Part shown: in pieces, positions 1 to 40,081 of the stretch | Numbering within the stretch: position 1 is the stretch's first letter | Layout of the letters: the number at the start of each line of letters is the position of its first letter | Assembly: GCA_016234265.1 (NCBI GenBank) | Contig: JACRFW010000033.1 | Location: 1 to 40,081, forward strand | Direction: 5' to 3' | DNA from: Candidatus Magasanikiibacteriota bacterium | Lineage (GTDB): Bacteria > Patescibacteriota > Patescibacteriia > Magasanikbacterales > GWA2-37-8 | DNA length: 40,081 nucleotides | Translations under genes and position numbers: made by a program | The notes under the pieces: generated by a model | The model's database searches: none | The model's input: only the letters and a program-made list of their open reading frames with translations | What the model was told of the DNA's origin: nothing

Positions 1-3000
1 CATAGCCAAAACTGCTGATGTTAAACCCGGCGTCAACATACTGATTGAAGAGATCGGGAACGCCGTTCAGTTTGCCCGGGTACCAGGTGAGGCAGGGGTG
101 TTTGCTGGCGTCGCCGTACAAATTGCGCGTGGTGTCATATTCCAGACAATACCCCTTCAGGCCCAGCACCCTGCTTTCTTTGTCCTTGGGCTGACAGATG
201 CCTTTGCCGCAATCGGAGTCTTTGTCGCAGGCCTTTTCCTCTCCGCGCAAACCGTTGGGGCCGCCAATACACACTCCGTTGATTTTTGCCACCTCGGTCA
301 CTGTGCCGCCCGCGGCGTGGTCAATGCCATTCGCGCCCGGGTTAGTATAATTCCAGTATTTCATCACCTGTCCAAAACCGATTTTCGTATAATCGCAGTC
401 GCACAAATAAGCCGAGCCGTCAGCGGCGCGTTTCTCGGCGCAGGTGTTGGCCAGCGCGTAGTCGGGCGCGTTCCGGCCAAAATCCAGCGATGGGAACGGA
501 GAATCTTTTTCCGGGTAGCCCCGGCAGGCTTGTTTCGGCTGTAAATCCAGATTGGCTGACGACACGCTTTCCCCGACAATGGAACGAACGCAAGTGTGGT
601 TCACGCACCATCCGCCGTTGCCGCAGGCGGTGTCGTTGGTAGTACAGGTGGAGCCGCTGGCGCAGTTCACCGCGCCGCAGGCCACTTTTTTGACCAAACG
701 GAAATCGGGAGCGCCCTTGCCGGTTTCCTCAAAATTAACGTCTTCCAACTCTTCCACCGGGAAAAGACCCAAGATGGAGTAGCCGGAAAAATGGTCGCCG
801 TTCCACCCGACCGCGCGAGCGCGATACCGCTCTTCGGTGAGGATATTGCCGGTATAGGCGCTCTTGAGAACGCCGCAACTGCCGGGCTTATCGCACCGCT
901 GGATATTTTCACAGGTATCTTTAAAATTGCCGATGGCGCTGTCAAACACCGTCCGGGTGTAAGAACAGCCGAGCCATTCGCCGCAGTCGCGGTCGCGAAC
1001 TACCTTGAACAGGACGTTAGTGTCATTCGGACGCGCCTGGTCCGCGGAATTGACCGGAGCCACCTTCGCTCCGCCCTTGGCATCGCTCGCTTGGTAGCTC
1101 AAATCTCTGGACCAGTACTTATTGGGGTTATCCGTCTGGTCAAGCAAGGTGCAGCCGGCTTTTTGGCTGGCGCCGCCGGCGCAGTCGCCCGGGTTGAGTT
1201 TGGACGGGTCATTAATCAAATAATACGCCCTGTCAATACTCTTGGCGGGGTTGGAGCGATCAGTTTTAACATGATCAACAAATTCCGTGCATTTGTCCTG
1301 GCCGCTCTGACAGGCGCCGACAAAATTTTGATATTTGTCCGCGTTGCCATACGACCACAGGCCATAGCTGTTGCCATTTTGAATATAATCCGGATAGCAG
1401 GGCTGAACGTCCTTGCCCTGGCAGGTATAGCCGCCGGCGCAGTCGGAATTGTCCCCGCAAATAACGCCATTATTCGTTTGATTGGCGGCGGTACAAACCC
1501 CCACTCCTTTCCAGAACCAGCCGTTTTTCTTGATGCCGCCGATCAAAACATCGGTCTTGTAGGCGCAGATTTTCTGGCCAACGATATCCGGATCTTTAAA
1601 ATAGAACGAACTGTTGGCCGTGTCGGTATACTTTTGGCAACCGACTGCTTCTGCCTGGCACAAAGTTTTGGTGTAACCGTCTGGATCATTGGGGTCATTC
1701 TTGATGGTCGTCGTCACATAGGTCACGCCGGTCGGGGTGGCTTTAGCCACACCGGCTAATGTACAGCCGAGGTCAAGCTGGCTGCAGGTCGCCGGCTTGC
1801 TCGCCACCAGATATATCGGCTTGTCGGCCGGAGTATCGCCGGGAATGAAGACGGTTGATTTCACGAAACTGACGCCGGCGGCCGCTTGTATTTCCGCGGC
1901 GGAATGATTCAAAATCGGCTTGTCCAAATAGCACCCGGCGGCTCCGACCGGCACCGCGCAGGAATACGAATCGGCGCCGATGACCGCTTTAGCGGTCACT
2001 CCACCCTTCCCCGTCAAGAACACGTTGTAAGCGCGCGCGCCCTCGTCGCCGCTCTGGTACCGGCCATTCACCGCCGTCACGGTATTTTGCGTATTGAGCG
2101 CGGCCGTACAGCCGATGGCTTCGGCGCGGCACAGCTGGCTAAAGTTAACGAGATTGACCGGATTGTTGTTGGCAGCGGTGTACGCGGTACAACCCAGCGC
2201 TTCCCCGGGCAAATTGTCATTGGGGTTGCTGTCGCACGCCGCGGGAACAGTGAGTTTCTTTTTTACCAAATATTTTACGTCCACCGAATGATTGAGAGTG
2301 ACATTGTCCACCCATACCTGCCCGCCGCCCGCCACCGTGAAAATGTACGATCCGCCAACGGTGGACGCGCCGTCAAGCTCAATCGGCCCCAGGTGATACT
2401 GCTGCCAGGCGTCCCCGATGCCGACCGTGCCAAAATCCTGCTCCGCTCCATCAGAGCGTTTCAGCTGCACCGTGAGCGTTCCCCCGCCGCTTCCCTTGGC
2501 CCAAAATATCGCGTCAAAACTGGCCGCCGCGTCCAGATCCACTTTTTTAGCTCCAGAACCGATAATCTGGAGAGAGTGCTCTTTTGCGCGCGTAGACTCG
2601 GTGGACAGGCTGACGCTACCGCTCCAGCCGGAGAGAGCCACTGTCGTTGATGGAGATTCAAAGGTATCGGAAAAAACCTGCCCGGCTTTGCCGGCTTCCG
2701 TGCCCTTGTAGGCCCGGCAGGTATCAACGGCGGCCGAGCAAGTTTGGCTCGCTCCCGCCGTATTCTGCGTGCCACTGGGCAGGCCGCTGTAAAAACAACT
2801 GCCATCGCGGTATTCGCCGTTCTGCAAACATTTTCCATTGGAATCCAACTCCGGGTTGCTGAGGCGATATGGCGTGCAGGCGGCTGTGACCGGAATAGTG
2901 AAAGAGAGCAAACGATAATAAATATGTCCCTGTTCATCATTAAACTGCCGGCAATCGGCGGCTGCTTTCCCCTCTTTATAACGTTGTTCATTACATTCCG

Positions 3001-5623
3001 CCAAATTGTTTTGTAACTCGGCGTCATCTCTATAAAAATATTTCGGAGCGCCGACCGGACCGTTGGCGGTATCATTATTTTCCACCAAAATATACGTCTT
3101 CAGCTGGAAACCGCCCGCCTGCGAGCCCTCATAGGTGATATATAATTTGCCTTTTTCTTTTTCCGGATTCGCGCAAGGCCGGAGATACGAGAAGTATTCC
3201 ACCTGTTCCAAACCGCCGGAGGTAGTCTGCAAATTGGTAAAGCCGGTGCAACCGGCAGCGGCGGCCGAACAAACGGCCTCGGATCGCGGAATAACATAGG
3301 CCACGGGCTGGCCCACAGAATAGCGGCCCGGCATTTCCCGGTAAGCGGCATAGCCGACGCAGCTTTGATCGCACTCGTCATTCCATTTTATCTGGCCGCC
3401 CGCAATTTCATGCGGCGTATATCGCCCGGGTACCGCCTCCCCGCCGGCCCCCGGGGTGTAGAGGTTGCAACTAACTTCCTCCGGAATGCACGCCGCGGCA
3501 TAATTGCCGCAGGCGGCAGCGGCATTGAGTTTAATCCGGGTCAGGTCAGCCACCGACTGCGGCCACTCCACCGCCGCCGTCGCCGGGTTGGCATCGTAAC
3601 ACTTCAAATAATCCGGCGCCTTCTTCAAATAGAGCAAATCGTTTGTCCTCCCCCCGCCCACCAAAAAGGCCGAACAGCCCTCCGAGTTGGCCGAACAGCT
3701 GTTGGAAATATTTTTATTGAAATAGATACCGGCGTTGGTAAAACCCTGATCAGCGCCCTGGATCTTCGGGGCCTGCCACCGGCCGTTTTGTTGAGTCAAA
3801 CTGTAGGCGGTACAGCCGATATTTTGCTCCGAGCAAAACCCGGTATCAAGAGTGCGCTGCAAATAAGACGCGCTCGCTCCGCTCACGGCATTGGTGAACG
3901 TGCGGCAAGTGGCGGCGTAGGGCGCGCACTCTTCCGCCTTAAACTTCCACTTATCCGCTTCCCGCGTGCAGTAGCCGTAATTGTCACAGACGCCGTCAGC
4001 CGTATAATGGACGCACGTCTGCACATCCATACAATCCTCCAAGCGATTGGGCACGCCGGCGCTCGCCAAAAGCGGCCCGGGAGCCTTAATCTTGCATTTG
4101 GTAAGCGGAGACTTCAGCACCCAATCAGGATCAATCAGACGGCAAAACGGATGACCGACCGGGTCGTCAACAATGCCTTTGCTATGGTCATTTGGATCAA
4201 TGAAAGTACAATTATCAAAACCCTCCTCCACCTGCGCTAGAGTCCACGGGCGATCCGGGTTGCTGTTCTTGGCGGCAATTTCAAAACCCAGCGGCAAAAT
4301 GCGCAATTGGCGCAACACCTGGATATTGCTGTAGCAATAGTTGCTCTGGTAGCAGTCACGGTCGTTATTCTTGGCCGAAGACGGCGGAATAAGCGGCCAC
4401 GCGCCGTGGAGCCACCCCTGCTTCAAAGCCTGATCAATGGTCACCGGCTCTCCCGCGTCGGCGCGCTTGAGAGCAGTGACCAGATCGTCATTGGCCCGGC
4501 AATTATAGGTTCCGGGGACATCCGGGCAGCTGGTCAATTGCGATAAAACATCGTAGTTAGCGACTTCATTTATCTTCACCGTCTGCAACTCGCGATAAAA
4601 CTCCGCCGCCACCTGGGTGCCGCCGGTGGGAATGTCGCTGATACTGTCAGCCTTTGTCCCGCCCGGAGTTTCCACGGCCGTGGGCAACGTGCCCTTATCA
4701 CGAAAATTGGTGATGGCGGTAGATACCAAAGTGTTCAAAAAAATGGATAATCCCACCGCCAAAACGCTGGGTTCGTCGCTGGTGAGAGCTTGCTTCACCG
4801 TGTCGGAGTCCTCCTTGGCGGCTTTGTCCGGCGTATTGGCCTTAAACTGCTCGGCAATCAACTCCGCCGGAGTTTGAATCTGGCCGCTAATAGGCGTTTC
4901 CTTGCCCTTAAACCCTCTTCCTTCCTGGCGCTCCAGCGTGCCAGCCACCACCTGCTGTTGAACGGTATTGGCCAGTTTTTCCGTAGTCTGAATTTGAATC
5001 CCCAGATCGCTGTTAGAATCGGCCTGAAACAAATTATTGATGCTGGTCATACGCCCAGCAATGGACGAAGCGCCGTATTTGCTGTCAAACTCCTGGCTCC
5101 AGTTGCCGGCCATCTGGGACAGACTGCATTTGGGTTTGCCCGGACCGGCCGCGCCGCCGCCGATTCCGCCAGCGCCGCCAAAATCAGTGCGCAAACCGAT
5201 TTTCATCGCCAGATCCACCTTGATATCGGGTACATGACAGAGATTTAATTTGTCCGTGCCCATCTGTTCAATAAAGGTGCCGGCGACATCGTCTCCCAGC
5301 GATTTTATATAGGAACCAAAATCTTTTGTCTGCGCGAACGGGTTCTGCCCTTTCGCGCCGCTCGCGAGCCACACCGCCGAGTCGTACGAAACCTTGCGCA
5401 CGGCATAGGCCACGGTGCGCACTGTGGCTACTTTTAAGGCGGAAATTAAAGCCTTATAAATTTGGGCACCAATGTCTTTCAATTGGGCGGGAATATCGCC
5501 AAAAGTAAAAGTGGCCAACTGGGCGTGGGCCGGCTCCGGCGCCAAGAGCCCGCCGGCCGCGGCGACAAACGCCAGGAGGACAATCAGGGCAGTCGCTATA
5601 TATTTTTTCAGTTTGACCAACAT
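1..5623 (-). CDS. giant secreted cysteine-rich protein, 3' end beyond window
   Basis: Translating the minus strand from the ATG at 5621-5623 gives one frame open to the window edge, 1874 codons with no stop. Residues 1 to about 36 form a Sec signal peptide (Lys-rich start, long Ala/Leu/Val core, AHA-Q cleavage-like site). Residues 40-300 are low in Cys. From about residue 380 the protein is rich in Cys with a recurrent C-x(5)-GC pattern (near residues 595, 640, 784, 1162, 1278, 1322), and later motifs like C-x2-DSDC-x2-G-x2-C (near 1388 and 1801). Residues about 980-1110 (VFSDTFE to VWVDNVTL) look like a carbohydrate-binding jelly roll inserted in the Cys-rich part. The gene lies 18 bp behind the type-3-repeat membrane protein and is likely cotranscribed with it. 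Exported surface or secreted role is inferred; no enzyme motif is visible. The stop and any anchor lie outside the window. Confidence 0.85.
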   Translation of the reverse strand, partial: MLVKLKKYIATALIVLLAFVAAAGGLLAPEPAHAQLATFTFGDIPAQLKDIGAQIYKALISALKVATVRTVAYAVRKVSYDSAVWLASGAKGQNPFAQTKDFGSYIKSLGDDVAGTFIEQMGTDKLNLCHVPDIKVDLAMKIGLRTDFGGAGGIGGGAAGPGKPKCSLSQMAGNWSQEFDSKYGASSIAGRMTSINNLFQADSNSDLGIQIQTTEKLANTVQQQVVAGTLERQEGRGFKGKETPISGQIQTPAELIAEQFKANTPDKAAKEDSDTVKQALTSDEPSVLAVGLSIFLNTLVSTAITNFRDKGTLPTAVETPGGTKADSISDIPTGGTQVAAEFYRELQTVKINEVANYDVLSQLTSCPDVPGTYNCRANDDLVTALKRADAGEPVTIDQALKQGWLHGAWPLIPPSSAKNNDRDCYQSNYCYSNIQVLRQLRILPLGFEIAAKNSNPDRPWTLAQVEEGFDNCTFIDPNDHSKGIVDDPVGHPFCRLIDPDWVLKSPLTKCKIKAPGPLLASAGVPNRLEDCMDVQTCVHYTADGVCDNYGYCTREADKWKFKAEECAPYAATCRTFTNAVSGASASYLQRTLDTGFCSEQNIGCTAYSLTQQNGRWQAPKIQGADQGFTNAGIYFNKNISNSCSANSEGCSAFLVGGGRTNDLLYLKKAPDYLKCYDANPATAAVEWPQSVADLTRIKLNAAAACGNYAAACIPEEVSCNLYTPGAGGEAVPGRYTPHEIAGGQIKWNDECDQSCVGYAAYREMPGRYSVGQPVAYVIPRSEAVCSAAAAGCTGFTNLQTTSGGLEQVEYFSYLRPCANPEKEKGKLYITYEGSQAGGFQLKTYILVENNDTANGPVGAPKYFYRDDAELQNNLAECNEQRYKEGKAAADCRQFNDEQGHIYYRLLSFTIPVTAACTPYRLSNPELDSNGKCLQNGEYRDGSCFYSGLPSGTQNTAGASQTCSAAVDTCRAYKGTEAGKAGQVFSDTFESPSTTVALSGWSGSVSLSTESTRAKEHSLQIIGSGAKKVDLDAAASFDAIFWAKGSGGGTLTVQLKRSDGAEQDFGTVGIGDAWQQYHLGPIELDGASTVGGSYIFTVAGGGQVWVDNVTLNHSVDVKYLVKKKLTVPAACDSNPNDNLPGEALGCTAYTAANNNPVNLVNFSQLCRAEAIGCTAALNTQNTVTAVNGRYQSGDEGARAYNVFLTGKGGVTAKAVIGADSYSCAVPVGAAGCYLDKPILNHSAAEIQAAAGVSFVKSTVFIPGDTPADKPIYLVASKPATCSQLDLGCTLAGVAKATPTGVTYVTTTIKNDPNDPDGYTKTLCQAEAVGCQKYTDTANSSFYFKDPDIVGQKICAYKTDVLIGGIKKNGWFWKGVGVCTAANQTNNGVICGDNSDCAGGYTCQGKDVQPCYPDYIQNGNSYGLWSYGNADKYQNFVGACQSGQDKCTEFVDHVKTDRSNPAKSIDRAYYLINDPSKLNPGDCAGGASQKAGCTLLDQTDNPNKYWSRDLSYQASDAKGGAKVAPVNSADQARPNDTNVLFKVVRDRDCGEWLGCSYTRTVFDSAIGNFKDTCENIQRCDKPGSCGVLKSAYTGNILTEERYRARAVGWNGDHFSGYSILGLFPVEELEDVNFEETGKGAPDFRLVKKVACGAVNCASGSTCTTNDTACGNGGWCVNHTCVRSIVGESVSSANLDLQPKQACRGYPEKDSPFPSLDFGRNAPDYALANTCAEKRAADGSAYLCDCDYTKIGFGQVMKYWNYTNPGANGIDHAAGGTVTEVAKINGVCIGGPNGLRGEEKACDKDSDCGKGICQPKDKESRVLGLKGYCLEYDTTRNLYGDASKHPCLTWYPGKLNGVPDLFNQYVDAGFNISSFGY

Positions 5624-5641
5624 AAGCGCGGGGCGGAAAAG

Positions 5642-6289
5642 TTAACGGGCGGCGGCGCCGGCTGATAAAGGACTCAGAAGATTTTGCAAGTTGATGCCGG
5701 CGGTGCTGGTGCTCTGCAATAATTGGTTCACCAGCAACATCAGATCGGCGTCAGAAATTTTATCCAGCAGGTCTGGCTTCATCCCGGACTGAACCAAGAG
5801 CGGCCGCAGCTGTTTCGGGTCGCGCAGTATCTGCAGCACATCGGGCGCCGACGGGGGCGCGGAGGCGGCCGACACCGTAGTAGAAACCGCGACAGTTTTC
5901 ATAACACCCTCGCCGCTTATGATCGGGTTGGTGCAATCCCGCCCCGTCGGACACAGCGGGTCGCCGCCGCGATCAATTTCCTGTTTGTCGGTCAGGCCAT
6001 CGGAATCCGTATCGGCCAGGTACGGGCTGGTGCCATAGACATAGAGCTCGTCAAAATCATTTAACCCATCGCCGTCGGTATCGCGAAAACGGAGAGAATC
6101 AATGCCGGTCACCTCATCCTTATACGCCATCGGGACCGTGTCCTTAAGCGCGAACGGTTTATACAAAACATTGCGGATCTGGATAGCCCCGAGCGTGATG
6201 CTCAAAATAGCAAAAATAAGCAGCAAGACAAAACCGATCTTCTGCTCGCGCCGTAGCCCTGGCTGTCTCTCTGGCGTTACCTCATCCAT
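5642..6289 (-). CDS. membrane protein with thrombospondin type-3 (calcium-binding) repeats
   Basis: This 215-residue protein has one membrane segment at about residues 17-40 after a charged N-terminus, giving an N-in, C-out topology. Residues about 68-105 contain two Asp-rich loops, DTDGDGLND and DTDSDGLTD, each followed by a helix with an acidic residue (FDEL, KQEI), the hallmark of calcium-binding thrombospondin type-3 repeats. The C-terminal third is a Leu-rich helical segment (VLQILRDPKQLRPLL, MLLVNQLLQ) that may bind a partner. It is the first gene of a two-gene unit with the giant Cys-rich protein, so a joint role at the cell surface is plausible but inferred. A similar repeat pair occurs in the L,D-transpeptidase at 19016-19639. 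Confidence 0.8.
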   Translation of the reverse strand: MDEVTPERQPGLRREQKIGFVLLLIFAILSITLGAIQIRNVLYKPFALKDTVPMAYKDEVTGIDSLRFRDTDGDGLNDFDELYVYGTSPYLADTDSDGLTDKQEIDRGGDPLCPTGRDCTNPIISGEGVMKTVAVSTTVSAASAPPSAPDVLQILRDPKQLRPLLVQSGMKPDLLDKISDADLMLLVNQLLQSTSTAGINLQNLLSPLSAGAAAR

Positions 6290-6331
6290 AGATTTTCAAC
6301 GTACCCCTTCTTGGGGGCGGTTATACAGTTT

Positions 6332-6360
6332 AGTATACCACAAAAAAACTTGCCGGATAA
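6332..6360 (-). promoter_or_regulatory. possible promoter of the surface-protein operon
   Basis: On the minus strand a TATACT -10 box (6332-6337) lies 17 bp from a weak -35 (TTATCC, 6355-6360). A small hairpin of GCCCC and GGGG arms (about 6303-6318) follows in the leader before the ATG at 6289. The -10 is good and the -35 poor. Confidence 0.4.
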
Positions 6361-6377
6361 GTGGATAAGAACGTCTG

Positions 6378-7217
6378 TCATTCTGACAAAAACGCCACCA
6401 CTTTAGTTAGTTCCACCCATCGTTCTACCGACAACTCTTGCGCGCGAGCGTTCGGTCCAAGCTCCAAACGAGTGAATATATTAGTAAGAGCAACCCTATT
6501 TTTCTTGCCCACCACCGGCAACAAATTTTTCATGAGCAGTTTACGCCTATTGGCAAACCCGGCTTTAACTAAAGCAAAAAACTTGGCGCTCTCGTCTGGA
6601 TTCATGATTCGTGATTCGTGATTCGTGATTCTAACAACGGCCGAATCCACTCGTGGCTGTGGCCAAAAGGCAGACCGAGGCACGGTCGCCACAATATCGG
6701 CATCAGCATAATACTGCACCGCGACTGAAAGCAGCGACATCTGCCCGGGCTCTGCGCAAATTCTTTCCGCCACTTCTTTTTGAACCATGAGCATCATCAG
6801 TGCCGGGGGCTTTTCTGTTTCCAAAAACAAACGGATCACCGGCGAGGTGATTTGATAAGGCAAATTGGCGACAACTTTGTAGGGAGTGGCCGGGGGCGCA
6901 AAGGATCGAAGAACGTTGCCCCACACTATTTCAATGTTAGTCTGTTTTTTTACCACTTCTGCCCAATATGGCTGCAACTTTTTTTCAATTTCAAAGGACA
7001 CTACTTTTTTCGCGTGTTCAGCGAGAGCCAGCGTGAGAACGCCAAAACCCGGTCCGACTTCAACAATCGTGTCCGATGACTTAACCCCAGAAGCTGCGAC
7101 AATAGTTTCAATTACTCCCGCGTCAATCAAATAATTCTGGCCGTATCTTTTTGACGGCGCCAGACCGTATTTTTTACAGAGGCGGAGGAGGTAGTCTTGG
7201 CTGAAGAGGTTTGGCAT
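6378..7217 (-). CDS. rsmA: 16S rRNA (A1518/A1519) dimethyltransferase RsmA/KsgA
   Basis: The 279-residue product transfers methyl groups from SAM to two adjacent adenines in helix 45 of 16S rRNA. Visible motifs are the substrate loop KRYGQNYL (about residue 23), SAM motif I VEVGPGFGVLTLAL (about 53), the acidic SAM contact SFEIE (about 75) and the catalytic NLPYQITSPV (about 119-128). Length fits the family. It is the last gene of the minus-strand run, starting 3 bp after the hydrolase stop. An oddity is a segment NHESRIMNPDES at about residues 195-207, encoded by a short tandem repeat (6598-6632), just before the conserved FFALVKAGFANRRK region. It does not hit known catalytic motifs. Confidence 0.96.
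   Translation of the reverse strand: MPNLFSQDYLLRLCKKYGLAPSKRYGQNYLIDAGVIETIVAASGVKSSDTIVEVGPGFGVLTLALAEHAKKVVSFEIEKKLQPYWAEVVKKQTNIEIVWGNVLRSFAPPATPYKVVANLPYQITSPVIRLFLETEKPPALMMLMVQKEVAERICAEPGQMSLLSVAVQYYADADIVATVPRSAFWPQPRVDSAVVRITNHESRIMNPDESAKFFALVKAGFANRRKLLMKNLLPVVGKKNRVALTNIFTRLELGPNARAQELSVERWVELTKVVAFLSE
6598..6632. repeat. short tandem repeat inside rsmA
   Basis: Four near-copies of an 8-bp unit (GATTCGTG, the first as GATTCATG) followed by a final GATTC. The repeat is read through in frame in rsmA on the minus strand and encodes part of NHESRIMN. It sits between the methyltransferase core and the C-terminal helical domain. Confidence 0.85.
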
Positions 7218-7220
7218 ACC

Positions 7221-8411
7221 CTACTCGGCTTTAAGGCCGGCATCGCTATACCGATTACTCGCGTTCCACAGCATCCAACCTGCAGTAGTGTATTTCTCAA
7301 CCGTATCAATTTGTTCGCGAATTTTATCGGCGTCATAGACCGCACCCAGGTTAAACGCTTGTATCCACGGCCGAACTTCCGCTCGAGTGCCAACAAAACG
7401 CGGGGAACCCTCTTCCATGCCATGAGCAATAACCAGCGCCGGATCATCGGCGGGATTTTTAAGACCAAGATGCCCGGATGGATAGTGCGACGGGTACATC
7501 ATCGGTGAAATATAATCAACTACACCCACCGCATCCGCAAGGCGCTGGCCAATGCGCATATCATCCTCTCCTTTTTTCTCCATCACAAAACCAAACATAT
7601 CCAGCGAGATCCACACTGGCTCGTCGGCTAATTTCTCGCTCAGATACGAATAGAACTTCCCTATCACCTCATAACGCTTGCTCGCTCCGTTACGGTAAAC
7701 TACCCGGCTCAAATCTCCGTCCGAGGGAAAGCGCACATAATCAAAATTAATTTCGTCAAATCCTAAGGCCGCCGCCTCGCGAGCAACGGCCAAGTTGTAT
7801 GCCCACACTTCCTCGCGCGTGGCATCAACCCAGGACAACCCTTTCTTATCGCGCCACACGCCGCCTTGTTTATCCTTAATCGCCCATTCCGGTTTTTTTT
7901 CGGCGAGCGCCGGGTCTTGAAAAACCGTTTGCCGGGCGATTGCATAAATTTTGTGTTCATGCAGTTTGCGAATAAGCGCGGGGATATCATCAATAAGCAC
8001 CTTTTTTGTCCCGAGTTTCTTCACCAGAGGCACCTGGCTGTCGTAGAGCACATATCCGGTATAATCTTTAATATCAATCACGATCGCGTCCAGTTCAGTA
8101 GCCTCAATGAGCTTGATAATTTCGTCTATTTTCTCCGGATTGCCGGCTGAATAGGCTGTCAGATACAGACCTTTCACCACTTGCCGCGGCGGCTTTACCC
8201 GCGGAATGGCAACGGGCTTAACCGGAGAGGCAACAAATGAAACGTCGGTCGCGGCTTTCATATCTGCCACGGCGGAAACCCACACTGCCCCGACCCCCAA
8301 AACAGCGGCCAAGCCGCACATTAAAACGACAAACACATAAAAAAATCCGCGCGGGCGCCAGTGCTCGCGAACGGTTGTTGGTACTTTTTCTGGAACCGAT
8401 TGTTCCTCCAT
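7221..8411 (-). CDS. putative membrane-anchored glycoside hydrolase (DUF4015 type)
   Basis: A 396-residue protein from the ATG at 8409-8411; a GTG 12 bp upstream (8421-8423) would overlap tsaC and is less likely. An uncleaved signal/membrane segment lies at about residues 25-50. From about residue 85 the sequence matches the putative glycoside hydrolase family seen in many bacteria: KGLYLTAYSAG, DAIVIDIKDYTGYVLYDS, WVDATREEVWAYNLAVAREAAALGFDEINFDYVRFPSDG and DYISPMMYPSHYPSG. These are the beta-strand ends of a TIM barrel with conserved Asp and Glu. The substrate is unknown; cell-wall or exopolysaccharide glycan is an inference. It sits 4 bp after tsaC and 3 bp before rsmA, in the same operon. 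Confidence 0.85.
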   Translation of the reverse strand: MEEQSVPEKVPTTVREHWRPRGFFYVFVVLMCGLAAVLGVGAVWVSAVADMKAATDVSFVASPVKPVAIPRVKPPRQVVKGLYLTAYSAGNPEKIDEIIKLIEATELDAIVIDIKDYTGYVLYDSQVPLVKKLGTKKVLIDDIPALIRKLHEHKIYAIARQTVFQDPALAEKKPEWAIKDKQGGVWRDKKGLSWVDATREEVWAYNLAVAREAAALGFDEINFDYVRFPSDGDLSRVVYRNGASKRYEVIGKFYSYLSEKLADEPVWISLDMFGFVMEKKGEDDMRIGQRLADAVGVVDYISPMMYPSHYPSGHLGLKNPADDPALVIAHGMEEGSPRFVGTRAEVRPWIQAFNLGAVYDADKIREQIDTVEKYTTAGWMLWNASNRYSDAGLKAE

Positions 8412-8415
8412 ATAA

Positions 8416-9201
8416 TTAAACACTCACCTCTTGCTCTCCTTGGCGGAAAACTTTAAATTTCCCACCAATCACACTTACTATTGTTGTTGGCGGTCGCTTC
8501 GGGAGCTCGCCATAATCTAAAATGATGTCCGGCTGTACAGCGCGATTTTGAAATTGAGCTATGACTGACTCCGCGCTATAACTATCCCCACCATCAGCAA
8601 CATTCGCGGACGTAGCCACCAACGGCTTCCCCAATTTTTCAGTGATAGATTTAAGCAACGGGTTTGCAGTCACTCGGATTGCCACCGTCCCCTCGCTTGA
8701 AACCACCCCGTCGGCTAGCGTCTCCTCCCCTTTCAAGTGGAGGGTGGGGTGGGGTCTCGCGGTTGTCGCCGTGTTATATATCTCACAAAGTTTTTCAGCC
8801 TTAGTTTTGTTTTTTCTCAATTCGCTCCTCATCCCTATTGTACGAATAAATCCAAGTAAACGCTTACCATTTGTGCGAGACCACCCCTCAATCCCCTCCT
8901 TAAAAAGAGGGGGGACGTACAAACCGACCACCGTAAGGGGGCCTGGCCAATACTTCTTAGCTAGTGTACCCAATAAATCGCTCCAAGCCAAATATTTTCG
9001 CGCCATTTCCACTGTCGGCACGACCACGAGAAGCGGTTTATCACTTTTGCGCCCCTTAATTTTAAAAATTTTGTCTACCGCCGCCTGGTTTGTGGCGTCG
9101 CACCCGAGGCCATATGATGTTTCCGTTGGGAACACAATTGTCTTGCCAGAGAGGAGATCAACGACGAGTTCAGCGAGGTTACATTCAGTGAGGATCTTCA
9201 T
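8416..9201 (-). CDS. tsaC: L-threonylcarbamoyladenylate synthase (YrdC/Sua5 family), with repeat-derived insertion
   Basis: The enzyme makes threonylcarbamoyl-AMP from Thr, bicarbonate and ATP for t6A37 of ANN-decoding tRNAs. The frame opens upstream at 9258 but that part is a palindromic repeat; the ATG at 9201 (MKILTEC) gives the natural YrdC start. Motifs: GKTIVFPTETSYGLGCDA, KIKGRKSDKPL, KYWPGPLTVV, TVAIRVTANPL and KPLVATSANVADGGD. Between TVVGLYV (about residue 94) and GTVAIRV (about 163) there is an insertion of about 65 residues not expected in this family, starting PPLFKEGIEGW and ending near HPTLHLKGEE. Both ends are encoded by purine/pyrimidine-rich repeats. The frame stays open, so the protein may still be functional. 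Confidence 0.92.
   Translation of the reverse strand: MKILTECNLAELVVDLLSGKTIVFPTETSYGLGCDATNQAAVDKIFKIKGRKSDKPLLVVVPTVEMARKYLAWSDLLGTLAKKYWPGPLTVVGLYVPPLFKEGIEGWSRTNGKRLLGFIRTIGMRSELRKNKTKAEKLCEIYNTATTARPHPTLHLKGEETLADGVVSSEGTVAIRVTANPLLKSITEKLGKPLVATSANVADGGDSYSAESVIAQFQNRAVQPDIILDYGELPKRPPTTIVSVIGGKFKVFRQGEQEVSV
8715..8760. repeat. purine/pyrimidine-rich repeat inside tsaC, copy 1
   Basis: A stretch with CTCCTCCCCTTT and AAGTGGAGGGTGGGG arms that can fold back on itself. Read in tsaC on the minus strand it encodes HPTLHLKGEE. It marks one end of the extra segment in the enzyme. Confidence 0.7.
8881..8922. repeat. purine/pyrimidine-rich repeat inside tsaC, copy 2
   Basis: CCCCTCCTT and AAGAGGGGGG arms form a hairpin-like element. 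On the minus strand it encodes PPLFKEGIEGW, a peptide typical of coding-tolerated repeats in many bacterial genomes. It marks the other end of the tsaC insertion. Confidence 0.7.
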
Positions 9202-9202
9202 A

Positions 9203-9241
9203 ATTGTCATCCAGAGCCCTCGCGGGCGAAGGATCTTCCTT
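9203..9241. repeat. half copy of the ~110-bp palindromic repeat, 5' of tsaC
   Basis: The sequence begins with TTGTCATCCAGAGCC and ends with GAAGGATCTTCC, matching the left arm of the longer copies at 21296, 26497 and 31910. The right arm is missing, and the element directly abuts the GIY-YIG remnant. It lies just before the chosen tsaC start. Confidence 0.75.
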
Positions 9242-9380
9242 TTATGCCCAATCGTCACTCAGGTCTCTCCAAAAAGGATTCACCGTTTTAATTAAATCTT
9301 CTTTAAATTGCTTGATTTGCCCTTGAGATACTTCTCTCGCGCAATTGCCTCGTTAATGTCAGAAAAATCTTCGTAAATGA
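9242..9380 (-). pseudogene. frameshifted C-terminal remnant of a GIY-YIG endonuclease
   Basis: On the minus strand, one frame reads VIYEDFSDINEAIAREKYLKG and stops soon after. The neighbouring frame then continues KQFKEDLIKTVNPFWRDLS. Together these match the C-terminal half of small GIY-YIG family proteins (E-x-F-x-D-I-x-x-A-I-x-R-E-K-x-L-K-x-W, then L-I-x-x-x-N-P-x-W-x-D-L). The catalytic GIY/YIG N-terminus is absent and a frameshift separates the pieces, so it is dead. It is wedged between prfB (stop 9384) and a half repeat. An intact family member is at 37894-38154. Confidence 0.75.
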
Positions 9381-9383
9381 CAA

Positions 9384-10472
9384 TTATTTTTTCCTCCACC
9401 GCAAATACGCCTCGCTCAAAGGCAAAAGCTCGCCCTCAAGTACGCTCTCGGGGTCAGTGGATTTATATTCTGTCCGATGATCATTTACCATGTGATAGGG
9501 GTGAAGCACATACGAACGAATTTGGTTCCCCCACTCGGCTGATTTGTATTCACCGCGCAGCTCCAGCCGCTCCCGGGTGCGTTTCTCTTCTTGAAGCAGG
9601 TGCAGGCGCGACTTCAAAATCTTCAGCGCCATATCTTTATTTTGCATCTGGGAGCGCTCGTTTTGGCACTGCACCGTGATGCCGGTGGGGATATGCACGA
9701 TGCGCACGGCCGAATAGGTGGTGTTCACACTCTGCCCGCCTTTACCGCCACTCATAAACGTATCAATGCGCAGATCTTTCGGGTCAATCGTCACCGCCGC
9801 CTCGTCCGCCACTTCGGGCAAAACTTCAATAAGCGCGAACGACGTGTGCCGCATTTTTTCGGCATCAAACGGGGAAATGCGCACGAGGCGATGCACACCG
9901 TGTTCAGACTTTAAATAGCCATAGGCATACCGCCCGCTCACTTCAAAAGTAATTGACTTATACCCCGCCTCCGCTCCGCGCGACTCATCCACGATACGCG
10001 TCTTCCAACCTTGTTTTTCACAAAATCGAAACACCATACGAAGCAACATCTCGGCCCAGTCTTGCGCCTCGGTGCCGCCGCTCCCCGCGTGAATAGAAAT
10101 GATCGCGTTATTTTTATCATACGGGCCGTTGAGAAGAAGAAAAAATTCGTAATCAGTAAATTTCTTTTCCAATTCCTCGGTCTGCTTGGCTATATCGGCG
10201 GCAAACGACGCGTCGTCGGACGCTTCCAGCTCAATGAGTTCGTTTGTTTGTTTTTCCAGCTCTCCCCACTTGTCTACTTCACCCTTAATATCCTGATAGT
10301 CCTGGGAAATGCGCTGGGCGTTCTCCTGGTGTTTCCAAAAATCTGGCTGGTTCATCTCTTCCGCCAACTGCGCCATCTTTTTCTTCATCTCCCCCAACTT
10401 CAAGAGTTTGGTGGTTGATTGTATTTTAGATTGTAGTATTTGTAATGATTGTAAGGACATACTGGTGGTCAT
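9384..10472 (-). CDS. prfB: peptide chain release factor 2
   Basis: RF2 reads UGA and UAA stop codons and triggers peptide release. The 362-residue protein has the N-terminal coiled coil (about 5-100), the SPF anticodon-like tripeptide in VHRLVRISPFDA (about 200), which separates RF2 from RF1, and the GGQ motif in MSGGKGGQSVNTTYSAVR (about 244), then the basic C-terminus. The gene is a single uninterrupted frame: no TGA and no CTTTGA-type slippery site occurs near codon 25, so the usual autoregulatory +1 frameshift is missing. A second ATG four codons in (10460) is an alternative start. It follows the small-export gene by 12 bp. Confidence 0.96.
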   Translation of the reverse strand: MTTSMSLQSLQILQSKIQSTTKLLKLGEMKKKMAQLAEEMNQPDFWKHQENAQRISQDYQDIKGEVDKWGELEKQTNELIELEASDDASFAADIAKQTEELEKKFTDYEFFLLLNGPYDKNNAIISIHAGSGGTEAQDWAEMLLRMVFRFCEKQGWKTRIVDESRGAEAGYKSITFEVSGRYAYGYLKSEHGVHRLVRISPFDAEKMRHTSFALIEVLPEVADEAAVTIDPKDLRIDTFMSGGKGGQSVNTTYSAVRIVHIPTGITVQCQNERSQMQNKDMALKILKSRLHLLQEEKRTRERLELRGEYKSAEWGNQIRSYVLHPYHMVNDHRTEYKSTDPESVLEGELLPLSEAYLRWRKK

Positions 10473-10484
10473 CCTGACAATTAC

Positions 10485-10973
10485 CTAAAACAATTTATCA
10501 AGCCCCACTGTTACCGAGGTAATGACCATGGCCGAGGCCACCACGCCCGCCAATACATACGGCCATGATTTGTTCACCGGTATGCCGAGCAAAAAAGCCG
10601 CGATGGCGGCGGTGTATGAGCCCGTACCCGGGAGCGAGATAGCGATGAACAAGAATAATCCGATCAAGCCATACTTTTCATATTTGGCAAAACTTTTCTG
10701 GATACTCGCCAAATGCCGCGCCCAGGCTTTGCCAAAAAAGAAACCAGACCGTTTTTCCACCCAGCGATGAAACCTCTCGCCAAACAATAAAATGAGAGTG
10801 GTGGGAATCATATTGCCGGCCACCGACCACACTATCGCCTCCCACGCCGGCAGGTGGTAACGAAAAATTGCTACCGGCAACGACAAACGGATTTCCGCCA
10901 CCGGCACCATCGCCAAAAAGAACGTGTCGATCTCCGGAGGAAAGTGGGAAAAAAATAAAATCAGACTACGCAT
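10485..10973 (-). CDS. small multidrug export-like membrane protein (COG2426 type)
   Basis: A 162-residue integral membrane protein with about four hydrophobic segments. Conserved features are FLAMVPVAEIRLSLPVAI near the N-terminus, FGERFHRWVEKRSG in the central loop, KYEKYGLIGLFLFIAISLPGTGSYTAAIAAFLLG and a final helix ASAMVITSVTVGL. These match the family annotated as putative small multidrug export protein; substrate and transport activity are uncertain. Its start overlaps the dedA stop by 8 bp, so translation of the two is probably coupled. Confidence 0.82.
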   Translation of the reverse strand: MRSLILFFSHFPPEIDTFFLAMVPVAEIRLSLPVAIFRYHLPAWEAIVWSVAGNMIPTTLILLFGERFHRWVEKRSGFFFGKAWARHLASIQKSFAKYEKYGLIGLFLFIAISLPGTGSYTAAIAAFLLGIPVNKSWPYVLAGVVASAMVITSVTVGLDKLF

Positions 10974-11589
10974 ATTTTTTCTTGTTCTTCAGATGCCGCC
11001 AGACATACCAGCCAACGGCTACGACCACAAGCAGAGCAATACTTATGTCAAAATTGTGCAGGGTGGCGCGAATATTCTCCCAATTAGCGCCCATCTTGAC
11101 ACCGAGCCAGCCGAAAAGCCACACCCAGGGCAATGCCCCGAGCGTGGTATAGATAATAAATTTTTTCAGATTCATTTTGGCAATACCGGCCGGAAAAGAA
11201 ATATAAGTGCGAACCACCGGCAAAAGGCGCCCAAAAAATACTGTGAGCGGGCCATAGTTCAGAAACCAACGATCAGCCAAATCTAAATCATGTTTAGAGA
11301 TGAGAATATATTTGCCATATTTTTCAATGAGCGGCCGGCCACCACGATGCCCGATCCAATATGCTAACAGCGAACCCGCCACGTTGCCGAGAGTTCCGAC
11401 GAGCACAATGGCGATCAGCGTCAACTGGCCTTTGAACACCAAGAAGCCCGAAAAAGGCATAATCACCTCCGATGGCACCGGCACGCCGCTACTCTCCAAA
11501 AGCATTAATAAAAAAATTCCGCCATAACCGAGAAAGCTAATGGTCCCTACCACTATAGCGGCCAGCACATCAATAATTTTCGTAATCAT
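10966..11589 (-). CDS. DedA family membrane protein
   Basis: The 207-residue protein has the DedA/SNARE-associated architecture: LLMLLESSGVPVPSEVIMPFSGFL (re-entrant loop with the conserved Glu and Pro), GNVAGSLLAYWIGHRGGRPLIEKYG, and FFGRLLPVVRTYISFPAGIAKM with the conserved F-x-R-x(3)-P-x-x-R motif, then two C-terminal helices. DedA proteins help flip lipid carriers such as undecaprenyl phosphate and maintain membrane potential. It is the first gene of the minus-strand run that continues through prfB to rsmA, and has its own promoter at 11622-11650. Confidence 0.9.
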   Translation of the reverse strand: MITKIIDVLAAIVVGTISFLGYGGIFLLMLLESSGVPVPSEVIMPFSGFLVFKGQLTLIAIVLVGTLGNVAGSLLAYWIGHRGGRPLIEKYGKYILISKHDLDLADRWFLNYGPLTVFFGRLLPVVRTYISFPAGIAKMNLKKFIIYTTLGALPWVWLFGWLGVKMGANWENIRATLHNFDISIALLVVVAVGWYVWRHLKNKKKYA

Positions 11590-11621
11590 AAAAAAGGATA
11601 TTGCCTATATCTTGTGCCCAT

Positions 11622-11650
11622 ATAGTACCTGATTTCCTCATGCTTGACAA
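11622..11650 (-). promoter_or_regulatory. promoter for dedA operon
   Basis: Minus strand -35 TTGTCA (11645-11650), 17-bp spacer, -10 TACTAT (11622-11627). The -35 overlaps the -35 of the divergent plus-strand promoter by five bases, so the two promoters probably compete for polymerase. Confidence 0.6.
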
Positions 11651-11672
11651 TCGCGCCAAAAAATACTATACT
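11644..11672 (+). promoter_or_regulatory. strong sigma-70 type promoter for the GC-rich gene at 11726
   Basis: Perfect -35 TTGACA (11644-11649), 17-bp spacer, -10 TATACT (11667-11672). The leader carries two small hairpins, GGTT/AACC (11678-11689) and CTCCCC/GGGGAG (11695-11711), just ahead of the ribosome binding site. Confidence 0.8.
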
Positions 11673-11725
11673 AATGCGGTTGTCCAACCCACGACTCCCC
11701 ATCTTGGGGAGGAGGCACACCACAC

Positions 11726-12091
11726 GTGAACACTGCAACTGTGAATGAAGCCACGTCAGCGTCGCAGCCGACGAACGAGGGGGATGAGAGCCAGCCCCGC
11801 CGCATCCACGAAGTCAGGGGTGAACCGGGCAACTACCACTTCGCCGACGGGAAGCGGGAGGCGGCCCGGGTCAAGTACTTCGGAACCATCGATCTCCATG
11901 GGGATGCTCCGCCGACGACCGACCAGGTCAGGCTCCGCATCGTGAGCGCCCTCAGCCGCAAGATCAGCCGCAAGATCGTCGGCTTCACGGTCTTCCCCGA
12001 CTCCGAGACCCAGTACGAAGGTAGGTGGAAGATCCGCCTCTACACCGCCAGCGCCGCCACCACCCAGGTCGCTCCCACGGGCCACGCCTAG
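11726..12091 (+). CDS. GC-rich small protein of unknown function
   Basis: A 121-residue protein from a GTG start, chosen because GGAGG lies 10 nt upstream. I do not recognise the family. The first 25 residues are polar and likely disordered; the middle (about 28-105) has alternating strands and one amphipathic helix (VRLRIVSALSRKISRKIVGF), suggesting a small globular alpha/beta domain; the C-terminus is Ala/Thr-rich. Almost all codons end in G or C (GCC, CTC, GAG, AAG, GTC), unlike flanking genes. It stands alone between a consensus promoter and a large palindrome, on the strand opposite to its neighbours. It could be acquired DNA. An antisense frame of 109 codons over the same span is judged a composition artefact. 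Confidence 0.65.
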   Translation: MNTATVNEATSASQPTNEGDESQPRRIHEVRGEPGNYHFADGKREAARVKYFGTIDLHGDAPPTTDQVRLRIVSALSRKISRKIVGFTVFPDSETQYEGRWKIRLYTASAATTQVAPTGHA

Positions 12092-12121
12092 CTAGGGGTC
12101 CATCACCGCCTCACTCTCAAA

Positions 12122-12154
12122 ACGAGTGGGCGGTCCATCCGGCCACCCACTCGT
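12122..12154 (+). other. hairpin downstream of the GC-rich gene
   Basis: Nine-base arms ACGAGTGGG (12122-12130) and CCCACTCGT (12146-12154) enclose a 15-nt loop. No T-run follows, so it may stabilise the 3' end of the transcript more than terminate it. Confidence 0.5.
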
Positions 12155-12206
12155 CACGAGTTATTTCTCTCCGAGATATTTCATGACGGGTGGCTGGAAT
12201 AGCTTC

Positions 12207-12250
12207 AATAACAAGAACCCCCCGACTTAAGTCGGGGGGTTCTTGTTATT
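12207..12250. terminator. 44-bp perfect palindrome, bidirectional terminator between convergent genes
   Basis: Two 22-nt arms meet without a spacer at 12228/12229: AATAACAAGAACCCCCC plus GACTT and its exact complement. It lies between the plus-strand GC-rich gene and the 3' end of groEL on the minus strand. The GC-rich core flanked by A/T-rich arms suits termination from both sides. A perfect uninterrupted palindrome of this size is unusual. Confidence 0.8.
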
Positions 12251-12269
12251 GACTTCTGAATTTCTTTTT

Positions 12270-13931
<1,662 letters not shown>

Positions 13932-13950
13932 TTATTTTATATAATTAAAG

Positions 13951-14062
13951 TTGTCATTCAGATCCCGACTCAGTCGGGAGAAGAATCTTCCGCTTGTGCC
14001 CGTTCACCAATTGGCATAAAAGGAAGATCCTTCACCCACTACGACGGGGTTCAGAATGACAA
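13951..14062. repeat. ~110-bp palindromic repeat between groES and groEL
   Basis: The element opens with TTGTCATTCAGATCCCGAC and closes with GGGTTCAGAATGACAA, so the two ends are inverted copies; GAAGAATCTTCC and GGAAGATCCTTC form the inner arms. It is a full member of the family also found at 14991, 21296, 22941, 23694, 26497, 31910 and 34607. Confidence 0.85.
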
Positions 14063-14068
14063 TTTTTT

Positions 14069-14356
14069 TTATTTCTCAACCACCGCCAATATGTCGTCTT
14101 GCGATACAATTTTATATTCCTCTTTACCCACTTCCACGTCATCGCCGCCCCAGCTTTTGAGGACGACGTGATCCCCCGCTTTCACATCCATCTGGGAGCG
14201 CGTGCCGTTCTCTAAAATTTTGCCGGGGCCGACAGCGATGACTTCGCCTTCCGGCTTTTTCTTTTGGTCGCCGGCCAAAACCAGGCCGAACGATGTTACC
14301 TCATCCTCTTTTTTCTGGCGTACCAGCACGTGGTCGCCTAATGGTCGTATAGCCAT
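14069..14356 (-). CDS. groES: 10-kDa co-chaperonin GroES
   Basis: A 95-residue co-chaperonin capping the GroEL ring. MAIRPLGDHVLVRQKKEDEV is the standard N-terminus, so the ATG at 14354-14356 was chosen; the frame is open 20 codons further up but that segment is the operator and leader. The mobile loop is TSFGLVLAGDQKKKPEGEVIAVGPG, followed by VKAGDHVVLKSWGG and EEYKIVSQDDILAVVE. It is first in the operon and lies under a CIRCE-type operator. Confidence 0.97.
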   Translation of the reverse strand: MAIRPLGDHVLVRQKKEDEVTSFGLVLAGDQKKKPEGEVIAVGPGKILENGTRSQMDVKAGDHVVLKSWGGDDVEVGKEEYKIVSQDDILAVVEK

Positions 14357-14385
14357 AGTATAAAAAATTAATAAATAACTTATAG

Positions 14386-14410
14386 ACCCTGTACCGTTCT
14401 GGTTCAGGGT
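14386..14410 (-). other. hairpin in the groES leader
   Basis: On the minus strand ACCCTGAACC and GGTACAGGGT arms flank an AGAAC loop. Eighteen consecutive bases (14386-14403) are identical to the terminator hairpin after the HU-type gene at 38661-38678, but here no T-run follows at once. It lies between the CIRCE operator and the groES start. Confidence 0.6.
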
Positions 14411-14436
14411 TATCACTCACTAATTGGGAGTGATAA
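14410..14436. promoter_or_regulatory. CIRCE operator (HrcA site) of groESL
   Basis: TTATCACTC, a 9-nt spacer, and GAGTGATAA form a perfect inverted repeat. The consensus CIRCE is TTAGCACTC-N9-GAGTGCTAA, so each arm differs only by one compensated base. It lies just downstream of the -10 box, as expected for repression by HrcA. No hrcA gene is in the window. Confidence 0.88.
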
Positions 14437-14444
14437 GTAGTAAA

Positions 14445-14472
14445 ATTATACTCCAAACCAAAAAAATGTCAA
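14445..14472 (-). promoter_or_regulatory. groESL promoter
   Basis: Minus strand -35 TTGACA (14467-14472), 16-bp spacer, -10 TATAAT (14445-14450). Both boxes match consensus, and the CIRCE begins 8 bp downstream of the -10. Confidence 0.85.
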
Positions 14473-14516
14473 GGGTTTTCACCCCCCGACACTATCCACA
14501 ATAAAATTGGCTAATT

Positions 14517-15899
14517 TTAGAGCAAACCTAAGCCAAAAATCGCCCACCACACCATAGCCCCCACATATAGGCTCATGAGCCAGTGGTCAAAGAGCCCCAA
14601 AGCCGCCAGGGTAAACAAAACTGGGAGCCAGTACCGCCTTTGCCCAAGAGTGCGCCGCACGACAAAAACACACCACCAAAAAAACAAGACAAAACCTACC
14701 ACACCTAGCTCGGCAAAAAGTAACAGATAGATATTGTGTGCCGGCTGAATATTCCACACCGGCCAGCTGGGGTGCTTTTTGGCCAGCGCCGCTGTGTATG
14801 CTCCCGGCCCTGCCCCCATGAACCAATGCTCTCTTATCAGAGGCAGAGCATCACGATACTGCCCAGCCCTCTCCTCCAGTGACCGTGCTTCCAGCCGCGT
14901 GCTTGGCGTGAAGCGCGTAGCAAAGAGCGGATGGAGAGTGAAAAACAAAGTAAGAATGATGAGAAGACAAAAAAAGAGTTGCTTTAAAATGTCATTCAGA
15001 GCCCCTTTATGGGGCGAAGAATCTTCCGCTTGTGCCTTCGAACGGTCGTTTAGTGGCGTAAAAGGAAGATCCTTCCCGCCCGAACGACTGATGTCGTTCA
15101 GTCGGGCGGGCGCTTTGCTCAGGACGACAGCTACTGCTACGGCCACACCAGTGAGTGCCGCGACCCACGCTCCACGCGAAAAAGACAAAACCAGACCCGT
15201 AAGCACGACCATCTGCCCAGCAGTAAAAAAAACTTTCTGTCGTAGTGTGCTTTTGAGATAGAGTAGTAACCCAATGATAAAAACCAAAGCCAGGTATCCA
15301 CCCAAAATATTTGGCGAGCCAAAACTGCCGTAGGCGCGCAGCCACCGTTCAGTGCTGGTCTCCACCACAAAGCTCCCGATCCGTGCCGCCGTCTGCGGAG
15401 CGATGCCAAACCCGGGAATGTGCGTCACCGCCTGCGAAAAGAATTGCCACGCCCCCAAAATGCCCTGCCCCACCCCGCCCGCCCAAAAGGCAACGAGCAA
15501 ACCACGGCCGTCACCCTTCTGCTCCGCAATAATGATAAGCAGGCATAACCCCTCCAGTAGATGAAACAACCACTGATACGAGATCGTCGGGCTGGTACTT
15601 CGTAAAATTTGCCACAGCGCATATAGCAGCACGCCGACGAGAAAAAATAATTGCGGCCAATGCTGTTGGAAATGTTCTCGACTGGTTACCAGCGCCCAAA
15701 AACTTTTTTGCCGGAAACGATCAAGAGCAGAAAGGAGAATAATGACCCACAAGAACGCCTCGGTCGCGTACCAACTCCCGCTCCCGTATTCCCAAAACTG
15801 ACCGTTAATAAATGCTGGCGCGTAGACAACGCGCGCCTGCCAAGGGAGGAGAAAAAGAAACAGCAACAGTAAAAAATAAATGACTCTCTTAAGAGACAT
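14517..15899 (-). CDS. O-antigen ligase/polymerase-like membrane protein (Wzy_C type)
   Basis: A 460-residue polytopic membrane protein from the ATG at 15899 (MSLKRVIYFLLLLFLFLLPW); the open frame further upstream overlaps the preceding gene. About eleven hydrophobic segments are present. The large periplasmic loop near the C-terminus has R-x(3)-LPLIREHWFMGAGPGAYTAAL and NIQPAHNIYLLLFAELGVVGF, the typical Wzy_C signature with conserved Arg, GxGPG and His-Asn. Such proteins join or polymerise lipid-linked glycans at the outer face of the membrane. Residues about 257-303 are polar (NDISRSGGKDLPFTP, SKAQAEDSSPHKGALND) and are encoded by a palindromic repeat. The start overlaps the preceding gene by 11 bp. 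Confidence 0.85.
   Translation of the reverse strand: MSLKRVIYFLLLLFLFLLPWQARVVYAPAFINGQFWEYGSGSWYATEAFLWVIILLSALDRFRQKSFWALVTSREHFQQHWPQLFFLVGVLLYALWQILRSTSPTISYQWLFHLLEGLCLLIIIAEQKGDGRGLLVAFWAGGVGQGILGAWQFFSQAVTHIPGFGIAPQTAARIGSFVVETSTERWLRAYGSFGSPNILGGYLALVFIIGLLLYLKSTLRQKVFFTAGQMVVLTGLVLSFSRGAWVAALTGVAVAVAVVLSKAPARLNDISRSGGKDLPFTPLNDRSKAQAEDSSPHKGALNDILKQLFFCLLIILTLFFTLHPLFATRFTPSTRLEARSLEERAGQYRDALPLIREHWFMGAGPGAYTAALAKKHPSWPVWNIQPAHNIYLLLFAELGVVGFVLFFWWCVFVVRRTLGQRRYWLPVLFTLAALGLFDHWLMSLYVGAMVWWAIFGLGLL
14991..15129. repeat. palindromic repeat read in frame inside the O-antigen ligase gene
   Basis: Starts GTCATTCAGAGCCCC, has the inner arms GAAGAATCTTCC and GGAAGATCCTTCC, and ends in an expanded segment with CCCGCCCGAACGAC and its complement GTCGTTCAGTCGGGCGGG. 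It belongs to the same family as 13951-14062. The host frame passes through without a stop. Confidence 0.85.
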
Positions 15900-16821
15900 A
15901 GCTCTTGGCTTCGTTAATTTTGTTAAGCCACGCTGCCCGATATGACGCCCTGGTATCATTCTCGTGGAGCTTCACGATGCCAGGCTGAATGACCACGCCG
16001 TGATCTTTCTGTTCGGCCTTCGTTTTTACGGAGCGAGATAAAAGCGATTTCTGAATTTCCCGCGCCTGATTTTCAATGAGGTCGCCATACGCCCCGCACC
16101 ACAGTGTCTCCCAAAAACGGTGCCACACACTGCGCCTCTGCGATTGCACAGTGGCGCGCAAAGATATCATGGCATTTGGTAAAAAATTCTTCAACCAACG
16201 ATTTGTTTCCAAAAATGCGTGATAGAGCCCCTCCGGGTCATACACGGGGATCATCTGCACGATCCAGTAGGCAAAGTGCACATCGTCCGGGGCGACGCGC
16301 CACGGCGACAGGTCCATATGAGCGCGGTCTACAAAAAACGAAAGACACACCCGGTCACGTTGTTTTTTGCCATAGGTGCGCAGACCGAATAGACGCAAAA
16401 TCAAATTAGCAAAAAAACGCGCAATCCAAAGCCGGTTCGTTTCGGTGACAATAAAAAAATCAATATCGCTCTCCGGCTTGGCCACTTCCCGCCCCACTGA
16501 ATTACAGACAAACACCGCGCGCAAGAACGGCACTAGGCGAAGCAGCCGCGCCGCGCGCCGGGATTTCTCCAGTTTTTGGTCGGTCGGCACGACCGCCCGC
16601 CTTCGCTCCACCACATCAGCACTCTGCCCGCGCAAAAAATAATATCCATATTTTTCTTCCAAAAACGACACGCCGGAAAGAACGGCGAAAAACTCTTCGG
16701 CCTTCCCGGCGGAAGAAGTCCACAAAAAACGCCACAATTCCTCTTTAGTCAGAGGGAAATGCGCTAAATCAAAATACGAGATAGTCCGAAGAATAGACTG
16801 CTGAAGAGGGTTTCCCGGCAT
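15889..16821 (-). CDS. nucleotidyltransferase-fold protein with N-terminal winged-helix-like region
   Basis: The 310-residue protein starts with about 60 residues resembling a winged helix (ILRTISYFDLAHFPLTKEELWRFLW, then a wing with GYYFLRG). Residues about 100-130 show VFVCNSVGREVAKPESDIDFFIVTE, the core pattern of the nucleotidyltransferase superfamily (G-S/N-x-GR, then S-D-I-D-x-F/L-I/V). The rest is helical and lacks a clear second domain. Its substrate is unknown; antitoxin-like MNT proteins, or a sugar- or protein-modifying enzyme, are all possible. A TATACT -10 box on the minus strand (16830-16835) ends only 8 nt before the ATG, implying a very short leader or none. The end overlaps the O-antigen ligase start. 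Confidence 0.7.
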   Translation of the reverse strand: MPGNPLQQSILRTISYFDLAHFPLTKEELWRFLWTSSAGKAEEFFAVLSGVSFLEEKYGYYFLRGQSADVVERRRAVVPTDQKLEKSRRAARLLRLVPFLRAVFVCNSVGREVAKPESDIDFFIVTETNRLWIARFFANLILRLFGLRTYGKKQRDRVCLSFFVDRAHMDLSPWRVAPDDVHFAYWIVQMIPVYDPEGLYHAFLETNRWLKNFLPNAMISLRATVQSQRRSVWHRFWETLWCGAYGDLIENQAREIQKSLLSRSVKTKAEQKDHGVVIQPGIVKLHENDTRASYRAAWLNKINEAKSYVS

Positions 16822-16855
16822 ACCCGGCTAGTATAACAGCCGGACGAAACAAAAA

Positions 16856-16877
16856 AAAGACCCCTATGGGGGCTTTT
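16856..16877 (-). terminator. terminator after yidC
   Basis: On the minus strand AAAAG-CCCCC, ATA loop, GGGG, then a long T-run. It lies 13 bp beyond the yidC stop and before the next gene's promoter. Confidence 0.75.
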
Positions 16878-16889
16878 CCAATTGCCAAT

Positions 16890-17663
16890 TTAAGAAATGA
16901 TCTTACCTTCAATCACCTTAGTATCTGCTTTGGGGGCACCCGGTTCATCGCCCTTGCGAAACATAAAAAGCTGCTGGGCTAGCATGAGGGCTGTGCTCAA
17001 AAACCAATAAAGAGTGAGACCGGCCGGAAATTTAAAACCAATCAAAACCGTCATGACCGGCATCACATAGAGCATCTGCTTGTTCATCATAGCCGCCATA
17101 TCTTCGTCTTTGCCGCCCGCCCCCGCTTCCTTCGGCGCTTTCTTGCGAGTCAAAGTCTTGGCTTGAAAAAATTGAGCCAAACCAGCCAAAACCGAAAGCG
17201 CGATGCTCGGCTTGGCCAGATCAAAAGATCCCAGCGACAGCGGATTCAGCGTTCCCGGGTTGCGCACAAAAGAATACAGATTAGCTCCAAGATTTTGCGA
17301 AGCCAACCCATCGCGCAGTACCCAGAAAAGAGCGATGAGCAATGGCAATTGAACCAACATGGGGAGGCACGAGGTTAGAGGGTTTACCTTGTGCGTCTTG
17401 TAAAGAGCCATCGTGGCCTCGGCCTGCTTTTGTTTATCATTTGGAAAATCCTTTTTTATCGCTTCCATCTTGGGCTGCAGCTCTTGCATGGATTTCTGAG
17501 CCTTGATAGACGAGGTGGTCAAGGGATACAAGGCCAGCCGAACGAGAACTGTCAAAACAAAAATCACCACGCCCAAATCATGACCGGGCAGAATATTATA
17601 CAAGCCGACAAACAAATTAAAAATGGGTTTATAGAGAATGATGTTGAAAAGGGAAGAAATCAT
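16890..17663 (-). CDS. yidC: membrane protein insertase YidC/Oxa1
   Basis: A 257-residue insertase of the short Gram-positive-like form, without the large periplasmic P1 domain. TM segments include IFVLTVLVRLALYPLTTSS with the conserved hydrophilic-groove Arg, the cytoplasmic coiled-coil hairpin SIKAQKSMQELQPKMEAIKKDF, LPMLVQLPLLIALFWVL, and the C-terminal pair MLYVMPVMTVLIGFKFPAGLTLYWF. It folds proteins into the inner membrane alone or with SecYEG. It follows nusA by 11 bp. That is unusual: yidC is generally next to rnpA and jag, none of which appears here. Confidence 0.95.
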   Translation of the reverse strand: MISSLFNIILYKPIFNLFVGLYNILPGHDLGVVIFVLTVLVRLALYPLTTSSIKAQKSMQELQPKMEAIKKDFPNDKQKQAEATMALYKTHKVNPLTSCLPMLVQLPLLIALFWVLRDGLASQNLGANLYSFVRNPGTLNPLSLGSFDLAKPSIALSVLAGLAQFFQAKTLTRKKAPKEAGAGGKDEDMAAMMNKQMLYVMPVMTVLIGFKFPAGLTLYWFLSTALMLAQQLFMFRKGDEPGAPKADTKVIEGKIIS

Positions 17664-17674
17664 AGCGCTATCGC

Positions 17675-18907
17675 TTATTCCGCTTTCTCTTCAACGGCGG
17701 CGATTTCCGGCGCAACTTTCGGCTCGGCCGGTTCTTCGGCCGCGGCCTCGGCGGCAGAGGGCGCGGTCTCACCGCCAAGCTGAACTACATTTATTTTCCA
17801 GCCGGTAAGCTCAGAGGCTAAGCGCACATTCTGGCCGGAGCGGCCAATCGCGATGGAGAACTGCTCCGGAGCGACGGTAACGGTAGCTGTCCTTTCGGCA
17901 TCGTTCAGTTCTACTGAAACAACTTTTGCCGGCGACAAAGCATGAGTGACATAACCGGCGGCGTCTTCGTCATATTGGATGACATCAATTTTCTCTCCGC
18001 CCAGCTCTTCAATGACGGTATTGATGCGGCTGCCGCGCTGGCCAATGCAGGAACCGATCGGGTCAATGGACGAATCATCGGTCGCCACCGCCACTTTGGA
18101 GCGAAAACCGGCATCACGGGCCACCCCCTTAATTTGGATGACACCGCTCGCTACCTCGGGAATTTCTTGCCGAAACACTTCGCGCACCATGCCCGTTGCG
18201 GCGCGAGACAAAATAATCTCCGGCCCGCGAGCGGTCATTTCCACTTTCACTACAAAAAATTTCATCCGCGCTCCCGGGCGATAGTGTTCGTTGAAAATCA
18301 TCTGATCAGACGGCATGATGCCGGTAATTTTACCGAGATCAATCAAAACTTTCCGCCCTTCCACGCGCTGGACAGTGCCGAGAATCAACGTTCCTTCCTG
18401 ACCCTTGAAGTCGCCAAAGACAACGGCGCGCTCCGCCTCGCGGATCTTCTGAATAATCACCTGCTTGGCCGTCTGCGCGGCCATGCGGCCAAACTCATGC
18501 GGTATTTCCAAAGAAATTTCCAGCACTTCACCCACCTCAGCTTTTTTCTTCACCTCTTTGGCCTGGGAGAGCATCATTTCGGTCTTCGGGTTGAAGCGGG
18601 GCAAATCAGCCGTTTCCTCTTCGGTTAATTCACGACCCTCCTCACGCGCTTTTTCCCGTCTAGCCATCAGTTCATCCTGGGCCTTCTCCAAAACGTCTTC
18701 AGCAATGTCCGGAACTACGGTTTTGACATCCCACGCCTGCATATTACCGGTCGCCGGATCAAATTTTACTTTGATATTTTGCTGCTTGTTGCCAAAATCT
18801 TTGCGGTAGGCGGCCGCGAGCGCGGCCTCAATGGTTTCCATGACAGCGTCATAGGTCAAACCCTTCTCATCGCACAAAGCCTGAATCGCCTTAGTGATAT
18901 CGGACAT
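17675..18907 (-). CDS. nusA: transcription termination/antitermination protein NusA
   Basis: NusA binds RNA polymerase and nascent RNA to modulate pausing, termination and antitermination. In order: the N-terminal polymerase-binding domain (1-130) with the usual YDAVMETIEAALAAAYRKDFG, interrupted by a charged helical insertion at about 78-120; the S1 domain (about 150-215, GQEGTLILGTVQRVEGRKVLIDL); KH1 with DPIGSCIGQRGSRI (about 277); and KH2 with FSIAIGRSGQNVRLASELTGW (about 345). The tail of about 40 residues is Ala/Glu-rich. The acidic repeats of enterobacterial NusA are absent. nusA is first in the nusA-yidC pair, not with rimP and infB as in most bacteria. Confidence 0.96.
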   Translation of the reverse strand: MSDITKAIQALCDEKGLTYDAVMETIEAALAAAYRKDFGNKQQNIKVKFDPATGNMQAWDVKTVVPDIAEDVLEKAQDELMARREKAREEGRELTEEETADLPRFNPKTEMMLSQAKEVKKKAEVGEVLEISLEIPHEFGRMAAQTAKQVIIQKIREAERAVVFGDFKGQEGTLILGTVQRVEGRKVLIDLGKITGIMPSDQMIFNEHYRPGARMKFFVVKVEMTARGPEIILSRAATGMVREVFRQEIPEVASGVIQIKGVARDAGFRSKVAVATDDSSIDPIGSCIGQRGSRINTVIEELGGEKIDVIQYDEDAAGYVTHALSPAKVVSVELNDAERTATVTVAPEQFSIAIGRSGQNVRLASELTGWKINVVQLGGETAPSAAEAAAEEPAEPKVAPEIAAVEEKAE

Positions 18908-18982
18908 ACATTCACTAGTGAATTATGAATAGAAAATTAAGTAAAGAAAAAAGCACCACTATCAGGGTACTTACTGATTGTA

Positions 18983-19011
18983 AAGATAGCACGCCGGTTC
19001 ATTTCTGTCAA
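18983..19011 (-). promoter_or_regulatory. nusA-yidC promoter
   Basis: Minus strand -35 TTGACA (19006-19011), 17-bp spacer, -10 TATCTT (18983-18988). The leader between here and the nusA ATG has a short ATCAG/CTGAT hairpin (18961-18978). Confidence 0.65.
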
Positions 19012-19015
19012 GTAA

Positions 19016-19639
19016 CTATTTTTTAACTAATACCCTAACCGGCGTCACACCGGTAATTTTCACCGCATCCCCCACATCCAAAAAATCATAAAGTCTGGGC
19101 ACATCTTTATAGGAAATATTCACGCACCCGTGGCTCATCGGGCGCTTGCCGAACTGGTTGTGCCAGTAAGCGCCGTGAAGATAAAACCCGCGCTTAAACT
19201 CCAGGTTCCATTTGGCATTGGGTAGATCATAGCCAGGACCAACATAGCGCTTCACGGGAACTTTTTTCAAAATTGAAAATTCGCCAATGGGAGTGTCTTT
19301 CCCTCTGATTCCGGTGGAGACTGGCATAGTGCCGACTTTGACTCCCGCCAAATAATACGCCAATTGCTGCTTGTTCAAATCAATTTCCACGTGACGGGGC
19401 AGGCTCCGGTCCCTGCCCCCTTTCAGGGGGTTAAAACCGTGTTCCACCTCTACACCGTCCGGGTAACCGTCGCCATCGGAATCAAGATTAGTGGCGTCTG
19501 TCCCCAAGGCGGCTTCCTCCGCATCGGTCAGCCCGTCGCCGTCGGTGTCTAGCTCTGCCGCGGACACAAAACGTGCCGGAACGAACAGAACACTGACAAA
19601 AAATATGGCAAAAACAAATCGAAACATACTATCTTTCAT
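19016..19639 (-). CDS. secreted L,D-transpeptidase (YkuD) with thrombospondin type-3 repeats
   Basis: The 207-residue protein has a signal peptide (about 1-28). Residues 29-68 hold type-3 calcium-binding loops DTDGDGLTD and DSDGDGYPD, each with its acidic helix. From about residue 80 the YkuD domain follows: HVEIDLNKQQLAYYLAGVKVGTMPVSTG, KDTPIGEFSILKK, FYLHGAYWHNQFGKRPMSHGCVNIS with the catalytic Cys in SHGCVN and upstream His. It makes or edits 3-3 peptidoglycan cross-links or anchors surface proteins. The calcium-binding module suggests attachment or stabilisation at the cell surface; a related module occurs at 5642-6289. It is 4 bp downstream of the ComEC-like lactamase gene. Confidence 0.92.
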   Translation of the reverse strand: MKDSMFRFVFAIFFVSVLFVPARFVSAAELDTDGDGLTDAEEAALGTDATNLDSDGDGYPDGVEVEHGFNPLKGGRDRSLPRHVEIDLNKQQLAYYLAGVKVGTMPVSTGIRGKDTPIGEFSILKKVPVKRYVGPGYDLPNAKWNLEFKRGFYLHGAYWHNQFGKRPMSHGCVNISYKDVPRLYDFLDVGDAVKITGVTPVRVLVKK

Positions 19640-19643
19640 CCTT

Positions 19644-20603
19644 TCATCGTACTAGTATAGCACCCCGCTGGTCGGTGCGTAAAATCTCGGCGCCGGCCCT
19701 TTCCAAATGCTTTATAACCCGAAGCGACGGATGGCCATAGCGATTGGGGCCCACCGAGATCACCGCTTGCTTCGCCCTCACCGCCGTTAAAAAATCTTCG
19801 CCACTCGCGCCCGGGCTGCCATGGTGCCCGACTTTCAGAATGTCCGAACGTAATGTCGGACATTCATATTTGTCATTCCCGCCCGCTTCGCCGAAGCTCC
19901 AGCGAGACGAGCGAAAGCGGGAATCCATTGATGAGCTTGAATAAGAGCCCAGCGATGGATTCCCAATCAAGTTGGGAATGACAGACGTGGAAGGGCAATA
20001 CTTCTCCAACAACGCATTCTCAAGTGGCACCTCCATATCACCAGTAAACAAAAAAGTTTCCGCCCCGTGCGTCAATCGAAATACAATGGAATAATTATTG
20101 CTATCATCGGCTTTAGTGTCAATTTTTAAAGCGGGGTCTGGAGAAAGGAATTGTAAAGTGTCGCTCGCTATGGTCCAGACAGTCGGGCTGGTCATAGTAA
20201 TTATTTCCGCACCCTCATTATGGATCGCCTTGTCCCACTCCCGCCAATAGGGGTCGTAGGGCTTGGTGCGGCCATTCACAATAATGTGTTTCACGTCATA
20301 GCGCTTGAGCACATCCACACACCCGCCATAGTGATCCAGGTCCGGGTGCGTTGCGAGTACATAATCAATGGTGTGCACATAAAATGGCACCACGGCTCCA
20401 AGCTGGCTCAACACTTTTCTGTTTGCCCCGCAATCCACCAGCATCGTTTCGCCGTTCTCAAACTGGATCAACGCGCTATCCCCTTGCCCTATATTCAAAA
20501 ACCACACTTTAAACTCATGCCGGTGTTGTTCAGAAATGATGTAATAAAACCAGCCCCCCATTACTAACAAAACTACCCCTATAATAATTACGACCTTCTT
20601 CAT
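19644..20603 (-). CDS. ComEC-type metallo-beta-lactamase domain protein
   Basis: The 319-residue protein has one N-terminal membrane anchor (about 1-22) and an extracytoplasmic metallo-beta-lactamase domain. Motifs: VWFLNIGQGDSALIQF (the ComEC-type opening), LVDCGA, THPDLDHYGG (the H-x-D-x-D-H-like zinc site), FLFTGDMEV, KVGHHGSPGA and SVGPNRYGHPS. In ComEC this domain is thought to degrade the non-transforming DNA strand. Here it is a separate protein close to a ComEC membrane protein lacking it. Residues about 206-243 are a repeat-encoded segment containing VIPNLIGNPS and MDSRFR, lying between the zinc-site TGDM and VGHHGS parts. Confidence 0.87.
   Translation of the reverse strand: MKKVVIIIGVVLLVMGGWFYYIISEQHRHEFKVWFLNIGQGDSALIQFENGETMLVDCGANRKVLSQLGAVVPFYVHTIDYVLATHPDLDHYGGCVDVLKRYDVKHIIVNGRTKPYDPYWREWDKAIHNEGAEIITMTSPTVWTIASDTLQFLSPDPALKIDTKADDSNNYSIVFRLTHGAETFLFTGDMEVPLENALLEKYCPSTSVIPNLIGNPSLGSYSSSSMDSRFRSSRWSFGEAGGNDKYECPTLRSDILKVGHHGSPGASGEDFLTAVRAKQAVISVGPNRYGHPSLRVIKHLERAGAEILRTDQRGAILVR
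19873..19985. repeat. second-family palindromic repeat inside the lactamase gene
   Basis: Starts GTCATTCCCGC and ends TTCCCAATCAAGTTGGGAATGAC; GCGGGAATCCATTGATGA and GCGATGGATTCCC are internal. The minus-strand product is VIPNLIGNPS...MDSRFR. It is longer than the related copy at 21751-21835 by an extra segment near CCCGCTTCGCCGAAGC. Confidence 0.85.
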
Positions 20604-20620
20604 GACAAAAAAATTACCAA

Positions 20621-20678
20621 ATGGTTAAATTGTCAAATTGCTAGTGATAACAATTTAACAGTTTAACAATTTAACCAT
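20621..20678. repeat. inverted repeat between lactamase and methyltransferase genes
   Basis: Perfect 13-nt arms ATGGTTAAATTGT (20621-20633) and ACAATTTAACCAT (20666-20678) with further internal CAAATTG/CAATTT matches. Short motifs of AACAATTTAAC type recur within it. It abuts the TGA stop of the methyltransferase. It may act as a weak terminator or a small mobile repeat. Confidence 0.6.
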
Positions 20679-21286
20679 CACTTTCGTGCAATCAATATTT
20701 GATTCACCCAAACGTCTTTTTCTTTTATCATCACTTCCTGCTCAATAGAAAACGCCAACGACTCCAGCGATTCGCGCGCTTCCTCCGGCCGGTGATAATA
20801 CGACTCAATGATAATGTCCCCCTCGCTCGTCTTTACGGTCGGCGGATCTTTCTGATTGATATTCGTCACCACCAGTCGGCCCCCATCTTTGAGCACACGG
20901 TACGCCTCATCAAAAAATCTAGCGGGATTTTTCAGGTGCACGATCAAAAACGTGGCGATGACCATATCAAAACTGCCGCTCACAAATGGCAGAGCTTCTG
21001 CATCGCCAACGATACAGGTGATGGCGGGGTTCTTTTTCTTCAGCCGCTCCAACATTTTATCCGAGACGTCCAATGCGGTCACTTCCGTACCCGGGAACTT
21101 GGCTAATTCCACCGCGAGTCGGCCCGTGCCGGCCCCAACATCTAAAACTTTCAGGCCGCGGACATTGCCAAGCAGTGGCAGTAATTTCTTTTGCTCAAAA
21201 CTATTCAGGTAGCCTTCCTTTTCGTCGTAACGATTTGCAGCTAGGTTATACCCGCCGATTGAGGTCATGAATTTTGGTTTTTTCAT
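20678..21286 (-). CDS. class I SAM-dependent methyltransferase
   Basis: A 202-residue protein from the ATG at 21284-21286 (MKKPKFMTSIGGYNLAANRYD); the open frame further upstream is repeat sequence. SAM motif I is LKVLDVGAGTGRLAVELAK (about 48-66), followed by EVTALDVSDKMLERLKKK, CIVGDAEALPF and FDMVIATFLIVHLKNPARFFDEAYRVLKDGGRLVV. This resembles ubiquinone/menaquinone-type or generic small-molecule methyltransferases, but the substrate cannot be read from sequence. It sits between the two ComEC parts; any role in competence is unproven. Confidence 0.88.
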   Translation of the reverse strand: MKKPKFMTSIGGYNLAANRYDEKEGYLNSFEQKKLLPLLGNVRGLKVLDVGAGTGRLAVELAKFPGTEVTALDVSDKMLERLKKKNPAITCIVGDAEALPFVSGSFDMVIATFLIVHLKNPARFFDEAYRVLKDGGRLVVTNINQKDPPTVKTSEGDIIIESYYHRPEEARESLESLAFSIEQEVMIKEKDVWVNQILIARK

Positions 21287-21295
21287 ATCTTGAGT

Positions 21296-21404
21296 GTCAT
21301 ACAGAGCCCTCGCGTGGCGAAGGATCTTCCAAATTTTCGGCGCCAATTGTCTGCGGTGATTGAGAAATAGGAAGATTCTTCGGTTGCGACCTCTGAATGA
21401 CAAT
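21296..21404. repeat. ~110-bp palindromic repeat at the comEC 3' end
   Basis: Starts GTCATACAGAGCCCTCGCG and ends CTCTGAATGACAA, with inner GAAGGATCTTCC and GGAAGATTCTTC. The comEC frame runs into it and stops inside, so it supplies the last residues of ComEC. Confidence 0.85.
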
Positions 21405-22946
21405 TAGTAAACAAACATACAGACTGACCATCCCCCACCACGGCAAAGTAAAATTAATTGCCGAGAAGCTTTGCCGGCCAAAAAAAGTTGCTGTTAGTAT
21501 AACATACCTAAGGCCAATACCCCCGACCCAGGCGATAAGCTGGCCGAGCGGAAAAAAGACAAAGCTCGCGAGGAGCGCTAAAAAACCAAACAACATTAGC
21601 CACGGAATAATCCAGAGTACCAAAATATTTACCAACGGCGCAACCAGCGACAGCCGGCCGAACTGATACATAATGAGCGGCGTGGTCGCGATGATCGCCG
21701 AGAGTGTGGAGATGAGGGGTTCGCGAATTGCATTAACCACTTTCATCGCACTGTCATTCCCGCGAAAGCGGGAATCCATTGATGAACTTAAATAAGAGTC
21801 TGGCGATGGATTCCCAATCAAGTTGGGAATGATAGCCAAAAGTATCGGCGACACATACACCAGCCCCAGCGTCGCCAAAAAAGACAACTGAAACCCAGCA
21901 TCCCAGAGCGCCACATACGGGTTGCCGAGCATCATCAGTGCCGCGGTGAAAATAAGCACCGTCGCCATTCGCGACAGCCGCCCCAAATACTGTCCAGTGA
22001 GAACAACAATACCCATCACCGCCGCCCGCACGGCCGACGAGGACAACCCAGAAAAGATCGTAAATAAAATAATGACCACAATCACCACCCAAAACGCCTG
22101 TCGCCGCCACAGCCCGATGGTAATTAAAACACTCATCAAAACTGTCGCAATAATCGTAATATTAAACCCCGACACCGCGATGATATGCGTAATGCCGGTA
22201 CGGCTAAAATTGTCCGACAGTTCTTTGGGGAGCCCGCTTTTACTGCCGTATAAAATACCGGCGACAAAACTAGCCACCGGCTCCGGCCACAAACGATTCA
22301 TTTGCTCGGACACCGCAGCCTTCAGTTTCAAAATAGGCTTCATCAAAAAAACAGAGGGTGTGAAGCGCTCGTTCTGAATTGGCATTGCCGCAACATTCGG
22401 AAAACTGCACACCGACCATATTCCATTCCGGGATAAATATTTATCATAGCGAAAGGTGCTGTCGTCCTGATTTTTTGGTGCCTGCAAACCGCAGGCAAAC
22501 GCAATACGCTCCCCATACTGATATTCTGGATAATTTCGCATCTTCACCAGCGCTCGCCCCTGATAATTTTCCGCGGCCACAGTATAATACGTCGCCTCAA
22601 TGCGCCGATCCGGCTCCTCCGCGATGATGCCGTGAATAGTCACAGTCTTATCATTGTAAAAACAAAGTGTCGCCGGGTCGCTACAGTCCGGCACTGTAAT
22701 AAGAAACCGCCACGCGCCGAAAATAAAAAACAAAAGACAGAGACCAACAAAGCGATAGAGAGAATTATTCCAAAAAATAATAACGACACAACCAAGTACA
22801 AACAGCACGCCATAAAAATACACCGAGTACATCTGGTGCCAATCAAACAGAGAAAATAACCCGGCGCCAAGGATAAAACTAAAACAAAACGCGAGAAACG
22901 TTTTGTTTTTAGAAGTAATAATTTTTCTAACCCCCTCGTTTGTCAT
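21297..22946 (-). CDS. comEC: ComEC/Rec2-family DNA-uptake membrane protein lacking the lactamase domain
   Basis: ComEC forms the inner-membrane channel for transforming DNA. The 549-residue protein starts with two to three membrane helices, then an OB-like DUF4131 region (about 75-160, VTIHGIIAEEPDRRIEATYYTV), then the Competence domain: PVASFVAGILYGSKSGLPKELSDNFSRTGITHIIAVSGFNITI (about 213-255) and FSGLSSSAVRAAVMGIVVLTGQYLGR. No metallo-beta-lactamase domain follows. Residues about 370-398 (IIPNLIGNPS, MDSRFRGND) are encoded by the repeat at 21751-21835, in a loop between helices. The final residues (ISQSPQTIGAENLEDPSPREGSV) are encoded by another repeat. The ATG overlaps yet another repeat copy. 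Confidence 0.9.
   Translation of the reverse strand: MTNEGVRKIITSKNKTFLAFCFSFILGAGLFSLFDWHQMYSVYFYGVLFVLGCVVIIFWNNSLYRFVGLCLLFFIFGAWRFLITVPDCSDPATLCFYNDKTVTIHGIIAEEPDRRIEATYYTVAAENYQGRALVKMRNYPEYQYGERIAFACGLQAPKNQDDSTFRYDKYLSRNGIWSVCSFPNVAAMPIQNERFTPSVFLMKPILKLKAAVSEQMNRLWPEPVASFVAGILYGSKSGLPKELSDNFSRTGITHIIAVSGFNITIIATVLMSVLITIGLWRRQAFWVVIVVIILFTIFSGLSSSAVRAAVMGIVVLTGQYLGRLSRMATVLIFTAALMMLGNPYVALWDAGFQLSFLATLGLVYVSPILLAIIPNLIGNPSPDSYLSSSMDSRFRGNDSAMKVVNAIREPLISTLSAIIATTPLIMYQFGRLSLVAPLVNILVLWIIPWLMLFGFLALLASFVFFPLGQLIAWVGGIGLRYVILTATFFGRQSFSAINFTLPWWGMVSLYVCLLIVIQRSQPKNLPISQSPQTIGAENLEDPSPREGSV
21751..21835. repeat. second-family palindromic repeat inside comEC
   Basis: Starts GTCATTCCCGCGAAAGCGGG, contains GCGATGGATTCCC and ends TCAAGTTGGGAATGATAG. 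It is the shorter relative of 19873-19985, and both are read in the same frame to give IPNLIGNPS and MDSRFR peptides. Confidence 0.88.
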
Positions 22947-23050
22947 CTTGAGCGTAGCGAAAGATCTCTGTCTTACTTACTATCGAACGAACGAACAGAA
23001 ATTTCTCACGAAGTTTACACTGAGTAAAACGAATGTGTTCGAAATGACAA
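22941..23050. repeat. palindromic repeat upstream of comEC
   Basis: Starts TGTCATCTTGAGCGTAGCG with GAAAGATCTC and ends GTGTTCGAAATGACAA. It is a variant subfamily of the 110-bp repeat, with a CTTGAG in place of CCAGAG. It overlaps the comEC ATG. Confidence 0.8.
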
Positions 23051-23683
23051 CTAAAACTCCTGCGGCTGCCCGTGCTCCAGCACGACCCAACGTATCCCCC
23101 ATTCTTTCGCATGCCGCTCTGGGTGGTTGTGGTATGGCCCGCCAAACTTGAGGAAACCATCATGTACTGGGAATACTGCTTTCGGTTTCATGAGTTTGAG
23201 ATAGTCAAGCGCCTCGCTTATTTTCATCCACGGCGCGACCGCCGGGTAGGCCAAAATTTCAACCGTTTTGTCCGGAACAGTCAGGGCGTCACCTGGATAG
23301 AACAATCGGTCAGCGATACAATAGCCAGTATTTTTTACAACCGGAAACTTTTCATAAATTTTTGCGTGCCACTCGCCCACACCATCAATTACAACATTCT
23401 GAACAACTACCTGCTCTTTGTCTCCCAACTTGTCAACTTCTATCCCTTCTTTGGCGAGCGCCGCCACAACTTCTTCATTAGAAAAAATCCGGGCACGAGG
23501 GTTGAGCGCAATCAATTTCTTCAGGGTAGGAACATCTGCATGATCCTGGTGGACGTGCGTTATCAAGATTGCGTCCAATTTTTCTAATGCCGGAACGGTG
23601 GAATAGTTTCCTGGGTCAAACAGGATCCGCGCGCCTTTTTCCTCAACCAACAAACACGAATGACCGAACTTGGTTATCTTCAT
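23051..23683 (-). CDS. MBL-fold metal-dependent hydrolase
   Basis: A 210-residue protein of the UPF0173-like type: MKITKFGHSCLLVEEKGARILFDPG at the N-terminus, THVHQDHADVPTL (zinc-binding HxHxDH, about 42-50), then FYPGDALTVPD and FPVHDGFLKFGG with the final zinc ligands. Length fits single-domain cytoplasmic members of the family. The natural substrate is not known. It lies upstream of comEC on the same strand, but separated by a repeat, so no functional link is claimed. Confidence 0.88.
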   Translation of the reverse strand: MKITKFGHSCLLVEEKGARILFDPGNYSTVPALEKLDAILITHVHQDHADVPTLKKLIALNPRARIFSNEEVVAALAKEGIEVDKLGDKEQVVVQNVVIDGVGEWHAKIYEKFPVVKNTGYCIADRLFYPGDALTVPDKTVEILAYPAVAPWMKISEALDYLKLMKPKAVFPVHDGFLKFGGPYHNHPERHAKEWGIRWVVLEHGQPQEF

Positions 23684-23693
23684 ATTTGAATGA

Positions 23694-23803
23694 TGTCATC
23701 CTGAACGTATGTGAAGGATCTTCAGATTTGCGTCGCCAATCGTGTACGACAAGGGCACAAGCGGAAGATTCTTCTCCCGACTGAGTCGGGATCAGAATGA
23801 CAA
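23694..23803. repeat. ~110-bp palindromic repeat between leuS and the MBL hydrolase
   Basis: Starts GTCATCCTGAACG with GAAGGATCTTC and ends CCCGACTGAGTCGGGATCAG followed by AATGACAA. The same right arm with GACTGAGTCGGGAT occurs at 31910-32025. Confidence 0.85.
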
Positions 23804-23808
23804 TTATT

Positions 23809-26409
23809 TTAGACAACAATACTTACGAGTTTCCCCTTCACATAAATAATTTTCTTCGGCTCTTTGCCTTCCAGCCATTTCTGCACTTTCTCGCTCGCGA
23901 GCGCGGCTTGCTTTACATCTTCTTCGCTGGCCTCCGGAACAAGTCCCATCTCCTCTCGAACCTTTCCGTTTACCTGCACAACTATCGTCATCGACTGGTT
24001 TTTAATTTTATTAAGATCATATTGTGGCCAAGTTTCTTTACTAATAGGAGAATTGTGACCTAAATTTTCCCACAACTCTTCACAAAAATGGGGGGCGAAC
24101 GGCGATAGCAAAAGTAGAAGCGTCTCAAAATGTACCCTCTTAATATTCTTTTTTGAGAAGTGGTTAGTTAACGTCATCAATTGGGCGATCGCAGTATTAA
24201 ACTTCATCTGATCAATATCATCAGAAACTTTTTTTACGGTTGTCTGCAAATGGTTTTCATCTATATTAGAGAACGTTGCGTTTTCTGATATTTTCTCCTG
24301 TAAATTCCAAACCTTATCCAAAAATCTGCGCACTCCAACTAGGCCATTGGTGTCCCACATCACGGCCTGGTCAAATGGCCCCATGAACATGATGTACATA
24401 CGAAAAGCGTCCGTGCCAAATTTTTCCACCATTTCATCGGGGTTGATGACGTTCCCGCGGCTCTTGCTCATTTTTTCACCATCGGGCCCAAGAATCATGC
24501 CGTGGCTGGTGCGCTTTTTGTACGGTTCGTGGGTGGGCACCGCGCCAATATCAAATAAAAATTGATTCCAGAAACGCGAGTACAAAAGATGCAATACGGT
24601 ATGCTCCATCCCGCCGTTGTACCAGTCCACGCCGCCTTCGCCCGGCTTCGCGTCGGGCTTCGGCGAGCCAAGCCAGTATTTTAATTTTTTCATTGAGGCA
24701 AATTCTTTTTTGTTCTTGGGGTCGCAGTAGCGGAGGAAATACCAACTACTCCCCGCCCAGTTTGGCATGGTGTCGGTCTCGCGGCGGGCTTTGCCGCCAC
24801 AGCGTGGACACCTTGTGTTCACCCATTTCTCCATCGCCGCGAGCGGCGACTCACCGGTGTCGGTCGGTTCATACTTTGCTACTTTCGGAAGTTTCAGCGG
24901 AAGTTTTTCATCAGGGATCCAGCCCGGGTTCATTTCTTCACCTTTACTCTCAAACTTTTTATTTTTCGCACAGGCTTCACAAAATACGAGCGGGAGCGGC
25001 TCGCCCCAGTAGCGCTGACGCGAGAACACCCAGTCGCGGAGTTTGAAATTTACTTTGCGTTTGCCAACACCTTTTTCTTCCAGCCACTGAATCATTTTTT
25101 CTTTAGCTTCTAACGCCTTCAGCCCATTAAGAAAAGCTGAGTTACAAACTAATCCGTCTTCAAGTTCTTCCGCACCATTCTCTTCGATAATTTTTAACAT
25201 CTCTTCCGGAGTGTACACATCTGAATAACTGGCATTTAATTCGTCTATACTACCGTGAGCCGTTCCATTTTTATCAAATTTTAAACCACTAACATGTTTC
25301 GCCGCGCAAATTACTATTTTGATCGGCAACCCAAACTTTTTCGCAAACTCATAGTCACGCTCGTCGTGCGCTGGCACGGCCATGATGGCGCCCGTGCCGA
25401 CCCCGCCCATCACATAGTTCGTGACCCACACCGGTATCTCTTCGCCATTAGCCGGGTTCACGGCTTTAATGCCAGTATCAACGCCGGTTTTCTCTTGTTC
25501 ATCACGATCGGCTGTCGCCACACGTTCTTTCAAAGTTGCCTCCACATTTTTTTTTACCTTTTCGCTGGCCTGCCACCCAACCTTAAGCCAGCTTTGCGCG
25601 AGCTCCGCCGATACCGCCACAAATGTCGCGCCAAAAATAGTGTCAGGGCGAGTAGTAAAGACGGTGAGCGAACGAGAAATAGGAAGATCCTTCGCTTCGC
25701 TCTGGATGACAAACTGAACCTCCGCTCCTTCCGAGCGGCCGATCCAATTCTCCTGCTGAATACGAGCCGGAGCGATGTAATCCACTTCTTTCAAGCCCTC
25801 CAGCAACTTGTCAGCGTACTTCGTGATCGCGAGCATCCACTGTTCTTTGTTGCGTTGCTCCACCGGCGTGCCACAGCGCTCACAACAGCCCTGCACGACC
25901 TCTTCATTCGCCAGGCCAATCTTGTCTTTCGGACACCAGTTGATGGGCTGATTTTTTTTGTAAGCCAGTCCGTGTTTATACAATTGTAAAAATATCCACT
26001 GCGTCCAGCGATAGTATTCTGGGTCAGTGGTATCAACACTGCGCGACCAATCAAAACTATACCCAAGGCTTTTGAGCTGACGTGTGAACGTGGCGATATT
26101 TTCTTTTGTTACTTTAGCCGGCGGACGGCCGGTCTTGATAGCGTAGTTTTCCGTTGGCAGACCAAACGCATCAAAACCGATTGGATACAAAACATTATAA
26201 CCTTCCATCCGCTTCTTGCGGCTGATAACATCCATGGCGGTGAAAGGGCGCGGATGCCCCACATGAAGACCAGCCCCAGACGGATACGGAAACTCAATCA
26301 AAGCATAAAACTTTTTTTTCTTAGCGTCTTCTTTAACAGAAAAAGTCTTCTCCTTTTCCCAGCGCCGCTGCCAACGCTTTTCAATTTCTTTTGGATTATA
26401 ACTTTTCAT
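23809..26409 (-). CDS. leuS: leucyl-tRNA synthetase, with repeat-encoded insert
   Basis: The 866-residue class I synthetase charges tRNA-Leu. HIGH-type motif YPSGAGLHVGHPRPF is at about 37-51 and KMSKS in DGEKMSKSRGNVINP at about 650. The editing domain has VFTTRPDTIFGATFVAVSAE and the Thr-rich and Asp sites around MAVPAHDERDYEFAKKFGLP. Cys pairs in the zinc region (NWCPKDK, CCERCGTP, TRCPRCG) are present. Residues about 232-246 (IQSEAKDLPISRSL) are encoded by a half palindromic repeat and lie just before the editing-domain VFTTRPDT motif, replacing the usual short linker. The C-terminal domain is complete. Confidence 0.97.
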   Translation of the reverse strand: MKSYNPKEIEKRWQRRWEKEKTFSVKEDAKKKKFYALIEFPYPSGAGLHVGHPRPFTAMDVISRKKRMEGYNVLYPIGFDAFGLPTENYAIKTGRPPAKVTKENIATFTRQLKSLGYSFDWSRSVDTTDPEYYRWTQWIFLQLYKHGLAYKKNQPINWCPKDKIGLANEEVVQGCCERCGTPVEQRNKEQWMLAITKYADKLLEGLKEVDYIAPARIQQENWIGRSEGAEVQFVIQSEAKDLPISRSLTVFTTRPDTIFGATFVAVSAELAQSWLKVGWQASEKVKKNVEATLKERVATADRDEQEKTGVDTGIKAVNPANGEEIPVWVTNYVMGGVGTGAIMAVPAHDERDYEFAKKFGLPIKIVICAAKHVSGLKFDKNGTAHGSIDELNASYSDVYTPEEMLKIIEENGAEELEDGLVCNSAFLNGLKALEAKEKMIQWLEEKGVGKRKVNFKLRDWVFSRQRYWGEPLPLVFCEACAKNKKFESKGEEMNPGWIPDEKLPLKLPKVAKYEPTDTGESPLAAMEKWVNTRCPRCGGKARRETDTMPNWAGSSWYFLRYCDPKNKKEFASMKKLKYWLGSPKPDAKPGEGGVDWYNGGMEHTVLHLLYSRFWNQFLFDIGAVPTHEPYKKRTSHGMILGPDGEKMSKSRGNVINPDEMVEKFGTDAFRMYIMFMGPFDQAVMWDTNGLVGVRRFLDKVWNLQEKISENATFSNIDENHLQTTVKKVSDDIDQMKFNTAIAQLMTLTNHFSKKNIKRVHFETLLLLLSPFAPHFCEELWENLGHNSPISKETWPQYDLNKIKNQSMTIVVQVNGKVREEMGLVPEASEEDVKQAALASEKVQKWLEGKEPKKIIYVKGKLVSIVV
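25676..25712. repeat. half palindromic repeat inside leuS
   Basis: AGGAAGATCCTTCGC and CTCTGGATGACAA correspond to one arm of the 110-bp family. It encodes IQSEAKDLPIS in the leuS frame. The opposite arm is absent. Confidence 0.8.
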
Positions 26410-26496
26410 AAATATTTTTATTTACCTCGCCGAAGCTTTAGCGAAGGCGGGCCACTTTTTTTCTATTTTGTGTGGATCGTATTGGTGCATATAATG

Positions 26497-26617
26497 TTGT
26501 CATCCAGAGGCCACCGCCGAAGGATCTTCCTATTTTTCAACTCGTTCGTAATTGTTGTGTGAAAAAGATTGAGAACTAGGAAGATTCTTCACCCCTGCGA
26601 CGGGGTTCTGAATGACA
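26497..26617. repeat. ~120-bp palindromic repeat upstream of leuS
   Basis: Starts TTGTCATCCAGAGGCC with GAAGGATCTTCC and ends GACGGGGTTCTGAATGACA, with the inner GGAAGATTCTTC. It lies between the inositol monophosphatase-family gene and leuS. Nearby at 26424-26455 is a shorter GCCGAAGC/GCGAAGGCGGG motif. Confidence 0.85.
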
Positions 26618-26626
26618 TTTTACTTT

Positions 26627-27394
26627 TTATTTTAACAACTCTAAAACCTTCAGGTGTAATTTTGGATTTGCCATAACAATATCTCGTCTCCCCCGCCGCC
26701 ACGGGTTGCCATCGGCATCAGTCACCACCGCCCCGGCTTCGGCGCAAATGAGCGCCGGCGCGGCGTAGTCATAATCAAACCCAGCGTTCTCGGCAAAAAA
26801 ATCCACGCCGCCACTCGCCAAGTAGCAACTCGCGAGCATAGTGCCGAGGTTGTGCATCCAGACAGTTGTATTGTTGTTGATCCGATCAAGCAAACGCTTA
26901 AATTCCGGCTCTTTCTGGGATGGCCGGTCCGTGCGCACGGCTAAACCATACCCATGGTCCAAGGACGATACCTCATTCACCCGGATAGGCAGACCGTTCA
27001 GGCTCGCACCGCGGCCTTTGACCGCGAAAAACAGTTCCTCCACCAGCGGCTGATATACAGCGGCAAACTGCGGCTCGCCATTTTCATACACCGCCACCAT
27101 GATACACCACATCGGAATGCCTTTCGCAAAGTTCCGCGTGCCATCAATCGGGTCAATGATCCACTCAAATTGCGCGCCAGGGTTGATGTCATTTTTCATT
27201 TCCTCGCTATGAATAGCGTGATCGGGGAAAGTTTGCTGGATCTTTTTTATAAAAAAATCACTTACCGCTTCATCGGCTTCGGTAACGAGATCGCCCAAAT
27301 GCGCTTTTGCCCGCGCTGAAACACCCTTCTGGAAATAACCCTTAGCCAATGCCCCCGCCTCACGGATGGTATCCTTAAGAAATTGATCAATCAT
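26627..27394 (-). CDS. inositol monophosphatase family protein
   Basis: A 255-residue lithium-sensitive-type Mg-dependent phosphatase. The metal-binding signatures are GDLVTEADEAVSDFF (about 34), HSEE (about 61), EWIIDPIDGTRNFAKGIP (about 76-93; D-P-I-D-G-T) and GFDYDYAAPALICAEAGAVVTDADG (about 203, the second D-x-A-A region). Family members dephosphorylate inositol-1-phosphate, fructose-1,6-bisphosphate or 3'-phosphoadenosine-5'-phosphate; which applies here cannot be told from the motifs. It is transcribed from the minus strand between leuS and an inverted-repeat element. Confidence 0.92.
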   Translation of the reverse strand: MIDQFLKDTIREAGALAKGYFQKGVSARAKAHLGDLVTEADEAVSDFFIKKIQQTFPDHAIHSEEMKNDINPGAQFEWIIDPIDGTRNFAKGIPMWCIMVAVYENGEPQFAAVYQPLVEELFFAVKGRGASLNGLPIRVNEVSSLDHGYGLAVRTDRPSQKEPEFKRLLDRINNNTTVWMHNLGTMLASCYLASGGVDFFAENAGFDYDYAAPALICAEAGAVVTDADGNPWRRGRRDIVMANPKLHLKVLELLK

Positions 27395-27440
27395 AGTTTA
27401 CAGAACTTGTAGCGGGTTAAAAATACTTTATATTTAGTTT

Positions 27441-27530
27441 CAGCCAAAATTGATTTTAATTTTTGCGGCGGCCATTACGCCCCGCCACTAGCGGGTTTGG
27501 ACGCTATAAAACTAAAACCAATTTTGGCTG
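27441..27530. repeat. 90-bp inverted-repeat element with nested hairpin
   Basis: Outer arms CAGCCAAAATTG (27441-27452) and CAATTTTGGCTG (27519-27530) are perfect, and the match continues inward with single mismatches (TTTTA, TTTT). The loop contains a second hairpin CCCGC/GCGGG (27481-27495). No open frame covers it. It looks like a MITE-like or structured RNA element. Confidence 0.7.
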
Positions 27531-27581
27531 ACTTTAATGGTTCACCATGAGTTAACAGTGCAGGTAGTCTACGAAAAAAGG

Positions 27582-28460
27582 TCATTTTTGGCAAGTCGGG
27601 CAGAAATGGGTCCCCCGTCCGGCCACGCGAGTTTTCTTAATTATAGTGCCGCACTTTTTGCATGGCTCCCCGTCGCGATCATAGACACGTAAAAAATCCG
27701 TGTAGTTCCCTTTGCGCCCGCTGCTATCCAGAAAATTGCGAAAGGTGGTGCCGCGATGAAACAAAGCTTCTTTGAGTATTTTTGGGATACAGTCAAACAA
27801 TTTTTTCTGCTCCGCTTTAGTAACATCCCCGGCGCGGCGCATCGGGCGCACTCCGGCACAAAAGCACACTTCGTCGGCATAAATATTCCCCAGTCCGGCG
27901 ACCAGTTCCTGGTTCAAAAGCAACGCTTTCACCAGAGCGCGAGACCGCTTGATAAAGAGCAAAGAAAAATAAAAAAATGTAAATGCTTTTGAGAATGGCT
28001 CCGGGCCAAAATTCTGTAGTACCTTCGCGACAACAGGCGCGTCTGCCAATTTCATATACCCAAAAATTCGCATGTCGTTAAAGAACAGCTGCCCGCCGTC
28101 GCTAAACACCAACGCTACCCGTGTGTGCTTGTTGGGCAAATTCTCAATGTCACTCTCGGAGAGTTTGTGCCCGCCCGCCACCAATTCAACTCGTTTTTTA
28201 ATTTCCCGCTCATAAATCAGCTGACCCGTCATTTTCAAATGCGCCAAGACGCTCTTCGTCCCTTTCTTTAATTGGAACACCATTAGTTTCCCTCGCCGCT
28301 CAATGGCGGCGATGGAGTTGCCGGTAAGCGCTTGAACAAATTTTGTCTTCACATTGCCGACAGACGTATGGTGGTACACCTGAACATGAACAATTTTTTT
28401 GTTCAAGATCTTTTTGACCAGGCCGCGGCGGATTGTCTCAACTTCGGGGAGTTCGGGCAT
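27582..28460 (-). CDS. mutM: formamidopyrimidine-DNA glycosylase (Fpg/MutM)
   Basis: The 292-residue glycosylase/AP lyase removes 8-oxoguanine and FapyG. PELPEVETIRRGL gives the catalytic N-terminal Pro and Glu. Lys in KLMVFQLKKG (about 58) and the H2TH region AKALLLNQELVAGLGNIYADEVCFCAGVRP (about 183) are present, and the C-terminal zinc finger is C-KKC-GT...HFCPTCQ with four Cys. There is a loop extension around 90-110 (KRVELVAGGHKLSESDIENLP) compared with E. coli. The start overlaps the glycosyltransferase end by 23 bp, so the two are an operon. Confidence 0.96.
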   Translation of the reverse strand: MPELPEVETIRRGLVKKILNKKIVHVQVYHHTSVGNVKTKFVQALTGNSIAAIERRGKLMVFQLKKGTKSVLAHLKMTGQLIYEREIKKRVELVAGGHKLSESDIENLPNKHTRVALVFSDGGQLFFNDMRIFGYMKLADAPVVAKVLQNFGPEPFSKAFTFFYFSLLFIKRSRALVKALLLNQELVAGLGNIYADEVCFCAGVRPMRRAGDVTKAEQKKLFDCIPKILKEALFHRGTTFRNFLDSSGRKGNYTDFLRVYDRDGEPCKKCGTIIKKTRVAGRGTHFCPTCQK

Positions 28461-29124
28461 AAGTTAAAAGCTGCTTCAAAAAAAGAAGGTGTTCCCGCGC
28501 GTTAAGCTTTGATTGGCTATGTTCCCGCTTGCGAAAGTGGAATGGAATCTCTTTGAGAGTAGCATAATTGCCCTGGCACAAAATCTCAAATAAAATTTTA
28601 TAACCAACCGTAGTCAGTGTCACCCCAGCGATGACGCGCCGGTGCAGAAAAAAATAACCGCTCAAAGGGTCTTCTGCCGGCACTTTGGTGATCTTACCAG
28701 CCAACGACACACCGACTTTGGAAATCAGCCGACGCCACCACGGCCAATCATCAACGCGGCTCCCGGGCAGAAAACGGCTGCCGATGACAATGTCGTTGGT
28801 TGCCAGTGAGGAAAGAATTTGCGGAAGAATTGTTGGGTCATGACTCAAATCAGCATCCATCACGCCCAGCACATCGCCTTTCGCCGCCGCCAACCCGGCG
28901 CGCACTGCCGAGCCCAACCCTAATTTTCCGGAGCGATGAATCACGGTAATCGGATATTTTGCCGCTAACTTTTCCGCGACCGCACCCGTGCCGTCCGGTG
29001 AATTATCATCAACAATAATAATTTCTACCGCAAGGTTCCTAGGCAAAAATTCAAAAATCTCCGCTAACAGCGGGGGCAAATTATCGGCCTCGTTATAGGT
29101 CGGAATAATGAGCGAGACAAACAT
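28438..29124 (-). CDS. GT2 family polyprenol-phosphate mannosyltransferase-like protein
   Basis: A 228-residue GT-A fold enzyme: SLIIPTYNEADNLPPLL (1-20), EIIIVDDNSPDGTGAVAE (about 35), LGLGSAVRAGLAAAKGDVLGVMDADLSHDP with the metal-binding DAD, FLPGSRVDDWPWWRRLIS and a basic tail. This matches dolichyl-phosphate mannose synthase/polyprenol-monophosphomannose synthase. No C-terminal membrane domain is seen, so it is the short form. It would make a lipid-linked mannose or glucose donor for surface glycans. The minus-strand -10 box lies 6 nt before the ATG, so the mRNA may be leaderless. Confidence 0.9.
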   Translation of the reverse strand: MFVSLIIPTYNEADNLPPLLAEIFEFLPRNLAVEIIIVDDNSPDGTGAVAEKLAAKYPITVIHRSGKLGLGSAVRAGLAAAKGDVLGVMDADLSHDPTILPQILSSLATNDIVIGSRFLPGSRVDDWPWWRRLISKVGVSLAGKITKVPAEDPLSGYFFLHRRVIAGVTLTTVGYKILFEILCQGNYATLKEIPFHFRKREHSQSKLNAREHLLFLKQLLTYARTPRS

Positions 29125-29130
29125 GGCCCT

Positions 29131-29159
29131 ATTGTACAGAAACGGCTTATCTTCGGCAA
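29131..29159 (-). promoter_or_regulatory. promoter of the glycosyltransferase-mutM unit
   Basis: Minus strand -35 TTGCCG (29154-29159), 17-bp spacer, -10 TACAAT (29131-29136). The distance to the ATG at 29124 leaves room for little or no 5' leader. Confidence 0.55.
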
Positions 29160-29176
29160 TGTTTTTTCCCTTAAAT

Positions 29177-29221
29177 AAACCCGACCCTGCGACTAGTCGC
29201 AGGGTATCTGGGCGGGTTTTT
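29177..29221 (+). terminator. nested hairpin terminator
   Basis: Outer arms AAACCCG (29177-29183) and CGGGTTT (29213-29219) enclose a perfect 22-nt palindrome (29184-29205, ACCCTGCGACT and its complement), then a T-run. A GCGGAG/CTCCGC hairpin follows at 29227-29242. It lies in the divergent region before the GC-rich island, so what it terminates on the plus strand is unclear. Confidence 0.6.
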
Positions 29222-29261
29222 TAGTAGCGGAGTCGGCTCCGCCGACATATTAGACATAATT

Positions 29262-29301
29262 GCCCGCTTACCCTAAAGCTTACTGCAGGGTATTCGCGGG
29301 C
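29262..29301 (+). other. second nested hairpin of similar design
   Basis: GCCCGC (29262-29267) pairs with GCGGGC (29296-29301), enclosing ACCCT/AGGGT. The layout and the GCAGGGTAT string resemble the hairpin at 29177-29221, as if one element was duplicated. A short CTTCT follows, not a full T-run. Confidence 0.5.
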
Positions 29302-29361
29302 TTCTAATAAGCCATTTTCAAATCAAAAATGCTTATCTTAGCCAAAATAATCCGACCGGCC

Positions 29362-29390
29362 TTGACAAAAAACCCATTTTGTGGTATACT
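29362..29390 (+). promoter_or_regulatory. strong sigma-70 type promoter of GC-rich island
   Basis: Perfect -35 TTGACA (29362-29367), 17-bp spacer, -10 TATACT (29385-29390). The following leader of about 190 nt has GGTTAGC/GCTAACC (29433-29459 region) and CCGCTCA/TGAGCGG (29464-29481) hairpins before the ribosome binding site. Confidence 0.82.
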
Positions 29391-29577
29391 GTCCTTTTTT
29401 GAAAGTGAAGGAAGCTAGGGCGATCGATAGTGTGGTTAGCGCCAGAGAGAGGCTAACCAGACTACCGCTCACCAGTGAGCGGAACCAGCGAATACTGAAT
29501 AGCTTATGGCGCAATAGTGCAACATGAGCGAAGGCCAATCGGCTGTTTCAGTGTTAACTGGCAAGGAGTGTACTACA

Positions 29578-29958
29578 ATGGCGAAGTCCCACAGGACCGT
29601 GGCCCCGTTCGCGCCCCCCGCCGAGTTCCAGAAGCTGACCGGCCGCAAGAACGGCGGGCTCCGTGGCATCCGGTGCATGAAGGAGGCCGAGCGCGAGGCG
29701 CGCGTCGAGGAGGCCAACCTCGAGCCCGGCGAGTGGTTGGAGTACCTCGTCGGCGGCCGGTTCGCGAGCCGGCTCCAGTGGCTCCAGGCGCGGGCGGTGG
29801 AGCTCTACCAGGAGGCCACCGATCTCCTGGCGAAGCTGATGGCCCTGCAGTCCGGGGCGGCGGCCTTCCGGACCAAAGAGGTCAAGAAGGTCAGGCCGCC
29901 CAAGCAGCGCCCCATGTACGTCCGGCGGCCGGCCATCAAGCGGCCGAAGGCGGCCTAG
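29578..29958 (+). CDS. GC-rich basic protein of unknown function
   Basis: A 126-residue protein from the ATG at 29578, chosen because AAGGAG sits 9 nt upstream; an in-frame ATG at 29524 lacks a site. I do not recognise it. Residues 40-100 are strongly helical and charged (EAEREARVEEANLEPGEWLEYL, LQWLQARAVELYQEATDLLAKLMALQ) and the C-terminus (about 100-126) is very Lys/Arg/Pro-rich (KEVKKVRPPKQRP, RRPAIKRPKAA), suggesting nucleic-acid binding. Codons end in G/C nearly throughout, unlike flanking genes. Long frames on the opposite strand here follow from that composition. A strong promoter and a structured leader precede it. Confidence 0.65.
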   Translation: MAKSHRTVAPFAPPAEFQKLTGRKNGGLRGIRCMKEAEREARVEEANLEPGEWLEYLVGGRFASRLQWLQARAVELYQEATDLLAKLMALQSGAAAFRTKEVKKVRPPKQRPMYVRRPAIKRPKAA

Positions 29959-30041
29959 TCCCCAGGCCACGACAAAGTCGTCGGAAGTTGGTGGAAGCAG
30001 TCGCGCAAGCGGCCGCTTCCCTGACGGGGGAAACCTGGGGA
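29959..30041 (+). ncRNA. candidate structured RNA or 3' untranslated region
   Basis: TCCCCAGG (29959-29966) pairs with CCTGGGGA (30034-30041). Inside are ACGAC/GTCGT (29969-29981) and GGAAGC/GCTTCC (29993-30020), making a closed multi-branch shape. The outer arm begins right after the stop codon of the upstream gene. I see no match to a known RNA family. Confidence 0.35.
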
Positions 30042-30136
30042 GTGAGGTGTGCGAAAATATCCGCACCCTCCTCCCCGCAGTTCCCAGTTTTTGCTCCAGC
30101 GAAGATTGAGAAGTGCACAACCCGCACCGCCATCGG

Positions 30137-30165
30137 TTGACGGTCTTGACAAAAGAGCGTACAAC
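30137..30165 (+). promoter_or_regulatory. possible promoter for the small membrane-protein gene
   Basis: TTGACG (30137-30142), 17-bp spacer, TACAAC (30160-30165). A second, perfect TTGACA (30146-30151) lies 9 bp downstream but has no good -10 at the right distance. Confidence 0.45.
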
Positions 30166-30189
30166 ACAGTTAGCCTCAAGGAGGCGGAC

Positions 30190-30336
30190 ATGTTTCTGGA
30201 GAAGTGGAAGCTAGGGGCTTACAACGTCGCCTTCATCGTGGCGTTGGCCGCGTGCAGGGCGCTCACCATTAGCTACTGCATCTACGAGGCTCTGAACAAT
30301 GAGCTGCGGCAGAAGTTCCGGAAGTTGCGTCTCTAG
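30190..30336 (+). CDS. small single-pass membrane protein
   Basis: A 48-residue protein, MFLEKWKLGAY then a hydrophobic segment (about 12-33, VAFIVALAACRALTISYCIY), ending with a basic helix (RQKFRKLRL). AAGGAGG lies 6 nt before the ATG, a near-ideal ribosome binding site. It is GC-rich in the third codon position like its neighbours in the island. No family is recognised. Small proteins of this type can be regulators of membrane complexes or toxins; I have no evidence for either. Confidence 0.55.
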   Translation: MFLEKWKLGAYNVAFIVALAACRALTISYCIYEALNNELRQKFRKLRL

Positions 30337-30391
30337 ATGGTAATCAAAGAGGCGCAACAATGAACAAACCCCCCTACCAAAGGGCTACCCC

Positions 30392-30568
30392 ATGGCGTCA
30401 TCGCTCATCCCCGCATTCTGTGGCTGGCTCCTCGTGGCGCTCGCGATCTGCGCGGCGGCGGCAGCCACCATCAGACGACTGATCCGGACCCTGACAGTGT
30501 CAGAGGTAAAAGAGCGCGGCAGTCACGCGCGCTTCTGTCAGAGGTGGCAAATGCTTTGCCCCTTGTGA
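30392..30568 (+). CDS. possible small membrane protein, start uncertain
   Basis: A 58-residue frame, MASSLIPAFCGWLL... with one membrane segment (about 5-26) then a basic stretch (IRRLIRTLTVSEVKERG). AAAGGG lies about 8 nt before the ATG. An overlapping 40-codon frame from 30361 has a comparable site (AGAGG) but encodes a very Ser/Arg-rich peptide without structure, so I prefer this one. It is GC-rich and ends 4 bp before the terminator. Coding status is uncertain. Confidence 0.35.
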   Translation: MASSLIPAFCGWLLVALAICAAAAATIRRLIRTLTVSEVKERGSHARFCQRWQMLCPL

Positions 30569-30572
30569 CAAC

Positions 30573-30601
30573 AAAACATCCCGACTCAGTCGGGATGTTT
30601 T
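30573..30601. terminator. bidirectional terminator between the island and gdhA
   Basis: Fourteen-base arms AAAACATCCCGACT and AGTCGGGATGTTTT with a one-base centre. It separates the plus-strand island from the 3' end of gdhA on the minus strand, with T-rich ends on both sides. The core GACTCAGTCGGGAT is shared with arms of the 110-bp repeat family. Confidence 0.82.
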
Positions 30602-30615
30602 GTTTGACATCGTCG

Positions 30616-31896
30616 TCAATTCCCACGGTCTCTCATCGCTTGAGCCACACGCGTGAGCGCAAGTACGAACGCGGCGGTACGCATTTTGATGTTATATTTT
30701 TCTTTAGTCGCCCAGACGGCATTGAAAGCATCTACCATAATTTTTTTCAACTTCTCCATCACTTCCGCTTCGGTCCAATAATAGTTGGAGGCGTTTTGTA
30801 CTTGTTCAAAGTACGACACGGTTACGCCGCCGGCGTTCGTGAGCACATCCGGAATAACGAGAATACCTTTTTGGAATAAGATTTCGTCAGCTTCAGGCGT
30901 AGTCGGACCATTCGCTAGCTCCGCAATAATTTTTGCTTTGACGCGCGACGCATTTTCCGCGGTGATCTGATTCTCCAGCGCCGCCGGCACGAGCACATCC
31001 ACTGCTAGCTCCAAAAGCTCCGCGTTGCTGATCGCCCGGCACGGGCCATCACTCGGCATCTGTTCCAAAGTACAGACCGTACCAATACAATAACACCCCA
31101 GCTGACCCCCGGCCTTTTTCAATTTTTCTGCTTTCTGCGGATCAATTCCCTCTTCATTATATACGCCTCCCTGCGAGTCGCTCACGGCCACGATCTTATA
31201 GCCCAGACCGTGTAAAATTTTTGCCATATAGCTTCCGGCATTGCCAAAACCCTGAATGGCGACCGTCGTTTCTTCCGGCTTCTTGCCCAGTTTTTTCATG
31301 AGCTCTTCCAGCACAAAGACGCCGCCCTGCGCTGTCGCCGAGCCGCGGCCGCGCGAACCACCGAGTGACAAGGGTTTGCCGGTGATCATTCCGGGCGCGT
31401 GCGTGCCAGTCAGCTTTTCGTATTCATCCAGCATCCAACCCATAATTTCGGGCGTGGTGTACACGTCCGGCGCTGGCACGTCAACTGTCGGCCCTAAATG
31501 TTTATAGAACGCCTGAATATACGCGCGCGACAATCGTTGAATTTCTCCAGCCGACAATTCTTTCGGATTCACAATGACCCCCCCTTTACCTCCACCAAGC
31601 GGCAGCCCCACCGCCGCGCACTTCACCATCATCCAGAAAGACAGTGCCTTTACCTCGTCTTCGGAAACATTCTGGTGAAACCGAATACCGCCTTTGTACG
31701 GACCAAGGGCGTCGTTGTACTGACTGCGAAACGCCGTAAATGTTTTTTCCGCGCCACTGTCAAGGCGCACTGTAACATCCGCTTTAAGCACGCGGTCAGG
31801 AGAATATAGCGCCCGAACCACTTCGGGAGAAAACTTCAAAATTTCCGCCGCCGTAGCGAGTTGGGCCAGGGCGTTTTGAAAAGCGGTGTTGGCCAT
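30616..31896 (-). CDS. Glu/Leu/Phe/Val dehydrogenase (glutamate dehydrogenase type)
   Basis: A 426-residue oxidative deaminase linking 2-oxoglutarate and ammonia to glutamate, or acting on branched-chain or aromatic amino acids. GPYKGGIRFHQNVSEDEV (about 65) and GLPLGGGKGGVIVNP (about 97) hold the substrate Lys residues, DVPAPDVYT the catalytic Asp, and VAIQGFGNAGSYMAKIL (about 218) the NAD(P)-binding fold. ELANGPTTPEADEIL and ILVIPDVLTNAGGVTVSYFEQVQN are also conserved. The overall pattern is closest to glutamate dehydrogenase, but specificity is not decided. There is a Cys-rich CYCIGTVC segment about residue 268. Gene symbol withheld because gdhA and gudB cannot be told apart. Confidence 0.93.
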   Translation of the reverse strand: MANTAFQNALAQLATAAEILKFSPEVVRALYSPDRVLKADVTVRLDSGAEKTFTAFRSQYNDALGPYKGGIRFHQNVSEDEVKALSFWMMVKCAAVGLPLGGGKGGVIVNPKELSAGEIQRLSRAYIQAFYKHLGPTVDVPAPDVYTTPEIMGWMLDEYEKLTGTHAPGMITGKPLSLGGSRGRGSATAQGGVFVLEELMKKLGKKPEETTVAIQGFGNAGSYMAKILHGLGYKIVAVSDSQGGVYNEEGIDPQKAEKLKKAGGQLGCYCIGTVCTLEQMPSDGPCRAISNAELLELAVDVLVPAALENQITAENASRVKAKIIAELANGPTTPEADEILFQKGILVIPDVLTNAGGVTVSYFEQVQNASNYYWTEAEVMEKLKKIMVDAFNAVWATKEKYNIKMRTAAFVLALTRVAQAMRDRGN

Positions 31897-31909
31897 AGGT
31901 GTAAAAAAA

Positions 31910-32025
31910 TTGTCATCCAGAGCTCTCGGGGGCGAAGGATCTTCCGAATTTTCGATGTCAATCGTTTACAGTGATTGAGAATTAGGAAGATTCTTCTCCC
32001 GACTGAGTCGGGATCTGAATGACAA
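31910..32025. repeat. ~115-bp palindromic repeat between gdh and trxA
   Basis: Starts TTGTCATCCAGAGCTC with GAAGGATCTTCC and ends CCCGACTGAGTCGGGATCTG then AATGACAA, with inner GGAAGATTCTTC. It separates gdh from the infB-trxA pair. Confidence 0.87.
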
Positions 32026-32040
32026 CTTAAAAATTTCAAA

Positions 32041-32361
32041 CTAGATATATTTCTTGATCATTTCTTCCAACTTCTCTTTCTGTATACCGCCAACTACCTG
32101 GTCAACCGCTTGGCCACCTTTGAAAAGAATGAAAGTCGGGATGCTCATGACATTGTACTGTCCGGCGGTGTTTGGGTTCTCATCCACATTTAATTTCCCA
32201 ATTTTAACATTCTGCCCGGCCATTTCCGTGGCCATAGTTTCCACAATCGGCCCCATCATCCGGCACGGGCCGCACCACGGCGCCCAAAAATCTACAAAGA
32301 CCGGGGCAGACGACTTGAGCACTTCGGCATCAAAATTACCATCAGTAAAAATATTTTCCAT
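32041..32361 (-). CDS. trxA: thioredoxin
   Basis: A 106-residue thioredoxin: FVDFWAPWCGPCRMMGPIVE with the redox WCGPC, LNVDENPNTAGQYNVMSIPTFILFKGG with the cis-Pro, and a normal final helix. The ATG at 32361 (MENIFTDGNF) is chosen as the usual start. An upstream in-frame ATG at 32391 follows the infB stop by 3 bp and would add ten residues; it cannot be excluded. Thioredoxin reduces protein disulfides, which may matter given the Cys-rich export protein here, but this is speculation. It is cotranscribed with infB. Confidence 0.95.
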   Translation of the reverse strand: MENIFTDGNFDAEVLKSSAPVFVDFWAPWCGPCRMMGPIVETMATEMAGQNVKIGKLNVDENPNTAGQYNVMSIPTFILFKGGQAVDQVVGGIQKEKLEEMIKKYI

Positions 32362-32394
32362 AGTAATATAAGTAGAATTATTAATTGTCATCTT

Positions 32395-34413
32395 TTATTT
32401 TAACACCAATTTTTTTTCTTTGCTCTCCTCCTTGAACGCCTCCAACACATCCCCTTCTTCCAATTTTACTTTTCCTTCAAACTGCAAGCCGCACTCATTG
32501 CCCTCCGGCACTTCATTCACGCTGGCCTTGCCGCTCTGAAGCTGCGCGATTTTGCCGATTCCAACAATTTCGCCGCCGCGCTTGACGCGCAGTCGGGCGT
32601 CTTTCAGAAGTTTGCCCTGCTCTACCCGGCCACCTACAATCATAACCTTTTTTTCCGTGCGGAACAAGGCCACTACCTTAAATATGCCAAGCTCGGTAGT
32701 GATGAACTCGGGAATGAGGAGTTTCTCCAACTCGTCCTTCACCCGGTCAAGCAGATCATAAATAACCCGGTATTGCTCATAAATAACACCGCCCGCCTGG
32801 ATCATTTCAAAAGCGACCGGGGAGGTGGTGACATTAAAGCCAAAAATCATGCCGTGCGACGTTTCCGCGCGTTTGACGTCATCAGCCGTGATATTTCCCA
32901 AACCCTTGCTCACCACCTGCACACCAACTTCTGCGCTCTTAATATTTTCCAGTGAACCAATAATGGCTTCCAGCGAACCAAGCGTATCAGCTTTAACAAC
33001 CAAATTGAGCATCTTCTTTCCTTCTTCGGTTTCTTCAGTTTGCTGGGCCGGGCTGATATGTTGTTCGGCGCCGGTCTGTTGAGATTTTTTGGTACGCACA
33101 TCCACCGTGAGGGCGTTCTCGGCGCGGCCAACATCCAGCACATCACCCACCTGCGGGGCGATCTTAAAACCTAAGATACGCACCGGGCAGCTTGGCGGAG
33201 CAGAGGTGAGCGGTTCGCCGCGATGGTCTTTGAGCGCCCGCACTTTGCCATAAATTTCTCCATTCACGACCAAGGGGTCGTTGACACGGAGCGTTCCAGT
33301 TTGGACAAGAATGGTCGCGACTGGCCCGGCCCCCTTATCAACGTGCGCTTCAATAACGGTGCCCGCGGCCGGGCGCGCCGGGTCGGCCTTAATGGTGGCC
33401 GCATTCATATCAGCCACAATGAGAAGCGTATCAAGAAGTGTATCAATGTTTAAATTTTGTTTAGCCGAAATTTCCACCTTGGGCACGTCTCCGCCCCACC
33501 CTTCCACCTGAATGCCGTGCTGGGCCAGGTCAGCGCAGACACGCTTCGCGTCAGCACCCGGTTTATCAATTTTGTTAATGGCAATAACCAACGGCAGCTT
33601 GGCCGCTTTGATAATATTAATTGCCTCCACGGTCTGCGGCTTCACGCTATCATCAGCCGCGACCACGAGAATAGCAATATCAGCGACTTTGGCGCCGCGA
33701 CTGCGCATCACTGTGAACGCTTCGTGCCCGGGAGTGTCAATGAAGGTGAGCGGAGTTTTTTCTTTAGTCTTAGGGTTGATCCAGACCACCTGATAGGCGC
33801 CAATATGCTGGGTAATGCCGCCAGCTTCACCAGCCATCACATCGGTATGACGAATGGAATCCAGCAATTTGGTTTTACCGTGATCAACGTGGCCCATGAC
33901 GACAATAACCGGCGGCCGCGGAGTGGTGCCCGGCGTGGACAAAAGAGTTTCCAGGCTTTCGGTATGCTCATTAGTAGCCGCCGCTCCGGTTGGAGCGCTC
34001 ACTTTCTCCACCGCAAAACCAAGCTCCTCGGCCATAATAACGGCGGTGTCATAATCAATATTCTCATTCTGATTGGTAAGAATCCCGTTTTTCATCAGCT
34101 CCATAATGAGACGGTTGATGGGGATAGCCAACACATCGGCGAGCTGACGCACAGTGAGCACATGCGGCAGAACCACTTTGGCGCCGCTCGTCTTGCGCTG
34201 TTCTTTTTCCAATTCTTTTTGTTTATCGCGTTCTTCCTGTTCGCGCTTTTCTAAAACGAATTTAATGCGCCGCCAATCTTTTTGGATCTGCTGGGCTACC
34301 CTATCATCTACCTTGATAGACTTAGCGCCGATATCATAACCAAACTCCGGCAGAATTTGCAGGAGCTTTACTGGGTGGATGCGGAGTTGTCGAGCTAATT
34401 CGGTGACGTTCAT
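32395..34413 (-). CDS. infB: translation initiation factor IF-2
   Basis: A 672-residue IF-2 that places initiator tRNA on the 30S subunit. The start is the ATG at 34411-34413 ([21 protein letters not shown]); an upstream ATG in the open frame lies in the promoter region. The N-terminal IF2_N modules occupy about 1-150 and are shorter than in E. coli. The GTPase domain has G1 [14 protein letters not shown] (about 176), G3 DTPGHEAF and G4 [10 protein letters not shown]. Domains II to IV follow to the C-terminus, ending with [12 protein letters not shown]. trxA follows on the same strand. Confidence 0.97.
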
Positions 34414-34440
34414 GAAAAACAAAATTATTAAAGTTTCCTT

Positions 34441-34469
34441 AGTATACAGCAAAAAAATGACGACGTCAA
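34441..34469 (-). promoter_or_regulatory. infB-trxA promoter
   Basis: Minus strand -35 TTGACG (34464-34469), 17-bp spacer, -10 TATACT (34441-34446). The leader is about 25 nt. Confidence 0.8.
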
Positions 34470-34495
34470 CTTGCAGTTAACACAACTATTCGCTA

Positions 34496-34512
34496 CCATA
34501 GCCCTGCTATGG
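34496..34512 (+). other. hairpin over the truB start codon
   Basis: CCATAG (34496-34501) and CTATGG (34507-34512) flank a CCCTG loop, and the right arm contains the ATG of truB (34509-34511). It could lower initiation or mark a very short leader. Confidence 0.45.
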
Positions 34513-35321
34513 AGCTACCAAAAAACTTCCTCCTCATCAATAAACCGCTCGGCTGGACCAGCTTTGATATGGTTGGCTATATACGAAAAAAAATTGCGCA
34601 ATCACTTTGTCATCCTGAGCAAAACGAAGGATCTCTCAAGCTAGGCGTAAGGGATTCTTCCTGCCCGACATGCCCGACGGCAAGTCGTGGCGGGCGGGCG
34701 GTCGCTTCACTCACTCAGAATGACAAACGAACAAAACGAATCAAAGTCGGCCACGCCGGCACGCTTGACCCCTTCGCTACCGGCCTTTTAATCGTCGGCG
34801 TTGGCCGCGAAGCGACCAAACGCCTGGATGAATTTAAAAATCTGCCCAAGACCTATGTCGCGACCATTCATCTGGGGGCAACGAGCGACACCGGCGACCC
34901 AACGGGAAAAATTACAGAAGGGGGAATAATAAACAGACCGGATATAGAAACAGTCCAGGCTGTTCTTAAAACTTTTCTCGGCCAACAACTACAAACCCCT
35001 CCTATGCACTCCGCCAAGAGCGTTGGCGGCGTGCGACTCTACAAACTCGCCCGGCAAGGCAAAAAAATAGAAAGACAGCCAAGTAAAATTGAAATAATAA
35101 ATACCAGGCTCGTCACCTACTCATACCCGGAATTAAAAATTGAAGTAACCTGCAGCTCTGGAACGTACATTCGGACGCTGGCCGAAGATATTGGCAAAAA
35201 ACTTGGCACTAGCGCCTACTGTGAAGAGTTGACGCGAACTAAAATTGGTGAGTATGCGCTTGCCCAAGCCCAAACCCCGGCAGCGGCCTTGACCATAATC
35301 ACCAAAATGCTACCAAAATAG
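34509..35321 (+). CDS. truB: tRNA pseudouridine synthase B, with repeat-encoded insert
   Basis: TruB makes pseudouridine 55 in the T loop of tRNAs. The 270-residue protein has LLINKPLGWTSFDMV (about 8-22), the catalytic Asp in VGHAGTLDPFATGLLIVGVG (about 81-100), KTYVATIHLGATSDTGDPTG, and PPMHSAKSVGGVRLYKLARQGK plus CSSGTYIRTLAEDIG near the C-terminus. Residues about 34-73 between these motifs are an insertion (LCHPEQNEGSLKLGVRDSS ... VASLTQND) encoded by a complete palindromic repeat of exactly 120 bp, so the frame is kept. Enzyme length without it would match a short TruB. It is divergent from infB. Confidence 0.94.
   Translation: MELPKNFLLINKPLGWTSFDMVGYIRKKIAQSLCHPEQNEGSLKLGVRDSSCPTCPTASRGGRAVASLTQNDKRTKRIKVGHAGTLDPFATGLLIVGVGREATKRLDEFKNLPKTYVATIHLGATSDTGDPTGKITEGGIINRPDIETVQAVLKTFLGQQLQTPPMHSAKSVGGVRLYKLARQGKKIERQPSKIEIINTRLVTYSYPELKIEVTCSSGTYIRTLAEDIGKKLGTSAYCEELTRTKIGEYALAQAQTPAAALTIITKMLPK
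34607..34726. repeat. 120-bp palindromic repeat read in frame inside truB
   Basis: Starts TTGTCATCCTGAGC with GAAGGATCTC and ends ACTCACTCAGAATGACAA. The length is divisible by three, and the host frame has no stop through it. The middle has CCCGACATGCCCGACGGC and GGCGGGCGGGC segments. Confidence 0.88.
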
Positions 35322-35337
35322 GAGGGTTTCGTGTTGT

Positions 35338-35366
35338 TTGACAAGCATAGCCATTGGTGCTATACT
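35338..35366 (+). promoter_or_regulatory. strong sigma-70 type promoter upstream of rny
   Basis: Perfect -35 TTGACA (35338-35343), 17-bp spacer, -10 TATACT (35361-35366). The following region to the rny start is about 240 nt, longer than most leaders in this window. Confidence 0.78.
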
Positions 35367-35469
35367 GTTCTTAACTTTAACTATTAAAAGATTTTGAAGA
35401 ATCGTTTCCTTCACGCTAGAAAGAAACACAGGAGTTTTGGCTAATTTTACGTTAAATCTGAACTCAACT

Positions 35470-35529
35470 ATGTCTTTTATCGCGGCTCGAGCACAGGAAT
35501 TAAAACGCTTCCTAAAAGCGAACGCCTAA
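35470..35529 (+). CDS. possible leader peptide or small ORF before rny
   Basis: A 19-codon frame starting ATG at 35470 encodes MSFIAARAQELKRFLKANA. It lacks a clear ribosome binding site. It lies in the long leader after a consensus promoter and before rny, so it may be a regulatory leader peptide, a tiny protein or chance. Codon content does not decide. Confidence 0.25.
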   Translation: MSFIAARAQELKRFLKANA

Positions 35530-35609
35530 ACGCTCGGTGTTGTTGTAATTGACTGCTTCTTTCTTCGTCGCAATGGCAAACGTCCTCAAGATCGTGAGAA
35601 TTTTAGTAT

Positions 35610-37142
35610 ATGGCGGAAAAATACATTATCGCTTCACTGCTCATCGCCGCGGCCGGCGGTGCCGGGGTCGCGATCGGCTACTTCCTGCGCAAAAAAATCG
35701 CCCAGGCTGAAGTCAACTCGCTGGAGGCCAAAGCCGAAAAAATAATAACCGAAGCGAAAAACAAGCAACAGAGCCTTATCCTTGAAGCCAAGGAGAAAGC
35801 CGTGCGTGTTCTGGATGAAGCCAAGCGTGAGGAAGCGCGGATGCGCCAGGAGGTGCACGCTGAAAAACAGCGGGTGGAAAAGCGCGAAACCATGTTTGAC
35901 CAGAAACTCATTGAATTTCAGGACAAACAAACCGAGCTCGTGAAAAAAGTGGAACGCGTCCAACAAATTAAACAGGAAATAGAACAAGTCAAAGAACAGG
36001 AAATCGCCAAGCTCCAGGAAGTAGCCGGCTTAGATCGCGATGAAGCCAAAGAGCAGCTACTCAAAAAAGTGGAAGAGGTTAGCAAGAACGATCTGCTCGG
36101 CCGGGTTTTGAAACTCCAGCGCGAATCGTCGGAAGTGTTTGAAGAAAAAGCCAAAGAAATAATCGTCGGCACCATGCATCGTTGCGCTGTAAGCCACGCC
36201 GCGGAAAATACTTCCAGCCTGGTCACTATCCCCTCGGAAGAAATGAAGGGACGCATCATCGGCAAAGAAGGCCGCAATATCAAGACCATTGAAAAACTCA
36301 CCGGCTGTGAAATTATCATTGACGACTCACCCGACTCCATTGTGGTCTCCGGATTCTCCACCATTCGCCGCCAGATTGCCAAACTCGCCATTGAAAAACT
36401 TATCATTGATGGCCGCATTCAGCCCGCCCGTATTGAAGAGTTTGTGGAGAAAGCCAAACAAGATCTTTCTCTGGATATCAAAAAAGCCGGTGAAGAGGCT
36501 CTCTACAAAATGGGCATCACCGGCATTGACCCAAAACTGGTGAACATCGTCGGGCGATTAAAATACCGCACCAGCTATGGCCAAAACGTTTTAAATCATT
36601 GTATGGAGGTGGGCTATGTCTCTGGCATGATGGCCGCTGAACTGGGTATGGACGCGACGCTCGCCAAAAAATGTGGCTTCTTCCACGACATCGGCAAATC
36701 AGTGGACCATGAAACCCAAGGCTCGCACCCGGAAATAGGCCACATGATCCTCAAAAAGTTCAACATGGACGAGGATATCTGCCAGGCCGCGCTCACCCAC
36801 CACAACGATATCCCCTACAACGCTTTCTCCTCGGTCACTAAAGCCGCCGATGCTTGCTCGGCCGGTCGTATCGGCGCTCGCCGCGACAGCTACGAACAAT
36901 ACATCACCCGCCTGGAAGACCTAGAGAAAACCGCCTCCAGCTTCAATGGCATTGAAAAGGTCTATGCTATTCAGGCCGGCCGTGAAGTGCGCGTGTTCGT
37001 AAAACCCAATGAAGTTGATGACTATTCCGCTTTCCAGCTCGCCAAGGATATTGCTCACAAGATTGAGCAAGAATTGAAATACCCCGGTGAAATCCGCGTG
37101 TCGGTTATACGCGAAACTCGCGTCGTAGAATACGCCAAGTAA
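35610..37142 (+). CDS. rny: ribonuclease Y
   Basis: The 510-residue membrane-anchored endoribonuclease starts mRNA decay. One N-terminal TM (about 5-25), a long coiled coil (about 30-175, many KEQ/EEA repeats), a KH domain with EEMKGRIIGKEGRNIKTIEKLTG (about 209-231), and an HD domain with HCMEVGYVS, KCGFFHDIGKSVDHE and LTHHND (about 330-400) that binds metal. Length and order match the family. It follows truB by about 290 bp but has its own promoter at 35338-35366. Confidence 0.97.
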   Translation: MAEKYIIASLLIAAAGGAGVAIGYFLRKKIAQAEVNSLEAKAEKIITEAKNKQQSLILEAKEKAVRVLDEAKREEARMRQEVHAEKQRVEKRETMFDQKLIEFQDKQTELVKKVERVQQIKQEIEQVKEQEIAKLQEVAGLDRDEAKEQLLKKVEEVSKNDLLGRVLKLQRESSEVFEEKAKEIIVGTMHRCAVSHAAENTSSLVTIPSEEMKGRIIGKEGRNIKTIEKLTGCEIIIDDSPDSIVVSGFSTIRRQIAKLAIEKLIIDGRIQPARIEEFVEKAKQDLSLDIKKAGEEALYKMGITGIDPKLVNIVGRLKYRTSYGQNVLNHCMEVGYVSGMMAAELGMDATLAKKCGFFHDIGKSVDHETQGSHPEIGHMILKKFNMDEDICQAALTHHNDIPYNAFSSVTKAADACSAGRIGARRDSYEQYITRLEDLEKTASSFNGIEKVYAIQAGREVRVFVKPNEVDDYSAFQLAKDIAHKIEQELKYPGEIRVSVIRETRVVEYAK

Positions 37143-37248
37143 ACGTGTGGATAACTCATTTGTGCTAACTGTAGCCAAAATAGGTGATAAATGGTATAGT
37201 GGAGAAGTAAAAATTAACTTTAACTTAATTACTCTTAATTAATAGTCT

Positions 37249-37527
37249 ATGAACAAAGCCGAATTAGCCCAACTTTTAGCCGATAAATTGAATGTTTCCA
37301 AACGAGAAACAGAAGACATGTTAAACGCATTCGTGGACGCGGTCACCGACCAGCTCAAACAAGGCAACGAAGTGGTTCTCACCGGTTTTGGCGCCTTTAG
37401 CTCCAAACAGCGCGCTGCCCGCACTGGCGTTAACCCACAGAATCCTACCCAAAAAATCCAAATTCCTGCCGTGAAGGTTCCGAAATTCAAGGCCGGAAAA
37501 GCACTGAAAGACGCGCTTAAAGCTTAA
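37249..37527 (+). CDS. HU-family DNA-binding protein, copy 1
   Basis: A 92-residue histone-like protein: KAELAQLLADKLNVSKRETEDMLNAFVDAVTDQL (N-terminal helices), VVLTGFGAFSSKQRAARTGVNPQNPTQKIQIPAVKVPKFKAGKALKDALK, with the DNA-bending arm GVNPQNPTQKIQI and conserved Pro. It works as a dimer and compacts or bends DNA. A TATAGT -10-like box lies at 37195-37200. Downstream at 37595-37633 is the tail of a second copy. Confidence 0.95.
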   Translation: MNKAELAQLLADKLNVSKRETEDMLNAFVDAVTDQLKQGNEVVLTGFGAFSSKQRAARTGVNPQNPTQKIQIPAVKVPKFKAGKALKDALKA

Positions 37528-37554
37528 ACCAAACAATAATTACTAATCTAAAGC

Positions 37555-37593
37555 TCCCAACAGCCGCAGTCCCGCACCGACTGGTTGCTGGGA
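37555..37593 (+). other. hairpin between HU and the HU remnant
   Basis: TCCCA at 37555 pairs with TGGGA ending at 37593, and inside CAGTC pairs with GACTG around CCGCACC. It ends two bases before the remnant codons begin. Confidence 0.5.
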
Positions 37594-37594
37594 C

Positions 37595-37633
37595 AAAGCC
37601 GGTAAGGCTCTCAAGGACGCTCTCAAGGCCTAA
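37595..37633 (+). pseudogene. 13-codon C-terminal remnant of a second HU gene
   Basis: The sequence reads AAA GCC GGT AAG GCT CTC and so on to TAA, encoding KAGKALKDALKA plus stop. This is identical to the last 12 residues of the intact HU gene 100 bp upstream, but nearly all codons use different third bases. It therefore comes from a diverged paralogue, not from a recent copy. The rest of the gene is gone. Confidence 0.75.
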
Positions 37634-37654
37634 CCGGAAAGAACACCTTAAAAT

Positions 37655-37680
37655 AAACCCGTCGTAATGGCGGGTTTTTT
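37655..37680 (+). terminator. terminator after HU/HU remnant
   Basis: AAACCCG (37655-37661) and CGGGTTT (37671-37677) flank a 9-nt loop, followed by a T-run. Confidence 0.8.
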
Positions 37681-37696
37681 AGTGATAGTAATTACC

Positions 37697-37725
37697 TTGA
37701 CTTTTAAAGAAAAAAAACATATACT
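37697..37725 (+). promoter_or_regulatory. promoter of the GIY-YIG/tRNA-Glu unit
   Basis: -35 TTGACT (37697-37702), 17-bp spacer, -10 TATACT (37720-37725). The leader to the GIY-YIG start is about 165 nt. Confidence 0.75.
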
Positions 37726-37893
37726 GCTGTACATTGCTAAGCGACTGACGGGATCGTCTCACTCTGGCGGGTGATGGCCCGGAATCCTGACTTTTAATGA
37801 TGGCCATAATGGTTAGGACATTGCCCTTTTCACCCTCGCGGGTGATCCCCCGCCTCTGATTTTTGTGGAGGGGGACAAGGCTCGTATAAATCT
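37726..37893 (+). ncRNA. structured leader with hairpins and a tRNA-Glu fragment
   Basis: Stems include ATGGCC/GGCCAT (37774-37807), TCACCC/GGGTGA with a TCGC tetraloop (37830-37845), and TCCCCC/GGGGGA (37846-37875). A motif GCGGGTGAT followed by CCC(C)G occurs twice about 71 bp apart (37767 and 37838 regions). Embedded at 37807-37829 is a 23-nt exact match to the tRNA-Glu at 38170-38192. I could not match it to a known riboswitch. Confidence 0.4.
37802..37829 (+). pseudogene. tRNA-Glu fragment
   Basis: GGCC then, after a deletion of the D-stem 5' side, 23 bases identical to positions 38170-38192 of the intact tRNA-Glu (D-loop through the anticodon-loop start). It lacks the anticodon stem 3' side, T arm and acceptor, so it is not a tRNA. 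Confidence 0.65.
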
Positions 37894-38154
37894 ATGTTTT
37901 ACGTCTATCTACTTCGAAGTGTTACCAGAGAAAACTGGTCATACATCGGTTGCTGTGATGACTTAAAAATACGATTTATCCGGCATAGCAAAGGCGATGT
38001 GCCATCAACAAAAGCATACCGACCGCACATATTAGTTTACTATGAAGCGTACAAGAACAAAACCGACGCTCGGAAACGAGAAATAGAATTAAAAAGAAGC
38101 GCGGTAAAAAAGCAAGAGCTTTTAAAAAGAGTGGAAAACAGTTTAAAAAAGTAG
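37894..38154 (+). CDS. small GIY-YIG nuclease family protein
   Basis: An 86-residue GIY-YIG domain protein: FYVYLLRS (motif 1), SYIGCCDDLKIRFIRHSKGD (the YIG motif with conserved Arg), then VYYEAYKNKTDARKREIELKR with the metal-binding Glu region. This class (UPF0213-like) includes small standalone nucleases. It is followed after 3 bp by tRNA-Glu and preceded by a tRNA-Glu fragment in its leader, and it is cotranscribed with the tRNA. A decayed relative is at 9242-9380. DNA target and mobility are unknown. Confidence 0.85.
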   Translation: MFYVYLLRSVTRENWSYIGCCDDLKIRFIRHSKGDVPSTKAYRPHILVYYEAYKNKTDARKREIELKRSAVKKQELLKRVENSLKK

Positions 38155-38157
38155 CAC

Positions 38158-38232
38158 GGCCTCATCGTCTAATGGTTAGGACATTGCCCTTTCAAGGCGA
38201 AAATACGAGTTCGATCCTCGTTGGGGCTACCA
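38158..38232 (+). tRNA. tRNA-Glu (anticodon TTC)
   Basis: The acceptor arm (38158-38164) pairs with 38222-38228, with one G-U pair at the end. The anticodon loop CTTTCAA (38189-38195) sits between TTGCC and GGCGA, giving anticodon TTC at 38191-38193. The T arm is ACGAG-TTCGATC-CTCGT, followed by discriminator A and an encoded CCA (38230-38232). A terminator follows. Confidence 0.95.
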
Positions 38233-38234
38233 GA

Positions 38235-38263
38235 AAAAACACCGCTGAATATGTGGTGTTTTT
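38235..38263 (+). terminator. terminator after tRNA-Glu
   Basis: AAAAACACC (38235-38243) and GGTGTTTTT (38255-38263) flank an 11-nt loop, ending in a T-run. Confidence 0.85.
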
Positions 38264-38282
38264 GTTTCTACACACCCCCCTA

Positions 38283-38311
38283 TTGCTCAATTTCCTAGGA
38301 AACTGTATACT
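38283..38311 (+). promoter_or_regulatory. promoter of the second HU-type gene
   Basis: -35 TTGCTC (38283-38288), 17-bp spacer, -10 TATACT (38306-38311), about 43 nt before the ATG. Confidence 0.6.
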
Positions 38312-38353
38312 ATCCACATAATACTTAATTTTTATTCTTAACCATATTTATAT

Positions 38354-38635
38354 ATGGCAGGTTTGACCAAGTCGGCCTTACTCTCACTGTTGGCCGAAAA
38401 GTCGGGTTTAAGTAAAAAGGACGTGGCAGCGTTCTTGGATACACTCGCTGAAACAGCCTACAAAGAGGTCAAAAAAGCCGGTGTATTTGTTCTTCCTGGT
38501 TTTGGCAAAATGGTGAAAGTGCACCGCGCCGAGCGCATGGGCCGCAACCCAGCCACTGGCGAAACCATCAAAATTGCTGCCAAAACGGTAGCCAAATTCC
38601 GCCTCTCCAAAGCCGCCAAAGAGGCCGTTCTGTAA
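38354..38635 (+). CDS. HU-family DNA-binding protein, copy 2 (divergent)
   Basis: A 93-residue HU-like protein: KSALLSLLAEKSGLSKKDVAAFLDTLAETAYKEVKKAGVFVLPGFGKMVKVHRAERMGRNPATGETIKIAAKTVAKFRLSKAAKEAVL. The GRNPATGETIKI arm and PGFGK turn are typical, but sequence is far from copy 1. Such diverged HU genes with the FVLPGFGK pattern are common in Patescibacteria. It has its own promoter and a strong terminator. Confidence 0.93.
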   Translation: MAGLTKSALLSLLAEKSGLSKKDVAAFLDTLAETAYKEVKKAGVFVLPGFGKMVKVHRAERMGRNPATGETIKIAAKTVAKFRLSKAAKEAVL

Positions 38636-38651
38636 ACCCACCTACAACTTC

Positions 38652-38684
38652 AAACCCCGTACCAGAACGGTACAGGGTTTTGTT
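38652..38684 (+). terminator. terminator after the second HU-type gene
   Basis: AAACCCCGTACC and GGTACAGGGTTT arms around AGAAC (one bulge), followed by TTTTGTTTTT. Eighteen bases (38661-38678) are identical to the groES leader hairpin. Confidence 0.82.
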
Positions 38685-38762
38685 TTTACCCTGCCCGCCA
38701 GCGAGGAGGGCCTAGGCAGTTATAGCTATCTATGAGATAATGAGAGCAGCCCATTACCCTTT

Positions 38763-39926
38763 ATGAAAAAACTATTTCTTATCTTCGCCCTTTTCCTCCT
38801 GCCCGGGTGTAGCCTGCTCCAAAACACCCCGCTCGCGCCTGATCTCTCTTTTACCGAAAAGACCACCGCTGAATCAAGCGAGCGACAAACTATTACAATA
38901 AAATACCCCTCCTTTGATAAACAAACCGGACTCAACGAAGCAATCAGTAATTTTATAAATAAATTTGTCAAAGATTTCAAAGCCAATGCGACCAGTCTGG
39001 ACGGCGAAGAAAAAAACCAGCTTACCATTACCTATGAGCCCCTGCTCATAAACGAGAAAATAGTCAGCATTGATTTCACCGTGAGCACATATTACAGCGG
39101 AACCGCCCATGGCAACTGGGGATCCGCGCCCTTCAACTACTCCCTCCGCGACCGCAAAATACTGGAACTGCCTGACCTGTTCGCCTCGCCCGACTACCTA
39201 AATGTGCTATCCGGCCACTCCCGACGCGCGCTGGAGTTACAACTTCATGACGGGGATAAAGAAATGCTCGCCAGCGGCACGGAACCAAAAAAAGAAAACT
39301 ACAGCGCTTTTGGATTTAAATCGGACCGGCTGGTTTTTTATTTTGCCCCCTATCAGGTCGCCCCCTACTCCGCCGGAGAGCAAACCGTGGAAATCCCCTA
39401 TACTACTATCACCGCCTTGCTAACTGTCACACCTTTATTTGAGCGCCTTTCCCTGGCCCCGGCTACCCCGACTCAACCAGCGCCCGCCGCCGCGACGGAA
39501 GCGACGACCCCAGCCAACAGCAGCGTCAAAATTTTCTTTGTAGCGATGAATGACAATGGGAAATCGGGCAAGCTGATCGGCTGCGGCGACAGCGTGGTCG
39601 GGGTTGAACAAATAATTGATCCCCCGGAGTCCGACCCCCTGGTGGCGGCGCTCACGGCGCTCTTCAAAGAAAAAAATAATTACTACGGAGAAAGCGGCCT
39701 CTACAACAGTCTGTCTAGTTCGCGTCTGCGGATTAAAAAAATTTCTGCTGTGAACGGCGCCTACACTATAGAGCTCAGCGGCACCGTGAGCCTCGGCGGC
39801 ACCTGTGACGACCCGCGCTTTTACAGCCAGATCATGGAAACCATTGGCCAGTTCCCGACAGTCAAAAAAGCCGAAGTGTTTATCAACAACAAAAAATTGG
39901 AAGACATTATTTCCGGAAAAGGGTAA
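38763..39926 (+). CDS. lipoprotein with RsiV/DUF3298-like and GerMN-like domains
   Basis: The 387-residue protein starts with a lipoprotein signal peptide, MKKLFLIFALFLLPGC, the Cys being the lipidation site. Residues about 40-230 look like the DUF4163/DUF3298 module (TITYEPLLINEKIVSIDFTVSTYYSGTAHGN, SAFGFKSDRLVFYFAPYQVAPYSAGEQTVEIPY), known from RsiV-type anti-sigma factors and lysozyme binding. After a Pro/Ala-rich linker (about 230-252) comes a GerMN-like domain (VKIFFVAMND, LVAALTALFKEKNNYY, FPTVKKAEVFINNK), found in spore germination and other envelope lipoproteins. Role in peptidoglycan or envelope sensing is inferred. Ribosome binding site is weak. Confidence 0.75.
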   Translation: MKKLFLIFALFLLPGCSLLQNTPLAPDLSFTEKTTAESSERQTITIKYPSFDKQTGLNEAISNFINKFVKDFKANATSLDGEEKNQLTITYEPLLINEKIVSIDFTVSTYYSGTAHGNWGSAPFNYSLRDRKILELPDLFASPDYLNVLSGHSRRALELQLHDGDKEMLASGTEPKKENYSAFGFKSDRLVFYFAPYQVAPYSAGEQTVEIPYTTITALLTVTPLFERLSLAPATPTQPAPAAATEATTPANSSVKIFFVAMNDNGKSGKLIGCGDSVVGVEQIIDPPESDPLVAALTALFKEKNNYYGESGLYNSLSSSRLRIKKISAVNGAYTIELSGTVSLGGTCDDPRFYSQIMETIGQFPTVKKAEVFINNKKLEDIISGKG

Positions 39927-40081
39927 CGCAATAAGTAACTTAATGACCTCCTCCCCGGGTTCCGTCCGCTTCGTCGCGGACTACACCCGGGGTTTCCTGT
40001 TCGACGGCATGAGAACCAACACTCAGGCCTTTTTGTTTTTGTAGTTAAATAAGGTGATCGTCTGGGGCTTCTCCTTCTTAC
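39927..40081 (+). other. non-coding end with a large hairpin
   Basis: CCCCGGGT (39954-39961) pairs with ACCCGGGG (39986-39993), and inside GTCCGC (39965-39970) pairs with GCGGAC (39976-39981) around TTCGTC. It follows the lipoprotein gene by 27 bp, but a T-rich stretch (40031-40041) lies only well downstream, so termination is not certain. Nothing coding is evident to the window end. Confidence 0.5.

Follow-up and report, generated by a model that had tools for sequence, protein, structure and literature searches.

A giant cysteine-rich secreted protein of class ABY1 Patescibacteria as a candidate outer subunit of their type IV secretion system

In virB operons the virB5 gene lies directly before virB6, and the TraN protein of F-type plasmids is a cysteine-rich protein of the outer surface. 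VirB5, IcmX, and TrwJ constitute the channel-top or pilus-tip subunit of their type IV secretion systems (T4SSs), and in the systems reviewed VirB5/IcmX make pentamers with VirB6/DotA (PMC12857230). For the Patescibacteria, the consulted portion of a T4SS survey lists VirB4, TrsD, PrgI, VirB6, and VirB2-like proteins and reports no PrgB-type adhesin (PMC12102498). The T4SS of Southlakia, the only species examined in this respect, is essential for epibiotic growth and is without recognisable coupling and relaxase proteins (PMC10633639). The role of the T4SS in Patescibacteria has been called completely unknown (PMC11665869).

The stretch of DNA analyzed here (the window, 40,081 nucleotides) is the entire contig C16 of a 913 kb genome assembled in 55 contigs and 98% complete, and it carries at one end the frame of a giant secreted cysteine-rich protein. 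The association of this giant with a T4SS is well supported. As in the described Patescibacteria systems (MPF_FATA-like; PMC12102498, PMC10633639), PrgI, VirB4-N, and VirB4 are found beside the giant's homologues and VirB6 downstream of them, but neither the giant nor the small subunit that shares its N-terminal domain (N-domain) is mentioned in the consulted portion of the survey (PMC12102498). The giant resembles VirB5/IcmX/TrwJ in being secreted, in having an N-domain predicted at low confidence to be helical, and in being encoded directly before virB6, whereas PF07996 (VirB5) and the structure are unmatched and the ABY1 giant is about ten times larger. With the PrgB-type and other Gram-positive conjugation adhesins it shares the character of a large secreted, putative surface protein and a monoderm-type T4SS locus; unlike PrgB and the sortase-anchored adhesins, it is predicted to be rich in disulfides and has neither a C-terminal anchor helix nor a domain match. 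No earlier description of it was found in the open-licence literature, supplements aside, and as an enlarged outer T4SS part it appears to be previously undescribed. We propose that probably, though far from certainly, it serves the chromosomal T4SS of Patescibacteria as a subunit on the outside of the cell and has been made enormous in the class ABY1.

The features of the window that bear on this proposal are collected in Table 1. A secreted frame of more than 1874 residues with a signal peptide, as claimed in the initial annotation, is indeed present: the N-terminal hydrophobic helix is followed by the cleavage site PEPAHA↓Q, in which A34 is invariant among 72 homologues. The 3′ end of the 1874-codon frame is cut off by the contig end; the giant as a whole would take up almost 1% of the genome. 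Full-length relatives have mostly 2260–3370 residues, and since the complete giants of the named set average 2863, about a quarter to a third of the window copy is absent; the full protein is expected to have about 2500–2900 residues in total. Its final ~700 residues are absent from all other contigs of the same assembly. The frame is genuine and no assembly artefact. It holds in the related genomes, as the giant was found in 56 of the 57 searched (its own counted), nearly all without internal stops. An open frame of "26141 aa" in contig C8 of genome G490 was rejected as an artefact of an N run that encodes no protein.

Table 1. Coordinates of the giant, its domains, and its upstream neighbors in the window
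Feature	Position	Strand	Remarks
Giant secreted Cys-rich protein, residues 1–1874	2..5623	-	ATG start, stopless frame to contig end
Signal peptide, residues 1–34, cleavage after AHA	5522..5623	-	Single hydrophobic helix
N-terminal domain, residues 35–310, mostly helical	4694..5521	-	Common to small T4SS-linked secreted proteins
First Cys-rich region, residues 350–980	2684..4576	-	C-x5-GC at 597, 643, 785
CBM_4_9-type jelly roll, residues 983–1120	2264..2677	-	PF02018, PDB, predicted fold
Second Cys-rich region, residues 1130–1874	2..2236	-	C-x5-GC at 1165, 1280, 1322
One-span membrane protein carrying TSP3 repeats of calcium-binding type	5642..6289	-	PF18884
KsgA-type rRNA methyltransferase	6378..7217	-	Named from sequence and gene-order conservation

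With a profile of its first 1190 residues, the giant was found in 218 of the 240 ABY1 genomes, and in 190 of the 200 of good quality, where all genome and locus counts given here are drawn from related genomes and do not represent independent events. There is usually one copy per genome. The giant is a near-core protein of the Patescibacteria class ABY1, in agreement with the Patescibacteria origin and the conservation assumed at the outset. The named contigs that carry it belong to Magasanikbacteria, Uhrbacteria, Falkowbacteria, and Kuenenbacteria, and others stand under general Patescibacteria titles; Candidatus Magasanikbacteria, among which the nearest named relatives are found, belong to the class ABY1 within the Patescibacteria/Minisyncoccota. 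No full-length giant was found outside ABY1 in a profile search of the other classes, and a search of viral contigs returned no relatives, leaving a viral origin unsupported. Given the presence in 218 of 240 ABY1 genomes, the key surface function suggested in the initial annotation is plausible, and host attachment or polymer binding may be what it consists of.

In the N-domain, C129, C166, and P252 are conserved. The predicted model of this domain is helical and of low confidence (pLDDT mostly 50–70), and no VirB5 structure is among its best matches listed. Residues 350–1874 are Cys-rich and largely beta. The prediction gives pLDDT values of 80–97 for most of residues 350–555 and 660–1190, with a low-confidence stretch at about 556–642. 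No PDB or Pfam relative was found for the first Cys-rich region. The carbohydrate-binding-like jelly roll, placed near residues 980–1110 from the sequence alone, is confirmed as a CBM_4_9 domain at residues ~983–1120: PF02018 matches 37 of 51 homologues (best value 6.7e-9), the window's own copy falling below threshold, and in the PDB the CBM profile matches the CBM4 structure 1gui at 5.4e-8 as well as other CBM4-, CBM16-, and CBM22-type structures, including 2zey. The domain differs from known CBM_4_9 modules in that it sits in a Cys-rich chain without a recognised enzyme domain. A match to a characterized family, named in the initial annotation as evidence against its reading, was obtained for the CBM domain but not for the remainder, and the whole giant gave no matches in Pfam (E ≤ 1), NCBIfam, PADLOC, or the PDB sequences.

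In the relatives, the second Cys-rich region extends to a Cys-rich C-terminal domain. This domain, which has a PKD-like "DWGDG" motif, gave no Pfam match in ten homologues, and when the C-terminal half was modelled with AF2 in a relative, the prediction was of low confidence, with no fold match. Neither an SLH nor another coat domain was found in the giant with Pfam at E ≤ 1, and ten full-length or near-full-length relatives have the N-terminal helix only, with no C-terminal membrane helix. Pfam and PDB searches that included the homologues found no catalytic domain. We have also considered a toxin reading of the first half, which was rejected. The Foldseek matches to pore-forming and crystal-toxin proteins have a TM of ~0.1 over the query in long gapped alignments, the compact Foldseek matches are CBMs, and we attribute the toxin matches to the shared jelly roll.

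The cysteines are strongly conserved. In an alignment of 77 homologues with ~33% identity, about 73 of the giant's 76 cysteines are matched by Cys in 90% or more of the sequences that cover the position. Complete proteins have 68–152 Cys, and the number is even in 51 of 62; five other residues (W, H, M, G, and Y) have even counts in 28–37 of these proteins. In the residue pairs 472–494, 1222–1231, and 1377–1401, Cys are gained or lost jointly (r 0.92–1.0, with kinship ignored). DsbA-like thioredoxins are encoded in all 19 related genomes examined and VKOR in 10 of these 19, with two copies of the latter in the giant's own genome. The simplest reading of these sequence patterns would be an ectodomain with all its Cys paired in disulfides. 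The C-x5-GC pattern noted in the initial annotation is real and conserved, but it does not recur dozens of times as had been stated. There are six exact matches, versus 0.3 expected in shuffles (maximum of 4 in 1000), and such a number fits only the loose Cys pairs, of which the giant has 27 more of the form C-x(4–7)-C.

The pairing of the giant with a type-3-repeat membrane protein, also proposed earlier, is confirmed. The TSP3 protein is encoded directly upstream of the giant in 67 of 72 loci with a median gap of 7 bp, and the two genes are therefore probably co-transcribed. The KsgA gene marks the conserved gene order and is probably not itself a part of the machine. It adjoins in the window a gene for a DUF4015 putative glycosyl hydrolase (6.6e-104; 7221–8423, minus strand), of which about 26 of 80 loci have a homologue in the vicinity.

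Downstream of the giant, a VirB6-like multi-span gene follows at a distance of 26–7149 bp in 31 of the 49 ABY1 loci with enough sequence; in the other 18, the downstream stretch is without such a gene. Past VirB6, the ABY1 relatives encode further cytosolic proteins, PrgI (PF12666, 1e-10), VirB4-N, and VirB4 (PF19044, 3e-29), and the giant is seen in relatives on the same strand as VirB4, PrgI, and VirB6. In one ABY1 locus (L148) the complete order KsgA–TSP3–giant–VirB6–x–PrgI–VirB4N–VirB4 lies on a single strand. In another (L090) the giant is parted from KsgA and TSP3, with VirB6 still close on the same strand. In the giant's own genome the T4SS genes sit on a separate contig (C28, locus L044), and we attribute the hidden linkage to the contig break, the 3′ end of the giant being unassembled. 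In the closest relative (L066) a few other genes are followed by the contig end and no T4SS linkage is visible, while it is visible in relatives from 47% identity outward.

Outside ABY1, only residues ~7–300 of the giant find matches (E down to 4e-16), which were obtained independently of the neighboring genes; the CBM part matches unrelated CBM proteins there too. These N-domain proteins are secreted and have mostly 280–900 residues. A second profile detects such a domain in 59 of the 380 genomes searched across the phylum. Of these, 28 do not belong to ABY1, a number that is a lower bound because the small profile restricts detection beyond ABY1; PrgI is present in 357 of the 380. The order around the small homologues is UvrD–KsgA–TSP3 or another one-span protein–N-domain protein–VirB6–one or two proteins–PrgI–VirB4N–VirB4, with small variations or contig-end cuts (L139, L140, L142–L145, L186–L188, L190–L192). 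In L140, L142–L145, L186–L188, L190, and L191 the order from KsgA to VirB4 runs along one strand as in L148, again with small variations. VirB6 is named here from PF04610 above the cut-off in L143 and from similarity and membrane spans elsewhere. TSP3 proteins are found upstream of several of the small homologues, and the N-domain and PrgI genes are 4–8 kb apart on the same strand in nine genomes (G264, G344, G077, G141, G096, G113, G154, G297, and G131). A domain homologous to that of the giant is present, then, at the equivalent position in other classes. Since the N-domain alone occupies the same place before VirB6 there, the ABY1 giant is most simply an enlarged form of the small subunit, and the change in size would have run from small to large.

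These observations suggest where the giant may be located and what it may do. In a fuller version of our proposal, which is possible but which we hold with some doubt, the N-domain protein and its TSP3 partner would form an undescribed T4SS subunit shared among Patescibacteria, and in ABY1 it would have become a disulfide-stapled stalk or nozzle of 2300–3800 residues with a sugar-binding domain that seizes the host. In the basic proposal already, the N-domain would dock onto the VirB6 channel from outside, the position taken by VirB5/IcmX elsewhere, with the TSP3 protein as the membrane partner. The ~100 cysteines would pair into about 50 disulfides through a DsbA-like oxidase, in many genomes with VKOR, yielding a rigid, protease-resistant stalk through and past the cell wall. 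With its CBM and further outer domains, the giant could then attach to glycans on host or prey cells and hold the machine on its target. PF07996 gave no match above the cut-off in the giant's own genome or 18 relatives, nor was it among the matches of 11 N-domains at E ≤ 10. The comparison with VirB5 is accordingly one of working like it and not of being it.

An alternative that deserves serious attention, although we consider it unlikely, is that the giant works on its own, as an adhesin or a protein of the cell coat, and that its adjacency to the T4SS is leftover ancestral gene order. Gene order in reduced genomes can outlast functional coupling, and a very large, secreted, CBM-bearing protein with a TSP3 partner would suit such a function well; the missing VirB6-like gene in 18 of the 49 loci and the lack of a match to known T4SS families point in the same direction. 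However, the N-domain keeps its place before VirB6 in other classes where it has no adhesive body, and after the rearrangement in L090 it is VirB6 and not KsgA that the giant is near. The missing coat domains and C-terminal membrane helix also argue against this alternative.

The richness in cysteine, the secretion, and the T4SS locus are shared with TraN, and with its many probable disulfides the giant could be conceived as a receptor-binding, mating-pair-stabilising T4SS part, i.e., a functional analogue of TraN rather than an extension of the channel. We find this improbable, as the giant is several times the size of TraN and the window protein matches nothing in Pfam at E up to 1 (a sequence-to-family comparison only); with Patescibacteria taken as monoderm, there is moreover no outer membrane for a TraN-like protein. 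Even less credible is that the giant is a substrate secreted by the T4SS, such as an effector or a polymer-degrading enzyme, and not a part of the machine. Glycoside hydrolases are commonly accompanied by CBM modules, and the DUF4015 protein is encoded nearby, but the giant itself revealed no catalytic domain, and its Sec signal peptide and probable oxidative folding do not fit a substrate. Nor does a single-copy, near-universal gene in a structural operon, with an N-domain common to several classes.

Compared to the initial annotation, the new elements are the T4SS locus of the giant and the N-domain as a T4SS-linked module of several classes. The conserved subunit whose gene precedes VirB6, of modest size in several classes and a sugar-binding giant in ABY1, is a concrete candidate for the host-facing end of the T4SS and offers a starting point for work on Patescibacteria in laboratory culture. 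If the fuller proposal is true, such a sugar-binding stalk or nozzle would be a new architecture for the exterior of a secretion system. Some 50 probable disulfides in one secreted bacterial protein, encoded in a genome below 1 Mb, are unusual in themselves.

A few further genes of these loci are worth mentioning. In the non-ABY1 locus L144 (9954–12329), a second secreted protein of 791 aa with 12 Cys is encoded between the N-domain protein and VirB6; it matches the TSP3 partner and may represent an alternative enlargement of the same outer part. On contig C28 of the giant's own genome (L044), three cytosolic-looking proteins of 325–412 aa are encoded between VirB6 and PrgI (10566–13831); they gave no convincing Pfam family and have relatives in several ABY1 loci. 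Between VirB6 and the end of the same contig lies a fragment of an AbiEii-like nucleotidyltransferase (17467–17952), near the expected position of the giant's end. Finally, in at least 16 of 54 ABY1 loci (including L049, L066, L068, L070, L083, L090, L100, and L113), a small, highly variable lipoprotein-like gene is located just past the stop of the giant on the opposite strand, convergent with it in every case, and encodes a lipobox Cys followed by a D/G/S/T/N/P-rich linker.
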